Part shown: positions 1-64,000 of the stretch, piece by piece
How positions within the stretch are numbered: position 1 is the first letter of the stretch
Layout of the letters: each line of letters starts with the position of its first letter
Assembly (NCBI RefSeq): GCF_030143255.1
Contig: NZ_JARJNR010000002.1
Coordinates: forward strand, 186,001 to 250,000
Direction of reading: 5' to 3'
DNA length: 64,000 nt
Source of the DNA: Frigidibacter sp. SD6-1
Lineage (GTDB): Bacteria > Pseudomonadota > Alphaproteobacteria > Rhodobacterales > Rhodobacteraceae
Notes under the pieces: model-generated
Databases searched by the model: none
Told to the model about the DNA's origin: nothing
The model's input: only the letters and a program-made list of their open reading frames with translations
Program-made: the position numbers and the translations under genes

Positions 1-1
1 G

Positions 2-175
2 GCCGAGGCGGCGATGGTCGCGCTTCTTTCGGTCGCGGGCGTCCCGCTGCCCGCCGCCATCGCCGCGACCGCGCTCATCCGTTTCACGACCCTCTGGTTT
101 GCCGTCCTCCTTGGCCTTCTGGCCTTCCCCTTCGCGGAACGGGGCGGACACGCGACCAAAGGACCTAGGGGCTGA
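2..175 (+). CDS. YbhN/lysylphosphatidylglycerol-synthase-type membrane protein, C-terminal fragment
   Basis: The reading frame enters from the left edge and stops with TGA at 173-175, so only the last 57 residues are present. They hold two hydrophobic stretches separated by a short polar turn with the sequence ATALIRFTTLW, followed by a polar tail. This resembles the last two helices of the YbhN / LPG-synthase transmembrane family, whose members act as inner-membrane flippases or synthases. It ends one base before the DprE1-like start at 177, so the two are probably co-transcribed. A role in moving the lipid-linked pentose across the membrane would fit the neighbours but is inference. Identification rests on a short fragment. 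Confidence 0.6.
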   Translation, partial: AEAAMVALLSVAGVPLPAAIAATALIRFTTLWFAVLLGLLAFPFAERGGHATKGPRG

Positions 176-176
176 C

Positions 177-1490
177 ATGATCTGGAAAGACACGACATAC
201 ACCGGCTGGGGCCGCGCGCTGGCGGCCAAGGGTGGACTGGCGCGGCCCGAGCGGCAGGCGGCACTTGCATCGCTCCTCGCCGACGGGCTCCTGCCCGCCA
301 TCGGCAACCGCCGGTCCTATGGCGACGCGGCCCTCAATACCGATGGCCGCGCCATCGACATGACACGGCTCGACCGGTTTCTATCCTTCGACACGGAGAG
401 CGGCGTGCTCGAGGTCGAGGCGGGCGCCATGATCGGCGATATCGCCCAGCGTTTCGCCCCCCTTGGCTGGCTGCCCGCCGTGATGCCCGGCACCGGCTTT
501 GCCACCGTCGGCGGCTGCATCGCCCAGGATGTGCATGGCAAGAACCACCATCACATGGGCTCCTTCTGCCAGCATGTGATCTCGATCCGCATCCGCACCC
601 ACAAAGGCGTGCAGGAGGCGGGACCGGAGAAGAATGCCGACCTCTTCCGCGCCACGGCGGGCGGCCTCGGCCAGACCGGGGTAATCCTTTATGCGAAACT
701 CCAGCTGATCCCCTGCAAGGGTGACGTGATGGTCGTGACCGAGCGGCGGATCGCGGGCTGGGAGGATTTCCTCGCCCATCTCGACCGGTCGGAGGCGACC
801 TATACCGTCGGCTGGATCGACGCGACCGCGACCGGTGCGTCGCTCGGGCGCGGCATCCTGGAAGAGGGCGAGACCGGCGCAGGCCTGGTGCCCAAGCGGA
901 TCAGATACCGCAAGGTTCCGTTCGAGGCCCCGCATTTCGCTTTGTCGGCGCCGATCGTGCGGGCCTTCAACCAGCTCTACTATCGCCGCGTTCCCGCCTC
1001 GGGCCGCACGGTGGTGAAACCGATCTCGGATTTCTTCTTCCCGCTCGACAAGATCCACGACTGGAACCGGCTCTACGGCAAGCGCGGCTTCCACCAGTTT
1101 CAGTGCGTGGTGCCGATTGCCTCAGCGCCCGCGCTGCGGGAGATGATGGAAAAGATCGCCACCTCCGGCCTCGCCTCGCCGCTTGCGGTCCTCAAGCGCA
1201 TGGGGCCGGGACGGGCGGGCCATCTGTCCTTCCCGATGGAAGGCTATACGCTCGCCGTCGACTTCCCGAACCGCGCCGAGGCCCGCGAACTGATCGGGCG
1301 GCTCGAAGGCATGACGGTCTCGGCGGGCGGTCGGCTTTACTTCGCCAAGGATGCGCTCGCGGGGCCAGAGAGCATGGCGGCGATGTATCCCGAACTTTCC
1401 CAGTGGCGCAAACAAGTGACAAAGGCCGATCCCGAAGGGCGGCTCGCGACCGACATGGTGCGGCGCCTGAAATTGAGGGACGAGGCATGA
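177..1490 (+). CDS. dprE1: DprE1-like FAD-dependent decaprenylphosphoryl-ribose oxidase
   Basis: A 437-residue FAD-binding (VAO-type) oxidoreductase. In Mycobacterium, DprE1 oxidises decaprenylphosphoryl-ribose at C2', the first half of its epimerisation to the arabinose form. The flavin-binding block DVHGKNHH (His120) is intact, the C-terminal segment GGRLYFAKD carries the active-site lysine (Lys391, matching Mtb Lys418), and the tail SQWRKQVTKADPEGR is typical. The residue 31 before that lysine, Cys387 in Mtb DprE1, is Ala360 here. The ATG at 177 is chosen over an in-frame start at 99 because the latter would overlap the upstream gene. The stop overlaps the ATG of the SDR gene (ATGA), indicating translational coupling. 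Natural substrate chain length is unknown. Confidence 0.85.
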   Translation: MIWKDTTYTGWGRALAAKGGLARPERQAALASLLADGLLPAIGNRRSYGDAALNTDGRAIDMTRLDRFLSFDTESGVLEVEAGAMIGDIAQRFAPLGWLPAVMPGTGFATVGGCIAQDVHGKNHHHMGSFCQHVISIRIRTHKGVQEAGPEKNADLFRATAGGLGQTGVILYAKLQLIPCKGDVMVVTERRIAGWEDFLAHLDRSEATYTVGWIDATATGASLGRGILEEGETGAGLVPKRIRYRKVPFEAPHFALSAPIVRAFNQLYYRRVPASGRTVVKPISDFFFPLDKIHDWNRLYGKRGFHQFQCVVPIASAPALREMMEKIATSGLASPLAVLKRMGPGRAGHLSFPMEGYTLAVDFPNRAEARELIGRLEGMTVSAGGRLYFAKDALAGPESMAAMYPELSQWRKQVTKADPEGRLATDMVRRLKLRDEA

Positions 1491-2236
1491 CCAAGACCGC
1501 GAACCAGACCTGGATCATCCTTGGCGCAACCTCCTCGATGGCGCGCGCCTTCGCCCGCAAGCAGGCGGCAGAGGGCGCGGCCGTCCTTCTCGCCGGCCGC
1601 GACATGGACGATCTGAAGCTGCTGGCCGAAGATTGCCGCCTGCGCGGCGCGCGCCTCGCCGAGGCGCTGGCCTTCGATGCGCGCCGGCCGGAGGGGTTCG
1701 ATGCCCTTGTCGCGCGGATGGAGGCAGAGGACGGCCTTCTGAACGCCGCCGTCTTCGTCGGCTCCATGCCGCCGCAGGCCGAGATCGACGCCGACCCGTC
1801 GTTGATCGACGGCACCATAACCGACAGCTTCACCGGCCCGGCCCGATTCCTGCAGCTGCTTGCGCCCAGGATGGAGGCGCGCGGCGGCGGAACGGTGGTG
1901 GGCGTCGGCTCGGTCGCGGGCGACCGGGGGCGGCTAGGCAATTATGTCTACGGCGCCGCCAAGGCGGGCTTCCACACCTATCTCTCGGGCCTTCGCAACC
2001 GCCTCACGCGCGCGGGCGGTCATGTGGTGACGGTGAAGCCCGGCTTTGTCGACACGTCGATGACCTGGGGCCTGCCCGGCATGTTCCTCGTCGCCGCGCC
2101 CGAGAAGGTGGCGGACGATATCGCCCGGGCGGTCCGGAAGCGGCGGAACGTGATCTATACGCCCTTCTTCTGGCGCTTCATCATGCTGATCATCATCCAT
2201 GTGCCGGAGATGATCTTCAAGAAGATGAAGATCTGA
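1487..2236 (+). CDS. dprE2: DprE2-like short-chain dehydrogenase
   Basis: A 249-residue SDR protein. In the mycobacterial pathway DprE2 reduces the keto intermediate made by DprE1, giving decaprenylphosphoryl-arabinose. The N-terminal nucleotide-binding segment is IILGATSSMA (a GxxxSxxA variant of the SDR glycine motif), the catalytic tyrosine and lysine are in YVYGAAKAG near residue 160, and the extreme C-terminus, with FWRFIMLIIIHVPEMIFKK, matches the amphipathic tail typical of DprE2. It overlaps the oxidase stop by four bases, the arrangement expected for an epimerase pair acting in turn. It ends convergent with the UbiA-HAD gene. Confidence 0.85.
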   Translation: MTKTANQTWIILGATSSMARAFARKQAAEGAAVLLAGRDMDDLKLLAEDCRLRGARLAEALAFDARRPEGFDALVARMEAEDGLLNAAVFVGSMPPQAEIDADPSLIDGTITDSFTGPARFLQLLAPRMEARGGGTVVGVGSVAGDRGRLGNYVYGAAKAGFHTYLSGLRNRLTRAGGHVVTVKPGFVDTSMTWGLPGMFLVAAPEKVADDIARAVRKRRNVIYTPFFWRFIMLIIIHVPEMIFKKMKI

Positions 2237-2246
2237 CGGCAAGGGG

Positions 2247-2301
2247 CTACTCGTCGGCCTCCGGCCGCTCGTCGCCGACGAGAAGCGGAGCGTACGAGGA
2301 G
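2247..2301. repeat. Palindromic intergenic element, copy A (related to the 20237 and 20342 copies)
   Basis: The sequence opens CTACTCGTCGGCC and closes GCGTACGAGGAG, so the ends are imperfect inverted repeats (CTACTCGT against ACGAGGAG). Inside, CTCGTCGGC at 2250-2258 pairs perfectly with GCCGACGAG at 2274-2282. The same outer ends occur in two 71-bp copies near 20.3 kb. It lies between the convergent dprE2 and HAD-UbiA genes and may help end both transcripts, but there is no T-run. Confidence 0.6.
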
Positions 2302-2390
2302 GCTTTTCGAGCCAGCCGCTCATCCGCCCTTTCAGGCGTCTTCGCTGAGAGAGGCGAGGAGCGCCCGCCCGGGCGCGAGGAGCCGCCCGG

Positions 2391-3824
2391 TCAGCCGCCG
2401 AACCACTCTGCCCAAAGGCCCGCCGCCCAGAACATCAGGCTCAGGATGATCATCAGAAGGCCGATCCCGAACTTGTCGCGCATGGCAAAGACGATCGGGT
2501 CGTAATCCTGCTTGCCGAACCAGCCCAGAAGCACCATCCGGACAAGCCAGACAGCCATCGGGATCATGGCAAGCCAGAGGATCCAGGTCGTGGGATAAAG
2601 CTCCCGCCCCTGCGCCGACAGCGAATAGAGGAAGAAGATCAGAAGCGCGCCCGCCGTGCCCAGACCCGCGACATTCAGCAGGTCGCCGCGGTCCGGGCGG
2701 CCATAGCCGCGGCCGGGCAGGCGCTCGTCCGAGGTCGCGAGCGTCAGTTCGGTCAGCCGCTTGACGCAGCCGAGCGTGATGAAGATCGGGAAGATGAAGA
2801 TCAGCATGTAGATCGAGACATAGACCTGCGCCGCCGCTGCCCCGGCGATCACCCGGATCGTATAAAGGGCGGCGAGCGTCGCCACATCGACCCAGCGCAT
2901 GCGCTTCAGTTTCAGCGAATAGGCCAGCGACGTCACCATATAGAGGACGACGACCGCCAGGAACCCGACGTTCAGTGCGGCGGCGATGCCCAGTGCGGCA
3001 GAGGCCAGGATCAGGAAGGCCACCATCCCCCACTGGATCGGCACCGTGCCGCTCGCGAAGGGCCGGTTCTTCTTGGTCGGATGCAGCCGGTCGGCCTCCA
3101 GATCGAGAAGGTCGTTCACTATATAGATAGACGAGGCCGCGGCCGAGAAGGCGGCGATCGCCCAGAGGATCGGGATGAGCGTGGCCAGATCGAACCGGTG
3201 CGCCGCGATCATCGGCAGGATCAGAAGCGCGTTCTTCACCCATTGATGCGGCCGAAGCGCCTTGAGGAGTGCTGCGGGCCGGTGCGGACGGCTGAGTTCC
3301 ACCACATTGCGCCCCTGCGCGGCGAGCGCGCGCGCCGAGGACGTATGACCGATGATCAGCGCGTGATCGGATTTTTCCCATATCGCCATGTCTCGCGCTT
3401 CGTTTCCGGCGTAGTCGAACCCGCCTTCGCCAAGCGCCGCCGTCAGGGCAGCCGCCTTCGCGCGGCTCACGAGGTTCGTCTGCCCGTCCGAGGCGAAGAC
3501 CCGGTCAGAGAGGCCGTATTCGGCGGCGAGACGCCGGACGAGGCTTTCGTCCGACCCGGAGGCAAGGATGACCTCGCGCCCCGCGACGCGGCTGTTCAAT
3601 GCCAGCTCCGCCACCTCCGGATTGACCGGCAGCAGATCGGTCCGTATCCCGGCCAAGGCGGCCAGTTCGGCCTTGAGCATGGCCGGACTGGAAAAATGCC
3701 GGAGCGCCGCCTTCAGCGTCGCCAAAGGGTGCCGTCCAAGCCCGGCCCAGAAACATTCCCACAGCATGTCGGTCTTCAGGAACGTGCCATCCACGTCCAG
3801 AACCAGCGGCTTCACCTCAGACAT
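2391..3824 (-). CDS. HAD phosphatase-UbiA prenyltransferase fusion (decaprenyl-phosphate phosphoribosyltransferase type)
   Basis: A 477-residue two-domain protein. Residues 1-190 are a HAD hydrolase with motif I VLDVDGTFLK and motif II IILASGSDES-like VILASGSDES. Residues 195-477 are a polytopic UbiA prenyltransferase with RPHQWVKN and the Asp-rich NDLLDLEADRLHPTKK. These two blocks match mycobacterial UbiA (Rv3806c), which transfers 5-phosphoribose from PRPP to decaprenyl phosphate; the HAD domain would then remove the 5-phosphate. One polypeptide could thus supply the DprE1/DprE2 substrate. The start at 3824 is preferred because upstream in-frame codons overlap the transglycosylase gene, whose stop lies two bases upstream. 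The acceptor of the final sugar is not encoded nearby. Confidence 0.85.
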   Translation of the reverse strand: MSEVKPLVLDVDGTFLKTDMLWECFWAGLGRHPLATLKAALRHFSSPAMLKAELAALAGIRTDLLPVNPEVAELALNSRVAGREVILASGSDESLVRRLAAEYGLSDRVFASDGQTNLVSRAKAAALTAALGEGGFDYAGNEARDMAIWEKSDHALIIGHTSSARALAAQGRNVVELSRPHRPAALLKALRPHQWVKNALLILPMIAAHRFDLATLIPILWAIAAFSAAASSIYIVNDLLDLEADRLHPTKKNRPFASGTVPIQWGMVAFLILASAALGIAAALNVGFLAVVVLYMVTSLAYSLKLKRMRWVDVATLAALYTIRVIAGAAAAQVYVSIYMLIFIFPIFITLGCVKRLTELTLATSDERLPGRGYGRPDRGDLLNVAGLGTAGALLIFFLYSLSAQGRELYPTTWILWLAMIPMAVWLVRMVLLGWFGKQDYDPIVFAMRDKFGIGLLMIILSLMFWAAGLWAEWFGG

Positions 3825-3826
3825 CC

Positions 3827-4720
3827 TTATCCTTTCACCGCGAAGACACAGCCATCCGAGACCAGCTCCGGCGGCGTGACGCACAGGCCGCGCGCCACCG
3901 CCCAGGCGGCAAGTACCTTGGGGACATAGTCGCGCGTCTCGGCGTAATTCGGCACGCCCCCCGCGCCCTTCACCGAGTTCTCGCCCGCGTTATAGGCGGC
4001 GAGCACCATCAGGGGATCGCCGCCGAACTCACGCATCAGCCAGTCGAGGTAGGCGACGCCACCGGCAATGTTCTGCACCGGGTCCTTGGCGTCCGCGACA
4101 CCGAACCGGTCGGCCGTCGCCGGAATAAGCTGCATCAGCCCCTGCGCCCCGGCCGAGGAAACCGCATCGACCCGCCCCGCACTTTCGACAGAGATCACCG
4201 CCAGCACCAGCGCGGGCGACACCTGCTTGTCGATCGTCGCCTTGAGAATGTCGGTCCCGTGCGCTTCCGCGATATTCTGCAGGGCCTGCAGGCGCGGCGC
4301 CGCGACGGTCGCGCCATCCGGCCCCTGCGTCAGAGAATGAAGCGCGAGCGAGAAACGCCCCGCACCCTCGCCGAGATTCGGCGAGACCCGATCCCAGAAC
4401 CAGGCATAGCTACCCAGAGGAACGCCGGGCATCGCCGGAAGCGGCTTCAGGTCCGGGTCCGCTCCCCCGCGCGGGATCGGATTTTCCGGTGGCGGCAGGA
4501 CGGGTGCGGCCAGCCGGGCGGCCTGTTCCGCCGGATCGATCTGAACGGTGATCCGCTTTGTGGTGCCCGCTTTGGGCGCCGAGATACGTTTGAACGTGAA
4601 GGAAGGGTAAGGCTCGGGCGCGGCGGCCGCAGGCGCGCTCTGCGCATATGACAGCTGACCGGCCGCGCATGCGAACACGCAAGCGATCAGTACCGCTGCC
4701 CCTCGCCTGGCCTGCGCCAT
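3827..4720 (-). CDS. Lytic transglycosylase, SLT domain
   Basis: A 297-residue exported protein that would cleave peptidoglycan glycan strands. A signal peptide covers about residues 1-26 (ending SYAQS). The proline-rich linker is followed by a GH23 lysozyme-like domain at about 155-285 with the catalytic Glu179 in VISVESAG, then GLMQLIP (194-200) and AYNAG (242-246). The ATG at 4720 is used because it begins the signal peptide, although the frame stays open further upstream. It lies two bases from the HAD-UbiA start and diverges from the pilin genes. A wall-opening role for the Tad pilus is possible but not shown; it could equally be a housekeeping enzyme. Confidence 0.85.
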   Translation of the reverse strand: MAQARRGAAVLIACVFACAAGQLSYAQSAPAAAAPEPYPSFTFKRISAPKAGTTKRITVQIDPAEQAARLAAPVLPPPENPIPRGGADPDLKPLPAMPGVPLGSYAWFWDRVSPNLGEGAGRFSLALHSLTQGPDGATVAAPRLQALQNIAEAHGTDILKATIDKQVSPALVLAVISVESAGRVDAVSSAGAQGLMQLIPATADRFGVADAKDPVQNIAGGVAYLDWLMREFGGDPLMVLAAYNAGENSVKGAGGVPNYAETRDYVPKVLAAWAVARGLCVTPPELVSDGCVFAVKG

Positions 4721-5071
4721 GTTTGCTGCCCTGACTTGCCTCGTTCTGTTCTTGGAAATCAGTCTGACGATTTTTCGAGGGGCTTTCCATTGCTTTCGCG
4801 CGAAGGGGCAGAGAATGTGGCCGCAGCGGCTCTTTTGGCAACATATTCCAGCGCCACACAGCGGCCGACAAGCACAATAATCATTTATATTCAATGATTT
4901 AGATTGAGAATGCCAACATGGAAAATCACGAAAAATGTACGAACAGCGCCCCAATCGCGCCACGATTCGCGGGCTAGATATGTCCATGCCGCGACGGGGA
5001 CGGGATCAGAGATCTCCCGGGAGACACGGGTGCGGATGGTGCAGAAGCTGAACATCTACGGAGACAGACAA
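4721..5071. promoter_or_regulatory. Divergent control region between transglycosylase and pilin 1, with an AT-rich dyad
   Basis: This 351-bp stretch has no credible gene. It is markedly more AT-rich than its surroundings around 4870-4945. At 4879-4899 lies a perfect inverted repeat, AATCATT and AATGATT separated by seven bases, a plausible operator or promoter element for either divergent unit. I could not assign a convincing -35/-10 pair. The pilin 1 start is preceded by GGAGACAGACAA, giving a GGAG ribosome-binding site. Confidence 0.45.
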
Positions 5072-5257
5072 ATGAAATTCTTCAAATCGGTCAAAGAGTT
5101 CCACAATGAAGAAGAAGGCGCGGTCACGGTTGACTGGGTCGTGCTGACCGCCGCCGTCGTCGGCCTCGGCGTTCTCGCCCTCGGCGCGATCAAGTCGGGC
5201 ACCGGCGCGCTCTCGACCAAGATCAACAACTACCTCTCGACCGTCAGCGTCGGCTAA
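5072..5257 (+). CDS. flp1: Flp/Fap-type pilin, variant 1
   Basis: A 61-residue prepilin, the likely fibre subunit of the Tad pilus. A short charged leader ends EEEG16, followed by AVTVDWVVLTAAVVG and a single hydrophobic helix. Canonical Flp pilins carry Glu and Tyr at mature positions 5 and 6; here these are Asp21 and Trp22, a shift shared by all three pilins of this locus. Cleavage after Gly16 by the prepilin peptidase at 15851 is expected. The ATG at 5072 is chosen because it follows a GGAG site and gives a leader of normal length. Confidence 0.85.
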   Translation: MKFFKSVKEFHNEEEGAVTVDWVVLTAAVVGLGVLALGAIKSGTGALSTKINNYLSTVSVG

Positions 5258-5281
5258 TCGCCGATCTCGCGCAAATCGGAT

Positions 5282-5314
5282 CGAGCCGCGCCCGAGGCGC
5301 GGCTCGTTTCGTTT
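5282..5314 (+). terminator. Intrinsic terminator after pilin 1
   Basis: A perfect 11-bp stem (CGAGCCGCGCC with its complement, loop CGA) at 5282-5306 is followed by TTTCGTTT. It would end the pilin 1 transcript as a monocistronic message. The same hairpin recurs after pilin 2. Confidence 0.85.
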
Positions 5315-5478
5315 GTGCCTTCTGGCAACGCCTGCACTATGCGCAAATGAGCATCGGTCTGTTTCGCAGTTGGAGCTTTCGTTTCACCAAATTGAACCAT
5401 CCTCGCCCAATTATCGTCACCGACACAGCGGACCGTCTCCATGCTTGTAGACCAGTGTGATCCAGTTTGGAGTAGAAA

Positions 5479-5667
5479 ATGAGAATCTTGGCGATCGATA
5501 TCAAGAAATTCAACCGCGATGAAAGCGGTGCAGTAACCGTCGACTGGGTCGTTCTGACCGCCGCCGTCGTCGGCCTCGGCGTGCTCGCCCTCGGCGCGGT
5601 CAAATCGGGCACCGGCGCGCTCTCGACCAAGATCAACAAATACCTCTCGAGCGTGTCCGTCGGCTGA
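5479..5667 (+). CDS. flp2: Flp/Fap-type pilin, variant 2
   Basis: A 62-residue prepilin nearly identical to variant 1 from the processing site onward (GAVTVDWVVLTAAVVGLGVL, then the same SGTGALSTKIN segment). The leader differs (MRILAIDIKKFNRDESG17). It and its terminator form a second copy of the unit carrying pilin 1, offset by about 410 bp, so the pair arose by tandem duplication with divergence of the leader and promoter. The second copy may allow separate timing or dose of pilin expression. Confidence 0.85.
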   Translation: MRILAIDIKKFNRDESGAVTVDWVVLTAAVVGLGVLALGAVKSGTGALSTKINKYLSSVSVG

Positions 5668-5691
5668 TCGCCGCGCTCACGCAAATCGGAT

Positions 5692-5724
5692 CGAGCCGCG
5701 CCCGAGGCGCGGCTCGTTTCGTTT
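5692..5724 (+). terminator. Intrinsic terminator after pilin 2
   Basis: An identical 11-bp stem and CGA loop to that after pilin 1 lies at 5692-5716, followed by TTTCGTTT. The shared sequence extends upstream through GCAAATCGGAT, showing that the terminator was duplicated along with the gene. Confidence 0.85.
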
Positions 5725-5899
5725 CTGGCTTCGCGCATCCGGTATTTGTGCGTCTTTGGGTATCGCACTGTTTCCATACCGTGCGCCCGGTCCGCCAAAT
5801 CGGCCTATGCCTGCCCAATTCCTGACATTAACCGCAGGCAACCTCTTCACAAGATTGGGAACCACGCGGGCGCTGCGCGCCGCGACTTGGGAGATTGAA

Positions 5900-6088
5900 A
5901 TGAAGCGCTTCGTACTCGATTTCAAGAAGTTCAACGACGATGAGACCGGTGCAGTCACCGTCGACTGGGTCGTGCTGACCGCAGGCGTCGTTTCACTGGT
6001 GGCAATCGCCATGGGGGCGATCAAGGGCAACATGTCCTCGATCGGCGACAAGGTGGAAGCCTATCTCAGCAGCGTGTCGGTTCCCTGA
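5900..6088 (+). CDS. flp3: Flp/Fap-type pilin, variant 3 (diverged)
   Basis: A 62-residue prepilin with the same leader pattern (FKKFNDDETG17) and the same AVTVDWVVLTA start of the mature chain, then a different helix and tail (GVVSLVAIAMGAIKGNMSS). It is the most diverged of the three and lacks the duplicated terminator, so it predates the pilin 1/2 duplication. It could be a minor subunit or an alternative major pilin. A TTAACC half-site like that bound by CtrA lies upstream near 5829, but one half-site is weak evidence. Confidence 0.8.
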   Translation: MKRFVLDFKKFNDDETGAVTVDWVVLTAGVVSLVAIAMGAIKGNMSSIGDKVEAYLSSVSVP

Positions 6089-6102
6089 TCGCCGCGCTTT
6101 GC

Positions 6103-6126
6103 GCCGGCTTCCGACGGAAGTCCGGC
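6103..6126 (+). terminator. Hairpin after pilin 3
   Basis: GCCGGCTTCC pairs with GGAAGTCCGGC through a ten-pair stem with one bulged T and a GAC loop. No T-run follows, so termination would be leaky or Rho-dependent. It lies 15 bases after the pilin 3 stop. Confidence 0.45.
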
Positions 6127-6280
6127 CCTGGCGGAATGTTTCGAGAAGCGGCTATTTCCATCTCCAAGACCCGCTTTGACCACCATTAAGTCATAATCCA
6201 TTCGGATAGTGCGGCCAGACGGGTACGGTCGCCGGATCAGCAAGCGCCGACTCAGAGGATTGAATGAGAGGGCGCGTTTC

Positions 6281-7159
6281 ATGCGGATCATCTTCGGACT
6301 AGTCTTTGTCGTCGGCCTCGGGCTCGCCGGCTTCGCCGTCTACATGGCGCAAGACTTCATCAAGCAAACCCAGGTCGACCGGGACCGGCTCCTGGCCGAG
6401 CAGGCCGCCGCGCCGCGCCTTGTCGATGTCGTCGTCGCCACCAAGGCGATGAAATACGGCGAGCGCTTCACCCGTAACGATCTGGAAGTCATCAAATGGC
6501 AGGCCGACAAGGTTCCGGCTGGCGCCTTCCCGATCGTCGTCGCGGCCCAGGGCGGCGATCCGGCCATCGTGCCGGTGTTCTTCGAAGGCGAGACCCGCCC
6601 GCGTGCGATGCTGAGGTCGATCGAACCGTTCGAGCCGCTCTTGGCCTCGAAGATCACCGAGCCCGGCATCGACGCGGGCATCACGGCAAACCTCAGCCCC
6701 GGCATGCGGGCGCTTGCGCTGAATGTCGACGTCTCCTCGGGCGTGTCGGGCTTCCTGCGCCCAGGCGACCGCGTGGACGTGATCTGGACCGGCGACGCCA
6801 ACAACCGGCAGATCACAAAGCTCATCCAATCGGCGGTGCGCATCATCGCCATCGACCAGAGCGCAGACGCCGACCGGACCGAGGAAACCCAGATCGCCCG
6901 CACCATCACGATCGAAGGCTCGATCGACCAGGTGAACGCTCTGACACTCGCCCAGAACTCCGGCCGCCTGACGCTCGCTCTCGTCGGCGCGAGCGACGAC
7001 AGCTCGGCCGCAGCCGTCGGCAGCGAGATCGACCGCAAGACGCTGCTTGGCATCGAGGACGCCCCCGCGCCCGTCGTGGTCGAGGAAGAAAAGGTCTGCA
7101 CGATCCGGACCAACAAGGGCGGCGAAATCGTCGAGACACAAATCCCCTGCACCAACTGA
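6281..7159 (+). CDS. cpaB: Tad pilus assembly protein CpaB/RcpC
   Basis: A 292-residue inner-membrane-anchored periplasmic protein of Tad machines, thought to support the secretin. An N-terminal hydrophobic segment (about 2-21) is followed by a SAF-like domain (ATKAMKYGERFTRNDLEVIKW, split here as residues near 55-75) and the RcpC core with GMRALALNVD and FLRPGDRVDVI. Two cysteines occur near the C-terminus (CTIR and PCTN). The ATG at 6281 is chosen because it begins the membrane anchor and follows GAGAGGG. It is followed by a strong hairpin, so it may be transcribed partly apart from cpaC. Confidence 0.9.
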   Translation: MRIIFGLVFVVGLGLAGFAVYMAQDFIKQTQVDRDRLLAEQAAAPRLVDVVVATKAMKYGERFTRNDLEVIKWQADKVPAGAFPIVVAAQGGDPAIVPVFFEGETRPRAMLRSIEPFEPLLASKITEPGIDAGITANLSPGMRALALNVDVSSGVSGFLRPGDRVDVIWTGDANNRQITKLIQSAVRIIAIDQSADADRTEETQIARTITIEGSIDQVNALTLAQNSGRLTLALVGASDDSSAAAVGSEIDRKTLLGIEDAPAPVVVEEEKVCTIRTNKGGEIVETQIPCTN

Positions 7160-7163
7160 CTCC

Positions 7164-7205
7164 GTTCAGGGCCACCCTATCTGGTGGATCGGGTGGCCCT
7201 TGAAC
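7164..7205 (+). terminator. Strong hairpin between cpaB and cpaC
   Basis: GTTCAGGGCCACCC at 7164-7177 pairs with GGGTGGCCCTTGAAC at 7191-7205, about 14 pairs with one bulge. There is no downstream T-run. It probably acts as an attenuator or mRNA 3' stabiliser separating cpaB from cpaC. Confidence 0.55.
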
Positions 7206-7350
7206 ACAACGGCTTCCCGACTGTTGCGGACAACCCACATAAGCGACGCGCCACAAACAGCTGATTCTTGAAATAAATCCGGCTTTGGCGCATGCTGGCG
7301 GCAATATGGGCATGAAGACCCGATAACCGTGATCCGAGAGGCAGGTCACA

Positions 7351-8769
7351 ATGAGCGCTAAATATATCCTGACGGCAGGATTGCTGGGCCTTGTGCTTGG
7401 CACTCCGATGAACCGGGTCCATGCCGAGACCCTCAAGGTTGTGGAAGGCTCCACCTCCTCGACGCTCGAGGTTCCGATGAACCGCGCCGTCGTGGTCGAA
7501 GCCGACCAGCCCTTCGCCGAACTGTCCATCGCCAATCCGGCGATCGCCGATATTTCCACCCTGTCCGACAAGTCGATCTACGTACTCGGCAAGGCGCCGG
7601 GGCGCACGACGCTGACCCTTCTTGGTCCGGACGGCAAGCTCATCACCAATGTCGATGTGCAGGTGTCGCTCGACGTGGCCGAGTTCAAGGAGCGGCTGAA
7701 GCAGATCCTCCCGAACGAGAATATCGAGGTCCGCACCGCCAATGACGGCATCGTGCTGTCGGGCGTCGTTTCCTCGATCGCCGCCCTCGACCGCGCTCTC
7801 GATCTCGCGGAGCGTTACGCGCCGCAGCGGGTCTCGAACCTGATGGGCGTCGGCGGCACACAACAGGTGATGCTCAAGGTCCGCTTCGCGGAAATGCAGC
7901 GCTCGGTCGGCAAGACGCTGAATGGCGGCCTGCTGTTCAACAGCGGCAATGTCGGCGGCGGCACGGGTACGGGCGGTCTTACATTGCGCCCGGACCCAAC
8001 CACGCCGGGCCGGAACGTCATCGACACCGGATTCAGGGTATCCCAGAACTTCGCTGGGGCTGGGATCATCGACTTCAGTCTTGGCGGCGTCCAGCTTGCG
8101 GCAATGCTTGAAGCATTGGAAAGCAAAGGTTTGGTGCGCACTCTCGCAGAGCCCAATCTTACAGCTCTCTCGGGTCAAGAAGCGAAGTTCCTCGCCGGGG
8201 GCGAGTACCCGATCCCGGTGCCCGACAAGGACAATAACGTCACTATCGAGTACAAACCCTTCGGTGTGGAATTGGCCTTCACACCGCGTGTCGTCGATGG
8301 AGACATCATCAATATTGCACTGAATGCGGCGGTTTCCGGAATTGACACCACCGTGAGCATCCAGAACGGAAGCTTCGCGGTAAATGCGTTCAAACGGCGC
8401 GAAGCGGAAACCACAGTTGAAGTGCGTGACGGCGAGAGCTTCGCCATCGCAGGGCTTTTGCAGGACGAATTCACCGACCTGAACAACCAGGTGCCATGGC
8501 TCGGCGACATCCCGGTTCTTGGCATTCTGTTCCGCAGCGCCGACTATCAGCGCAACCAGACCGAGCTCGTGATCATCGTGACCCCGCATCTGGTGTCGCC
8601 GGTCCGTGGCGAGGCGCTCGCGCTTCCCACAGACCGTGTGAAGCCGCCGACCGAGGCACAGCTTTTCCTCTTCGGCCAGACCTCGGCGAACGGAAAATCC
8701 AAGAGCGGGTCCGCCGCAGAAGTCGCCAAGCAGGACTTCTCCGGTTCCTACGGCTATGTGATGGAGTAA
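7351..8769 (+). CDS. cpaC: Tad outer-membrane secretin CpaC/RcpA
   Basis: A 472-residue secretin forming the outer-membrane channel for the pilus. A signal peptide (about 1-25, ending VHAE) leads into the pilus N-terminal domain (VVVEADQPFAELSIANPAIAD) and a BON-like module, then the type II/III secretin domain from about residue 240 (LAEPNLTALSGQEAKFLAGG and the C-terminal VPWLGDIPVLGILFRS). The length is normal for CpaC. The next gene starts four bases after the stop, so CpaC and the OmpA lipoprotein are coupled. The stretch 8030-8440 has slightly lower GC than the flanks, with no frame change. Confidence 0.93.
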   Translation: MSAKYILTAGLLGLVLGTPMNRVHAETLKVVEGSTSSTLEVPMNRAVVVEADQPFAELSIANPAIADISTLSDKSIYVLGKAPGRTTLTLLGPDGKLITNVDVQVSLDVAEFKERLKQILPNENIEVRTANDGIVLSGVVSSIAALDRALDLAERYAPQRVSNLMGVGGTQQVMLKVRFAEMQRSVGKTLNGGLLFNSGNVGGGTGTGGLTLRPDPTTPGRNVIDTGFRVSQNFAGAGIIDFSLGGVQLAAMLEALESKGLVRTLAEPNLTALSGQEAKFLAGGEYPIPVPDKDNNVTIEYKPFGVELAFTPRVVDGDIINIALNAAVSGIDTTVSIQNGSFAVNAFKRREAETTVEVRDGESFAIAGLLQDEFTDLNNQVPWLGDIPVLGILFRSADYQRNQTELVIIVTPHLVSPVRGEALALPTDRVKPPTEAQLFLFGQTSANGKSKSGSAAEVAKQDFSGSYGYVME

Positions 8770-8773
8770 GACG

Positions 8774-9445
8774 ATGCAAAAGCACCTTGCCCTCGCCCTC
8801 ATCTCCGTCAGCGCGCTCGCCCTCGCGAGCTGCTCGAAGGAAACCAACATCGCCCGGTCCTTCTACGCCGAGGCCGGATCGGAGATCGAAACCCGCGACT
8901 TCGGCCATTCGACCATGGCCAACACCCAGATCCAGTCCGGCGAACGGGACTATGTCATTGACCTGACACGCAGATTCGCAGCGGACGTCCCGAACACCGT
9001 GAACTTCGAATTCAACAGCGCGGTCCTCGACGGCGCCGCGCAGGACGCGCTCATGCGTCAGGCCGACTGGATCCGGCAGTTCCCGGAAGTGCGTTTCCGT
9101 GTCTACGGTCACACCGACCTCGTGGGTTCGGACGCCTACAACAAGCGGCTCGGCCTGCGCCGGGCGAATGCGGTCGTGTCCTTCCTCGCCTCGCAGGGCA
9201 TCAGCAAGTCGCGGCTGGAAGCAGTGGCCTCGTTCGGCGAGACCCAGCCGCTGGTCTTCACTCAGGACCCCGAGCGCAAGAATCGCCGGACGGTCACCGA
9301 AGTGTCGGGTTTCGTCGCCAACAGTTCTCTGGTGCTGAACGGAAAGTACGCGCAGATCATCTTCCGCGAATATGTCGCCAGCGCGATGCCGGTCCATACC
9401 CAGGCGGAAGTCACCGAAGGCAGCGGGGCGGCGGGTTCCAATTAG
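8774..9445 (+). CDS. OmpA-family peptidoglycan-binding lipoprotein in the CpaD position
   Basis: A 223-residue lipoprotein. The signal ends in the lipobox LASC (Cys20). Residues about 65-185 form an OmpA-like domain with FEFNSAVLD, YGHTDLVGSDAYNKRLGLRR and NRRTVTEV, which would bind peptidoglycan. Most Tad loci have CpaD/RcpB here; this protein replaces it and would tie the secretin to the wall. It is four bases downstream of cpaC and followed by an intrinsic terminator, so cpaC and this gene form a two-gene unit. Confidence 0.85.
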   Translation: MQKHLALALISVSALALASCSKETNIARSFYAEAGSEIETRDFGHSTMANTQIQSGERDYVIDLTRRFAADVPNTVNFEFNSAVLDGAAQDALMRQADWIRQFPEVRFRVYGHTDLVGSDAYNKRLGLRRANAVVSFLASQGISKSRLEAVASFGETQPLVFTQDPERKNRRTVTEVSGFVANSSLVLNGKYAQIIFREYVASAMPVHTQAEVTEGSGAAGSN

Positions 9446-9472
9446 TCCTGACTTCCCATTGTTTCAGCTTCG

Positions 9473-9509
9473 GGGCGGCCTTTGGCAACAAAGGCCGCCC
9501 TTCGCTTTT
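9473..9509 (+). terminator. Intrinsic terminator between the OmpA lipoprotein and cpaE
   Basis: A perfect 11-bp stem, GGGCGGCCTTT with AAAGGCCGCCC, loop GGCAAC, is followed by TTCGCTTTT. It separates the cpaC block from the cpaE-cpaA block, so the latter needs its own promoter in 9510-9694. Confidence 0.88.
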
Positions 9510-9694
9510 GATCGTCTCAACAAATCGCATAATTTCGATCTTTTGGCCCCAATCTTGCCAAGTTTCTCCCTGAGTTTCGAAACCCGGGAGTAAGGCCGAA
9601 GGCTTATCTTCGGTCGCTGTGGCGAGTGACGGGTGGGCAAAGTCCGCCGTTCGGAACTGTGGCGCGGGAAATCGCGCGGAAAAGGACGTTGGGA

Positions 9695-10945
9695 ATGAGC
9701 AGTGTAGCAGCTTTGCAGCCGGAGGCGGCGCCGATCCTCGCCTGTACGGTGGCGCGCGATGTCTCGAACTTCGATCTTCTGATTGAGGATATGGAGGCCG
9801 AGCTTGGCGAAAGCTGGGGCGACCTGACCTTCGCCGACGCCCAGGTCTTTCTCGGCCAGCCCGAAGCCAATGCCCTTGAATTCATCGCCATCGCCGTCGA
9901 CGCCCAGGACGAAAGCGACATCGCCCAGATCGCCGCGACCATCACCACCGCCAAGGACAAGGGCGTGAAGGTGATCCTGATCGCCGACGAGGTCAGCCCG
10001 ATCGCGCTCCACCAGCTTCTGAAGCTCGGCGCCGACGGATTCGTTCCCTACCCCCTACCTGAAAACGCTCTGCACGAGGCAATCGAACGGATGCGTGCCG
10101 CGGCTCAGGCGGCCGAACACGGCGAGCATGGCGCCCATGCGCCGGCCTTCAAGGGCAAGGGCGACAGGGACGGCGTGATTCTGCCGGTCCACAGCCTCGC
10201 CGGCGGCTGCGGGGCGACGACACTGGCGGTAAACCTCGCCTGGGAACTGGCGACCGTCCAGAAGGACAATCCCCCGCGCGTGGCGCTTCTGGATTTCAAC
10301 TTCCAGTTCGGTTCGGTTTCGACCTACCTCGACCTGCCCCGCCGCGAGGCGGTCTATGAAATGCTGTCGAACACCGCAGCGCTCGACGCGGAATCGCTTC
10401 TGCAATCGATGGTCGTCTATCAGGAAAAGCTCAGCGTCCTGACCGCGCCCGCCGACATGCTGCCGCTCGACATCGCCACATCGGACGATATCAACCGCAT
10501 CCTCGACGTGGCGCGCGCGAATTTCGACTATGTCGTGATCGACATGCCCGCGACCATCGTGCAGTGGACCGAAGCGGTTCTGTCGAAGGCCAGTGTCTAT
10601 TTCGCCCTGATGGAACTCGACATGCGCTCGGCCCAGAATGCCTTGCGGATGATCCGCGCGCTGAAGTCCGAAGACCTGCCGCACGAAAAGCTCCGGTTCG
10701 CACTCAACCGGGCACCGAAGTTCACCGACCTGTCGGGCAAGAGCCGCGCCAAACGCCTGGCGGAAAGCCTTGATATCACGCTTGAATTGCAGCTTCCGGA
10801 TGGTTCCGCCCAGGTGACCCAGTCCAATGACCACGGGGCGCCCCTGGCCGAGACCGCGCCGAAGAATCCGCTGCGCAAGGAAATCGCCAAGCTCGCCAAG
10901 CAGATCTTCGACCTGAACAAGGCCGCGGCTGACGCCCGGGCCTGA
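9695..10945 (+). CDS. cpaE: Tad localisation ATPase-like protein CpaE/TadZ
   Basis: A 416-residue protein that places the Tad machine in the cell. Residues about 25-135 form an atypical receiver-like domain; residues about 160-410 are a ParA/MinD-type domain. The Walker A region reads AGGCGATT, lacking the usual lysine before the threonines, as is known for TadZ proteins, so nucleotide handling is non-classical. The Walker B-like segment is DYVVIDMPA. The ATG at 9695 is chosen because AAAGGACG precedes it; an earlier in-frame codon at 9626 gives an unrelated leader. It is followed after 33 bases by cpaF. Confidence 0.9.
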   Translation: MSSVAALQPEAAPILACTVARDVSNFDLLIEDMEAELGESWGDLTFADAQVFLGQPEANALEFIAIAVDAQDESDIAQIAATITTAKDKGVKVILIADEVSPIALHQLLKLGADGFVPYPLPENALHEAIERMRAAAQAAEHGEHGAHAPAFKGKGDRDGVILPVHSLAGGCGATTLAVNLAWELATVQKDNPPRVALLDFNFQFGSVSTYLDLPRREAVYEMLSNTAALDAESLLQSMVVYQEKLSVLTAPADMLPLDIATSDDINRILDVARANFDYVVIDMPATIVQWTEAVLSKASVYFALMELDMRSAQNALRMIRALKSEDLPHEKLRFALNRAPKFTDLSGKSRAKRLAESLDITLELQLPDGSAQVTQSNDHGAPLAETAPKNPLRKEIAKLAKQIFDLNKAAADARA

Positions 10946-10978
10946 CCGACCTGACCGACTTACCCCTGGGGGAAGACA

Positions 10979-12418
<1,440 letters not shown>

Positions 12419-12423
12419 GCGCC

Positions 12424-13392
12424 ATGATCATCAGCCCGACCCCGATCATCTACGGCCTGATCTTCGTTGCCGTGCTCTTCCTCGTCGAAGGCATCTATCT
12501 GCTAGCCTTCGGCAAGTCGATCTCGATGAACTCGAAGGTCAGCCGCCGCCTTGCCCTTCTGGAGAAGGGTGGCCAGCGCGAGAAGGTCCTTGAACAGCTC
12601 CGCAAGGAAGCCAGCCAGCACCTGCGCGCCACCGGCATTCCGCTCTATTCCCTCCTCGCCAAGAAGGCGCAGAAGGCCAACATCGCCTTCTCGCCGCAGG
12701 CGCTTATGGGGGTGATGGCTCTTCTGGCGGTCGTGGCCTTCCTCGGCCTGACGATCGGCACCGCCGCATCGCTGCCGATCCGCATCGCGGTGTCAATCAT
12801 CATGGGCGTCGGCGCGGTCTTCTTCTGGGTCAACAAGAAGGCCAAGAAGCGCATCGACATGATCGAGGAGCAATTGCCCGAGGCGGTGGAACTGATGGTC
12901 CGCAGCCTGCGCGTCGGCCACCCTTTCTCGGCGGCGATCCAGATCGTGGCGAAGGAAATTCCCGATCCCCTTGGGACCGAATTCGGCATGATCGCCGACG
13001 AGGCGGCGTATGGCCGCGAGATCACCGAATCCCTGAAGGACCTCGCCGAACGTATCGACATGCAGGATCTCCGCTTCCTTGCCGTCGCCGTGACCATCCA
13101 GAGCCAGTCGGGCGGCAACCTGGCCGAGATCCTCGACGGCCTGGCCAAGGTCATCCGCGCCCGCTTCCGGCTGTTCCGCCGGGTGCGCGCCATCACCGCA
13201 GAGGCGAAATGGTCGGGCATGTTCCTGTCGGGCTTCCCCTTGGGCGTCCTGGTGATCATCCAGGTGACGAAGCCCGACTATTTCGACACCGTGAAAGACA
13301 CGCCCTACTTCATCCCGGCGGCGCTCATCGTGTTCACCTTCCTCGCGGTGAACATCATCTTCATGAAAATCATGACCAACATCAAAGTCTGA
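12424..13392 (+). CDS. tadB: Tad inner-membrane platform protein TadB
   Basis: A 322-residue T2SSF-type membrane protein. Predicted membrane helices lie near residues 4-24, 95-135 and at the C-terminus (285-315); the T2SSF domain at about 155-280 contains LPEAVELMVRSLRVGHPF and IQSQSGGNLAEILDGLA. It pairs with TadC to form the platform that transfers CpaF work to pilin. It overlaps nothing but is only six bases after cpaF. Confidence 0.93.
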   Translation: MIISPTPIIYGLIFVAVLFLVEGIYLLAFGKSISMNSKVSRRLALLEKGGQREKVLEQLRKEASQHLRATGIPLYSLLAKKAQKANIAFSPQALMGVMALLAVVAFLGLTIGTAASLPIRIAVSIIMGVGAVFFWVNKKAKKRIDMIEEQLPEAVELMVRSLRVGHPFSAAIQIVAKEIPDPLGTEFGMIADEAAYGREITESLKDLAERIDMQDLRFLAVAVTIQSQSGGNLAEILDGLAKVIRARFRLFRRVRAITAEAKWSGMFLSGFPLGVLVIIQVTKPDYFDTVKDTPYFIPAALIVFTFLAVNIIFMKIMTNIKV

Positions 13393-13399
13393 GGCGGCG

Positions 13400-14389
13400 A
13401 TGGAACAGCTGAACCAACTGCTCACCGACACGCTCGGACCGCTCGGGCCGCTGATCGTCGTAGGCGTTCTAGGAATCGCCCTGATCGCCGCCGTGCTGCC
13501 TGTGCTGCTGAAGAAGACGGTCGATCCCCTGTCGAAGTTCCGCGACATGGCCAAGCCGCAGGCGGCGACGACCACGGCCAAGGACGGCAAGCAGAAGAAG
13601 CTCCGCGCCAGCGCCGGCGGCGGTGCCAAGCTCGACAAGTTCGCGACCTTCCTCGAACCGCAAAGCCAGGAAGAGATGAGTGCGGCACGCCTGCAAATGA
13701 CCCGCGCGGGCTATCGCGGCAAGCATGCAGTCCGCACCTTCCACGCGATCCAGTTCATGCTGGGCATCATCTGCCTGATTCTCGGCGTGATCTATGCCTT
13801 GTCTCAGGCGGGTTCCGCCGACGTATCGACCACCAAGCTCGCCATGTATGTGATCGGGCCGGGTTGCCTGGGCTATTACTTCCCGAAATACTGGGTGCAG
13901 CGCCGGGTTGAATCCCGCCAGGCCGAGATCCAGAACGGCTTCCCCGATGCGCTGGACATGCTCCTGGTCTGCGTCGAGGCGGGCCAGTCGCTCGACCAGG
14001 GGATCATCCGCGTCTCGAAGGAACTGAAGACCGGCTATCCCGCGCTGGGCGAAGAGCTGGAGATCGTGTCGCAGGAAGTGAAAGCGGGCAAGGACAAGCC
14101 CACCGTTCTCAAGGGCTTCGCCGAACGGTCGGGTGTGCAGGACGTCGCCTCCTTCGTCACCGTGATGATCCAGTCCCAGCAATTCGGCACCTCGATCGCC
14201 GAGGCGCTCCGCGTCTATGCCGGGGAAATGCGCGACAAGCGCGTGATGCGCGCTGAAGAGGCTGCGAACAAGCTGCCGACGAAGATGACGCTCGGCACGA
14301 TGATGTTCACCGTGCCGCCGCTGCTGATGATCCTTGTCGGCCCCTCCGTCTACGATATGATGCAGCTGTTCGCGAATTTCAGACTGTAG
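13400..14389 (+). CDS. tadC: Tad inner-membrane platform protein TadC
   Basis: A 329-residue partner of TadB. Helices are seen near residues 15-35, 110-160 and 295-320. The T2SSF domain includes FPDALDMLLVCVEAGQSLDQGI and IQSQQFGTSIAEALRVYA. Spacing from tadB is seven bases and to the TPR lipoprotein five, consistent with one transcript. Confidence 0.93.
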   Translation: MEQLNQLLTDTLGPLGPLIVVGVLGIALIAAVLPVLLKKTVDPLSKFRDMAKPQAATTTAKDGKQKKLRASAGGGAKLDKFATFLEPQSQEEMSAARLQMTRAGYRGKHAVRTFHAIQFMLGIICLILGVIYALSQAGSADVSTTKLAMYVIGPGCLGYYFPKYWVQRRVESRQAEIQNGFPDALDMLLVCVEAGQSLDQGIIRVSKELKTGYPALGEELEIVSQEVKAGKDKPTVLKGFAERSGVQDVASFVTVMIQSQQFGTSIAEALRVYAGEMRDKRVMRAEEAANKLPTKMTLGTMMFTVPPLLMILVGPSVYDMMQLFANFRL

Positions 14390-14394
14390 GACGG

Positions 14395-14961
14395 ATGATC
14401 CGTACAAAGCTCGGCCTGGCCGCCCTGATCGGCCTTCTGGCCGCCTGCCAATCGGCAGGCGGCCTTTTGGCACCGAAGAAGGACAATCCCTATGCGCCCG
14501 GCGTGGCGCGCGGCGAGGACTCCGTCGATGGCCTGATCGTCGGCCACCGGCTGATGGCGGCGGGCGAGTATGAACTGGCGCTGAAGGCCTATTACCGCGG
14601 CGCGGCCGAACAGGGGCCGACGGTCGATGTCCTTTCCGCGATCGGATCGGCCGACCTGAAACTCGGTCGCCTCGGGCAGGCGGAACGCATCCTCCGCCAG
14701 GCGATCGAAGTTGACGAGACCTTTGTGCCCGCCTGGAACAACCTTGGCGTCGTGCTGATGGAAAAGGGCGAGGTCGCCGAGGCAAGCCTCGTCTTCAAGA
14801 CCGCCTTCGCACTCGACAGTGGCCAATCGGACGAAATCCGCGAGAATCTGCGTCGGGCGCTCGCAAAACTGGAAAATCCCACCTATGATGCGCCCGAAGA
14901 GGCGAAGTTCTCGCTGGTGAGACGTGGCAACGGCACCTATCTGCTTCTCACCAATAACTGA
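14395..14961 (+). CDS. tadD: TadD-type TPR lipoprotein
   Basis: A 188-residue lipoprotein with lipobox LLAAC (Cys18). Tetratricopeptide units follow at about 55-145 (GEYELALKAYYRGAAEQ, LGRLGQAERILRQAI). TadD proteins are needed for secretin assembly or pilus biogenesis. It is the first of two TPR lipoproteins in the locus. Confidence 0.85.
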   Translation: MIRTKLGLAALIGLLAACQSAGGLLAPKKDNPYAPGVARGEDSVDGLIVGHRLMAAGEYELALKAYYRGAAEQGPTVDVLSAIGSADLKLGRLGQAERILRQAIEVDETFVPAWNNLGVVLMEKGEVAEASLVFKTAFALDSGQSDEIRENLRRALAKLENPTYDAPEEAKFSLVRRGNGTYLLLTNN

Positions 14962-14985
14962 GGCAACGAGCAAAGGACGCAGCAA

Positions 14986-15846
14986 ATGCGCCACCCGGTT
15001 CTGATCTCGCTCTGCATCGCAGGGATGTTTTCGCTGTCGGCCTGCCAACAGGATCGCAGCAAGGAAGCCGCCAAGGCCTTGAAGGAATTCACGGAATCCG
15101 ATCAGGCGGGTCTCAATGCCCTGATGCTGCAGGCAGCCAATCCCGACGAGGCGGTCGCCTATTTCACCAAGGCTTCCGCCGCAAACCCCGAGAACATCGA
15201 TTACCGCCGGGGGCTTGCCAAATCGCTCGTCCGCGCCAAGAAACCGCTCGAAGGCGCCCAGGTCTGGCGCGAGGTGATCGCCATGCCCGGCGCGACCAAC
15301 GACGACCGGGTGGAACTTGCCGATGCGCAGATCCGCAACAATCAGTGGAAAGAGGCGGAAGCCACGCTGAACCAGATCCCGCCGACGCACGAGACGTTCG
15401 AGCGCTACCGGCTGGAAGCGATGGTGGCGGATTCGAAGAAGAACTGGAAGAAGGCCGACAGTTTCTATGAAACCGCCTTCGGGCTGACGACCAAGCCCTC
15501 GGGCGTCCTGAACAACTGGGGCTTCTCGAAGCTGACGCGCGGCGATTATGCCGGGGCCGAGAAGCTTTTCACCCAGGCGCTGACCTACGACCCTTCGGTC
15601 TTCACCACCAAGAACAACCTTGTCCTCGCCCGCGCCGCGCAGCGCAAGTACGACATGCCGATCGTGTCGATGACGCAGGCCGAACGCGCGCAGCTTCTCT
15701 ATACGGCGGCGCTCAGCGCCATCAAGCAGGGCGATGTGGCGACCGGCCGGACCCTTCTGCAAGAGGCGGTCGACACCGCGCCCCAGTATTTCGAGGAAGC
15801 CCAGCGCGCCCTCGATACGCTTGACGCCAACGTGACGAAGGGCTGA
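14986..15846 (+). CDS. Second TPR lipoprotein of the tad locus
   Basis: A 286-residue lipoprotein with lipobox LSAC (Cys20) and tetratricopeptide units through about 45-275 (PDEAVAYFTKASAANPENID, GDYAGAEKLFTQALTYDPSV). It resembles a TadD paralogue with a longer repeat array. The next gene starts four bases downstream. Its partner in pilus assembly is not clear from sequence. Confidence 0.8.
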   Translation: MRHPVLISLCIAGMFSLSACQQDRSKEAAKALKEFTESDQAGLNALMLQAANPDEAVAYFTKASAANPENIDYRRGLAKSLVRAKKPLEGAQVWREVIAMPGATNDDRVELADAQIRNNQWKEAEATLNQIPPTHETFERYRLEAMVADSKKNWKKADSFYETAFGLTTKPSGVLNNWGFSKLTRGDYAGAEKLFTQALTYDPSVFTTKNNLVLARAAQRKYDMPIVSMTQAERAQLLYTAALSAIKQGDVATGRTLLQEAVDTAPQYFEEAQRALDTLDANVTKG

Positions 15847-15850
15847 ACCG

Positions 15851-16411
15851 ATGCTGAACATGCCGGTAGAAGATATCCAGCGCGCCTATCTCATCCTGCT
15901 CGCGCTGACGCTTCCCATCTCGCTCTGGGCCTTCTTCTCCGACCTCAAGCACATGAAGATCCCCAACCGCGCGGTCTATGCGCTGGCAGGGGTCTGGCTG
16001 GTGGCCGGTGCGCTTCTCTTTCCGCTCGACGCCTGGGCCTGGCGCTGGGTGAATGCGGTCGTCGTCTATTTCGTCGGCTACATCCTTTTTGCCCTGCGCG
16101 CGCCCGTCGGCCCGGGCGACGCGAAATTCGCCGCCGCCGCCGCACCTTTCGTCTTCCCCAACCATCTGGGCGTGATCCTCGTCTCGCTTTCGGTCTTCGC
16201 GATTGCCGCGCTCATCGCCCACCGCACGCTGCGGGCCATCCCGGCGGTCGTGCGTGCCACGCCCGACTGGGCCTCGTGGAAGCGCGGCAAGAACTGGCTG
16301 ACCGAGAAGTTCCCCTTCGGCCTGGCGCTTGTTGCCACCTTCGTCTTCTACCTCAGCTTCGTGGCGCTGCCGCCGGTTCACGGTTGGGTCGCAAGCCTCA
16401 TGAGCCGGTAA
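15851..16411 (+). CDS. cpaA: Prepilin peptidase CpaA/TadV (A24 family)
   Basis: A 186-residue polytopic aspartyl protease that removes pilin leaders. The two catalytic aspartates are visible: Asp31 in FFSDLKHMKIPN and Asp90 in the GxGD motif GPGDAKF. It has a C-terminal extension of about 40 residues with an extra helix after the core. It is the likely processing enzyme for the three AVTVDW pilins. Its last 34 bases overlap the end of the convergent gene at 16378. Confidence 0.88.
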   Translation: MLNMPVEDIQRAYLILLALTLPISLWAFFSDLKHMKIPNRAVYALAGVWLVAGALLFPLDAWAWRWVNAVVVYFVGYILFALRAPVGPGDAKFAAAAAPFVFPNHLGVILVSLSVFAIAALIAHRTLRAIPAVVRATPDWASWKRGKNWLTEKFPFGLALVATFVFYLSFVALPPVHGWVASLMSR

Positions 16412-18024
16412 AGCGGCGTCCGCCGCTCCTCGGTCAGCACATAGTTGCCGTCCTTCAGCGATTTCAGGGTGCCGTAGCGGGCCTTCTCGTAGAGCGGGCA
16501 TTCCGGCACCAGCACGTAGTCGGCATGCTCGATCCCCGGCAGGCCGCCGTAATACCAGGGCGCGGCGCCCTTGATCGGCTCGAAAGGTCCATACATCCAG
16601 AGCTGCGTGAAAAGGTCGGCCACGAAGATGCGCTTGCCCGCATAACCCGCCCCGTCCAGATCGCGCGCCAAGGTCTCGAACCAGGCCGCGAAGCCGCCCC
16701 CGGTTTCGCACTCGGGCAGGCTCTCGCCATTCAGAACCGCGATGTCGCGCGCGCCGGCAAGCGGCCGGTATAGCGCGAAGGGCGCGCCCGGCCCGTCCGC
16801 CGTGACCGTTTGCGTGACCTTGTAGATACGTCCCTGTTCGGTCAGCACATCGCCGTGTTGCGGCAGGTTCGACAGAAGCGGGCGCGTCTTGTCGGTCGGC
16901 TGTGCCAGATGCCTCAGCGGGCTGTAGGCGAGATTGAGCGCCGAGGGCAGGCCGAAACAGACGAGCGCCACGGCAGAAAGGCCCATCGCCTTCCGCAAGT
17001 CCCAGCCAAACCCGTTCACCAGACCCGCCGCAGGCCTCAGGCCAAGGCCGATCAGGGCCGCCAGCGCCAGCCATTGCGGATCGTTGCCGTAATTCTGGTA
17101 GGTGATGTAGAGAAACGCCGGCGCGAGGAAGAGAAGCGCCACCCCGGCTGCATCCCGGCCCGCCTGCCTGAGAAAGATCACCAATGCGAATAGCGCGATC
17201 GTGCCGCCAAGATAGGCGGGCGCGGCGGCAATCATGCCGAAATCCTTGCCCGGCATCGGACGCACTTCAGAGGCGGAAACGATGGCGAGGTCGTGCAGAT
17301 AGGCGAGCCAGAAGGCAGGTCCGGAAAAAGCCGTCACGATGCCAAGGACGACAAGACCCGCGATCACCGCAAAAGCGACTTCCGCCCACCAGCGTCTAGC
17401 GATCAGGCCGATCAGGAGGCCGGGGAACAGAGCGACCGCATAGGTCATCTTGATCAGCACCAGTGCCGCCATCCCTGCGCCGATCAGCATACCATCCAGA
17501 CGTCTCCCGGTGACAGTCGGCTCGCCGCTCCGGTCCAGCACGACAAGCGGCACGATCAGAAAGGCGATGGCCCAGGCCCAGCGGTTGTAATGCATCGAGA
17601 CCGAGATGCTGATCTCTGCCTCGCCATGGACGAGCGCAAGGCAGAGCACCATCACCAGCGCGCCATAGGCCCAGGCTGCCGCGCGCCCGGTCAAGGGTTC
17701 CACCCGCCGTGCACTCACCCAGACGGTCGGCACCAGAAGCACCAGCGCCACCAGAAGCTGCGCGAGGAAGATCGCATGCCCGAACCCCCAGCCCGCCTTC
17801 ACGAAGAGCGCAATGGGCGCGGTGGCCATAAGCCCGATCGGCGTCATGAAATCCAGATGCGGCCATTCGCCCGCCGCCATGCGCAGCACGATATCCGCCA
17901 GATGCAGCGTATCGCCCTCGTGCTTGCCGATATAGAAGCCGCCCTTCAGGAACGGCAGCCCGCCCATGACCAGAACAACGCCCAGAAGCAGGGCCGTCAG
18001 CCCGCGCCAGTCAAATCTTCTCAT
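16378..18024 (-). CDS. Polytopic membrane protein, GT-C glycosyltransferase-like
   Basis: A 548-residue protein with roughly ten predicted membrane helices in its first 400 residues and a periplasmic C-terminal domain of about 150 residues. The first periplasmic loop has HEGDTLHLADIVLRMAAGE and HLDFMTPIG, acidic and aromatic in the manner of GT-C enzymes that use polyprenyl-phosphate sugars, but no family-defining motif is certain. It could use a lipid-linked donor like that predicted at 1-3.8 kb; this is speculation. The ATG at 18024 is preferred over a TTG at 18030. Its 3' end overlaps cpaA. Confidence 0.6.
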   Translation of the reverse strand: MRRFDWRGLTALLLGVVLVMGGLPFLKGGFYIGKHEGDTLHLADIVLRMAAGEWPHLDFMTPIGLMATAPIALFVKAGWGFGHAIFLAQLLVALVLLVPTVWVSARRVEPLTGRAAAWAYGALVMVLCLALVHGEAEISISVSMHYNRWAWAIAFLIVPLVVLDRSGEPTVTGRRLDGMLIGAGMAALVLIKMTYAVALFPGLLIGLIARRWWAEVAFAVIAGLVVLGIVTAFSGPAFWLAYLHDLAIVSASEVRPMPGKDFGMIAAAPAYLGGTIALFALVIFLRQAGRDAAGVALLFLAPAFLYITYQNYGNDPQWLALAALIGLGLRPAAGLVNGFGWDLRKAMGLSAVALVCFGLPSALNLAYSPLRHLAQPTDKTRPLLSNLPQHGDVLTEQGRIYKVTQTVTADGPGAPFALYRPLAGARDIAVLNGESLPECETGGGFAAWFETLARDLDGAGYAGKRIFVADLFTQLWMYGPFEPIKGAAPWYYGGLPGIEHADYVLVPECPLYEKARYGTLKSLKDGNYVLTEERRTPLYRLMRLATQP

Positions 18025-18165
18025 GCCCAAATTTCCCGCCCGATCTTCCCTTTTTTGGCCACATTAGCCCGCCAGTCTCGCCATTGGAAATCTTTTGCGC
18101 AGGCCTGCCACCGCCCCTGAGTCGGGCGGCCCATGCCGGGGGCGCACGAACACGGGCAGAGTGCA

Positions 18166-19476
18166 ATGAACATGCAGGTCACCAACGTCATCGCACCGGC
18201 GCAGCCGAAGTCGCTGGCCGAGACCGGACTGAACACGGTGATGATGCGCGATGTGGTCCTGAAGACCATCTTCCGCATGAACATCGACCAGGCGAGCGAC
18301 ATCGCGCGCCAGGTCTGCCTGCCGCTCGGTCTTGCCCAGGAACTGATCGACCTCTGCCGCAGCCAGCGCCTTCTGGAAGCGACAGGCACGCTCCATGCCA
18401 ATTCGGGCGGCGAGATGGGCTATCAGCTGACCGACGCGGGCAAGGCGCGCGCGCTCGATGCGCTGGCGCAGTCGGAATATTACGGCGCCATGCCCGTGCC
18501 GCTGGAAATGTACCGCGAGCAGGTCAAGAAACAGTCGATCCGCAATATCCAGATGACCCGCCAGCAGCTCACGGGCGCCATGGGCCATCTGATCCTGCCC
18601 GACGAACTGCTCGACCATCTCGGGCCCGCCGTGGGCTCGGGCCGCTCGATCCTCATGTACGGTCCGCCCGGCAACGGCAAATCCTCGATCTCGAACGGTA
18701 TCCGCGACGCGCTCGGCGACAAGATCTATGTGCCGCGCGCCATCGAATATGCCGGGCAGGTGATCACCGTCTATGACCCGATCGTCCATTCCGCGGCGCA
18801 ATCGTTCGAGGATGACCCGACCAGCCTGCGCCGATCCTCCGGCCGGTTCGACACGCGCTATGTGCTGTGCGAGCGCCCCACCGTGATCACCGGCGGTGAA
18901 CTCTCGCTCGACATGCTCGACCTCACCTACAACCCGACCGCGCGGACCTATACCGGCTCGCTGCAGCTCAAGGCCACCGGCGGCGTCTTCATCATCGACG
19001 ACCTTGGCCGTCAGGCCGAGCCGCCGCAGAAGATCGTCAACCGCTGGATCGTGCCGCTTGAAGAAAGCCGCGACATCCTCGCCCTGCAATCGGGCGAGAA
19101 GTTCGAGGTGCCCTTCGACACGCTCGTGATCTTCTCCACGAACTTCCACCCCAACGACATCTTCGACAAGGCGGCCCTGCGCCGGATCTTCTTCAAGATC
19201 AAGATCGACGGGCCGAACCAGGAAAACTTCCTGAAAATCTTCGCGATGGTCGCGAAGAAGAAGAAGATGCCCTTGGAAGAGAAGGCACTGCTTCACCTTT
19301 TGAAAGTCAAATATCCCACCATCAACAACGAATATGCCAATTACCAGCCGGTCTTCCTGATCGACCAAATGATTTCGATCTGCAATTTCGAAGGCATCCC
19401 CTACCAGATGACGCCGGAATTGATCGACCGGGCTTGGGCGAACATGTTCGTCAAGGAAGAAAAGATCGTTCATTGA
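18166..19476 (+). CDS. AAA+ ATPase next to the tad locus
   Basis: A 436-residue ATPase. Residues about 20-100 look like a winged-helix or helical domain (VLKTIFRMNIDQASDIARQV). The AAA core has Walker A YGPPGNGKSS (165-174) and Walker B VFIIDDLGRQ, followed by a sensor-like IFSTNF. It is conserved beside tad genes in relatives as far as I recall, but its role is unknown. An ATG at 18133 is an alternative start giving 11 more residues. Its TGA overlaps the ATG of the next gene by one base, so the two are coupled. Confidence 0.75.
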   Translation: MNMQVTNVIAPAQPKSLAETGLNTVMMRDVVLKTIFRMNIDQASDIARQVCLPLGLAQELIDLCRSQRLLEATGTLHANSGGEMGYQLTDAGKARALDALAQSEYYGAMPVPLEMYREQVKKQSIRNIQMTRQQLTGAMGHLILPDELLDHLGPAVGSGRSILMYGPPGNGKSSISNGIRDALGDKIYVPRAIEYAGQVITVYDPIVHSAAQSFEDDPTSLRRSSGRFDTRYVLCERPTVITGGELSLDMLDLTYNPTARTYTGSLQLKATGGVFIIDDLGRQAEPPQKIVNRWIVPLEESRDILALQSGEKFEVPFDTLVIFSTNFHPNDIFDKAALRRIFFKIKIDGPNQENFLKIFAMVAKKKKMPLEEKALLHLLKVKYPTINNEYANYQPVFLIDQMISICNFEGIPYQMTPELIDRAWANMFVKEEKIVH

Positions 19477-20234
19477 TGTCTTCGATCGCTGCTGCCGGCA
19501 CGCATTCCGCCCTGCCCTTCCTTGCTGCCCGCCTGCGCGATGGCGGCGGGGCGGTCACGCGCCCCGCGCAGCCGGGCGACGAGGCGGTCGAGACGCTTCT
19601 CTTCATGCCGCGCGACCTGATGGAAAGCGAGCGGCTCCTGTTCGAGGAGGAGCGTCTGGCCAAGGCGCTTCCGTCGCTCAGGACGATCATCCTGCTTTCG
19701 ACCTTGTCGCCACGCTATGTGCGGGCGCTGCGTGGCCGGGTGGCGAAACATGTCACATTGATCGACGCGCCGGTGATCGGCGCGCAGCGCCTCGCCGACG
19801 GCGGCCAGGTGACGCTGCTTCTCGGCGGTCCGGCCGATGCGCTCGATACGCTGGCACCGCTCTTTGCGGCAATGGCCGGGTCGGCGGTCAGGATGGGCGA
19901 GTATGGCACCGCGATGGCCGCGAAGGCCCTGCAGGATTGCCTCGCGGCCGCCTCCTCGGCGATCACCCGCAGCGCGCTTGGCTGGGCCGAGGCGCAGGGG
20001 ATCGACGAACAAAGGATGCTGCCCTTCCTGCGCGCCACCTTCGGGCCGAGTGCCGCCGACGGGCTCTTCGATCCCGCCGCGCTGATGCCGCGGGCGCTGC
20101 CTGAGGACAATGCGGGCGAGGTGCTGGTCAAGACGGTGGAATCGGCGCTCGACAAGGCGCTGACCGGCGCCCACCTGACGCCGCCGACGCAACTGCCCGG
20201 CGCGCTCGCCGCGCGGCCGCGTCACCTGCACTGA
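19476..20234 (+). CDS. 6-phosphogluconate-dehydrogenase-like protein lacking the Rossmann glycine motif
   Basis: A 252-residue protein whose middle and C-terminal parts match beta-hydroxyacid dehydrogenases: VTLIDAPVIGAQRLADGGQV, the GGPADALDTL segment, GEYGTAMAAKALQDC with the usual active-site lysine, and an all-helical tail. The N-terminal GxGxxG segment expected at the start is absent; instead the chain begins MSSIAAAGTHSALPFLAARL. It is shorter than family members (about 290). It may be a non-enzymatic relative. It overlaps the AAA+ ATPase by one base. Confidence 0.65.
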   Translation: MSSIAAAGTHSALPFLAARLRDGGGAVTRPAQPGDEAVETLLFMPRDLMESERLLFEEERLAKALPSLRTIILLSTLSPRYVRALRGRVAKHVTLIDAPVIGAQRLADGGQVTLLLGGPADALDTLAPLFAAMAGSAVRMGEYGTAMAAKALQDCLAAASSAITRSALGWAEAQGIDEQRMLPFLRATFGPSAADGLFDPAALMPRALPEDNAGEVLVKTVESALDKALTGAHLTPPTQLPGALAARPRHLH

Positions 20235-20236
20235 AG

Positions 20237-20307
20237 GCTCATCGTCGGGCTTGCGCCCGCTCTTCGCAGATGCGCAAACGACGAGCAGGCGCTAGCCTGA
20301 CGAGGAG
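20237..20307. repeat. 71-bp palindromic repeat, copy B
   Basis: Begins GCTCATCGTCGGGC and ends GCCTGACGAGGAG; the ends are inverted repeats with two mismatches over 13 bp. Two inner hairpins are formed by GGGCTTGCGCCC and CAGGCGCTAGCCTG, giving a cloverleaf-like fold. It is 63/71 identical to copy C, which starts 105 bp downstream. Confidence 0.85.
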
Positions 20308-20341
20308 TGACGGTCGCGGGCCCCGGCTGCCGCGCGCAACC

Positions 20342-20412
20342 GCTCATCGCCGGGCGTGCGCCCGCTCTTCGCCGTTGTCCATGCGACGAGCAGGCGCTAG
20401 CCTGACGAGGAG
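20342..20412. repeat. 71-bp palindromic repeat, copy C
   Basis: Same length and ends as copy B; the last 29 bases are identical, and most differences lie in the central loop (positions 32-42). The changes at 9 and 15 lie in the left arm. It ends 44 bases before the helicase start. Confidence 0.85.
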
Positions 20413-20456
20413 CAGCCCCTCTGGCCAGCAGCGCGGCGCCGTCCTATCGTCGCCGC

Positions 20457-22877
20457 ATGTCCGCGCTGCCGCCACCCTTTTCAGACTGGTTCGCCGCCCG
20501 GGGCTGGCAGGTCCATCCCCATCAGCGGGCGCTCCTCGCCCGCGCGGGCGAGCCCGCGCTCCTGCTCCTCGCGCCCACCGGCGGCGGCAAGACGCTTGCG
20601 GGCTTCCTGCCGACATTGGTCGAACTGGCGGACGGCAGGCATCAGGGCCTGCACACACTTTACATCTCGCCCCTGAAGGCGCTTGCCGCCGACATCCGCC
20701 GCAACCTCTCTCGCCCGGTCGAGGAGATGGGCCTGCCCGTCCGGATCGAGGATCGCACCGGCGACACATCCTATCAAAGGCGCCTGCGCCAGCGCGCCGA
20801 TCCGCCGCATATCCTGCTGACGACGCCGGAAAGCCTGGCGCTGATGCTTTCCTACCCCGACGCCGCCCGCACCTTCGCGGGCCTTTCCCGGGTGATCGTC
20901 GACGAGATCCACGCGCTCGCGGAATCCAAGCGCGGCGATCAGCTGATGCTCTGCCTCGCCCGCCTGCAATCGCTCTGTCCGGGCCTGCGCCGCGTCGGCC
21001 TGTCGGCCACGGTCGAGGACCCCGAGGCCATCGCCAGCTTCCTCGCCCCCCATCCCGCCCCCTGCCCGATCGTCGCCGCCGACCCCGGCCCCGATCCCGA
21101 GATCTCGATGCTCGTCACCGACGAGCCGCCCCCCTGGTCGGGTGGCGGCGGCCGTTACGCGATCCCCGCGATCCTGAACGAGGTGCGCGGTCACAGGACG
21201 ACGCTCATCTTCCACAACACCCGCGCCCAGGCCGAGATTTTCTTCCACGACCTCTGGCTGCAGAACGAGGATGCACTTCCCATCGCCATCCACCACGGCT
21301 CGCTCGCCCGCGAGGCGCGGCTCAAGGTCGAGGCAGCGATGGTCGCAGGCAGCCTGCGCGCCATCGTCTGCACCGGCTCGCTCGACCTCGGCATCGACTG
21401 GGGCGATGTGGACCTGGTGATCCAGGTCGGCGCGCCGAAGAACGTCAAGCGCCTCGTCCAGCGGATCGGGCGGGCCAACCATCGCTACAACGCGCCCTCG
21501 AAGGCGCTTCTGGTGCCCGCGAACCGCTGGGAGGTCGTGGAATGCGCGGCGGCGCTTGCGGCGGTCCGCGCCCGTGACCTCGACGGCGAGCCCCGGGGCC
21601 CGGGGCCGAAGGATGTGCTCTGCCAGCATATCCTGATCGCCGCCTGCGCGGCGCCCTTCGAGGCCGACGCGCTTTTTGCCGAGGTCACGGCCGCCGGCCC
21701 CTATGCCACCCTCACCCGCGCCGAATTCGACGCCTGCCTCGATTTCTGCGCGACGGGCGGCTATGCGCTGAAGGCCTATGACAAATGGCAGAGGCTTGTG
21801 CTGAAGGGCGGCCACTGGCAGCTGCGCGACCCGCGCGCGGCCCAGATGATCCGCATGAACGTGGGCACCATCACCTCGTCCGAACTTCTGACGGTCGCGC
21901 TGAAGGCCCGCTTCGGGGCCAAGCCCCTGGGCGAGGTCGAAGAGGCCTTTGCCGCCTCCCTCACCCCCGGCGACACGTTCCTGATCGGTGGCGAGGTGGT
22001 GCGCTACGAAGGCCTGCGCGAACTGACGGTCGAGGTCAGCCGCGAACGCGGCCGCGAACCGAAGGTCGCGGTCTTTTCGGGCACGAAATTCTCGACCTCG
22101 ACGGAGCTTTGCGCGCGGATGCTCGCCATCATGGCCGAGCCCGATTGGCCGGACCTGCCCGCCCATACCGCCGACTGGCTGCGCCTTCAGCGCGAGCGTT
22201 CGGACCTGCCGCGCGACGGCGAGTTGCTGATCGAGAGCTTTCCCGCCGAGGGGCGCGAGTACGTCTGCATCTACGGCTTCGCGGGCCGCAATGCCCAGCA
22301 GACGCTCGGCCTTCTCATGACCAAGCGGATGGAGGAGGAGGGGCTGCACCCCCTTGGCTTCGTCGCCACCGATTATGCGACGCTGATCTGGGGTCTCGAT
22401 CCGGTCACCGACCCCGCACCGCTCTTCGATCTCGCCCGCCTGCGCGCGGGGCTCGAGGACTGGCTTGCGGGCAATGCGGTGATGAAGCGCACCTTCCGCA
22501 ATGTGGCGATCGTCGCGGGGCTGACGCCGCGCAACCATCCCGGCCAGCGCAAGTCCGGGCGGCAGGCGACCTTCTCAACCGACATACTCTATGACACGCT
22601 TCGCAAATACGACCCCGACCATCTGATGCTGAAGGTCACGCGCGAGGAGGCGATGCGCGGCATGGTCGATTTCGCCCGGATCGAGGCACTGATCAACCGC
22701 ACCGGCGCCCGCATCCGCACCCGGCGGCTGGACCATGCCACCCCCTTCGCGGCGCCGCTCTTCTTCGAGGTGGGCAAGGTGCCGGTCTTCGGCGCAGCGC
22801 GCGAGCGGCTTCTGGAGGAAGCGGCGGAACGGTTGATGGCGGAGGCCGGTCTTTCCGGGCCAAAGGCGGGGGGCTGA
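20457..22877 (+). CDS. Ligase-associated Lhr-like DEXH helicase
   Basis: An 806-residue superfamily 2 helicase of the type usually found with a DNA ligase, an exonuclease and PdeM in a DNA-repair cluster. Visible motifs are Walker A APTGGGKTLA (about 40-49), DEIHALAESKRGDQ, the SATVEDPEAI block, TGSLDLGIDWGDVD and the QRIGRANHR box. A C-terminal Lhr-type domain follows to the end. PdeM lies just downstream, but no ligase or exonuclease gene is present in the window. Confidence 0.9.
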   Translation: MSALPPPFSDWFAARGWQVHPHQRALLARAGEPALLLLAPTGGGKTLAGFLPTLVELADGRHQGLHTLYISPLKALAADIRRNLSRPVEEMGLPVRIEDRTGDTSYQRRLRQRADPPHILLTTPESLALMLSYPDAARTFAGLSRVIVDEIHALAESKRGDQLMLCLARLQSLCPGLRRVGLSATVEDPEAIASFLAPHPAPCPIVAADPGPDPEISMLVTDEPPPWSGGGGRYAIPAILNEVRGHRTTLIFHNTRAQAEIFFHDLWLQNEDALPIAIHHGSLAREARLKVEAAMVAGSLRAIVCTGSLDLGIDWGDVDLVIQVGAPKNVKRLVQRIGRANHRYNAPSKALLVPANRWEVVECAAALAAVRARDLDGEPRGPGPKDVLCQHILIAACAAPFEADALFAEVTAAGPYATLTRAEFDACLDFCATGGYALKAYDKWQRLVLKGGHWQLRDPRAAQMIRMNVGTITSSELLTVALKARFGAKPLGEVEEAFAASLTPGDTFLIGGEVVRYEGLRELTVEVSRERGREPKVAVFSGTKFSTSTELCARMLAIMAEPDWPDLPAHTADWLRLQRERSDLPRDGELLIESFPAEGREYVCIYGFAGRNAQQTLGLLMTKRMEEEGLHPLGFVATDYATLIWGLDPVTDPAPLFDLARLRAGLEDWLAGNAVMKRTFRNVAIVAGLTPRNHPGQRKSGRQATFSTDILYDTLRKYDPDHLMLKVTREEAMRGMVDFARIEALINRTGARIRTRRLDHATPFAAPLFFEVGKVPVFGAARERLLEEAAERLMAEAGLSGPKAGG

Positions 22878-22890
22878 CTGCCCCCCGACC

Positions 22891-22943
22891 GCCCCGGATT
22901 GCATCCGGGGCGCCCCCCGTGGATATTTGCGCCAGAATGAAGG
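22891..22943 (+). repeat. Hairpin plus GGATATTT motif after the helicase gene
   Basis: GCCCCGGAT pairs with ATCCGGGGC (22891-22911, loop TGC). It is followed at 22916-22943 by CCCGTGGATATTTGCGCC and AGAATGAAGG, a member of the recurring hairpin-plus-motif family also seen at 38344, 38389, 42440 and 57703. It runs into the start of pdeM and probably marks the helicase mRNA 3' end. Confidence 0.6.
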
Positions 22944-22945
22944 AC

Positions 22946-23593
22946 ATGGGCGGTTTCGATTTCGATCTTCAGGGCGCGCGGCTGACGGCGCTGCCTTCGG
23001 GCGCGCTTTACTGGGCGGCGGAGGCGATCGTGACCGTCTCTGACCTGCATCTTGGCCGCTCGGAACGTTACGCGCGGCGGGGTGGGGCATTGATCCCACC
23101 CTATGAGACGTCGGATACGCTCTCTCGGCTCGACGCCGACCTGGATCGCACCGGGGCGCGGACAGTGATCTGCCTCGGCGATTCCTTCGACGATCTGGCC
23201 GCCAGCGCGCTGCCCGAGGCGGATGCGCTTTGGCTGGCGCGGATGCAGGCAGGACGGCGCTGGGTCTGGATCGAGGGCAATCACGATCCGGGGCCGGTCG
23301 ATCTGGGCGGCGCGCATCTGGCCGCGGTGACTATTGGCCCCCTGACGTTCCGCCATATCGCGCTGGACGGGGCGGCTGGCGAGATTTCGGGCCATTATCA
23401 CCCGAAGGTCCGCCTGGCCGGCCAGGCGCGCCCGGCCTTCCTGACCGATGGCAACCGGGCGATCCTGCCGGCCTACGGCACCTATACCGGCGGCATGGAG
23501 GCGACCCACCCAGACCTGCGCGGACTGTTCGAAGCGGGGGCGCTGGCAATCCTGACCGGATCACGCTGCGTCCCCTGTCCCTTGTCCCGCTAA
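22946..23593 (+). CDS. pdeM: Ligase-associated endonuclease/phosphoesterase PdeM
   Basis: A 215-residue calcineurin-like metallophosphoesterase. Metal-binding motifs are present in order: VTVSDLHLGRSE, CLGDSFDD, EGNHDPGP and SGHYHPKV. Family members begin close to FDFxLxGxxLTALPSGAL, so the ATG at 22946 is chosen; ATG 22937 and GTG 22919 are also in frame but lie within the upstream repeat. It pairs with the preceding helicase in a known but poorly understood DNA-damage module. Confidence 0.82.
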   Translation: MGGFDFDLQGARLTALPSGALYWAAEAIVTVSDLHLGRSERYARRGGALIPPYETSDTLSRLDADLDRTGARTVICLGDSFDDLAASALPEADALWLARMQAGRRWVWIEGNHDPGPVDLGGAHLAAVTIGPLTFRHIALDGAAGEISGHYHPKVRLAGQARPAFLTDGNRAILPAYGTYTGGMEATHPDLRGLFEAGALAILTGSRCVPCPLSR

Positions 23594-23607
23594 CGCGCTG
23601 TCATGGA

Positions 23608-23647
23608 TTGACCGGATCGAGGTTTTAATATAGTTATGTACTTATAT
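23608..23647 (+). promoter_or_regulatory. Promoter/operator region of the arsR operon
   Basis: TTGACC at 23608-23613 could serve as a -35. An imperfect AT-rich dyad spans 23628-23647 (ATATA at one end, TATAT at the other, 14 of 20 positions symmetric) over the expected -10. Such a dyad beside an ArsR gene fits autorepression. It ends 14 bases before the start codon. Confidence 0.45.
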
Positions 23648-23661
23648 AAGGAATTGACTCA

Positions 23662-23976
23662 ATGGATTCGACCCTGCACGCTCTTGCCGATCCGACCCGC
23701 CGGGCCATCCTGGCGCAACTCGCGCGGGGCGAGGCGACCCCAACCGACCTTGCGCGCCCCTTCGCGATCAGCCAGCCGGCGATATCGCAGCATCTGAAGG
23801 TTCTGCAGGACGCGGGCCTGATTCTCCGGCGCATTGACGGCAACCGCCGCCCCTGCCGCCTCGCGCCCGATCGATTGGGCGAGATCGAGGACTGGCTCGG
23901 CCAGTTGCGGCGCACTTTCGAGGCCAATTATGCCCGCCTCGATATCCTCCTTGCAGAACTGGAGACCAAGGAATGA
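23662..23976 (+). CDS. ArsR-family transcriptional regulator
   Basis: A 104-residue winged-helix repressor: DPTRRAILAQLARGEATPTD and the recognition helix ISQPAISQHLKVLQDAGLI. No cysteine pair for metal sensing is present, so it belongs to the metal-independent ArsR group that partners SRPBCC proteins. Its stop overlaps the next ATG (ATGA), forming a coupled operon with three downstream genes. Autoregulation through the AT-rich dyad upstream is likely. Confidence 0.9.
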   Translation: MDSTLHALADPTRRAILAQLARGEATPTDLARPFAISQPAISQHLKVLQDAGLILRRIDGNRRPCRLAPDRLGEIEDWLGQLRRTFEANYARLDILLAELETKE

Positions 23977-24437
23977 GCCTGACCGTCGATCTCGTCGGCG
24001 ACACGCAAGTCGTCATCACCCGGCTGTTCCGCGCCCGACCCGAATTTGTCTGGCGCGCCCATACCGACGCCGTCCTCATTCCGAAATGGTGCACCGGACC
24101 CGATGGCTGGACCATGCCCGTCTGCCAATGCGACCCGCGCCCGGGCGGCAGCTTCCGCTACGAATGGACCAACGGCGAGATGGGATTTCATGCGACCGGC
24201 GAATTCATCAGCCTGACGCCCCATTCCCGCATCGAGCATGTCGAGCGGATGTTCCTGCCCGACCCGACGCCTGAAAACCATGTCGTGACGGTATTCACTC
24301 CTGTCGAGGCCGGTACCCGCATGGTCATGACAATGTCGCTTCCCGACGCGTCCACGCGCGAAGCGATGCTCGCGACCGGCATGGCCGACGGGATGGAAGA
24401 CAGCTACGCCCGCATGGAAGGCCTGCTGGCCGCCTGA
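23973..24437 (+). CDS. SRPBCC (AHSA1-type) protein
   Basis: A 154-residue START-like fold protein: RLFRARPEFVWRAHTDAVLI, WCTGPDGWTMPVCQCDPRPG and the C-terminal helix DGMEDSYARMEGLL. Partners of ArsR regulators of this type are common; the ligand is unknown. It overlaps arsR by four bases. Confidence 0.85.
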   Translation: MSLTVDLVGDTQVVITRLFRARPEFVWRAHTDAVLIPKWCTGPDGWTMPVCQCDPRPGGSFRYEWTNGEMGFHATGEFISLTPHSRIEHVERMFLPDPTPENHVVTVFTPVEAGTRMVMTMSLPDASTREAMLATGMADGMEDSYARMEGLLAA

Positions 24438-24455
24438 CATCCCAGGGACAACGCC

Positions 24456-24848
24456 ATGAAGATCGCCGTGTCCGTCGATGTCCCGAGCATTGAAGAAGGC
24501 CTGGCCTTCTTCGGCGACACTTTTTGCTTCCGCACCGTGGCCGAACCCTACACCGGCCTCGCGCTGATCGAGGCCGATGGCCAGCGCCTTCTGTTGACGG
24601 CACGGGCCGAGGGCAGCACGCCCCATCCCGACGCGACCGCCGGACGGACCTACCGGCGCCACTGGACGCCCGTGCACCTCGACTTCCATGTCGCCGATGT
24701 CGCCGCCACGCGCGACCGGGCGCTTGCCGCCGGGGCGCGGCTCGAGGCCTGGCACGAGCCGCCCGGCCGTCCGCCGGTCGCCTTCATGAGCGACCCGTTC
24801 GGCCATGGTTTCTGCCTGATCGGCGACCCAGCGCAGGCCGCGACATGA
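24456..24848 (+). CDS. VOC-superfamily (glyoxalase/bleomycin-resistance fold) protein
   Basis: A 130-residue protein with paired beta-alpha-beta-beta-beta units: KIAVSVDVPSIEEGLAFF at the N-terminus, PVHLDFHVADVAATRDRAL and FMSDPFGHGFCLIG at the C-terminus. The His and Glu ligands typical of metal-dependent members cannot be assigned with certainty. Its TGA overlaps the ATG of the next gene. Confidence 0.85.
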   Translation: MKIAVSVDVPSIEEGLAFFGDTFCFRTVAEPYTGLALIEADGQRLLLTARAEGSTPHPDATAGRTYRRHWTPVHLDFHVADVAATRDRALAAGARLEAWHEPPGRPPVAFMSDPFGHGFCLIGDPAQAAT

Positions 24849-25255
24849 CACCCGACATCCCGGCATACAACCAGCGTCAAGCACCCGAGCCCCGGGCGAT
24901 CTGCGACCGCCTGGCGGCCGAGATTACCGCCGGACTGCCCGAGGCCCAGGCGAAGGTCTGGCATGGCGGGCCGGTCTGGTTCCTGAACGGCAATCCGGTG
25001 GCGGGCTATTGGGTGCGCAAGGCCCATGTCCAGCTTCTGTTCTGGAGCGGCCAGTCCTTCGGCGAAACCTCGCTGCGCCCCGAAGGCAAATTCAAGGCGG
25101 CTGAAGCGCGACTGACCGATGTCGCGCAGATCGATCGCGCGGCCCTCGTCTGCTGGTTTGAGAAGGCGCGCGCCATCCAGTGGGATTACAAGAACCTCAT
25201 CAAACGGCGCGGCGTCCTGGAATGGCTGGCTCGACCGGATGAGCCGATTTCTTGA
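24845..25255 (+). CDS. DUF1801-type protein
   Basis: A 136-residue cytoplasmic protein with the pattern KVWHGGPVWFLNGNPVAGYW and LLFWSGQSFGE seen in the DUF1801/YdhG-like family, whose function is unknown. It is the last gene of the arsR operon. Its final codons and stop (PIS then TGA) lie inside the first palindrome of the repeat at 25244, so its C-terminus is set by that repeat. Confidence 0.75.
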   Translation: MTPDIPAYNQRQAPEPRAICDRLAAEITAGLPEAQAKVWHGGPVWFLNGNPVAGYWVRKAHVQLLFWSGQSFGETSLRPEGKFKAAEARLTDVAQIDRAALVCWFEKARAIQWDYKNLIKRRGVLEWLARPDEPIS

Positions 25256-25313
25256 AAAGAAATCGGACCGGAACCTTTGAAAGGTTCCGGCCGGATTTCG
25301 TATCGAAATCCGG
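25244..25313. repeat. Triple tandem palindrome between convergent DUF1801 gene and folD
   Basis: Three adjacent hairpins: 25244-25266 (arm CCGATTTCTT), 25268-25290 (arm CCGGAACCTTT) and 25291-25313 (arm CCGGATTTCG, loop TAT). Similar arrays occur at 52488 and 60644. Placed between convergent genes it would end both transcripts; no T-run follows. Confidence 0.85.
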
Positions 25314-25328
25314 CACGCGCAGCAAGGA

Positions 25329-26219
25329 TCAGGCGGTCAGACCCTTCGGTTCCGCCAAACCATGCGCCCGACAGGCGGCCGTCAGCGTATTGGCCAGAAG
25401 GCAGGCGATGGTCATCGGGCCGACGCCGCCCGGAACCGGGGTGATGGCGCCCGCGACGGCGGCGCAGCTTTCGTAATGGGCATCGCCCACCAGCCTGGCC
25501 TTGCCATCACGCTCGATACGGTTGATGCCGACGTCGATCACCGTCGCGCCCGGCTTCACATAGTCGCCCGTGATCATCTCGGGGCGACCGACGGCAGCCA
25601 CCAGAATGTCGGCCTGACGGCAGACGGCCGGAAGGTCCTTGGTCTTCGAATGCGCGATCGTCACCGTGCAGCTGTCGCCCAGCAGCAGCTGCGCCATCGG
25701 CTTGCCGACGATGTTCGACCGACCCACGACAACCGCATTCATGCCCGCCAGCGATCCGTGATGGTCGCGCAGCATCATCAGGCAGCCAAGCGGCGTGCAG
25801 GGCACCATCGACTTCTGACCGGTGCCCAGAAGGCCGACGTTCGAAATATGAAAGCCGTCGACATCCTTGGCCGGATCGATCGAGTTGATCACGAGGTCCG
25901 AATTCAGATGAGAAGGCAGCGGCAACTGCACGAGAATGCCGTGAACTTTCGCATCCGCGTTCAGCGACTTGATCAGCGCGAGAAGATCGGTCTCGGACGT
26001 GTCGGCGGGCAGCTTGTGTTCGAAAGAGTTCATGCCGACCTCGACGGTCATCTTGCCTTTCGACGAGACATAGACCTGAGAAGCCGGATCCTCGCCCACC
26101 AGCACCACCGCCAAGCCCGGGGTCAGGCCGCTCTCCGCCTTCAGCCGCGCCACATGGTCTGCCACCTGGCCCCGTACCTTCGCCGCGAAGGCCTTGCCGT
26201 CGATCACCTTAGCCGTCAT
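25329..26219 (-). CDS. folD: Bifunctional methylenetetrahydrofolate dehydrogenase/cyclohydrolase
   Basis: A 296-residue FolD. It interconverts 5,10-methylene-, methenyl- and 10-formyl-tetrahydrofolate. The catalytic YVSSKGKM motif (Lys near 54), [20 protein letters not shown] and [10 protein letters not shown] are all present. It lies downstream of fhs on the same strand, giving a complete C1-folate module. A hairpin in the 98-bp gap suggests partial uncoupling. Confidence 0.95.
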
Positions 26220-26258
26220 CTCGTTCCTCTTTCCTGCTCCCGGGGCCTCGGGATGAAA

Positions 26259-26293
26259 CAGGCGCCCACCAGAGATGATCCTGGGGGCGCCTG
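26259..26293 (-). terminator. Hairpin between fhs and folD
   Basis: CAGGCGCCC at 26259-26267 pairs with GGGCGCCTG at 26285-26293 (9 bp, 17-base loop). On the minus strand it is followed by TTTCATCC. It lies downstream of fhs and upstream of folD and may attenuate readthrough. Confidence 0.5.
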
Positions 26294-26317
26294 AGGGTTA
26301 TTCCATGTCAGAGAGGC

Positions 26318-27994
26318 TCAGAACAGCCCCTCGACGTTTCCTTCCGCGTTCAGCCTGATCACCTCGGCCGACGGTACCTTGGGCAGGCCCGGCATCGTCA
26401 TGATCTCGCCGCAGATCACCACGATGAAGCCGGCGCCCGCCGACAGGCGCACCTCGCGGACCGGCACCGAATGGCCCGTGGGCGCGCCACGGCGGTTCGG
26501 ATCGGTGGTGAAGCTGTACTGGGTCTTGGCCATGCAGACCGGGAAATGGCCGTAGCCCGCCTCTTCCCAGGCCTTCAGCTGGTCGCGGATCGACTTGTCG
26601 GCCAGAACCTCGTCAGCGTGATAGATGCGCTTGGCGACGGTCTCGATCTTCTGAAAGAGGCTCATCTCGTCGGGATAGAGCGGGGCGAAATTGGCCGATC
26701 CGCTTTCGGCGAGGCTCACGACCTTCTTCGCCAGGTCCTCGATGCCCGCCGAGCCGTTCGCCCAGTGCTTGCACAGGATCGCCTCGGCGCCCTGTTCGGC
26801 GACATAGGCCTTGACCGCTTCCACTTCCGCATCGGTGTCGGAATAGAAATGGTTGATCGCCACCACGACCGGCACGCCGAACGATTTCACGTTGGCGATA
26901 TGGCGGCCGAGGTTCGGGCAGCCTTTCCTGACCGCATCGACATTCTCGGCGCCCAGATCGGCCTTGGCGACGCCGCCGTTCATCTTCATCGCGCGCACGG
27001 TCGCGACGATGACTGCGGCCGAGGGCTTCAGCCCCGCCTTGCGACACTTGATGTCGAAGAACTTTTCCGCACCGAGGTCGGCCCCGAAGCCCGCTTCGGT
27101 CACGACATATTCCCCCAGCTTCAGCGCGGTCTTGGTCGCGATGACCGAATTGCAGCCGTGCGCAATGTTGGCGAACGGGCCGCCATGGACGAAGGCGGGG
27201 TTGTTTTCCAGCGTCTGCACCAGGTTCGGCTGCATCGCATCCTTCAGCAAAACGGTCATGGCGCCGTCGGCCTTCACGTCGCGGGCATAGACCGGCTTCT
27301 TGGCGCGGGTATAGCCGATGACGATGTCGCCCAGACGTTTCTGCAGGTCTTCTAGGTCTTTCGAGAGACAGAGGATCGCCATCACTTCCGAGGCGACCGT
27401 GATGTCGAAGCCGGTCTGGCGCGGGAAGCCGTTCGCGACACCGCCCAGCGACACGACGATGTCACGCAGCGCGCGGTCGTTCATGTCCATCACCCGGCGC
27501 CACGACACGCGGCGCTCGTCGATGTCAAGCTCGTTGCCCCAGTAGATATGGTTGTCGATCATCGCCGAGAGCAGGTTGTGCGCCGAGGTGATCGCGTGGA
27601 AATCGCCGGTGAAATGAAGGTTCATCTCCTCCATCGGCACGACCTGCGCGTAACCGCCGCCAGCCGCACCACCCTTCATGCCGAAGTTCGGCCCGAGCGA
27701 GGCTTCGCGGATGCAGATCACCGCCTTCTTGCCGATGCGGTTCAGACCGTCGCCAAGGCCCACGGTGGTCGTGGTCTTGCCCTCGCCCGCGGGCGTCGGG
27801 TTGATCGCGGTCACCAGGATCAGCTTGCCGTCCTGTCTGCCTTCCAGCGAGCGGATGAACTCCTGGCTGACCTTGGCCTTGTCGTGACCATAGGGCAGAA
27901 GATGCTCCGCCGGGATGGCCAGCTTGGCACCGATCTCCATGATCGGTTTCTTCTTCGCCTCGCGGGCAATCTCGATATCGGTCTTGAAACCCAT
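26318..27994 (-). CDS. fhs: Formate-tetrahydrofolate ligase
   Basis: A 558-residue enzyme that makes 10-formyl-THF from formate, THF and ATP. The nucleotide loop [14 protein letters not shown] and the conserved [16 protein letters not shown] and [14 protein letters not shown] blocks are intact. Preceded by AGGAGAG, a strong ribosome-binding site. With folD it links formate to the methylene-folate pool, relevant if methylated amines or C1 compounds are used. Confidence 0.96.
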
Positions 27995-28129
27995 GGATCT
28001 CTCCTCTGATCACGGCGGCGGGCGCATTCCGGGGCACCGGCCTTTGCGAAAGGTTCTAGCCCCGGCACACGATGGGATACGGACGATTTCCGACATTTTC
28101 CAGTCGGGAATCGCCAAGGGGCTGTTTCT

Positions 28130-28735
28130 CTATCCGGCCGCCACCGCGGCCGTCTCCGGCGCCCAGGCCCGCTGGTCGGGAATATGCAGGCGCAGCCGGT
28201 CACCGACCTTCAATATCCCCTCGCGTTCCACCCAGGCGGTCACGCCGCGCCGCCCCTCCGCCGCCGGTTTGAAGGCCTTGCCATGGCCTGGCCGGGCAGC
28301 CTCGATCGTGCGGGCGGGGAACTGGCAGGGGCGGTTCTGCATGTCGATGACTAAAGTCGCGCCGCTTTCCGCCTGCAGGCGTGCGGAGGGCGGCAGGTGG
28401 CTGAAATCGGCGATGCCCGACACGACGACCGATGCCCCGACCCAGGCCGGGTCGATCGCCTCAAGCCCCAGCTCACGGGCAATCAGCGCCAGTTCCTCGG
28501 CGGAGACCAGCGACAGTTGCCGCGTATTCCGGATCTCGGTGCCGACTGGATGCTGGCTCTTCACCCGGCTGCAGGAGGGCCGCGTCAGGCCCGCATGGCA
28601 ATCGCCCGCCTCGCCCGCGAAGGTCAGAGCCATCTCGCCCAGCGCCAGGCTTTCCAGTTCCGGCCGGTCGCGATGCGCCATGCGACCAAGCCAGGTGACG
28701 GTGCCGACATGGTCGGTGGGGATGAGCGCGGGCAT
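28130..28735 (-). CDS. MOSC domain protein
   Basis: A 201-residue protein with the MOSC beta-fold, a module linked to molybdenum-cofactor sulfur handling. Conserved stretches are GDCHAGLTRPSCSR and the C-terminal RRGVTAWVEREGILKVGDRL. It starts one base after the tam stop, so it is translationally close to tam. Substrate unknown. Confidence 0.82.
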   Translation of the reverse strand: MPALIPTDHVGTVTWLGRMAHRDRPELESLALGEMALTFAGEAGDCHAGLTRPSCSRVKSQHPVGTEIRNTRQLSLVSAEELALIARELGLEAIDPAWVGASVVVSGIADFSHLPPSARLQAESGATLVIDMQNRPCQFPARTIEAARPGHGKAFKPAAEGRRGVTAWVEREGILKVGDRLRLHIPDQRAWAPETAAVAAG

Positions 28736-28736
28736 T

Positions 28737-29507
28737 CTACCTCGTGACGATCAGGAACAGGCGGCGGAAGGGGAAAAGGACAGAGCCGTCCGCCTCGGCC
28801 GGATAGGCGGATGCGAGCGCCGCCTCGTAGCGGGCAAGGAATTCACGGGCCTCGCTCTCTTCCATCTTCTCAAAGAAAGGCCGCATCGCGGTGGATTCGG
28901 TGAAGCGGCGCACCGGATGGCCGTCCTTCGACGGCGCAAGGCGCTGCACATAGTCGGTCTCCCAGACATTCACCTCGCCCAGCGGCGACAGCGTCCTTGC
29001 GTATTCGACCGGCGGCGCGACCGGCGCTTGCCAGCCGGACAGGTCGAAGCGACCCGGGAACATGTCGGCGGCGAAATCCCTCAGAAATCGGTGCGACGGC
29101 GCGCCATACTGGCGCGGCATCTGCACGGCAAGCGAGCCCCCGGGCGCCAGGAAGCCCGCAAATCGGGGCAGAAGCGCGCCGTGATCGGGCAGCCAGTGCA
29201 GCGCCGCATTGGAAAAGATCAGCGCGGGCGGCTGATCGGGCGACCAGTCGCCCGCGTCCGCCTCTTCCAGCCGCGCGTAAATCCCCCGCTCGGCCGCCTT
29301 GGCCAGCATCGCGGGCGACGCGTCGATGCCAAGCAACTGAAGCCCCGGCCAGCGCCGCGCCAGTTCCGGCCCGACGACCCCGTCGCCACAGCCGAGATCG
29401 ACAATCGCCCCCGCAGGCAGGTCCGGCACCCGGTCCATGAGATCGAGCGCCGGGCGCAGCCTCAGGTCACGGAAGCGGGCATAGGCGTCGGGGTTCCAGT
29501 CCGCCAT
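28737..29507 (-). CDS. tam: Trans-aconitate 2-methyltransferase
   Basis: A 256-residue class I SAM methyltransferase. The start WNPDAYARFRDLRLRPALDL and motif I VDLGCGDGVV are characteristic of Tam, which methylates the toxic citrate-cycle by-product trans-aconitate. FSNAALHWLPDH is motif II/III. It lies 15 bases downstream of ftsH on the same strand. Confidence 0.9.
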   Translation of the reverse strand: MADWNPDAYARFRDLRLRPALDLMDRVPDLPAGAIVDLGCGDGVVGPELARRWPGLQLLGIDASPAMLAKAAERGIYARLEEADAGDWSPDQPPALIFSNAALHWLPDHGALLPRFAGFLAPGGSLAVQMPRQYGAPSHRFLRDFAADMFPGRFDLSGWQAPVAPPVEYARTLSPLGEVNVWETDYVQRLAPSKDGHPVRRFTESTAMRPFFEKMEESEAREFLARYEAALASAYPAEADGSVLFPFRRLFLIVTR

Positions 29508-29522
29508 CGCCCGCCCCTCCGA

Positions 29523-31439
<1,917 letters not shown>

Positions 31440-31539
31440 GGAAGCCTCCAGTTATCTTCTCGCGCGGGGCCGGGTCGGCCGGAGCATCCCGGGGGCCGCC
31501 GCGCAGTTCCTGACTAAAATAGAGATTAGCGTGCCGGGT

Positions 31540-32796
31540 TCAATGCACGATTAAGCCATGAACGAGGCTTGTCTTGTCATAAAGGCACTCTACCGCCCAT
31601 CCTTCGGCCCGTCCTGCCAGCGGCGCGGCGATCAGCCGACCGTTTTGCCAGACCGCCGGTGACGCCAGAAGCGACGGCCGCGGCGAGCCCGTCGCCCGCC
31701 AGTCGGGGCATTCGGCGAGCCCCGCCTCGCCCAAAGCGCGAACCTCCTGCCCCGGCTCGGCCGGCCCGGTCACGCGCCAGCGCCCATCCCAGACCCTTCC
31801 GATCTGCGCCGTCACGCCCAAGACCGCCGCTGGCTCACGGGTGATGTGTAGCGTGCCCTTGCGCGGCAGGATGATGCACCCCGACAGCGTCGCCCGGGTC
31901 CCCGACAGCGCCTTGGCCAGAACCGCCTTCAGCGCGTCGAAGCGCGGGCGGTAGTCAGTTCCCGAGACCAGCATCAGCGCCTGCGCAAACAGCCGGTATC
32001 GCAACTCTTCCGCCGCGCCGCCCATTTCGTCGCGGGCAAGGATCACATCCCCGGCCTCGACCCTCGCCGCTTGCCTCGCCAGCGCCGCCGCCGCCTCGGC
32101 CAGCGCCGCCCGCGCCATCGCCATCCGCTCTGCCGTGTCCACAAGACCCTCGACGGATAGGCCAAGCGGCGCGAGCGCGCCAAGCGCAGCGCGCGCCTTC
32201 ACCCGGTCATAGCTCGCATCCTCGTTCGTCGGATCCTCGATCCAGCTCACCCCGCGCGCGGCAAGAAAGGCGCGCAGCGCCGCCCGCCGCGCCGTCAGAA
32301 GCGGCCTGACCCAACGCCGTCCCAGATGGTCGCGGCTGTCCGCCATGCCCGACAACCCGTCCACCCCCGATCCACGCGCCAGCCGCATCAGAACCGTCTC
32401 GGCCTGATCGTCTGCCGTATGGCCAAGCGCGACAGTCCCGATCCCTTCCTCCTTCGCCCACTCCGCGATCAGCCCATAGCGCGCCCGCCTTGCGCGGTCG
32501 GACAGGTTTCCGCCCTCCGGTCCGCCTTCCCAGCGCAACGTCCGGTGCGGCAGGCCAAGTGCCCTGGCCGCCGCGGCCACGCCCGCTGCCTCCGCCGCCG
32601 CCTCGGGTCGCAAGCCATGGTCGACCGTGATCACCGTAAGATCCGGGCCGCACTCCCGCCGCCAGTCGTTCAGCAGATGCAGCAGCGCCACGGAATCCCC
32701 GCCCCCCGAAACGGCGACGCCCAGCCGCGCGGGCGGGCTGGGCGTGAAGAAGGTCCGGACAAGGGTCGCGAGGTCCGCTTGATCCGTCACTGGCAT
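31540..32796 (-). CDS. tilS: tRNA(Ile)-lysidine synthase
   Basis: A 418-residue N-type ATP pyrophosphatase that converts C34 of the CAU-anticodon tRNA(Ile) to lysidine. The PP-loop SGGGDSVAL is near residue 31 and the ALGHTADDQAETVLMRLARG block follows. Its start overlaps the end of cpoB by ten bases. The essential neighbour ftsH follows on the same strand. Confidence 0.94.
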   Translation of the reverse strand: MPVTDQADLATLVRTFFTPSPPARLGVAVSGGGDSVALLHLLNDWRRECGPDLTVITVDHGLRPEAAAEAAGVAAAARALGLPHRTLRWEGGPEGGNLSDRARRARYGLIAEWAKEEGIGTVALGHTADDQAETVLMRLARGSGVDGLSGMADSRDHLGRRWVRPLLTARRAALRAFLAARGVSWIEDPTNEDASYDRVKARAALGALAPLGLSVEGLVDTAERMAMARAALAEAAAALARQAARVEAGDVILARDEMGGAAEELRYRLFAQALMLVSGTDYRPRFDALKAVLAKALSGTRATLSGCIILPRKGTLHITREPAAVLGVTAQIGRVWDGRWRVTGPAEPGQEVRALGEAGLAECPDWRATGSPRPSLLASPAVWQNGRLIAAPLAGRAEGWAVECLYDKTSLVHGLIVH

Positions 32797-33656
32797 CCGA
32801 GCGACTGCATGGTGGACCGCGCCTCGCCCGCTTCGGGCGCCTGCGGGAACCGCGCGGGCACTTCGTTCAAGGTGACGCAGGCATCCTGCGTCTGGCCAAG
32901 CAGGCCAAGCGCCGCCCCGAGCCGCAGAAGCGAGGCGGGCGCACGCGGCCCCGCCGGATCGCCGGAGAAGGAGGCGAGATAGGCCCGCGCCGATCCCGCC
33001 GCGTCACCAGTATGTCCAAGCGCCTCGCCCTGCAGGAACTGCGCCTCGCCGGTCAGGGGGCCGCCCGGATAATTCGCCACGAACTGCGCAAAGCCAAGCG
33101 AGGCGCCGGGATAATCGCCCGCATCGAGCTTGGCCTTGGCCGCGTCGAAATCGGCCTGCTCGTTCATCGCAAGTTCAACCTTGGGCGCGTCAAGCGTTGC
33201 CGTGGGGGCGGTCGTAGCTCCGCCCGTCGCGGGCACCGCGCCAGCCGCATCGCCGCCGATCGTCGCCGTGATCGGCAGGTTCGCCGGATCGCAGCCCTCT
33301 TCCAGCTCGCAGATCCGAAACTCCAGATCGCCGACCCGGTTGGTGCCGTCGGCCACCACCTTCTCGACCCTCAGCTGCAACTGCTCGGTCGCCGCCGTCA
33401 GCCGCGACAGCTCCGCCTCCATCGCATTCATCCGGTCAAGCGCGCCCGGGCCGCCCGCGGCCTGAATCGCCGCCTGCCCGCCCGCGACAAGCTCGGACCG
33501 CAAGGCCTGCAACTGGCCCGCCAGCACCTGCAATTCGGCGCGCATCTGGGCAAGGCTCTCGGCCTTGTCCTGCGCCGCCGCACTGCTCATGGCCCCTCCG
33601 GCGGCCAGAAGGGCCGCCGAAAGAAACGATCCTGCGAGAAAGGCTCTCAGTGCCAC
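32787..33656 (-). CDS. cpoB: Cell division coordinator CpoB (YbgF)
   Basis: A 289-residue periplasmic protein of the Tol-Pal system. It starts with GTG and has a signal peptide (about 1-28, AAGGAMSSAAAQ), a coiled-coil region (about 35-115) and C-terminal TPR units (about 170-285, with FDAAKAKLDAGDYPGASLGF). It couples outer-membrane constriction with wall synthesis. Eight bases separate it from pal. Confidence 0.9.
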   Translation of the reverse strand: MALRAFLAGSFLSAALLAAGGAMSSAAAQDKAESLAQMRAELQVLAGQLQALRSELVAGGQAAIQAAGGPGALDRMNAMEAELSRLTAATEQLQLRVEKVVADGTNRVGDLEFRICELEEGCDPANLPITATIGGDAAGAVPATGGATTAPTATLDAPKVELAMNEQADFDAAKAKLDAGDYPGASLGFAQFVANYPGGPLTGEAQFLQGEALGHTGDAAGSARAYLASFSGDPAGPRAPASLLRLGAALGLLGQTQDACVTLNEVPARFPQAPEAGEARSTMQSLGCQ

Positions 33657-33663
33657 GATCGCC

Positions 33664-34200
33664 TCAGACCCCTGCGCCCGCGCCGATCACCGTGACCGAG
33701 CGGCGGTTCTGGGCAAAGCAGCTTTCCTCCGAACAGACCGCAAGCGGGCGTTCCTTGCCGTAGGAGACGGTCTTCAACCGGGCCCCGGCCACGCCCTGCG
33801 CGATCAGGTACTGTTGCACGGCGCTGGCGCGGCGGGCGCCGAGGGCGAGGTTGTAGTCCCGCGTGCCCTGTTCGTCGGCATGGCCCTCGATGATCGCGGT
33901 CGCGGCGGGGTGCGAGTTCAGCCACTGCGCCTGCGCGGTCAGCGTCGCCTGCGCCTCGGGCGTCAGCACCGACTGGTCGACGGCGAAACGCACGGTATCG
34001 CCGATCCGCTGGTTGAAATAAGCCACGGAATTCGGGTCGTTCGGATCGCCGAGCGCGCCCGAGGTGATGCCGCCCGCACCGCCAAGGCCGCCCGCGCCAC
34101 CGGCGCCGGCACCGCCCGCGCCAAAGCCGCGCTGGGGATTGTTACAAGCGGCCAGCGCCAGCGCGCCGACCATCAGGATCGTCAGGGAAAGTTTGTTCAT
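33664..34200 (-). CDS. pal: Peptidoglycan-associated lipoprotein Pal
   Basis: A 178-residue lipoprotein with lipobox LAAC (Cys19), a Gly/Ala-rich linker at about 25-50 and a C-terminal OmpA domain (about 65-175) with IIEGHADEQGTRDYNLALG and RRASAVQQYL. It anchors the outer membrane to peptidoglycan and works with TolB just upstream. Confidence 0.95.
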   Translation of the reverse strand: MNKLSLTILMVGALALAACNNPQRGFGAGGAGAGGAGGLGGAGGITSGALGDPNDPNSVAYFNQRIGDTVRFAVDQSVLTPEAQATLTAQAQWLNSHPAATAIIEGHADEQGTRDYNLALGARRASAVQQYLIAQGVAGARLKTVSYGKERPLAVCSEESCFAQNRRSVTVIGAGAGV

Positions 34201-34280
34201 CTGCTCCGCCTCTTTTTTTCTGCCCGAAGGTTGCCTTCAATCTATCATCCCGTTTGACGCTTGGAAACGCCCCTTCCGCC

Positions 34281-35606
34281 TCACGGCAGAAGCGGCGACC
34301 AGGCCGGGTCGGACGCCGCGCCGACGGTCGGCACCTGCCTGAGCGCCCGGCCCGAGATATCGACCGAATAAAGCTGCGCCGAGCCTGCCGCGCCGGGGCT
34401 TTCGCGGGTGAACATGATCACCCGCCCGTTCGGTGCCCAGGTCGGGCCTTCGTCGAGGTAGGAGGCGGTCAGAAGCCGTTCCTCGCTGCCATCGGTGCGC
34501 ATGACGCCGATATGGAACCGCCCGCCGTTTTGCTTGGTGAAGGCCACGAGATCGCCGCGCGGCGACCAGACCGGCGTCGAATAGCGCCCCTCGCCCGACG
34601 ATACCCGCACCGGCTCGCCGCCCGAGACCGGCATGATATAGATCTGCTGGTTGCCCGACCGGTCGCTTTCAAAGGCGATCTGGCTGCCGTCGGGGCTGAA
34701 GGACGGCGCCGTCTCGATCGAGGGCGCATTCGTCAGCTGCGTCGTCTGGCCCGAGGACAGGGACATCGCGTACAGGTCTGTATTGCCGTCATTTTCCAGC
34801 GAGAAGACCACCGTATCGCCATCGGGCGAGAAGCGCGGCGCGAAGGTCATGTTGCCCTGCAGATCGGCGATGGCGCGCGCTTGCAGCGTGGCGAGGTCCA
34901 TCAGCTTGATCCGGGGGAAGCCGCTATCGAACGACGTATAGAGAATCCGGTCCCCCGCGGCCGAGAAGCGCGGCGCCAGCACAATCGCGGAGGCATCGGT
35001 CAGATACTGCACATTCGCCCCGTCATAATCCATGATGGCGAGCTGCTTCTGCCGCGCATCCTTCGGTCCGCTCTCGGAAACGAACACCACCCTGCTGTCG
35101 AAATAGGGGCCCTCGCCGGTGATCTCGTGATAGACCGCATCGGCGATCTTGTGCGCGATCCGGCGCCAGTCACCCTGCCCGCCGCCGAACTGGAAACCGT
35201 CATTGTAGGCTTCGCCCGCGAAAACGTCGTGGAGGCGGAATTTCACATTGATCCGCCCGTCGCCGCCCACCGCGACCGCGCCCGAAATCAGCACCTGCGC
35301 ATTGATCGCCTTCCAGTCGGCAAAGGCGACCGGCGCGTCGAAGCTGGTAACCTGGCTGATGTAGGCGCCAGTCGGAATGTCCTTCAACAGGCCAGTACCG
35401 GTCAGATCGGCGCGGATCACGTCGGTGATTGCCTGTGCGACATCGGCCGCGCCGCCCTCGTCAACGAAGGTCGGCAGCGCATAAGGCAAGGGCTCGATCA
35501 CCGGATTGTCGAAAACGATCCGGGGGCGATCCTGAGCCTGCGCGGAACCCGGAGGCACGAGCGCGGCAAACAGCAGAAGACCTGCCACGAAAACCCTGTT
35601 CAACAT
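34281..35606 (-). CDS. tolB: Tol-Pal system beta-propeller protein TolB
   Basis: A 441-residue periplasmic protein. A signal peptide (about 1-22, ending AQAQ) leads to the N-terminal TolB domain and a C-terminal WD-type propeller with repeated FSPDG blades ([26 protein letters not shown]). The ATG at 35606 is chosen because GGGAAGG precedes it and it begins the signal; upstream in-frame ATGs give a poor leader. It lies 104 bp after tolA. Confidence 0.93.
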
Positions 35607-35710
35607 CTGCCTTCCCTCAAACATACTCGTCCCTACTGTGCATATCATCCGCCGACAGGCGATGGTCAATTTCGCGGTTTCTTCCCCGCAACGCGACGCT
35701 GCATACCGCA

Positions 35711-36910
35711 TCACCGGATTCCCTTGGTGTTTTCGAAGACCATCTCGATCTCCTTCCAGGTTTCATACTTGCCCTCTGGCATCGGATAGCCGTCGGCCCC
35801 GCACCGCAGGATCGCGCGCCGGGCGGCCTGAAACGCCGTCTGTACCGCCGCATCGCTGCCCTCCGAACCCAGAAGCTCGACGCTTGCCGGTTTGGTATCT
35901 TGCGAAAATTTCACCAGAACGGTCACGACCGCGCGGGTCGCGTCGGTCGAAACCGCCCCGAGGCTCCAGCATTTGTTCACATCCACCTTGATGGCCTCCA
36001 GCTCCCCGCTCGTGAGAGGCGGCCCCCGTTCGGCGGCGCCCGTCCCCGGCGCAGGCTCCTCGGAGGCCTCGCCCGACAAAGCCTCGCCCAGTGCCGCCGC
36101 GACCGCATCGTCAGCATTCACGCTCGGCGCCTCGGCCGGCACCTCGGCAGGCGCCTCGGGCGGGGCCTCCGCCGTCTCGACCGGCGCAGGCTTCGGTTCC
36201 TCTGGCTTCCTCTCGGGCTTCTTCTGCGGTCGCGGCGAGGTCGCGGGCGCGGCGGTTTCCGGCTCCTTGTCCTTGTTCTCCTCGGTCAGAAGCACTTCGC
36301 CCGTGTCCCTGGGCGCGGCCTCCTCGGTCGGAGGCTCGGGCGTCATGTCCGGCGCGGGTTCGGCCGTCGTCGCCTCGGTCACCGTGTCCGAGGTCGTGGT
36401 CTCGGGCGGGCTGTCGGGCGAGGGGTCGGGCGCCACGATCTCGGCCGCCTTGGGTTGCGGCTTGTCGGTCGGCTGATCGGGGATCTGCGACAGGCTGTCG
36501 GGCGTAGGCGCCGTGGTTTCCTCGGGCGGCGCATCGGTCACCTCGGCCTCGACCACCTGCGTCTCCTCGACATCCGGCGGCTGTTCCGGCTCGGGCTGGG
36601 TGACCTCGGGCGCGGGCTGCGGCTCGGGCTTGGTCTCGGGCTTCGGCCTCGCCGGCGGCGCGACGCTCGCCTCGGGCGCCGACGGCTGGGGCGGGCTCTC
36701 TTCGGCCGCCGTGGGCTTGCGGCCCTCAAGTTCGGCAAATTCCGCCGATGACATCAGCGAGACATTGGTGGCAATCGGCGCGGGCGCCGGTTCCGGCGTG
36801 AAGAAGATGCCGCCCAGCAACGCCCAGAGGATCAGCGCCAGATGCGCGCCCCCCGAGACGTAAAGACCGATGCGCATCGCCCGGTCCTCTGGAAGCCATC
36901 TCTCCAGCAT
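35711..36910 (-). CDS. tolA: TolA-like energy-transducing protein
   Basis: A 399-residue protein with one N-terminal membrane helix (about 12-37), a long Pro/Glu/Ala-rich periplasmic arm (about 50-300, low complexity) and a C-terminal TonB/TolA-type domain ([13 protein letters not shown] to the end). It carries proton-motive energy from TolQR to TolB-Pal. The arm is a proline/glutamate type rather than the Lys/Ala helix of enterobacterial TolA. It starts one base after the tolR stop. Confidence 0.88.
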
Positions 36911-36911
36911 C

Positions 36912-37397
36912 TCAGCCGCCGTTCTGGCCCGCGCCGTTCATCGACGGCCCGCCGCCGTCGGTGACGAGCGTGATGTTGGAAAAGCCGCCATTGTTCAGCG
37001 CCCCCATCACCTGCACCACCCGCTCGTAGGGAATGGCGCCATCGGCGCGCAGGAACAGCTTGTCATCCTGCCGCTCGGCCGCGATGGCCTGCAGCTTGGC
37101 GATCAACTCGCCCTCGGCAATCGGCGTGTTCTGGATCGAGATCGTGCCATCGGCCTGAACCGAAATGGTCAAGGGCTCCTCCTGCTCGGTCGGCACGGCC
37201 TTCGCCGCCGTCTTCGGCAGTTCAAGCGGCACACCCACGGTCAGAAGCGGCGCTGCCACCATGAAGATGATCAGAAGCACCAGCATCACGTCCACGAAGG
37301 GCGTGACGTTGATCTCGCTCATCACCGCCGCCTTGCCGCGCGAGCCACGGCGGCGCCGTCCGCCCCCGCCCCCGCGCTTCATCACACCTGCGCCCAT
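36912..37397 (-). CDS. tolR: Biopolymer transport protein TolR
   Basis: A 161-residue ExbD/TolR protein. A basic Gly/Arg-rich start is followed by INVTPFVDVMLVLLIIFMVA, which includes the proton-pathway aspartate, and a periplasmic domain. Lies three bases from tolQ. Confidence 0.95.
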   Translation of the reverse strand: MGAGVMKRGGGGGRRRRGSRGKAAVMSEINVTPFVDVMLVLLIIFMVAAPLLTVGVPLELPKTAAKAVPTEQEEPLTISVQADGTISIQNTPIAEGELIAKLQAIAAERQDDKLFLRADGAIPYERVVQVMGALNNGGFSNITLVTDGGGPSMNGAGQNGG

Positions 37398-37400
37398 GGC

Positions 37401-38099
37401 TCAGGCGTCCAGCTGGCGTGACAGGATGGTGGCGAATTCGTCGGCAAAGGCCTCGTAGCCGCCGATGATCCGGTCGCTGTCGGTGGAAAGCTTGTTGTAG
37501 AAGATGACCGCCGGGATCGCCGCCAGAAGGCCGAGCGCCGTCGCCACCAGCGCCTCGGCGATACCGGGCGCCACGACGGCGAGCGAGGTGTTCTGGCTGA
37601 TCGCGATCTGCTCGAAGGCGACCTTGATCCCCCAGACCGTGCCGAAAAGCCCGATGAACGGCGCGGTGGATCCCACGGTCGCCAGGAAGGGCAGACCGCG
37701 CGTCAGATCCTCGGTTTCCTTCTGGATCGCCACATCCATCGACCGGTCGATGCGCGCCTGCGCGCCGGCGATCAGCGCGCCATCCTGGCGGTGGCTCCGC
37801 CGCCATTCGATCATGCCGGAGGCAAAGATCGCCTCGGACCCGCCCTGCGGCGCCGAGCCGATCTTGTCGAAAAGCTCGTCGAGCGGCTCGCCCGACCAGA
37901 AGGCCTGATCGAACAGTCCCGCCTCACCCCGCGCCTTGCGGTAGGTGATGAATTTCTGGATGATGATCGCCCAGGACCAGACCGAGGCGACGATCAGCAT
38001 CAGCATCACGATCTTCACGATGAAGGATGCGCGCGCGAAAAGCGCGAGCAAGGAGAAGTCGATCTCCGCCGCATGCTGGGCAAGTGCTGTGGTTTCCAT
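37401..38099 (-). CDS. tolQ: Biopolymer transport protein TolQ
   Basis: A 232-residue MotA/TolQ/ExbB-type channel protein with three helices; the conserved PFIGLFGTVWGIKVAFEQI and VVAPGIAEALVATALGLLAA blocks are present. The ATG at 38099 is chosen as METTALAQHAAEIDFS is a normal TolQ start; the frame remains open upstream through the repeat-rich gap. It heads tolQRAB-pal-cpoB. The 380-bp gap before it means a promoter of its own is likely. Confidence 0.94.
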   Translation of the reverse strand: METTALAQHAAEIDFSLLALFARASFIVKIVMLMLIVASVWSWAIIIQKFITYRKARGEAGLFDQAFWSGEPLDELFDKIGSAPQGGSEAIFASGMIEWRRSHRQDGALIAGAQARIDRSMDVAIQKETEDLTRGLPFLATVGSTAPFIGLFGTVWGIKVAFEQIAISQNTSLAVVAPGIAEALVATALGLLAAIPAVIFYNKLSTDSDRIIGGYEAFADEFATILSRQLDA

Positions 38100-38479
38100 A
38101 ACTCTGCTCGCGTTTGGGCCGCCTGTCCGAACGGCTCTGATTTGACGCGATTCTAGCCTGCTTTCCTGGCGAAGGAAACGGGGCGCGCCGGAAATCCGCC
38201 GATCCGGGCGCCACGGCTGAAATCTCCTGAAACATCGCGCCCGCCGCAGGCCTGTCGTGATCCAGCGGAGCCGCGCCCGAAAGGGCGCGGCACGCCTTTC
38301 CTCTCGCGGCCCGCGCACAAGGCGCGGGCCGCTCGGCGCGCCTCCGGCGGGAGTATTTCAGGACAGAAAGGACAGACCACTCCTCTCACTTTCTGTCTCC
38401 AAGTACTCCGGGAGGGGCGCGGGGAGGGCAGCGCCCTCCCCGCACGGATCGGCCGGGCGAAGCCCGGACGAAATTTCCT
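38100..38479. repeat. Hairpin-rich gap between ybgC and tolQ, with two inverted GGAGTATTT motifs
   Basis: No gene is seen. The gap holds three strong hairpins: 38270-38291 (9 bp, GAAA tetraloop), 38306-38332 (11 bp, loop ACAAG) and 38421-38441 (9 bp, loop AGC). Between the last two are copies of the GGAGTATTT...CAGAAAG motif, one on the plus strand (38344-38370) and one on the minus strand (38389-38415), facing each other. The leftmost 150 bp next to tolQ have no hairpin and could hold its promoter. Confidence 0.75.
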
Positions 38480-38881
38480 TCAGTGCACCGCGGGGAATAA
38501 CTTCCGTCGAATGTCTGCCGGGAGCCGCGCCGCCTGTCCCGTCTCGGTGAGGCAAACGAGTGTCACCTGCGCCGTGAAGAGCCGCTCTCCCGCACGCAGC
38601 ACCTCCTGTTCAAGCTGAATGCGGGCGCCGGTCGCGCCGACGGGTCGCGTGAGCACCGTCAGTTCATCATCGAACCGTGCCGGTTTCAGATAGTCCGCCT
38701 CGACCCGACGCACTGCGAAGACGATCCCTTCCTCACGCTTCAGCCGCCCCTGATCGACGCCAAGGGACCTGACCCATTCCGTACGGCCACGCTCGATGAA
38801 TTTCAGATAATTGGCATAATAGACGATGCCCGCGAGGTCGGTGTCCTCGTAATAGACGCGGATCGGGAAGATGTGGGACAT
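38480..38881 (-). CDS. ybgC: YbgC-type acyl-CoA thioesterase
   Basis: A 133-residue hot-dog fold thioesterase. The active-site segment YYEDTDLAGIVYYANYLKF carries Asp15. It is the usual companion of tol-pal, acting on acyl-CoA in phospholipid metabolism. Here it is separated from tolQ by 380 bp of repeats and preceded by mttB instead of ruvB. Confidence 0.93.
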   Translation of the reverse strand: MSHIFPIRVYYEDTDLAGIVYYANYLKFIERGRTEWVRSLGVDQGRLKREEGIVFAVRRVEADYLKPARFDDELTVLTRPVGATGARIQLEQEVLRAGERLFTAQVTLVCLTETGQAARLPADIRRKLFPAVH

Positions 38882-38931
38882 GAGGCCTCCTGCCTCCCGA
38901 CCCTAGGCGGGCGCGCGGGCACCGACAAGCC

Positions 38932-40527
38932 TCACCAGCGGCCGCAGTCCGCCCGCATGTCGCCGGGCGCCAGCCGGATCGGAAAGCGCGCGCGGATCGC
39001 CGCATCGCGGTCGGGATCGGCCAGCGACGGGTAATGGCTGCCGAGGATGTCCTGCACGCGGCCCCGCGCATGGTCCATGATCGTCGGACGCCCCGTCGAG
39101 GCCCACATCGACAGAGTCTGGCGGTCGGCAACCTCGGGGTAGAGGAACTCCGATTGCATGAGGCTCAGCGTCTGCGCATGGCCGAGGTAATGGTTCGGGC
39201 CCCTCAAGACCACATCCTCCATCACCTCGTAGGACAGAGTGTCATCCGTCACTTCGATCCCCCTCAGCGCCCGCTGGACGGTGCCCAGAAGCTCGTTATC
39301 CATCACCATCGCCTCGAACGAGGTGGCGAGTAGCGACGACATCATCCCCGCCGCCTCATAGACCATATTGCCGCCCGCGAGCCCCGCGAGCGCGACCGTC
39401 AGCCCCTTTTCGAACCCCGCCTGATAGTCGAGCGCCTTCGAATCCGTCATCCCCGCCGCGACCGAGCCGGGCAGGTCATAGAACCGCGCCATCTGCGCCG
39501 CGCCTGCCATCAGCACCGCCTCCTCGCCCGAGCCGCCGGTGAAGGCGCCGGTCCTGAGGTCCGACACGAAGACCCAGTTGCCGAAGAACATCTTGGCGCC
39601 CTTGCGGGTGAGATGGACCTGGACAAGCGCGGCGAGCGTCTCGGCGCAGGCCTGGACCAGGGCGCCTGCAAGGGCGGCAGGCGCCGTGGCGCCCGCCTGC
39701 GGCGCCACGCACATGTCCGAGATGATGCCAAGTTCCGCGCAACGCACCTGTACCGCACTCGTATCCGTCCCGAACCGCAAGGGCGAGACGACCGGGCAGT
39801 GCCCGACCTGGAAGAAGGGCCGCTTCAGGAATGCCCCCTCCTCGCCCAGCACCATGTCAGCAAGGGCCACCACCTCATCGACATGCTCGGCATTGGCCAT
39901 GGAAAAGCCGAAGCTTTTCGTCGTGCCCGCCATGCCGGCATAGGCGACCGAGAGATTGTGCGCGCGGATATCCTCGATGTCGGTCGCCACGATCGGCTGG
40001 CCGACATGGTGGATATGGTCCAGCCGGTCAGCCAGCCGGTAATAGTCATAGAGGTCAAGAAGGGTCGAGGGCCGGTGCTCGCCGGTCTTGAAATCGATCA
40101 CCTGCACGGCCTCGCCCGCCGTGCAGAAATGCACGCGGTCCTCGCCGACCATCCGGTCATGCGACGGATCGCGGGCAAAGATCGGGAAGGCGCGGGCCTG
40201 CGCCGCCACGACATCTTCGACCAGCGCGCGCGGGAAGCAGAGCCGCCCGTGTGCATTCAGCCAGCAGCCGGCATCGAGCGCGCGCTTCAGCGTCGCCGGA
40301 ATCGGGTCGGCCATCCCGATCCGTTCCAGCACATCAAGCGCGGTTTCATGGATCCGCGCCATGTCGCGATCGCCCAGCGGCCGGTACTGTCCGCCCGCCA
40401 GCCCCGGGCGCACGACATCGGCCGCAACCATCGCCGCCCGCGCCGCGCGCCGGGCATCCCGGCCGCCACTTCTGGCGGCTCGCGACTGGCCTGCAACTGG
40501 CGCGGCTTCACTCGTCTGACCCGTCAT
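38932..40527 (-). CDS. MttB-family trimethylamine methyltransferase-like protein
   Basis: A 531-residue member of the MttB superfamily. The N-terminal 35 residues are Ala/Arg-rich, then the TIM-barrel region runs to the end (HETALDVLERIGMADP, RMVGEDRVHFCTAGEAVQVI, GAFTGGSGEEAVLMAGAAQM, GMMSSLLATSFEAMVMD). Archaeal MttB uses pyrrolysine; the bacterial group lacks it and includes enzymes that demethylate glycine betaine and related amines. Substrate here is unknown. A palindrome suited to a TetR regulator lies upstream (40586). No corrinoid protein gene is nearby. Confidence 0.87.
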   Translation of the reverse strand: MTGQTSEAAPVAGQSRAARSGGRDARRAARAAMVAADVVRPGLAGGQYRPLGDRDMARIHETALDVLERIGMADPIPATLKRALDAGCWLNAHGRLCFPRALVEDVVAAQARAFPIFARDPSHDRMVGEDRVHFCTAGEAVQVIDFKTGEHRPSTLLDLYDYYRLADRLDHIHHVGQPIVATDIEDIRAHNLSVAYAGMAGTTKSFGFSMANAEHVDEVVALADMVLGEEGAFLKRPFFQVGHCPVVSPLRFGTDTSAVQVRCAELGIISDMCVAPQAGATAPAALAGALVQACAETLAALVQVHLTRKGAKMFFGNWVFVSDLRTGAFTGGSGEEAVLMAGAAQMARFYDLPGSVAAGMTDSKALDYQAGFEKGLTVALAGLAGGNMVYEAAGMMSSLLATSFEAMVMDNELLGTVQRALRGIEVTDDTLSYEVMEDVVLRGPNHYLGHAQTLSLMQSEFLYPEVADRQTLSMWASTGRPTIMDHARGRVQDILGSHYPSLADPDRDAAIRARFPIRLAPGDMRADCGRW

Positions 40528-40585
40528 CCCGACCTCCCCGGCGAAGGCACGCCGAAAGGCGGCTGGCGGACAGGCTGCATCATTC

Positions 40586-40599
40586 TGACTGACCAGTCA
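40586..40599 (-). promoter_or_regulatory. Operator-like palindrome upstream of mttB
   Basis: TGACTG and CAGTCA arms flank a two-base centre (AC), a perfect 6-bp dyad of the kind used by TetR-family repressors. It is centred about 65 bases before the mttB start and overlaps the stop codon of the upstream gene. Confidence 0.5.
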
Positions 40600-41247
40600 A
40601 CAAGAATCCATCCAACCCGGCGGCGCACCCGCCGCCGCGAGCCTGGCGAAAATGCGCAGCGCATGGCTCGGGTCGGTTGAGGCGTCCGGCAGAACCGGGT
40701 CATAGGCGGCGCGCAGAAGCGCCGCGATCTCTGATCGTAGGGTTACCCGCCCCTCTGCGGCGATCAGGGGTGAACGGTCACGGAAGGCAGTGTCCGACCA
40801 CAGAAGCAGGCACTGCAGCGCGACGGTCAGGCCAAGGTCCGCGGCCGGCATGTCGGCCAGCGCGCCCTCCATCCTGAGAAAGACGAAGGCCGCGCGGACC
40901 GCTCCATCCGCCTCGAAGCGGAAATACCGGTACTGGTCGGCAGCCTCTCGCCCGAGCCGCGGCGCAAGCCGGTCGAGCCCGGGCACCAGATCGGCGACAC
41001 CGGGCAGGTCCGCCACCTCCTGCCAGTCGCGGAAGAAGAAGATCATCAGGTTCGCGCCAAGCTCTGCATCGGTCTCGGCCAAAGGATGGCCCGCCGTCGC
41101 CGCGACCGCGCTGATCGCCCCTTTGATCGTTGCCAGTGTCTCGTCCTGGACGCCGAACACAACGGGCGCAACCGGCCGCCGCCAGCGGGCGAAGGCGAAG
41201 CGTCCGTCCGGTCGGGTGAATTGGGATGCGATCTCGTCTGGGCTCAT
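40597..41247 (-). CDS. Hypothetical protein
   Basis: A 216-residue soluble protein with no signal peptide and no motif I recognise. It has segments such as ANLMIFFFRDWQEV, DQYRYFRFEADGAVRAAFVF and AVALQCLLLWSD-like ALQCLLLWSDTAF. It is likely conserved in relatives given its codon use and ordered composition. Lying between ruvB and mttB, it is separated from mttB by the palindrome at 40586. I do not assign a function. Confidence 0.7.
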   Translation of the reverse strand: MSPDEIASQFTRPDGRFAFARWRRPVAPVVFGVQDETLATIKGAISAVAATAGHPLAETDAELGANLMIFFFRDWQEVADLPGVADLVPGLDRLAPRLGREAADQYRYFRFEADGAVRAAFVFLRMEGALADMPAADLGLTVALQCLLLWSDTAFRDRSPLIAAEGRVTLRSEIAALLRAAYDPVLPDASTDPSHALRIFARLAAAGAPPGWMDSC

Positions 41248-41309
41248 GGGTCAACCTTTCGCCCGCCCCATAATCCGCGTCGGGCCAGAGGTCCAGAACG
41301 ACGGTGCCG

Positions 41310-41372
41310 CCGAAGAATTTTCGCGAAAATTCTTCGGTCCAGCGGAAAAATCTTCGCGAAGATTTTTCCGCT
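41310..41372. repeat. Two adjacent perfect palindromes downstream of ruvB
   Basis: The first, 41310-41337, is a perfect 28-bp palindrome with arm CCGAAGAATTTTCG. The second, 41341-41372, is a perfect 32-bp palindrome with arm AGCGGAAAAATCTTCG. They begin nine bases after the ruvB stop on the minus strand and likely form its 3' end. Layout resembles the arrays at 25244, 52488 and 60644. Confidence 0.85.
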
Positions 41373-41381
41373 CGGGCAGCG

Positions 41382-42410
41382 CTACTTTCCGAACAGGTCG
41401 GATTGCCCGGTCGCCCGCGGCTGCGGCAGGCCGAGATGGGTCCAGGCCTTCTGGGCAAGCATCCGGCCGCGCGGCGTGCGCTGGATCAGGCCCTGCTGCA
41501 AAAGGAAGGGCTCGATCACCTCCTCGATCGCATCGCGACTTTCGGAGAGCGCCGCCGACAGCGTCTCGACCCCGACCGGCCCGCCCGCGTAATTCTCGGC
41601 GATCAAAGTCAGATAGCGCCGGTCGGCTCCATCGAGGCCGAGGTGATCGACGCCGAGCCGGGTCAGCGCGCTGTCGGCAATGGCGCGGGTCAGCCGCCCG
41701 TCGCCCTCGACCAGTGCGAAATCGACGACGCGGCGCAGAAGGCGGCCCGCGATGCGCGGCGTGCCGCGCGCGCGCCGGGCGATCTCGAGCGTGCCTTCCG
41801 GATCCGAGGAGATGCCCATCAGCCGCGCCCCGCGCGCCACGATCAGGTCCAGTTCCGCGACCGTGTAGAACTGCAGCCGGGTCGGAATGCCGAACCGGTC
41901 GCGGAGCGGCGTGGTCAGAAGGCCGAGCCGCGTCGTGGCGCCCACAAGCGTGAAGGGTTGCAATTCGATCCGGACGGTCCGGGCGGCAGGACCCTCGCCG
42001 ATCACCAGATCAAGCTCGAAATCCTCCATCGCCGGGTAGAGCACTTCCTCGACCGCCGGGTTCAGCCGGTGGATCTCGTCGATGAAGAGCACATCGCGCG
42101 CCTCGAGATTGGTCAGGATCGCGGCAAGGTCGCCCGCCCGCGCCAGCACCGGCCCCGAGGTCATGCGGAAATTGACGCCCAGTTCCTTCGCCATGATCTG
42201 GGCGAGCGTGGTCTTGCCGAGGCCCGGCGGGCCATGAAAAAGCGTATGGTCCATCGCCTCGCCGCGCATGCGCGCGCTTTCGATGAAGACGCGCAGGTTG
42301 GCCCGCGCCTCCTCCTGGCCCACAAATTCGGTCAGGGCCTGAGGTCGGAGCGCCCGGTCGGCATCCTCGGGCTGCGGCGCGGCGCGAAGGGTGGGGTCGG
42401 GCGTCAGCAT
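41382..42410 (-). CDS. ruvB: Holliday junction branch migration helicase RuvB
   Basis: A 342-residue AAA+ motor. Walker [11 protein letters not shown], Walker [10 protein letters not shown], sensor [19 protein letters not shown] and the C-terminal winged helix ([13 protein letters not shown]) are present. The ATG at 42410 gives the usual start. It follows ruvA with a 63-bp gap that carries a hairpin-motif repeat in opposite orientation. Confidence 0.96.
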
Positions 42411-42420
42411 CGGCAACAGC

Positions 42421-42468
42421 GTGGGGGCTCTGCCCCCACACCCCCGGGATATTTGCAAACGAAAGAGC
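42421..42468 (+). repeat. Hairpin plus GGATATTT motif between ruvA and ruvB
   Basis: GTGGGGGC pairs with GCCCCCAC (42421-42439, loop TCT), followed by CCCCCGGGATATTTGC and CGAAAGAGC (42440-42468). It matches the family at 22891, 38344, 38389 and 57680. Here it lies antisense to the ruv operon, between two genes expected to be co-transcribed. Confidence 0.65.
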
Positions 42469-42473
42469 GCATA

Positions 42474-43136
42474 TTACCCCTTCGGTGCCAGGAGTTTCAG
42501 CGCCGCGCGGATCAGCGCGGGCGTTGCGGCACCCTCGTTCTCGCCTGCAGCCTGCGCCACGGCGCTCGCGGCCTCGGACTGGGCATAGCCGAGGTTGAGA
42601 AGGGCCGAGAGCGCGTCGGCGGTTGCGGCGGCGGAAGGCGCGGGCGCGGACCTTGGTGCCGACTTCGGCGCGGGCGCGTCCATCTCGATCACCGCCGATG
42701 CATCGACCGTCAGCGTGCCGCCAAGCGCCATGACCGAGGGCGCCTTGTCCTTCAGCTCCATCACCACCCGCTGCGCGAGCTTCGGCCCCACCCCCGGCGC
42801 GGCCTTGATCGCCCCCCAGTCGCCAAGGGCAATCGCCCGGCCCGCCCCTTCGGCGCCAAGCGTGCCGAGGATCGCCATCGAGGCTTTGGCGCCGACCCCC
42901 TGCACCGTGGTCAGAAGCCGGTGCCATTCCTTTTCCAGAAGCGTCGGGAAACCGAAGAGCTGCAGCAGATCCTCGCGCACCAGAAGTTCGGTATACAGCG
43001 CGCAGGCCTCGCCCACCGGCGGCAGGCTTGCGGCAGTGCGCTGCGAGATATGGACCACATAGCCCACGCCCCGCACATCGATCAGCACCTGATCGGCGGC
43101 GCGGTGCAGGATGACCCCGGCGATGCGCCCGATCAT
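42474..43136 (-). CDS. ruvA: Holliday junction protein RuvA
   Basis: A 220-residue protein: N-terminal OB fold ([20 protein letters not shown]), helix-hairpin-helix part ([37 protein letters not shown]), a flexible Ala/Pro linker (about 145-172) and domain III. Its first four bases overlap the end of ruvC. Confidence 0.95.
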
Positions 43137-43636
43137 GCCGCCCCCTTCAGCGCCGCGGCCAGCCGCCCGGCACTTTGCAGATGATGGGCATGGCAGATGG
43201 CGATCGCCAGCGCATCCGCCGCGTCCGGCCCGGCCAAATCGACCCCGGGCAGCTGGAAGCGGACCATATGCGCGATCTGGCCCTTGTCGGCGTGACCCAC
43301 GCCCACCACCGCCTTCTTCACCGCGTTCGGCGCATATTCGCCCACCGCGATCCCCGCCTGCGCGGGCACCAGCATCGCGATCCCGCGCGCCTGGCCAAGC
43401 TTCAGCGTCGCCGCGCCATCCTTGTTCACGAAGGTCTGCTCGACCGCCGCCGCATCGGGGCTGTGATCCGCGACCACCCGCGTCAGCGCGAAATGCAGCG
43501 ACAGAAGCCGCTGGCCAAGGTCGTCGCCCTCGGAATGGACTATTCCATTGGCCACATGCGCAAGCCGCGATCCCGCCACATCGATCACGCCCCAGCCGAG
43601 GTTGCAAAGGCCCGGATCGATCCCGAGAACGCGCAT
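43133..43636 (-). CDS. ruvC: Crossover junction endodeoxyribonuclease RuvC
   Basis: A 167-residue resolvase with RNase H-like fold. The acidic residues are in [10 protein letters not shown] (Asp7), [12 protein letters not shown] and the C-terminal [14 protein letters not shown]. It heads ruvCAB. A dyad GTTCT-N7-AGAAC at 43654-43670 lies 17 bases upstream. Confidence 0.95.
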
Positions 43637-43983
43637 GAAGTGCCTGCCTGTTGGTTCTTTTCCAGAGAACTAGCACGAAAGGAGAACATCGCAAAGGACA
43701 AAGCGAACCGAAAGCCATGACCTGAGCGGGCAGCTTTTCCGCCGATTTTCGACACCACACAGAGGAAAAGCGACAAAACTCCCGGCATGAATGTCACAAA
43801 AATGCTTTAATTGTTTACCGTTTCGCACCGAACATCGGATCCGTTCGGCAAGATCATAGATATGCAACTAGTGCATGGCTGAAATGCTTTTCCGGGCCTA
43901 GCTCCGTTATCTCGGATGTACTATCTGTCATTGCGTCGAGGGCGAGATGCCGTCGACCGCTGTATGTGAGAGAGGACATGAAC
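43637..43983. promoter_or_regulatory. Divergent control region between ruvC and the DUF1127 gene
   Basis: A 347-bp stretch without a credible gene. Next to ruvC is the dyad GTTCT-N7-AGAAC (43654-43670); its GTTC/GAAC halves recall LexA sites, but alphaproteobacterial LexA boxes are direct GTTC repeats, so this is uncertain. A second dyad, CCGAAC with GTTCGG, spans 43828-43848. The DUF1127 gene is preceded by GAGAGAGGAC as a ribosome-binding site. Confidence 0.4.
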
Positions 43984-44178
43984 ATGACCGCGTTTGAAAC
44001 GACCCGCACCACGACCGGCTTCAGTGCTCTGAACCTGGTGAGCAACCTTGTCGCTTCGATCGCTTCCTGGAACGACGCGCGTGTTACGCGCAACGCCCTG
44101 TCGAAGCTTTCGGATCGCGAGCTCGACGATATCGGCCTCTGCCGGGGCGACATCGAATTCCTCGCGTCGCGCGCCTGA
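43984..44178 (+). CDS. DUF1127 small protein
   Basis: A 64-residue basic protein ending in the DUF1127 signature: ALSKLSDRELDDIGLCRGDIEF. In Rhodobacter such proteins are stress-induced and influence RNA turnover or sRNA processing; this is family knowledge, not shown here. ATG 43984 is favoured by spacing from AGAGG (eight bases); ATG 43978 is an alternative. It is followed by a strong intrinsic hairpin, so it is monocistronic. Confidence 0.88.
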   Translation: MTAFETTRTTTGFSALNLVSNLVASIASWNDARVTRNALSKLSDRELDDIGLCRGDIEFLASRA

Positions 44179-44210
44179 TCAAGGCCAGCGCGACCGGCGA
44201 CTAGGTCGCC

Positions 44211-44243
44211 AGAAGGCCCCGCGGTTCACCCGCGGGGCCTTCT
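44211..44243. terminator. Strong terminator after the DUF1127 gene
   Basis: A perfect 14-bp stem (AGAAGGCCCCGCGG and its complement) with loop TTCAC, followed by GCATTTCC. Since a convergent gene ends at 44294, it may act in both directions. In some Rhodobacter relatives sRNAs arise from such DUF1127 3' regions. Confidence 0.82.
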
Positions 44244-44293
44244 GCATTTCCACCTTTGACATGACTGCTCCGGATAGGGTCCCGCGGCCCGCG

Positions 44294-44641
44294 TCAACCG
44301 AGTGCTGTGCGGATCTTGTCAGCGAGAAACAGGGTGAACGGATCGGGCGCCATCAGAAGGGCGCCTGCCCGGTCGACGTCGGTCCCTGCCCGCAGCACCG
44401 CCACGCGCAGGTCATAGGCCTCGGCCCCGATGGCCACGTGCATTGCCGCCTTGAAGACGAAGATGAACGCGATCACCATGAGGAGGATCGAGGGCAGACG
44501 CGATCCCTGCTCGCGGCGCCGCCGCGCCGAATAGTGCGACATGCCGATCGTCCCCTCGGCCTCGAAACCGCCGCCGGCAGCGTGAATACGCTGAATACGG
44601 TCGAGACGCCCGTGGAAGTTCCGCATGTTCGGATCGTGCAT
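44294..44641 (-). CDS. Small single-span membrane protein, hypothetical
   Basis: A 115-residue protein: a soluble N-terminus (FHGRLDRIQRIHAAGGGFEAEG), one membrane helix (about 47-66, LPSILLMVIAFIFVFKAAMHV) and a cytoplasmic or periplasmic C-terminal part. The ATG at 44641 follows GGGAGG with good spacing. No known family recognised. It lies upstream-facing from prmA's end, on the same strand as prmA would not be, separated by 75 bp. Confidence 0.65.
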   Translation of the reverse strand: MHDPNMRNFHGRLDRIQRIHAAGGGFEAEGTIGMSHYSARRRREQGSRLPSILLMVIAFIFVFKAAMHVAIGAEAYDLRVAVLRAGTDVDRAGALLMAPDPFTLFLADKIRTALG

Positions 44642-44716
44642 TCTTGCCTCCCGGGCCCCCACCCGAGGTGAATATGATGATTGTCGGGCAAATACGGCGA
44701 AAATAGGGCGGATTGT

Positions 44717-45586
44717 TCAGCTTTTGACCAGTTCGAGAGTCACCCACTCGCCAATGTCCTCGCGATGCGCCGGGGCCAGTCCGAAGGACATGTACTTTTG
44801 GACAAGTTCGTCGGCCTGAGAGGTCAGGATGCCCGACAGGATCGCACGACCGCCGACGGTCAGGTTCGCGGCCAGATCGGGCGCAAGGGCAAGCAGCGGG
44901 CCCTTGAGAATATTGGCAAAAATCAGGTCGTAAGGCGCGCGTGACCGCAGGTCGGACTGGTCGAACCCGGCCGCCTCCACGACCTCCACGCGCCCCGCCT
45001 GCCCGTTTGCCGCCACATTCGACCGCGCCACATCGACCGCCACCGGATCGATGTCAGAGGCGATAGTGGCACAGTCCCAGATCGCCGCCGCCGCCATCGC
45101 CAGAACCGCCGTGCCGCAGCCGATATCGGCGACGTTCCTCGCGCGCACCCCTTCACGGTCGATTCGGTCCAGCGCCAGAAGGCAGCCCTTGGTCGTGCCG
45201 TGATGGCCCGTGCCAAAGGCCATCGCCGCCTCGATCAGAAGGGCGACCGAGCCCTCCGGCACCTTGTCGGCATCATGGCTGCCATAGACGAAGAAGCGCC
45301 CGGCCTCGACCGGCTGCAATTCGCGCTTCACATGGGCGACCCAGTCGGTCTGCGGCACTTCCGACACGGCAAAGGGCGCCGCACCATAGATCGCGGCCAT
45401 CAGCGCCAGCACGATATCATCAGGCTCTTCCTCGAAATAGGCGCCGACCTCATAGCGCCCCGACCCGTCCTCGATCTCGAAGCAGCCGACGCCGGTCGGT
45501 TCGGGGTCGAACCCTTCAAGGCTTTCGGCCAGTGCCTCGGCCGCCTCGCGCGTGGCAAGGGTCGTCAGGGCGGAATAGAACGGCAT
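44717..45586 (-). CDS. prmA: Ribosomal protein L11 methyltransferase
   Basis: A 289-residue SAM methyltransferase. N-terminal substrate-binding domain (about 1-95), then MAFGTGHHGTTKGCLLAL, motif I VADIGCGTAVLAMAAA and the catalytic-loop-like LIFANILKGPLLALAPDL. It trimethylates L11 in the bacteria studied. The MATE gene lies 29 bases upstream on the same strand. Confidence 0.92.
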   Translation of the reverse strand: MPFYSALTTLATREAAEALAESLEGFDPEPTGVGCFEIEDGSGRYEVGAYFEEEPDDIVLALMAAIYGAAPFAVSEVPQTDWVAHVKRELQPVEAGRFFVYGSHDADKVPEGSVALLIEAAMAFGTGHHGTTKGCLLALDRIDREGVRARNVADIGCGTAVLAMAAAAIWDCATIASDIDPVAVDVARSNVAANGQAGRVEVVEAAGFDQSDLRSRAPYDLIFANILKGPLLALAPDLAANLTVGGRAILSGILTSQADELVQKYMSFGLAPAHREDIGEWVTLELVKS

Positions 45587-45615
45587 GGCGGGCCTCCTCG
45601 TGGGTCGGGCCGGGC

Positions 45616-46989
45616 TTAGGCGCGCGCGGCCGCAGGGTCAAGCGCCGGCACGGCGGCCCGGAGCCGCGCGATATGGCGCCAGGCCAGCCAGGCCGCCAGC
45701 GTACCCGCGATCAGGTTGGCGGCGGCATTGGCCCAGACGATCCCCTCGGCCGCGAAAAGACGGCTGAAAAGCAGGGCCGCCGGAAACATCATCACCCCGT
45801 CGCGCAACCAGTTGGCGGCGGTGCTGGCCAGCGGCCGCCCGAGGCTGTTGAAGCTCGCGTTCGCCACGAAAAGCGCCCCCGTCGCGATGAAGGCGCCGGC
45901 CGCCCAATGGGTGAAGGTGCGGACGATCGCCTGACCCTCGGCCGACAGGCCGAACGAGGTCGAGATCGGCCCGGTCAGCGCCGCCATCAGCGCCCAGGTG
46001 CACAAAGTGTAGATCGCGCAGAATTTCAGCGCCGCGACAAAGGCCTCCGCCACCCGGTCAAGCCGCTTGGCCCCGTAGTTCTGACCGATGATGCCGCCGA
46101 TGGCACCCGACAGCGCGAAGATGCCGCCAAAGGCGAGGATGGTCAGCCGCATCACCACGCCCCAGCCTGCAATCGCGCCCTCGCCATACTGCGCAATCTC
46201 GCGCGTCAGGATCCAGTTGCCGAACGGGGTCGCAAGCTGCGTCGCCACGGCGGGCAGGGCGATGGCCGCATAGGGCCGCAGGAACAGGGCGAAATCCGAC
46301 AGAAGCGGGCGCGCGAGCAGGTCATGCGTGCGGATCAGGAACCAGAAACCGACGCCGCAGGCCACCAGCCGCGCGATGACGATCGACCAGCCCGCCCCGT
46401 CGATCCCCCAATCCATCCAGACGATGAGCATCGGGTCCAGCACCACCGCAACCAGACCGCCGGTCATCGTCACCGCCATCGACCGCCAGGCATCGCCCGC
46501 CGACCGCAGCAGCGAGGCCGCCATGATCGCCGCAGAGATCAGGAGCATCGAGGGCAGGGTGATCGCCAGGAACCGCTCCGCCATCTCCAGCACCTGCCCC
46601 TCGGCGCCCGAGGCCCGAAGGATCGCATGCCGAAACAGCCAGACAATCAGGGAAAGGACCACCTGCACCGAAAGCGTGACCACCATCGCGACCGAGGCGA
46701 TCCGCCGCGCGCGCGCACGCTCGCCCATGCCGATGGCGCGCGATACCAGCACCACCGCGCCGATCATCATGCCCACACCCAGCGAGATGATGGCGAATTG
46801 CAAGGTCCCCGCGATGCCGACCGCCGCCATCTCCGCCTCGATCCGGCGCTGGGAAATCCACCACAGCGCCAGGAAATCGACGAGGAAGGTGAAGGACAGG
46901 CCCAGAGCGCCCGACAGGGCCATCACCGTCACATGCCGCATCAGGCTGCCGGTGACGAATTTTGCTTCCGGGGCGGCGGGGCGGCTCAT
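45616..46989 (-). CDS. MATE-family efflux transporter
   Basis: A 457-residue membrane protein with about twelve helices in two MatE halves (residues about 20-215 and 240-440). Both halves show the GxxxG-rich helix pattern (QFAIISLGVGMMIGAVVLVS; SGAIGGIIGQNYGAKRLDRV). It would export cationic drugs or metabolites with sodium or protons. Substrate cannot be told. Confidence 0.88.
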   Translation of the reverse strand: MSRPAAPEAKFVTGSLMRHVTVMALSGALGLSFTFLVDFLALWWISQRRIEAEMAAVGIAGTLQFAIISLGVGMMIGAVVLVSRAIGMGERARARRIASVAMVVTLSVQVVLSLIVWLFRHAILRASGAEGQVLEMAERFLAITLPSMLLISAAIMAASLLRSAGDAWRSMAVTMTGGLVAVVLDPMLIVWMDWGIDGAGWSIVIARLVACGVGFWFLIRTHDLLARPLLSDFALFLRPYAAIALPAVATQLATPFGNWILTREIAQYGEGAIAGWGVVMRLTILAFGGIFALSGAIGGIIGQNYGAKRLDRVAEAFVAALKFCAIYTLCTWALMAALTGPISTSFGLSAEGQAIVRTFTHWAAGAFIATGALFVANASFNSLGRPLASTAANWLRDGVMMFPAALLFSRLFAAEGIVWANAAANLIAGTLAAWLAWRHIARLRAAVPALDPAAARA

Positions 46990-47076
46990 ATGCGTCTCCT
47001 CTTCCGCCGCCAGCGTTAGCGCAACCCGTGGCCGAGCACCATGCCCGACGGACCGGCCCGCCTCGCGAACCCGGGT

Positions 47077-49272
47077 TCAGTAAAAGCTCTGCGGGTCGAT
47101 ATCGACCGACAGGCGCAGATTATTGGGCACCCGCAACTGACCCAGCCATTCCGCCACCGCCGCCTGCAGGCTCGCCCCCTTCGGGCCTTTCACCAGCAGC
47201 CGCACCCTGTGCCGCCCGCGCACCCGCGCCACCGGCGCGGGCGCAGGGCCGAAGACCTGCGCGCCGATCCGGGCAAGCGGCCAGGCCCGCCGCGCCAGTT
47301 CCGCGCCGAAATCGAAGACCTGTTGCACATCGGGCGACGACAGGATGATGCCCGCCAGCCGTCCGTAGGGCGGCATGCCCGCCGCCTGCCGTTCCGCCGC
47401 CTCGGCCCGCCAGAACGCCTCTTCCGCGCCCGACAGGATCGCGCGGATCACCGGATGGTCGGGCTGGCAGGTCTGCAGGTAGGCCTCGCCCTTCTTCTCC
47501 GCCCGCCCCGCCCGGCCCGAGACCTGCCGCATCAGCTGAAACGTCCGCTCGGCCGCACGCAGGTCCGATCCCTGCAGTCCCAGATCGGCGTCAATGACAC
47601 CCACCAATGTCAGCAGCGGGAAGTTATGCCCCTTCGCCACCAGTTGCGTGCCGATGATGATATCCGCCCCGCCGCGCGCAATCTCCTCGATCTTCTCCTT
47701 CAGTGCCCGGGCCGAGCCGAAGAGGTCCGACGACAGGACCGCGACCCGCGCGTCCGGGAACCGCTCCGCCACTTCCTCGGCCAGCCGCTCCACCCCCGGC
47801 CCCACCGGCGCGAGCCGCCCTTCGGCCTTGCAGGAGGGGCAGGCCGTGGGCATCGGCGCGCTGTCGCCGCATTGATGGCAGACGAGACGCTTCAGGAACC
47901 GATGTTCCACCATCCGCGCGTCGCACTGGTGGCAGCCGATCTGATGGCCGCAGGCCCGGCAGATCGTCACCGGCGCATAGCCCCTGCGGTTCAGGAACAA
48001 CAGCGCCTGTTCACCACCCGCGATCCGCCCCGCCACCATCTGCACCAGAGTCGGGCTGATCCAGCGGCTGGCTTCCAGCCGCTCCTCCCGCATGTCGATC
48101 GCCCGCATCGGCGGCAGTTCCGCCGCCCCGAACCGCGCCGTCAGGTCGATCCGCGCATATTTGCCGCTTTCGGCATTCACCCAGGTCTCCAGACAGGGCG
48201 TGGCCGAGGCCAGCACCACCTGCGCATCGGTCATCGCCGCGCGCAGCACCGCCATGTCGCGGGCATTGTAAAGGACGCCATCCTCCTGCTTGTAGGATGT
48301 GTCATGTTCCTCGTCGACGACGATCAGCCCCAGATCGCGGAACGGCAGGAACAGGGCCGACCGCGCGCCGACGACCAGCCCAACCCCGCCTTCCCCCGCC
48401 ATTCGCCACAGCCGCCGCCGCTCGGTCTGGGTCACGCCCGAATGCCATTCGCCGGGCCGCGCGCCGAACCTTTCCTCGACGCGGGCCAGAAATTCCGACG
48501 TCAGCGCGATTTCCGGCAGAAGCACCAGCGCCTGCCGCCCCTTGCGCAGGCACTCCGCCACCGCCTCCAGATAGACCTCGGTCTTGCCCGACCCGGTCAC
48601 ACCCTTCAGAAGCGTGGTCCCATAGCGGCCCGCCGTGATGCCCGCGCGCAAACGCTCCGCCGCCGCCGCCTGATCCTCGGTCAAGGCCTTGCCCGACAGG
48701 TCCGGGTCAAGCCGCGGATAGGGCACATCGCGCGGCGCCTCCTCCTCGGCCACCGCGCCCTGTTTCACCAGCCCCTTCACCACACCCGTGGTGACCCCGG
48801 CCAGCCCAGCCAGTTCCGACAGGGTAAAGGCCGCCCCGCCATAGGCCTCCAGCACCTCCAGCACACGCGCCCTTGCAGCGGTCATCCGGTCTGGCTCCTG
48901 CCAGCCCCTGCGATAGACCTTGCGCGGCCCCGGCGGATCGGCCAGCCCCGGCGCCCGCGTCGCAAGCCGCAGCATCGCGGGCATAGGTGTCAGCGTGTAA
49001 TCCGCCGCCCGCATCAGAAAGGCCCGCATCGCCTCCCCCATCGGCGCCGCATCCAGTACCCGCGTCACCGATCTGATCTTCGCCGGATCGAAGCCCCCCT
49101 CCCCCGGCCCCCAGACCACCCCCAAAACCCGGCGCGGCCCGAGCGGCACCTCGACGAAGGCGCCCGCGAAACAGCCGCCCTCCGGCGCCTTGTAATCCAG
49201 CGCCCGACCCAGGGGCTCGGTCGTCAGCACCGCCACCAGATCGCCCTCGACGAAAAACTGTGCCTCAGCCAC
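47077..49272 (-). CDS. priA: Primosomal protein N' (replication restart helicase PriA)
   Basis: A 731-residue superfamily 2 helicase that reloads the replisome at stalled forks. Walker [18 protein letters not shown], Walker [14 protein letters not shown], and the zinc-binding cysteines [14 protein letters not shown] and [17 protein letters not shown] are present. The start is GTG at 49272. It diverges from the aldolase gene across 83 bp. Confidence 0.95.
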
Positions 49273-49355
49273 GCGCGCGGCCTTTCCCGGGTTTCAGCCG
49301 CGCGCGGCATGCGCTAGAAGAACGCCGACCCATTCCAGAAGCCCCGGAGCGCGCC

Positions 49356-50009
49356 ATGAAATTCTTCGTCGATACCGCCGATGTCGCCGCCATCAAGGAA
49401 CTGAACGACCTCGGCATGGTCGATGGCGTGACGACCAACCCCTCGCTGATCCTCAAGGCGGGGCGTGACATCATCGAAGTCACCAAGGAAATCTGTGACA
49501 TGGTTTCCGGCCCCGTTTCGGCTGAGGTTGTGGCGACAGAGGCCAAGGCCATGATCGCCGAAGGGATGAAGCTTGCCAAGATCGCCCCGAACATCGCGAT
49601 CAAGGTTCCGCTCACCTGGGACGGCCTCACCGCCTGCAAGGCCTTCGCTTCCGAAGGCCATATGGTCAATGTCACGCTCTGCTTCTCGCCCGCCCAGGCG
49701 ATCCTTGCCGCGAAAGCAGGCGCCAGCTTCATCTCGCCCTTCATCGGGCGGCTTGACGATATCCATCTCGAAGGCGTGAACCTCATCGAGGATATCCGCA
49801 TCATCTACGACAATTACGATTTCAAGACCCAGATCCTCGCCGCCTCGATCCGCTCGGTCAACCATATCGTCGACTGCGCCAAGATCGGCGCCGACGTCAT
49901 CACCGCGCCCCCCGCCGTCATCAAGGCGATGGCCCAACATGTGCTGACCGACAAGGGGCTTGAGATTTTCCTGAAGGACTGGGCAAAAACCGGGCAGAAA
50001 ATCCTCTGA
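49356..50009 (+). CDS. fsa: Transaldolase / fructose-6-phosphate aldolase
   Basis: A 217-residue short (FSA/TalC-type) transaldolase. The Schiff-base lysine is Lys83 in [28 protein letters not shown] and GVTTNPSLI open the barrel. Short members act either as transaldolase or as fructose-6-phosphate aldolase; sequence alone does not decide, though the IKVPLT context is common in bacterial transaldolases of this size. GGAG precedes the start. Confidence 0.9.
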
Positions 50010-50050
50010 CTTCGTGTATCCTGCCCGAAAGTAACAAGTCCGGGGCGAAG

Positions 50051-50776
50051 ATGTCCGAACCGAAACTGTCCGACGCCGCACCGCTTGGCCCCGATCTGCG
50101 CGACCGCCTGATCGCCAGCCCGGAAGTGATTCTGGAAGACCGCGACCTGATGCGCGCGCTCATCGCCGCGAACGAACGCGCGATGGGCTCGAACATCGTC
50201 GACCTGCGCGGCATCGCGATGGAGCGGCTGGAACAGCGCCTCGACCGTCTGGAGGATACCCACCGCTCGGTCATCGCCGCGGCCTATGAAAACCTCGCGG
50301 GCACCAACCAGATCCAGCGCGCCGTGCTCAGGCTGCTCGACCCGGTCGATTTCGAGGATTTCCTCAAGGTGCTTGTCTCGGACGTCCGCCAGATCCTGCG
50401 GATCGAGGCCGTGCGGCTCGTCCTCGAAACCGAGATCGACGGGCAGGAGGAAGTGGCAGTCCAGCGCTTTTCCGACGTGCTGAGCGTGGCGCCGCCGGGC
50501 TTCGTCGAACGCTACATGAGCGACGGGCGCACCGGGGCGCCGCGCGACGTGGTGCTCAGGCAGTCCGCCGCCGACCGGCAGACGGTCTATGGCGCGTCCG
50601 AACCGAGGATCGGCTCGGAAGCGGTCATGCGGCTCGACCTCGGGTCCGGGCGGCTACCCGGCATGCTGGCGCTCGGCGCCGCCGATCCGCACCAGTTCCG
50701 CTCAAGCCAGGGCACCGATCTTCTCACCTTCTTCGCCGGGGCCTTCGAACGGGCGATGCGCCGCTGGCTGGCCTGA
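50051..50776 (+). CDS. DUF484 family protein
   Basis: A 241-residue protein with an N-terminal coiled segment (about 35-85) and a GAF-like C-terminal half, typical of DUF484. It lies just upstream of xerC, the same neighbour seen in gammaproteobacteria, hinting at a shared role in chromosome processing. Function unknown. Confidence 0.85.
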   Translation: MSEPKLSDAAPLGPDLRDRLIASPEVILEDRDLMRALIAANERAMGSNIVDLRGIAMERLEQRLDRLEDTHRSVIAAAYENLAGTNQIQRAVLRLLDPVDFEDFLKVLVSDVRQILRIEAVRLVLETEIDGQEEVAVQRFSDVLSVAPPGFVERYMSDGRTGAPRDVVLRQSAADRQTVYGASEPRIGSEAVMRLDLGSGRLPGMLALGAADPHQFRSSQGTDLLTFFAGAFERAMRRWLA

Positions 50777-50786
50777 GGTCGGGCGG

Positions 50787-51716
50787 GTGGAACCGCTTCT
50801 GACCGCCGGCGTCCGTGACAGCATCTCGCGCTGGTGCGATCACCTCTCCGCCCTCGGCGGCGCCTCGGCAAACACCGTGAACGCCTACCGCGCCGACGTT
50901 CTGGCCTGGGCCGCCTTCATGGCCCCCCATCTCGGCGGCGCGCCGACCGCCACGGCGCTCGCCGCCGCCACGCCGTCGGACATGCGCGCCTTCATGGCGC
51001 ACGAGCGCAACCGCGGCCTCGGCGCCCGGTCGCTGGCGCGCAGGCTCTCCTCGGTCAAGGGCTTCATCCGCTGGCTGACCGACCGCGAAGGCGGCGAGGC
51101 GACCGCGATTCTGGCCCAGCGCGGCCCTAAATACCGCCGCAAGCTTCCCCGCCCGCTGACGCCCGAGGCCGCGCAGGACATGATCGCCACCGTCGATGTG
51201 CAGGCCCGCAACGACTGGCAGGCCGCCCGCGACGTGGCGGTTGTGACGCTCCTCTACGGCTGCGGCCTGCGGATTTCCGAGGCGCTCTCGCTCACCGCCG
51301 CTGACCATCCGTTGGGCGAAGTGCTGCGCATCCGCGGCAAGGGCGGCAAGGAGCGGCTGGTGCCGGTCATTCCCGCCGCCCGCGCTGCCGTCGCCGATTA
51401 CGTCCGCCTCTGCCCCTTCCCGCTCGCCTCTGTCCCGCATGGCCCGCTCTTCCTTGGCGCACGCGGCGGCGCCTTGAACCCCCGCCTTATCGCGAAAGCA
51501 ATGGAACAGGCGCGCAGCTCGCTCGGCCTTCCCGCCTCGGCAACGCCCCACGCAATGCGCCACTCCTTCGCGACCCATCTCCTCGCCGCAGGCGGCGACC
51601 TGCGCACCATCCAGGAACTTCTGGGCCATGCGTCCCTGTCAACGACCCAGGCCTATACAGCCGTCGATACCGCCCGCCTGATGGAGGTCTATGCCGCCGC
51701 CCACCCCCGGGCCTGA
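50787..51716 (+). CDS. xerC: Tyrosine recombinase XerC
   Basis: A 309-residue site-specific recombinase that resolves chromosome dimers with XerD. N-terminal SAM-like domain (about 8-100), catalytic Arg in LLYGCGLRISEALSL, Lys in IRGKGGKERLVP, HAMRHSFATHL, the GHASLSTTQAYT block with His and nucleophile Tyr. The GTG at 50787 is chosen since the frame upstream overlaps DUF484. Confidence 0.93.
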   Translation: MEPLLTAGVRDSISRWCDHLSALGGASANTVNAYRADVLAWAAFMAPHLGGAPTATALAAATPSDMRAFMAHERNRGLGARSLARRLSSVKGFIRWLTDREGGEATAILAQRGPKYRRKLPRPLTPEAAQDMIATVDVQARNDWQAARDVAVVTLLYGCGLRISEALSLTAADHPLGEVLRIRGKGGKERLVPVIPAARAAVADYVRLCPFPLASVPHGPLFLGARGGALNPRLIAKAMEQARSSLGLPASATPHAMRHSFATHLLAAGGDLRTIQELLGHASLSTTQAYTAVDTARLMEVYAAAHPRA

Positions 51717-51779
51717 CAGGTTGTCAAGGCCGGGAAGCCGCAGGTTGCCAGCCCTGCCAATTTGCGCCAGAAAGACCCC

Positions 51780-52481
51780 ATGACACCGCGTATCAAAGCC
51801 CTCTGCGTCCATCTCCTCACCGCCACCGGCGCCGTCCTTGCCATGATGGCCATGCTCGCCGCGGCCGAGCACAAATGGGCGCTGATGTGGGTCTGGCTGG
51901 TCATCGCGCTCATCGTCGACGGGATCGACGGCCCCCTGGCCCGTGCCTATCACGTCAAGACCAATTGGCCGACCTATGACGGGGTGCTGCTCGACCTGAT
52001 CATCGACTATCTGACCTATGTCTTCATCCCGGCCTATGCGCTTTTCGAATCCGGGCTGATGAACGGCTGGACCGGCTGGTGCGCGATCATCGTCATCACC
52101 TATTCGAGCGCGCTCTACTTCGTCGATACCCGCATGAAAACGACGGACTATTCCTTTGCGGGCTTCCCCTCCTGCTGGAACATGGTGATCCTCGTCATCT
52201 TCGCGCTGGAGCCGAATTTCTACGTGACGCTTGCGATCATCCTCGCGCTCGCCGTGACCCAGTTCACCAATTTCAAGTTCGTCCACCCGGTCCGCACCGA
52301 TCGCTGGCGCTGGATCACGCTGCCCATGGCGCTTCTCTGGGTCGCCTGCGCGGGCTGGTCGGCCTGGGTCGAGTTCGGGCCGATCTCGCTCGCCCATCTC
52401 GGGCTGATGGTCAGCTCGGCCTATCTCCTGCTTGCGGGCATCGCCCAGCAGCTGATCCCCGAGCGCACCGCAAGCGCCTGA
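51780..52481 (+). CDS. pcs: Phosphatidylcholine synthase
   Basis: A 233-residue membrane CDP-alcohol phosphotransferase that makes phosphatidylcholine from CDP-diacylglycerol and choline. The motif DG-x2-AR-x12-G-x3-D-x3-D, with the wide x12 gap known for Pcs, spans Asp50 to Asp76. About seven helices. The ATG at 51780 is used; an upstream TTG at 51762 falls in a stretch (TTTGCGCCAGAAAGA) resembling the repeated intergenic motif. Confidence 0.93.
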   Translation: MTPRIKALCVHLLTATGAVLAMMAMLAAAEHKWALMWVWLVIALIVDGIDGPLARAYHVKTNWPTYDGVLLDLIIDYLTYVFIPAYALFESGLMNGWTGWCAIIVITYSSALYFVDTRMKTTDYSFAGFPSCWNMVILVIFALEPNFYVTLAIILALAVTQFTNFKFVHPVRTDRWRWITLPMALLWVACAGWSAWVEFGPISLAHLGLMVSSAYLLLAGIAQQLIPERTASA

Positions 52482-52487
52482 CCGGCA

Positions 52488-52534
52488 CCGAAATCTTTGA
52501 AAGATTTCGGACCGGATTTCGTTTCGAAATCCGG
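52488..52534. repeat. Double tandem palindrome between convergent pcs and DMT transporter genes
   Basis: Palindrome 1 is 52488-52510 (arm CCGAAATCTTT), palindrome 2 is 52512-52534 (arm CCGGATTTCG, loop TTT). Both arms match members of the arrays at 25244 and 60644. The array begins seven bases after the pcs stop and ends eight bases before the opposing gene's stop, as expected for a two-way terminator. Confidence 0.85.
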
Positions 52535-52542
52535 CGCCTCCC

Positions 52543-53379
52543 TCAAAGCCGCGTGATCGCCACTCCGGCGGCGATCATCAGCGCCGAGAACCCCTTCACC
52601 CAGGTCATACGCTCGCGGAAGATGAGCCAGCCGATCACCACCCCGAAGACGATCGAGGTTTCGCGGATCGCCGCCACCAGCGCGATCGGCGCCTCGGTCA
52701 TCGCCCAGACCACGATCGCGTAAGAGGCGTAGGAGGCCACCGCCGCCGCCGACCCCGCCCCCCAGACCCGTGACCGCGCGGGCCAGGCTGCGCGTCCGCG
52801 CATCAGCGTCATCACTGCGGCAAACAGCACCCCGTCGGCGGCAAACATCCAGGCCACATAGGCCGCCGCATCGCCGCCGATCCGCGCCCCCTGCCCGTCG
52901 ATCAGCGTATAGCTCGCCGTCGCCACGGCCGCGCCCATCGCATAGGGCAGAAGCCGCACGGATTCTCCCGAGGTGAAGACCCCTGTCGCCAGAAGGAATA
53001 TCCCCAAGCCCAGAACCGCGATCCCCAGAACCTCGGCAAGGACCAGATGGTCTGTCCCGAAAATCGCCCCCACCACCAGCACGATCAGCGGCGCCGTACC
53101 CCGCGCCAGCGGATAGACACGGGAAAGGTCGCCATGCTCATAGGCAAAGGTCAGGAAGGTCTTGTAGGCGGTATGAACCAGCGCCGAGGCGGCGATCCAC
53201 GGCCAGACCTCCGCCCCCGGAAAGGGCTCGAAAAGCCCGAGGACCAGGCCGATCACCCCCTGCACCGCAGAGAGCACCATCATCACATGGACCCGGCTCG
53301 CACCGCCTCGCACAAGCCCGTTCCACAGCGCATGCAGGAAAGCCGCGCCCAGAACGGCGAGAAGGATGACAAGGCTCAA
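52543..53379 (-). CDS. DMT-family (EamA) transporter
   Basis: A 278-residue ten-helix protein with two EamA halves (WNGLVRGG in the first, ASYASYAIVVWAMTEAPIALV in the second). The start is a TTG at 53379. Likely an exporter or importer of small metabolites; substrate unknown. Confidence 0.8.
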   Translation of the reverse strand: MSLVILLAVLGAAFLHALWNGLVRGGASRVHVMMVLSAVQGVIGLVLGLFEPFPGAEVWPWIAASALVHTAYKTFLTFAYEHGDLSRVYPLARGTAPLIVLVVGAIFGTDHLVLAEVLGIAVLGLGIFLLATGVFTSGESVRLLPYAMGAAVATASYTLIDGQGARIGGDAAAYVAWMFAADGVLFAAVMTLMRGRAAWPARSRVWGAGSAAAVASYASYAIVVWAMTEAPIALVAAIRETSIVFGVVIGWLIFRERMTWVKGFSALMIAAGVAITRL

Positions 53380-53438
53380 TCGCGGCTCCCCCGTGCTTTC
53401 CCGAAACGGCTATCAGCCGCCCCGACCGGCAGCAAGGG

Positions 53439-53906
53439 TCAGATCAGCAGCGAAGCCGCGCCCTCGTGCTTCAATAGCGCCACCTTGGTCTCCACGCCGC
53501 CGGGCGCCGAGAAGCCGCCCAGCCCGGTGGCCGACAGGATCCGGTGGCAGGGGATGAGGATCGGTATCGGATTTGACCCGCAGGCCTGCCCGATCGCCTG
53601 AGCGGGCGCGCCGAGAGCCTTGGACAGATCGCCATAGGTCCGCACCTCGCCCATCGGAATCGCGCACATGGCGCGCTGCACCGCGCCATTCAGGCCCGGC
53701 AGGAAGGCAAGCGGCAGATCGAACACCCGCCGCCGCCCGGCGAAATAGTCGGCCAACTGCGCCGCCGCTTCCAGAAGAAGCGGCGTCTCGTCGTCCCCCT
53801 CGCCGCCCCAGGACAGGCGAGTGATGAGGCCGCCCTCATCGGTCAGCACCAAGGGCCCGAAAGGCGAAGCCACCCGGACCCTCTTCGCGCCCTCGCATGC
53901 GCTCAT
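53439..53906 (-). CDS. ogt: Methylated-DNA-protein-cysteine methyltransferase
   Basis: A 155-residue suicide repair protein that removes alkyl groups from O6-guanine. The acceptor Cys120 is in IPCHRILS, with the AIPMGEVRTYGDLSKALGAP helix-turn-helix and VALLKHEGA tail. The ATG at 53906 is preferred to the TTG at 53933. It follows ileS by 42 bases on the same strand. Confidence 0.9.
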   Translation of the reverse strand: MSACEGAKRVRVASPFGPLVLTDEGGLITRLSWGGEGDDETPLLLEAAAQLADYFAGRRRVFDLPLAFLPGLNGAVQRAMCAIPMGEVRTYGDLSKALGAPAQAIGQACGSNPIPILIPCHRILSATGLGGFSAPGGVETKVALLKHEGAASLLI

Positions 53907-53948
53907 CGGGCGCCCCGGCGAAGAGGCCTGCAAGGGCCGATGAGCGGC

Positions 53949-56930
53949 CTAGCCAAGCGCATCGTTGCAACGCTGACACGTACCCTCATGGGCATGGCTG
54001 CCCACGTCCGGCAGGATGCGCCAGCAGCGCTGGCATTTCTCGCCGTCGGCCAGTTCGAAGACCACGCCCACCCCCGGCACTTCGGACAGGCGGAAGGCTT
54101 CTTCCGGCGCGGGGTCGGCGGTCAGCTGGATCGCCGAGGTGATGCACAATTCGGCGAAATCGACCGATTTCAGCGCTTTCAGCGTCGCCTGATCCTCGAC
54201 ATGCACCACGGGTGCCGCCTCCAGCGAGGCGCCGATGACCTTGGCCGTCCGCTGCACCTCCAGGGCCGCCGTCACCACCCGGCGCACCTTGCGGATCGCC
54301 TCCCATTTCTGCGCCAAGGGCTCGTCCAGCCAGTCGGCGGGCGTCTCGGGCATGTCGGTCAGATGGACCGATGAGCCCTCGCCCGGGAAACGGCAGAGCC
54401 AGACCTCCTCCATCGTGAAGACGAGGATCGGCGCCAGCCAGGTGGTCAGGCGATGGAACAGGATGTCCAGCACCGTCCGCGCCGCCCGGCGGCGCGCACT
54501 GTCCGGCGCGTCGCAGTACAGCGCATCCTTGCGGATGTCGAAATAGATGGCGCTGAGGTCCACCGTGCAGAAGGTGAAGAGCGTCTGGAACACGCCCTGG
54601 AAATCGTATTTCGCATAGCCGGTGCGGACCACGTGATCCAGTTCCGCCAACCGGTGCAACACCCAAGCTTCCAGCTCCGGCATCTCCTCCGGCGCGACCC
54701 GCTCTGCCTCGGTGAAGCCCGCGAGGTTGCCAAGGATGAAGCGCAGTGTATTGCGCAGACGGCGGTAGCTGTCGGCGGTGCCTTTCAGGATCTCCTTCCC
54801 GATCCTCAGGTCGACCGTATAGTCCGACTGCGCCACCCAGAGCCGCAGGATATCGGCGCCATATTCGTCGATCACCTGCTGGGGTGCGACGGTATTGCCC
54901 AGCGATTTCGACATCTTCATGCCCTTCTCGTCGAGCGTGAAGCCGTGGGTCAGCACACCCCGATAGGGCGCGCGCCCCTTGGTGCCGCAGGCCTGCAGCA
55001 TCGAGGAATGGAACCATCCCCGGTGCTGGTCGGTGCCTTCGAGGTAGAGGTCGGCGAGGCCATCCACCGTGCCATCGGGCCGGTCGCGCAGCACGAACGC
55101 ATGGGTCGAGCCACTGTCGAACCAGACGTCGAGGATATCGAAGACCTGTTCATAATCCGACGGATCGACCAGACCGGACAGGACCTTCTCCTTGAATCCT
55201 TGCACATACCAGACATCAGCCCCCTCGGCCTCGAACGCCGCCTTGATGCGGGCATTGACCTCGGCATTGCGCAGAAGGAAGTCGGGATCGGTGGGCTTTG
55301 CCCCCTTTTTCGTGAAACAGGTCAAGGGCACGCCCCAGGCGCGCTGGCGCGAGAGCACCCAGTCGGGCCGCGCCTCGATCATCGAATAGAGGCGGTTGCG
55401 GCCCGTCACCGGCGTCCATTCGACAAGCTGGTTGATCGAATTCAGCGCGCGCTTGCGGATCGTGTCGCCATAGGTCGACAGGCCATCGTCAAGGCTTTTG
55501 TCGATCGCCACGAACCATTGCGGCGTGTTGCGGTAGATGAGCGGCGCCTTCGACCGCCAGGAATGCGGGTAGGAATGCTTGATCTTGCCCTTGGCGAACA
55601 AGGCGCCCGCATAGGCGAGTTGCTTGATCACCGAGACGTTCGCCGGGCCTTCCTTGCCGTCGGCTCCGATGATCGCCTGCCCGCCAAAGAGCGGCAGGTC
55701 GGCGCGGTAGCTGCCGTCCGGTTCGACATTGTAGGTCATCGGCAGGCCGTGCTTCAGGCCCAGCTGATAGTCGTCGTCGCCGTGAGAAGGGGCGGTGTGG
55801 ACAAATCCCGTGCCTGCGTCGTCGGTGACGTGATCGCCGGGGAGGAGGGGGACGTCGTAGTCCCATTCGCCGTGCGCGCCCTCGACACCCCGGAAGGGGT
55901 GCGACAGGGTCAGCGTCGCCAGTTCCTCGCCCGGAACGGCACGCAGCTTGCGGAAACTCTCGACCCGCGCGGCGGCAAAGATCGCCTCGGCCAGCTTGTC
56001 GGCCACGAGGATCGTTTCACCCACCTTCGCGCTCGCGTTTTCGCCGACCGCGGACACCTCATAAAGACCGTAGGCGATCGCGGGGTTGAAGGCGACTGCA
56101 CGGTTTTGCGGGATGGTCCAGGGCGTCGTGGTCCAGATCACCACCGACGCGCCCTCAAGCGCGTCCCCGTCCCGGGCTTGACCCGGGACCTCTGTGGCGG
56201 AGGCCCCGGCTCGGGGGCCGGGGCGGGGTGCGCTGACGTTGAACCGCACCCAGATCGTGTGGCTCGTATGGTCGTGATATTCGACCTCGGCCTCGGCCAA
56301 AGCGGTCTTCTCGACCGGCGACCACATCACCGGTTTTGATCCCTGATAGAGCGAGCCGTTCATCAGGAAGGCCATGAATTCCTCGGCGATCACCGCCTCG
56401 GCATGGTAGTTCATCGTCAGGTAGGGGTCGGCCCAGTTGCCGGTGACGCCGAGGCGCTTGAACTCCTCGCGCTGCACGTCGATCCAGCCTTCGGCGAACT
56501 TGCGGCATTCCTGACGGAAGGCGACCGTATCGACATCGTCCTTGTTCAGGCCCTTGGCGCGGTACTGTTCCTCGATCTTCCATTCGATCGGCAGGCCGTG
56601 GCAGTCCCAGCCCGGCACGTAGCGGGCATCGCGGCCCATCATCTGCTGGCTGCGCACTACCATATCCTTCAGGACCTTGTTCAGCGCGTGCCCGATATGC
56701 AGGTGACCGTTCGCATAAGGAGGGCCGTCATGCAGGGTGAAGGGCGCCCGCTTCTTGCCATCCGGGCCGGTCTTTTCCCGCAGCCGGTCATAGACGCCGA
56801 TCCGTTCCCAGCGCGCCAGCCAGTCGGGCTCACGCTGCGGCAGGCCCGCGCGCATCGGAAAGTCGGTTTCCGGCAGAAAGACGGTGTCGCGATAGTCGGG
56901 TGCAGTCTTTTCGGGCGTGTCGGCGCACAT
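53949..56930 (-). CDS. ileS: Isoleucyl-tRNA synthetase, with an in-frame repeat insertion
   Basis: A 993-residue class I synthetase that charges tRNA(Ile). The HIGH motif is in GHLHIGHALNK, KMSKS is MKMSKSLGN, the editing domain contains VVIWTTTPWTIPQNR and the C-terminal zinc site is CQRCW with CQRC. Between WVRFNV and LEGASVVIWTTT (residues about 234-257) the chain contains a Pro/Gly/Ala/Arg-rich stretch (APRPGPRAGAS) coded by a palindromic repeat of the type also found at 63680, described below. The frame is kept, so the enzyme is presumably active. Confidence 0.94.
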   Translation of the reverse strand: MCADTPEKTAPDYRDTVFLPETDFPMRAGLPQREPDWLARWERIGVYDRLREKTGPDGKKRAPFTLHDGPPYANGHLHIGHALNKVLKDMVVRSQQMMGRDARYVPGWDCHGLPIEWKIEEQYRAKGLNKDDVDTVAFRQECRKFAEGWIDVQREEFKRLGVTGNWADPYLTMNYHAEAVIAEEFMAFLMNGSLYQGSKPVMWSPVEKTALAEAEVEYHDHTSHTIWVRFNVSAPRPGPRAGASATEVPGQARDGDALEGASVVIWTTTPWTIPQNRAVAFNPAIAYGLYEVSAVGENASAKVGETILVADKLAEAIFAAARVESFRKLRAVPGEELATLTLSHPFRGVEGAHGEWDYDVPLLPGDHVTDDAGTGFVHTAPSHGDDDYQLGLKHGLPMTYNVEPDGSYRADLPLFGGQAIIGADGKEGPANVSVIKQLAYAGALFAKGKIKHSYPHSWRSKAPLIYRNTPQWFVAIDKSLDDGLSTYGDTIRKRALNSINQLVEWTPVTGRNRLYSMIEARPDWVLSRQRAWGVPLTCFTKKGAKPTDPDFLLRNAEVNARIKAAFEAEGADVWYVQGFKEKVLSGLVDPSDYEQVFDILDVWFDSGSTHAFVLRDRPDGTVDGLADLYLEGTDQHRGWFHSSMLQACGTKGRAPYRGVLTHGFTLDEKGMKMSKSLGNTVAPQQVIDEYGADILRLWVAQSDYTVDLRIGKEILKGTADSYRRLRNTLRFILGNLAGFTEAERVAPEEMPELEAWVLHRLAELDHVVRTGYAKYDFQGVFQTLFTFCTVDLSAIYFDIRKDALYCDAPDSARRRAARTVLDILFHRLTTWLAPILVFTMEEVWLCRFPGEGSSVHLTDMPETPADWLDEPLAQKWEAIRKVRRVVTAALEVQRTAKVIGASLEAAPVVHVEDQATLKALKSVDFAELCITSAIQLTADPAPEEAFRLSEVPGVGVVFELADGEKCQRCWRILPDVGSHAHEGTCQRCNDALG
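56162..56230. repeat. Palindromic repeat inside ileS
   Basis: Two hairpins lie in the coding sequence: 56169-56189 (GTCCCGGG and CCCGGGAC, loop CTTGA) and about 56202-56219 (GGCCCC and GGGGCC). The right part, 56200-56228, is the same sequence as one arm of the repeat at 63736, with one extra G. Codons read across it in frame. Confidence 0.8.
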
Positions 56931-57240
56931 GTCGGGGCGTTCCTTCGGAAGTCGGTCAGGAAGGGGCGGGGGCGCCCCTTAAGCAAACGGGCAATCCCGG
57001 CGGCTGAGGGATCAGCGCGCCGGGCCGCTAATTCGACGTATCTGCGCGGCCTTCATCTGCATGGCCGCCTTATAGGCGGTCGCCTTCCGCTGGTCCAGTG
57101 CGGGCGTGCGGCGGCACCGGAATGCACTCGCCAGCCGGTTTCAGCGGCAGGGCGAACCCATCCTGATCCAGGCCGGGCGGCGAAGAGCCGCATTGCACTT
57201 TCCGCGCCGGCGGAAAGAATGCGGCGCGAAAGGAGCTCCC
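56931..57240. promoter_or_regulatory. Divergent region between ileS and the truncated globin, with a large leader hairpin
   Basis: No gene seen in 310 bp. At 57187-57225 GCCGCATT and CTTTCCGC pair with GCGGAAAG and AATGCGGC (16 pairs, a three-base bulge, loop GCCG). The hairpin ends just before the AAAGGAG ribosome-binding site (57229-57235) of the globin gene. I found no FNR/Dnr-type TTGAT-N4-ATCAA box. Confidence 0.55.
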
Positions 57241-57648
57241 ATGCCGCCACCACCCCCCCGCTTCCCGGTGACCCCCGAGGAGATCGACCGCGTCGTCGCC
57301 GATTTCTACACCGCGATCCGGGTCCATCCCGGCCTCGGCCCGGTCTTCGCGGCCCATGTCACCGACTGGCCCGCCCACGAGGAAAAGATCGCCCGCTTCT
57401 GGCGCAACGCGATCCTCTATGAGCGCTCCTACGACGGCAACCCGATGGAGGCGCACCGCGCCGCGGGCAATGTCCGGCCCGGCATGTTCCCGGTCTGGCT
57501 CGGGCTCTTCGACAGCGTGCTGGCGCGCAACCTCGCGCCCGAGACCGCCGCCCGATGGTCAGCGCTCGCGCACCGCATCGGCGCGGGCCTGCGTTATGGC
57601 GTGACCGAGGGCGCGGCCTTCGCGGATGGTGTACCGAAACTCAGGTAG
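57241..57648 (+). CDS. Group III truncated haemoglobin
   Basis: A 135-residue globin. The proximal His72 is in GNPMEAHRAAG, aligning with the site in Campylobacter Ctb, and the distal-side Trp is in FPVWLGLF; HEEKIARFWRNAILYERSYDG is the diagnostic block. Group III globins bind oxygen or nitric oxide in the cytoplasm; the physiological role is not settled. It follows AAAGGAG and a large hairpin that might control translation. Confidence 0.9.
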   Translation: MPPPPPRFPVTPEEIDRVVADFYTAIRVHPGLGPVFAAHVTDWPAHEEKIARFWRNAILYERSYDGNPMEAHRAAGNVRPGMFPVWLGLFDSVLARNLAPETAARWSALAHRIGAGLRYGVTEGAAFADGVPKLR

Positions 57649-57679
57649 AGTTCGTCCCGCCTACGGCGGGCCGACCCGC

Positions 57680-57735
57680 CGGGAGGGCTCTGCCCTCCCG
57701 GACCCTCCCGGAGTATTTTCCGACAGAAAGTGAAG
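57680..57735 (+). repeat. Hairpin plus GGAGTATTT motif after the globin gene
   Basis: CGGGAGGGC and GCCCTCCCG form a 9-bp stem (57680-57700, loop TCT). It is followed at 57703-57735 by CCTCCCGGAGTATTTTCC and ACAGAAAGTGAAG, the same layout as at 42421 (also a TCT loop). It is sited between the convergent globin and DUF2339 genes. Confidence 0.75.
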
Positions 57736-57736
57736 A

Positions 57737-60526
57737 TCAGCCGGAGCTTGTCTCGGTTGAAGCGTCGCCCTGCCGCTCCGCCGCCCAGCGGTTCAGCCAG
57801 GCGAGGCCCGCGAGCGCGAGGCCGAGGGCGAGGAAGGAGAAGACGCGGGTAAGCCCGGACAGGCCCGAGGCGTCGATCAGGAAGACCTTGGCGATGGTAA
57901 GCGCGATCACCGCCATGGCGATCCGCCTGAGGCTGCCCGAGCGGCGGGCGATCGCCTGATAAAGGAGCGCGGCACCGAGCGCCATCAGCGCGACGGTGTA
58001 GCTGTAAAGCTCGGCCTGGGTGACGCCATGGACCGACAGGTCCGTGCCGCGCCAGAGCCGCCGGATCTCGAGCCCTGCGTAGAGCGCCGCAAGCGCGATA
58101 CCAAGGCCCTGCATCGGCAGAGACAGCCAGCGCGGCAGATGACCGAGGCGCCGCGCGGCGATGGTCAGCATGAGACCGGGGATCAGGTAGGCGACCATCA
58201 GGCTGTCGAAGATGACCGGGCCGCGCACCCAGCCGTCGCTGCCAAGAAGCCCGGCAAGCGGGTTCGCAGGCAGCGCCGACAGGCCAAGCCCGCCGAGCGC
58301 CAGGAGGCCCGCGACCGACGCGATCGCCCAGCGCAGCCAGCGCAGCGCGCCGCCGAGCTGCAGCCGGTAGAGCTGCACCAGCGCCAGCACCAGCCATGGC
58401 ATCGCATAGAGGGAAAGCGCCCAGTGGCTGAAAACCGCGCCCCGCCCGTCGAACTGCCGCAGCACCATGACGTTGAAGAACAAAGCCAGCGCCGCCGCCC
58501 CGCCGGATTCGAGGAAGACCCGCGCATTGCGCCGCTCGCCCGGCAGGATCAGCCGCAATGTACCCAGCATCGCCGCCGATGCGCCGCCATAGGCGAGGAT
58601 CGCGTCGATCAGGCCTGCGGCGTCCACCGCCCAGTCGAGCCCCGGATCGATCACCAGCCGGTAGGACAGCGCCATCACCGCCGCCTGGATGAACCAGCCC
58701 ATCTCCGGCAGGCGGAAGCGACGGTCGAGCAGTGCCGCGACCGGGATGAGCGCGGCCAGCGCCAGGGTCAGCGCCGCCTTGGTCAGGACGAGGCCGAAGG
58801 CCAGCGCGATGAGCGCGAGCGTCGAGAGGGTCGCGTAGGCGGCCCGGCGCCGGTCCTCGCCGTCTGCCGCCGCGAAGCGACTGGCGAGGAAGGCCATGAG
58901 CGCGGCAAGCGCTATGACATGCAGGGCCCAAGGGTATGGCCCGAGGATCGAAGACGGCGCCCAGAAGAACTCCAGCACCGCCGCCGCAATCGGCGCGACC
59001 AGCGCCGCCGCCGCGCCCCAGGGCGCGCGCCAGTGATCGCCCGCTTCGCCCCGACCGCTGCGCCAGGCGGCGATCAGGCTCATCACCACGCCAAGCCCGA
59101 GCAGCAGCGCCGCGGTCTGCGGCGCCGCGACCTCGGGCAGGCGCAGATCGGCGGCCTTGTCCGCATAGGACCGCGCCATCGGCCCGTTGGCAGCGCCCTC
59201 GAGTGCCAGACGGGCAAGGAAGCCAACCGCCGGTATCAGGGCGAGGTCGGACAGGGCACGGGCGCGGGCGGACCAGAGAGTCAGGAGGCACGCAAGACCC
59301 GTGAGGCAGAGCAGGGCCAGTGGGCTGCCTGCCTCGCCACCTCCCCATACCATAACCAATCCGGTGACCGAAAGCGCCACCGCTCCCGCTGCCAGACGGG
59401 TCGGGAAGATAGGCCAGCCACCGGCGCCGCGCCGCAGAACCGCCTCCAACACCGTCGGACCGTCGTGATCCGGCGCAGACCGGAGGCAGGGCACAAGGAC
59501 CGCAAGTATAGCGAGTGCCGTAAGCGCCAGTGCCGCGTAGCCCTCCTCTCCGCCGCCGTCGAAGACAAGCAAGAGCCCGCCATAACCGACCGCCAGCGCC
59601 AGAACCGAGACCCAGGCCCAGCGCCGGGCGGCATCGATGCCGAGGCCGAGAGCGGCAATCAGGCAGAAATAGGCATAAAGCGGATCGATCGTTTCGCTCG
59701 ACCCGCCGACAGCGAAGGGCGCGATGCCCGCGCCGATCAGGCCGACGGCGGCAAGGAAGGGCCCGTAATACCAGCCGATGACGAGCGCCAGCACCGAAAC
59801 CGCCGCCAGCCCGCCGAAAGCGGTACCGGTGCCGATCAGGTCGTAAAGCTGGCGCGCCGCCAGCACGCCCGCGAACATCGAGACAATCCCCGCGCCCGCG
59901 AAGGTCGAGGGCAGATAGGCAGTGGCGGATTTCACCCCGTCGCCCGACCGGCGGCGGATGAATTCACCCGCCGCAATCAGCGCCAGCCCGAAGAGAAGCG
60001 CCATGGCGACCCGGGCGGGCGGCGGCAGAAGGCCGTTCTCCACACCATATTGCACGAAGAAGACACCGGCGAAGGCCAGCGACAGGGCAGAGATCGCATA
60101 GACCCAGTTGGCCTTCAGCCAGTCGCCGAGCGCCGAAGCGCGTTCACGCGAGACGACGACCGGCCGGTCGGCGTTTGGCACGGATGTCACGTCAGGGGGC
60201 GCGGCGGCTGCAGCGGCCGCAGGTGCGCCCGACCAGGGATCGGCGGGCTCCGTGCCCGGGTCGGCCGCGTCCGGCTGATCGGCAACCGGTGTGGCATGCG
60301 GTGCGGCAGGCGGTCCGGCCACAGCAGGGTCATCCGCCCGGTCCGACCCGACCCGAGGCATCACCGCCGCCGGTATGGACCGACCGGCAAGGTCGACATG
60401 GCGCCGCTCAAGATCGGTCAGGCGCCGAGAGAGCGCGGCGACCTTGAAGACCAGGACGACCACCGTCACCGGGATCGCAAGCACGGCAAGCGCCGCCAGT
60501 ACCGCCAGAAATTGCATTCGCACCAT
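57737..60526 (-). CDS. DUF2339 giant membrane protein
   Basis: A 929-residue protein with an N-terminal helix and short coiled-coil (about 1-45), an Ala/Pro-rich low-complexity spacer (about 55-110) and then roughly 24 predicted membrane helices to the end. This is the DUF2339 layout; function is unknown, with a wall or envelope role suspected in other bacteria. ATG 60517 is a possible alternative start. It lies downstream of ycjF on the same strand across a tandem palindrome. Confidence 0.85.
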   Translation of the reverse strand: MVRMQFLAVLAALAVLAIPVTVVVLVFKVAALSRRLTDLERRHVDLAGRSIPAAVMPRVGSDRADDPAVAGPPAAPHATPVADQPDAADPGTEPADPWSGAPAAAAAAAPPDVTSVPNADRPVVVSRERASALGDWLKANWVYAISALSLAFAGVFFVQYGVENGLLPPPARVAMALLFGLALIAAGEFIRRRSGDGVKSATAYLPSTFAGAGIVSMFAGVLAARQLYDLIGTGTAFGGLAAVSVLALVIGWYYGPFLAAVGLIGAGIAPFAVGGSSETIDPLYAYFCLIAALGLGIDAARRWAWVSVLALAVGYGGLLLVFDGGGEEGYAALALTALAILAVLVPCLRSAPDHDGPTVLEAVLRRGAGGWPIFPTRLAAGAVALSVTGLVMVWGGGEAGSPLALLCLTGLACLLTLWSARARALSDLALIPAVGFLARLALEGAANGPMARSYADKAADLRLPEVAAPQTAALLLGLGVVMSLIAAWRSGRGEAGDHWRAPWGAAAALVAPIAAAVLEFFWAPSSILGPYPWALHVIALAALMAFLASRFAAADGEDRRRAAYATLSTLALIALAFGLVLTKAALTLALAALIPVAALLDRRFRLPEMGWFIQAAVMALSYRLVIDPGLDWAVDAAGLIDAILAYGGASAAMLGTLRLILPGERRNARVFLESGGAAALALFFNVMVLRQFDGRGAVFSHWALSLYAMPWLVLALVQLYRLQLGGALRWLRWAIASVAGLLALGGLGLSALPANPLAGLLGSDGWVRGPVIFDSLMVAYLIPGLMLTIAARRLGHLPRWLSLPMQGLGIALAALYAGLEIRRLWRGTDLSVHGVTQAELYSYTVALMALGAALLYQAIARRSGSLRRIAMAVIALTIAKVFLIDASGLSGLTRVFSFLALGLALAGLAWLNRWAAERQGDASTETSSG

Positions 60527-60643
60527 CCCCGCATCCGGCCGCGTCCTCGGGCCCGGTTTTCGGCGGAGATTAGGCGGGCGGCGCCCCGCTCACAAGTCAG
60601 CTATTCCCGCCCCGGTCCGGGTATCGGCCTTGCGGCCCGGCGG

Positions 60644-60713
60644 CCGAAATCTTTCAAAGATTTCGGACCGGAGCCTTTCAAAGGCTCCGACCGGATTTCG
60701 TGTCGAAATCCGG
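60644..60713. repeat. Triple tandem palindrome at the end of ycjF
   Basis: Palindromes at 60644-60666 (arm CCGAAATCTTT), 60669-60689 (arm CGGAGCCTTT) and 60691-60713 (arm CCGGATTTCG, loop TGT). The order and arm sequences repeat those at 25244 and 52488. The last ten codons of ycjF (DFDTKSGRSL) and its stop lie inside the second and third palindromes. Confidence 0.87.
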
Positions 60714-61712
60714 GGCCGCCGCCTCGCCGCGGCGCCCGAATAGTCCGGCGAGACCGCGCGTCAGAAGGTTCGTCACCTTCGGGCGCGGCAGGGCGGCGAA
60801 GGGAAGTGGCCGGCAGACCTCCATCGCGGCGACACCCACCCGCGCGGTCAGGGCGCCGTTGATCACCCCTTCGCCGAAGCGGCGCGAGAGTTTCGACAAA
60901 AGCCCGCCGCCCGCCACCGAATGGATCAGGTCATCACCCACCGCGACCGCGCCGGTCGCCACCAGATGCACCGCCACCCGCCGCATCAGCCGCCAGCTGC
61001 CGAAAGCGCCCGAGCGGCCGCCATAGATCGCCGCGATCCGCCGCACCATCCGCGTATTGGCGATCAGCGCCACCGCCACATCGGCCAGCGCCAAGGGCAC
61101 GATGGCCGTCGCCGCCGCCACCTGCCGCGCCGCCGCCTCGATCTCGCGCCGCGCCAGCTGGTCTAGGGGCCCGAGGTAATCTTCCTCGACCAGCGCCAGC
61201 ACCGCCCCGGCCTCGGCCAGGTCATGGCTCCGCTCGCCATGGCGCGCCGCGACCCAGGCAAGCTCCGCCCGTCCCCGGTAGAGCGCGACGACCTCTGCCT
61301 GCACGGCCCGTGCGGCGCCAAGATCGCCCGGCCCGACCGCCGCCCGGGCACGCTCCCTCAGCCCGTCGAGCCGCCTCAGCCGCATCAGCGCCAGAAGCTC
61401 GCGCGCCACGAAGAGCAGGCTGAGCAGCGCGAGAAGTCCGGCCAGCACCACCGCCACCGATCCCAGAAGCGGATAGCTGACAAACAAGCTCTCCACATAG
61501 GACCAGAGCGCCAGTGTCAGAAGGAACAGCAGAAGCGACCCGGCCGTCCCGACCAACCAGGCACCGAGCCGCCATCCTCGCCGCGCCGGGGCGGGGATGG
61601 CAACGTCAGCAGGTTCTGCCAAAGGCGCCAGATCGGCGACGACCGGCATCTCGGCCGGATCAAGCTCCACGAGCAGCGGCCCCCGCCTCCCGGTTCCGGT
61701 CTCGCCCTTCAC
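60678..61712 (-). CDS. ycjF: YcjF-like membrane protein (DUF697/TIGR01620)
   Basis: A 344-residue inner-membrane protein with two helices near 48-95 and a DUF697 domain (ATAIVPLALADVAVALIAN, RRFGEGVINGALTARVG). It starts with GTG; its start overlaps the stop of ycjX (GTGA). YcjX and YcjF occur together and in enterobacteria are linked to the phage-shock regulon. The C-terminal ten residues derive from the repeat at 60644. Confidence 0.85.
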   Translation of the reverse strand: MKGETGTGRRGPLLVELDPAEMPVVADLAPLAEPADVAIPAPARRGWRLGAWLVGTAGSLLLFLLTLALWSYVESLFVSYPLLGSVAVVLAGLLALLSLLFVARELLALMRLRRLDGLRERARAAVGPGDLGAARAVQAEVVALYRGRAELAWVAARHGERSHDLAEAGAVLALVEEDYLGPLDQLARREIEAAARQVAAATAIVPLALADVAVALIANTRMVRRIAAIYGGRSGAFGSWRLMRRVAVHLVATGAVAVGDDLIHSVAGGGLLSKLSRRFGEGVINGALTARVGVAAMEVCRPLPFAALPRPKVTNLLTRGLAGLFGRRGEAAAPDFDTKSGRSL

Positions 61713-63097
61713 AGCCTGTCTCCGATCAGGAAATCCACCGCCCGGTCGAGCCTGATGTGCGGCAGGCCCCGCCCCGCCCCGCCGCCCGGCGCGGGCAGGA
61801 AGCGCATCGCCTGATAATCGCCGTCAAGCCAGCCCGCCGCCGCCTCGCGCGCGGGCGTCAGTATCTCGGCCGGATTGTCCGGCAGGTCGCCCGCATGAAA
61901 GGCCGCAACCCGCCCGTCCTCCAGCCGCCCCTTCACGCAGGCCACCTCGCGCCCGCCCGACCGCACCATATCCTCCGCCGTTACCCTCAGCGCCGCTATC
62001 GCCATCGCCGCGGTACCCGCCCCCGCGAAATCCGCCCGCTCCTTCGCCGCCCGCATCAGGCCCGCCAAGATCGCCGCCAGCCGCGCATGCTGGCTTGAGT
62101 GCAGATGATCGGCCTTGGTCGCGGCAAACAATATCCGCTCCACCCGCCGCTGCCCCAGGAGGGCAGCAAGCCATCCCCGCCGCCCCGGCCGGAAGGCCGC
62201 CAGCACTGCGGCCATCGTGGTGCGCAGGTCTTCGACCGCGCGCGGACCCGCATCCAGCGCCGCCAGAAGATCGGCCAGCACCACCTGCCGGTCGATCCTC
62301 GCGAAATGGTCGCGGAAGAAGGGCGTCACCACCTTGGTCTTGTAGGCCTCGAACCGCCGCGCGAACTCACGCCCGACCGAGCCCCGCCCCGGCGCCAGAT
62401 CAAGCCGCAACGGCGCGAAGGTCAGCGCAGGCGACCCCGCCAGATCGCCGGGCAACAGGAACCGCCCGGGCGTGCAATCGGCATAGCCTGCCGCCCGCGC
62501 CGCCTTCAGATATTCCGTGAAGAGCCCCGCCAGCCGCGTGGCCTCCCCCTCGTCGAGCCGGGCCCCCGCATCCGCCGCCACCAGCGCCTCCAGACAGACG
62601 CGCGCCTCCGCCATCTCCTCGGCCCGCGCCGCAAGCTTTGCCAGCGCCCCGCGCGACCAGTCCTCATAGTTCTGGTCCATCAGCATCAGGTCCAGAAGCC
62701 ACTCGCCCGGATAATCGACGATGTCGAGATGCAGGATCCGCTCGCCCATGACTGCCCCCGCCAGCCCCCGCCCCTGCAGCCGGAACGAGAGCCTGAGTTC
62801 GCTCACCGCCCGCGTGCTTTCGGGCCAGTGCGGGGCCGTCCCGGTCAAGGCCGCCAGATGCGCCTCGTAATCGAAGCGCGGCACGGTATCGTCAGGCTGC
62901 GGCTGCAGATAGACCGCCCGTATGCGCCCCGCCGCCTCGGCCCGAAGGCCCCCCATCCGCGCCCGGTCCAGCAGGTTCGCGACAAGCGCGGTGATGAACA
63001 CCGTCTTGCCCGCGCGCGACAGGCCGGTGACGCCAAGGCGCAAGACCTCCTCCGCCCCCACAAGGCCCCGCACCGCCTGCCCGATCCCGCCGATCAT
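61709..63097 (-). CDS. ycjX: YcjX-like P-loop protein (DUF463)
   Basis: A 462-residue protein of the DUF463 family. The P-loop VTGLSRAGKTVFITALVANLL is near residues 22-42, HLDIVDYPGEWLLDL is a Walker B-like G3 region and FAATKADHL resembles a G4 motif. It is a GTPase-like partner of YcjF. The ATG at 63097 gives the usual start close before the P-loop; the frame is open further upstream without support. Confidence 0.87.
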   Translation of the reverse strand: MIGGIGQAVRGLVGAEEVLRLGVTGLSRAGKTVFITALVANLLDRARMGGLRAEAAGRIRAVYLQPQPDDTVPRFDYEAHLAALTGTAPHWPESTRAVSELRLSFRLQGRGLAGAVMGERILHLDIVDYPGEWLLDLMLMDQNYEDWSRGALAKLAARAEEMAEARVCLEALVAADAGARLDEGEATRLAGLFTEYLKAARAAGYADCTPGRFLLPGDLAGSPALTFAPLRLDLAPGRGSVGREFARRFEAYKTKVVTPFFRDHFARIDRQVVLADLLAALDAGPRAVEDLRTTMAAVLAAFRPGRRGWLAALLGQRRVERILFAATKADHLHSSQHARLAAILAGLMRAAKERADFAGAGTAAMAIAALRVTAEDMVRSGGREVACVKGRLEDGRVAAFHAGDLPDNPAEILTPAREAAAGWLDGDYQAMRFLPAPGGGAGRGLPHIRLDRAVDFLIGDRL

Positions 63098-63219
63098 GCC
63101 ATCCTTCCGTTTCCTCCAAGATAGGCGCGCGGGGGCCACGGCGAAAGCCCCCGGCTTCCCCCGATCACCCCCTTGCCAAAACCCCCCGCCCGCTCCACCG
63201 TGAGGCGAACGGGGCTGAC

Positions 63220-63651
63220 ATGACACCACGCACCATCGCCGAGTATGAGGCGCTGACCGGCGCCGACGCGCTGACCGAGGCGGAACAGCGCCTGATCGCC
63301 GCCTGCCGGGCGGGTGCGCCATGCGTGCTGGGGGAAGAACGCCCGACCGAAGCCAGGACGCCCCTGCCCGAGGCTTTCGCGGGCTGCGATCCGAACCCGG
63401 CCGCGACATGGGCGAACGACCCCGCCCTCGGGATGGACTGGGACTCGTTCAACTCCGTCGGCTATGGGCTCGACCTCGTGGTGCCGATCCTCAACCTTGG
63501 CCAGACCGAGGCCTGGGCGCCGTCGAAGGATCGGGGCTGGTGGGGCTGGGGGCTCTGGTGGGGCCGGTGGGTGTTTCAGGCCGCTGGCTGGATCGTCACC
63601 GCCCTCGGCGCCGCCGCGATCACCGGCATCATCCAGCGCGGGCGGGAGTGA
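63220..63651 (+). CDS. Small protein that looks like an internally deleted larger membrane protein
   Basis: A 143-residue frame. Its N-terminus (LTEAEQRLIAACRAGAPCVLG) resembles the opening of large proteins with pentapeptide-like repeat regions, and its C-terminus (DLVVPILNLGQTEAW, one hydrophobic helix at about 113-138) resembles the closing membrane part of the same kind of protein. The middle several hundred residues that I would expect are absent, with the join near residues 40-60. It may be a remnant or a natural short form. It is flanked by a large inverted repeat. Confidence 0.5.
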   Translation: MTPRTIAEYEALTGADALTEAEQRLIAACRAGAPCVLGEERPTEARTPLPEAFAGCDPNPAATWANDPALGMDWDSFNSVGYGLDLVVPILNLGQTEAWAPSKDRGWWGWGLWWGRWVFQAAGWIVTALGAAAITGIIQRGRE

Positions 63652-63679
63652 GCGCGCCGGAGCGCCGTCACCGGACCCG

Positions 63680-63762
63680 CCCGCCCCGGCCCCGAGCCGG
63701 GGCCTCCGCGTCAAACCGCAATGCGCATCCAGAGAGAGGCCCCGGCTCGGGGCCGGGGCGGG
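63680..63762. repeat. 27-bp perfect inverted repeat of the CCCCGGCTCGGGG type
   Basis: Arms 63680-63706 and 63736-63762 are perfect complements (27 bp) around a 29-base loop. Each arm itself contains a smaller palindrome (CCCCGAGCCGGGG). One arm is repeated inside ileS. It lies between the small gene at 63220 and the convergent last gene and would be a very strong transcript end. Confidence 0.87.
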
Positions 63763-63848
63763 GTCGGCCTGCATTACCCGACGCTCTTCCTTACCATACG
63801 TCCAGACATACCTCCTGCCATACGCAGGCTGCACCCGTTCCGCCGCCC

Positions 63849-63998
63849 TCAGGCGCTGCGGTGGAGGCTAGCGAAGAGGCGGGGCTCCAAGCTTTCGGAG
63901 GCGAAGGTCGGCCCCTCGGTCAGCACCGACACGGCATCGTGGCTGTGCAGGCTTTCCTGATGGACGGCGACGATGCGGAAGTCTCCGACACGCGGTTC
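63849..63998 (-). CDS. Unidentified protein, C-terminal fragment
   Basis: A frame entering from the right edge codes for 49 residues and stops with TGA at 63849-63851. It contains RIVAVHQESLHSHDAVSVLT and ends LFASLHRSA. Codon use matches the neighbours, so it is likely real, but I cannot name it from this short part. Confidence 0.5.
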   Translation of the reverse strand, partial: EPRVGDFRIVAVHQESLHSHDAVSVLTEGPTFASESLEPRLFASLHRSA

Positions 63999-64000
63999 GG

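Follow-up and report, generated by a model that had tools for sequence, protein, structure and literature searches.

The 64,000-nucleotide stretch of DNA analysed here (the 'window'; G000:C22:186001-250000, from a genome of 3.9 Mb in 38 contigs) carries a complete ileS gene on its minus strand at 53949..56930, encoding an isoleucine--tRNA ligase of 993 amino acids, as identified from the ORF list and a profile match (791.6 bits against TIGR00392, cut-off 621.4). A whole-genome search found this one IleRS gene, along with three other partial matches, 28-32% identical, which on their sequence are taken for other class I synthetases. Embedded in the gene, in frame and on the same strand, is a 64-nt head-to-head REP-like dimer (56165..56228) that corresponds to IleS residues 235-256 (PRPGPRAGASATEVPGQARDGD). 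Its parts run as follows: an outer CCCC (56165-56168); unit A, GTCCCGGGCTTGACCCGGGAC (56169..56189), a 21-nt hairpin with an 8-bp stem and 5-nt loop, exact copies of which occur elsewhere in the genome; the CTC tail of unit A (56190-56192); a 7-nt spacer (56193..56199); the GAG tail (56200-56202) of unit B, GCCCCGGCTCGGGGGCCGGGGC (56203..56224), a 22-nt hairpin with an 8-bp stem and 6-nt loop, which recurs in a copy within glyS (L161); and an outer GGGG (56225-56228). Both tails point inward, toward the spacer. The original prediction, made from the letters of the window, had placed a double hairpin in the ileS coding sequence at 56162-56230 (69 nt, 23 codons), and was right to within a few bases.

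The predicted RNA fold of the ileS stretch (z = -3.4; as good in 1/200 shuffles) has units A and B pairing with each other, not two separate hairpins. A weaker result came from the best single hairpin of the window loop taken alone, which was matched by 0.083 of codon shuffles (a test of 109 loops, 92 of them with no hairpin scoring 7 or more, the fractions being uncorrected for the number of tests); the proof of a repeat therefore lies in its copies and not in the hairpin. Rfam gave no match within window positions 55000-64000. Judging from the open frame, the insert should be translated, as some 22 flexible residues.

Copies are plentiful. A BLAST search of the ileS stretch against its own genome returned 48 matches at E <= 10, of which 24, counting the stretch itself, had E <= 0.0167; unit A matched 20 times when as many as three mismatches were allowed, against 4 for a reversed control, and the unit pattern GAGGNCCCGGNNNNNNNCCGGGNC matched 44 times (24 forward, 20 reverse) against 0. 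A second dimer of the family sits within the window at 63680..63762, after the ORF at 63220-63651, with two 27-nt arms that are 100% complementary and 29 nt between them; window 56197-56222 is 92% complementary to 63684-63709. It had been claimed that the right half of the ileS element is the same sequence as an intergenic repeat at 63736: the match stands (97% identity between window 63736-63764 and query positions 61-90), but the intergenic status is likely and not proven, because two ORFs, 63094-63834 (-) and 63314-63871 (+), cross the dimer.

We fetched copies from the own genome at 20 places with BLAST matches and at 7 with weaker pattern matches. Thirteen of the 20 BLAST-match places overlap no ORF that passes a crude coding filter, and seven do, two of which (L177 and L178) look like plain coding sequence. 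The copy at L160 seems to lie before the true start of its ORF; that at L176 has its start on the stop codon of the ORF, while that at L168 overlies a stop, in genes that we take to be hflX and rsmA. Further in-frame copies, which the original prediction had thought worth seeking, are present in two genes. In glyS (L161) a full dimer lies in frame (locus 2020-2088), with query residues 417-444 standing opposite residues 419-422 of the GlyRS beta subunit 7yse_C, about 24 extra; in carB (L170; carbamoyl-phosphate synthase large subunit) a single unit, half an element, is in frame (LVPGLTRDL, locus 2005-2029), with about 12 extra residues near it relative to 1bxr_A, in a region that aligns poorly. 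Both copies use a reading frame other than that of ileS, and both inserts were judged against solved structures only, the ileS insert against close relatives. The claim of a palindromic repeat tolerated in frame within a core enzyme is supported by the dispersed family, the one IleRS gene found in the genome, these other in-frame copies and the absence of the insert from the sister species. As to what might move the repeat, no RAYT-type transposase was found in the own genome (Y1_Tnp, PF01797; 0 matches, with the control matching in 5/14 genomes).

The host loop varies from 11 to 49 residues (median 23) among 80 named relatives (the best 80 of 593), the nearest named row to the window in the IleS trees being Defluviimonas sediminis. 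Alignment with close relatives, as the original prediction had proposed, shows the insert to be absent: the IleS of the sister species G002 is 95% identical by BLAST (96% over 735 columns without the loop), and its loop lacks the element, reading PVAAASEFKDLDGCIRTDLLQASVV instead. Beside the loop, nucleotide identity between G002 and the window is 0.80-0.97 per 60 nt across 480 nt upstream and 900 nt downstream, in an ungapped comparison that loses register farther upstream than 480 nt. The corresponding loop of 1ffy (presumably the S. aureus enzyme) is shorter than in the window IleS. An AlphaFold2 model built from 38 sequences (mean pLDDT 69.6, pTM 0.54) gives pLDDT <50 at residues 236-253, between strands at 216-232 and 262-267, and mostly >85 in the editing part after the insert, which we take to be CP1; other stretches, such as 191-220, are also <50. 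The insert region fits a flexible loop, in a model that is only fair overall.

Ten carriers of the family in this loop were found among 165 IleS proteins. The named set holds two in 80 (L058 and L080, both Roseovarius). A draw from the family by peptide query, which matched 269 of 394 genomes, gave six among the best 30 loci: the window, L110, L111, L112, L113 and L121. Among the best 30 loci of a Roseovarius draw, whose query contained the insert and matched 72 of 79, four are carriers: L226, L228 and two from the genomes that L080 and L058 represent. Nine carriers have dimers, with the first hairpin decayed in L112, and L121 has half an element; the genus samples around G378 and G096 comprised one genome each. 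REP-rich genomes, with at least nine unit matches, number 40 of 388, by a threshold set after the carriers were known (the lowest carrier, G273, has nine); unit matches number 9-61 per genome in the six carriers from the family draw. Ten genomes of the REP-rich set were already represented by loops and 30 more genomes were searched, of which 29 matched and G102 did not: six of the 39 readable loops are carriers, and all 29 newly searched are negative. The loops examined cover a minority of the REP-poor genomes, and L264 (G323) was covered by whole-ORF scan only.

That scan, of both strands of the ileS ORFs (80 named, 4 genus, 29 family, 30 Roseovarius and 29 REP-rich, some genomes twice, the window excluded), found family units in this loop alone and in one frame only; many of the family, Roseovarius and REP-rich ORFs end at the 3-kb locus edge, so that the rest of ileS was scanned partially in these. 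Three weak palindromes elsewhere in ileS (L021, the same as L093; L022; L079) are unlike the family.

In a tree of 165 IleS rows (163 different), made with the loop cut out by a quick method with SH-aLRT only, the carrier label requires 10 changes for 10 carriers, at least 9 of which starred branches make unavoidable, where shuffled labels need 9.8; the carriers are as scattered as if shuffled, L111 and L121 sharing a common unresolved fork. Mean identity between the nine dimer carriers is 0.80 in the element, 0.54 at third codon positions (taken up to 300 nt on each side), 0.45 in the left loop flank and 0.57 in the right, and the element exceeds third positions in 36/36 carrier pairs; for the window and L110 the values are 0.95 in the element, 0.40 in the left flank and 0.58 in the right. 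Over all codon positions of flanking ileS the mean is 0.72, and several pairs equal or exceed the element (for example L113-L058, 0.75 in the element against 0.77). On these alignments, the element is more alike than freely changing sites of the host gene and its likeness falls at its ends, which argues against both vertical descent and a transfer in which the flanks moved with the loop.

The stems were compared on a structure that was itself derived from the sequences tested: both sides had changed in 5/16 pairs (0/500 shuffles), the count of further pair types was not unusual (141/500 shuffles), and the cells of the two hairpins are 95.8% and 100% paired. As far as the aligned copies go, paired changes preserve the DNA palindromes while the residues differ between carriers; this is not the pattern of shared residues with divergent codons in all relatives that the original prediction had named as the mark of an ordinary protein segment.

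The copies are also uniform in build. Orientation and frame are the same in all ten carriers, and each of the nine dimers consists of a 22-nt unit (decayed in L112), a spacer of 7 or 10 and then a 21-nt unit. The 56 genomic dimers sampled divide into 17 of the 21/22 and 39 of the 21/21 kind, and by our own arithmetic nine heterodimers in succession at 17/56 would be expected about 2 times in 100,000, orientation left aside. Independent insertion alone does not explain the shared orientation, frame and unit order; a filter is needed, be it target preference, selection on the peptide or an especially mobile dimer type. The peptide queries of the family and Roseovarius draws favour the same frame, while the 29 REP-rich and 80 named loops were examined regardless of frame.

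We also considered a host-specific origin of each copy and rejected it on sequence, since the IleS copy shows no greater likeness to copies from its own genome than to others, a result that counts against simple local copying. The best-scoring match of the IleS copy was another IleS copy in 6/10 carriers, a copy in another genome in 3/10 and one in its own genome in 1/10, with own-genome copies sampled for 8/10 carriers and fetched by likeness to the window element, and with scores that include some loop flank. The exception, suggestive only, is G096, where TTGC/CTGC loop units make up 3/6 (the IleS copy has CTGC) against 1/89 in the other seven genomes.

Synthesising these results, we consider it likely that a mobile REP-like dimer has inserted in frame into a permissive IleRS loop separately in the carriers; the results are best accounted for by a single tolerant loop that has received insertions repeatedly. 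The dimer, of a type that REP-rich genomes contain, would have entered each carrier independently, in a probably disordered loop immediately ahead of the strand connecting to the editing domain; copies landing out of frame or elsewhere in ileS would be purged by selection, such that only this loop retains them, and the uniform frame and unit order would reflect the further filter, whether target-site preference, selection on the peptide or one very mobile dimer. The closest competitor supposes a single insertion that homologous recombination at the ileS loop later carried from species to species, with the constant frame and unit order as marks of its single origin. The identical orientation and frame in 10/10 carriers, the 22-nt then 21-nt order in 9/9 dimers and the best matches among IleS copies in 6/10 are what such a history would leave, but we regard it as unlikely: the loop differs between carriers on both sides of a more similar element, nearby protein motifs follow clade (HTSH versus KESF), and the unit stems differ by paired changes, with several of the variants also present as genomic copies.

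An ancient insertion in a common ancestor, since erased from most lineages by loss or overwriting, would share the prediction of one site and frame, and the decayed hairpin of L112 could be a remnant of it; nevertheless, hairpins so fully paired beside third positions at 0.54, and 155 of 165 rows that lack the element under a label as scattered as shuffles, make this very improbable. That same absence from 155 rows, and from all 29 further REP-rich genomes matched (of 30 searched), also sits badly with a local job for the element, such as a peptide aiding IleRS or an RNA hairpin that slows the ribosome ahead of the editing domain; a uniform frame and unit order would suit such a role, which we hold to be quite improbable. 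Least credible of all is an ordinary low-complexity protein loop that resembles a repeat through the chance of high GC. Relatives do show variable loops, many of them rich in GC, and the best single hairpin of the window loop taken alone is matched by 0.083 of codon shuffles; against this, exact unit matches occur elsewhere in the genome, the unit pattern matches 44 times (control 0), the sister species lacks the insert and the stems carry paired changes.

REPINs and GTAG REPs are inverted REP doublets, dispersed and moved by RAYT (PMC3733652). The ileS family resembles them as dispersed, inverted doublets, but its units in the window have no GTAG at their ends and the own genome has no Y1 transposase match. 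CGTC REPs, found mainly in Alphaproteobacteria, form predominantly head-to-head dimers, have no associated transposase and include intragenic copies (Di Nocera 2013, PMC3733652), in genes that include tRNA synthetases in three species, with a REP at about the same site in recB of two Xanthomonas species; the main text of that paper does not name Rhodobacter, Ruegeria or Dinoroseobacter. The ileS family likewise has an 8-bp stem and 5-nt loop (in the 21-nt unit), a 3-nt tail and head-to-head dimers, of which we counted 56 in the sampled loci, in a count confined to such dimers. The CGTC-type range of an 8-9 bp stem and a 4-5 nt loop is thus matched by the 21-nt units (8 bp/5 nt) and not by the 22-nt units, with their 6-nt loop. 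CGTC REPs mostly have a CCA tail and have a stem starting AT, the ileS family a CTC tail and a stem starting G[CT]. An unpaired CGTC tag (or TGTC, CCTC) at the unit end was found in 0/112 G-stem 21-nt units from eight genomes, a count limited to units with one of six preselected tail triplets and leaving out 22-nt units; among these 112 preselected tails, CTC accounts for 104 and CCA for one. The family works like a CGTC REP, yet we do not file it as one because the tag is absent, though the build is common.

The parallel with Rickettsia proved closer than the original prediction had claimed, as RPE-7 itself is listed in the isoleucyl-tRNA synthetase of R. japonica (144 bp), R. conorii, R. africae and R. 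felis (PMC3767692). RPE-4, RPE-6 and RPE-7 are, like the ileS element, palindromic and in frame within genes, IleRS itself being a host; in-frame insertion into conserved genes, an RPE trait, is seen here in ileS and, against solved structures only, in glyS and carB. All Rickettsia orthologs examined have the insertion at the same site, from which the authors infer one old origin while calling hotspots 'still not negligible', and they place the inserts in solvent-exposed areas (PMC3767692). By contrast, the ileS element is 64 nt long and its carriers are scattered, with close relatives empty; we liken the two by description, not by sequence.

Intragenic palindromic repeats as such are already known, and the novelty here is that, in a different group, a repeat recurs uniformly at a single site; among the open-licence papers covered by our searches we saw none describing repeats of this sort in Rhodobacteraceae ileS. 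The Rickettsia question of one old insertion or a hotspot recurs in another family, and the scattered carriers beside empty close relatives make it directly testable, in an assayable essential enzyme. The case is one of a dispersed DNA repeat seemingly supplying coding sequence repeatedly. We also advance, tentatively and as the lesser chance, that the IleRS loop is a true landing site, which one dimer build enters repeatedly in the same orientation and frame; the element would then recognise a target in the loop, or donate a selected peptide. Were this so, REPs would time and again furnish an essential synthetase with a defined peptide module, and might do so in Rickettsia as well.

Other ileS loops hold sequences of different kinds. 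Non-repeat types, for example PMP.GEDDDYAGAD..L and DF..LDGC..TDLL (loops of L259, L268, L134 and of L013, L016, L090), look common to distant genera while some close relatives differ, a pattern that may come from rapid turnover or from the swapping of entire loops. The loop of L137 (G152) has two other perfect palindromes, GGGCGCGTTTTCGAAAACGCGCCC and AGCGATCCTTCGAAGGATCGCT, which we rejected as a repeat family, since only two other partial places match in G152.

The window itself contains further repeats. A second palindromic family, CCGAAATCTTTGAAAGATTTCGG with an adjacent GGATTTCGTTTCGAAATCC, occurs at 25244-25320, 52488-52541 and 60644-60720, the third copy overlapping the 3' end of the ORF at 60678-61712. 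At 5056-6098 a 138-nt repeat occurs in tandem as three copies that have diverged from one another, spaced by 410 and 421 nt, the repeat being longer between the first two copies. Finally, 38386-38416 and 57703-57733 form an inverted pair of 31 nt, 87% complementary (CCCTCCCGGAGTATTTTCCGACAGAAAGTGA).
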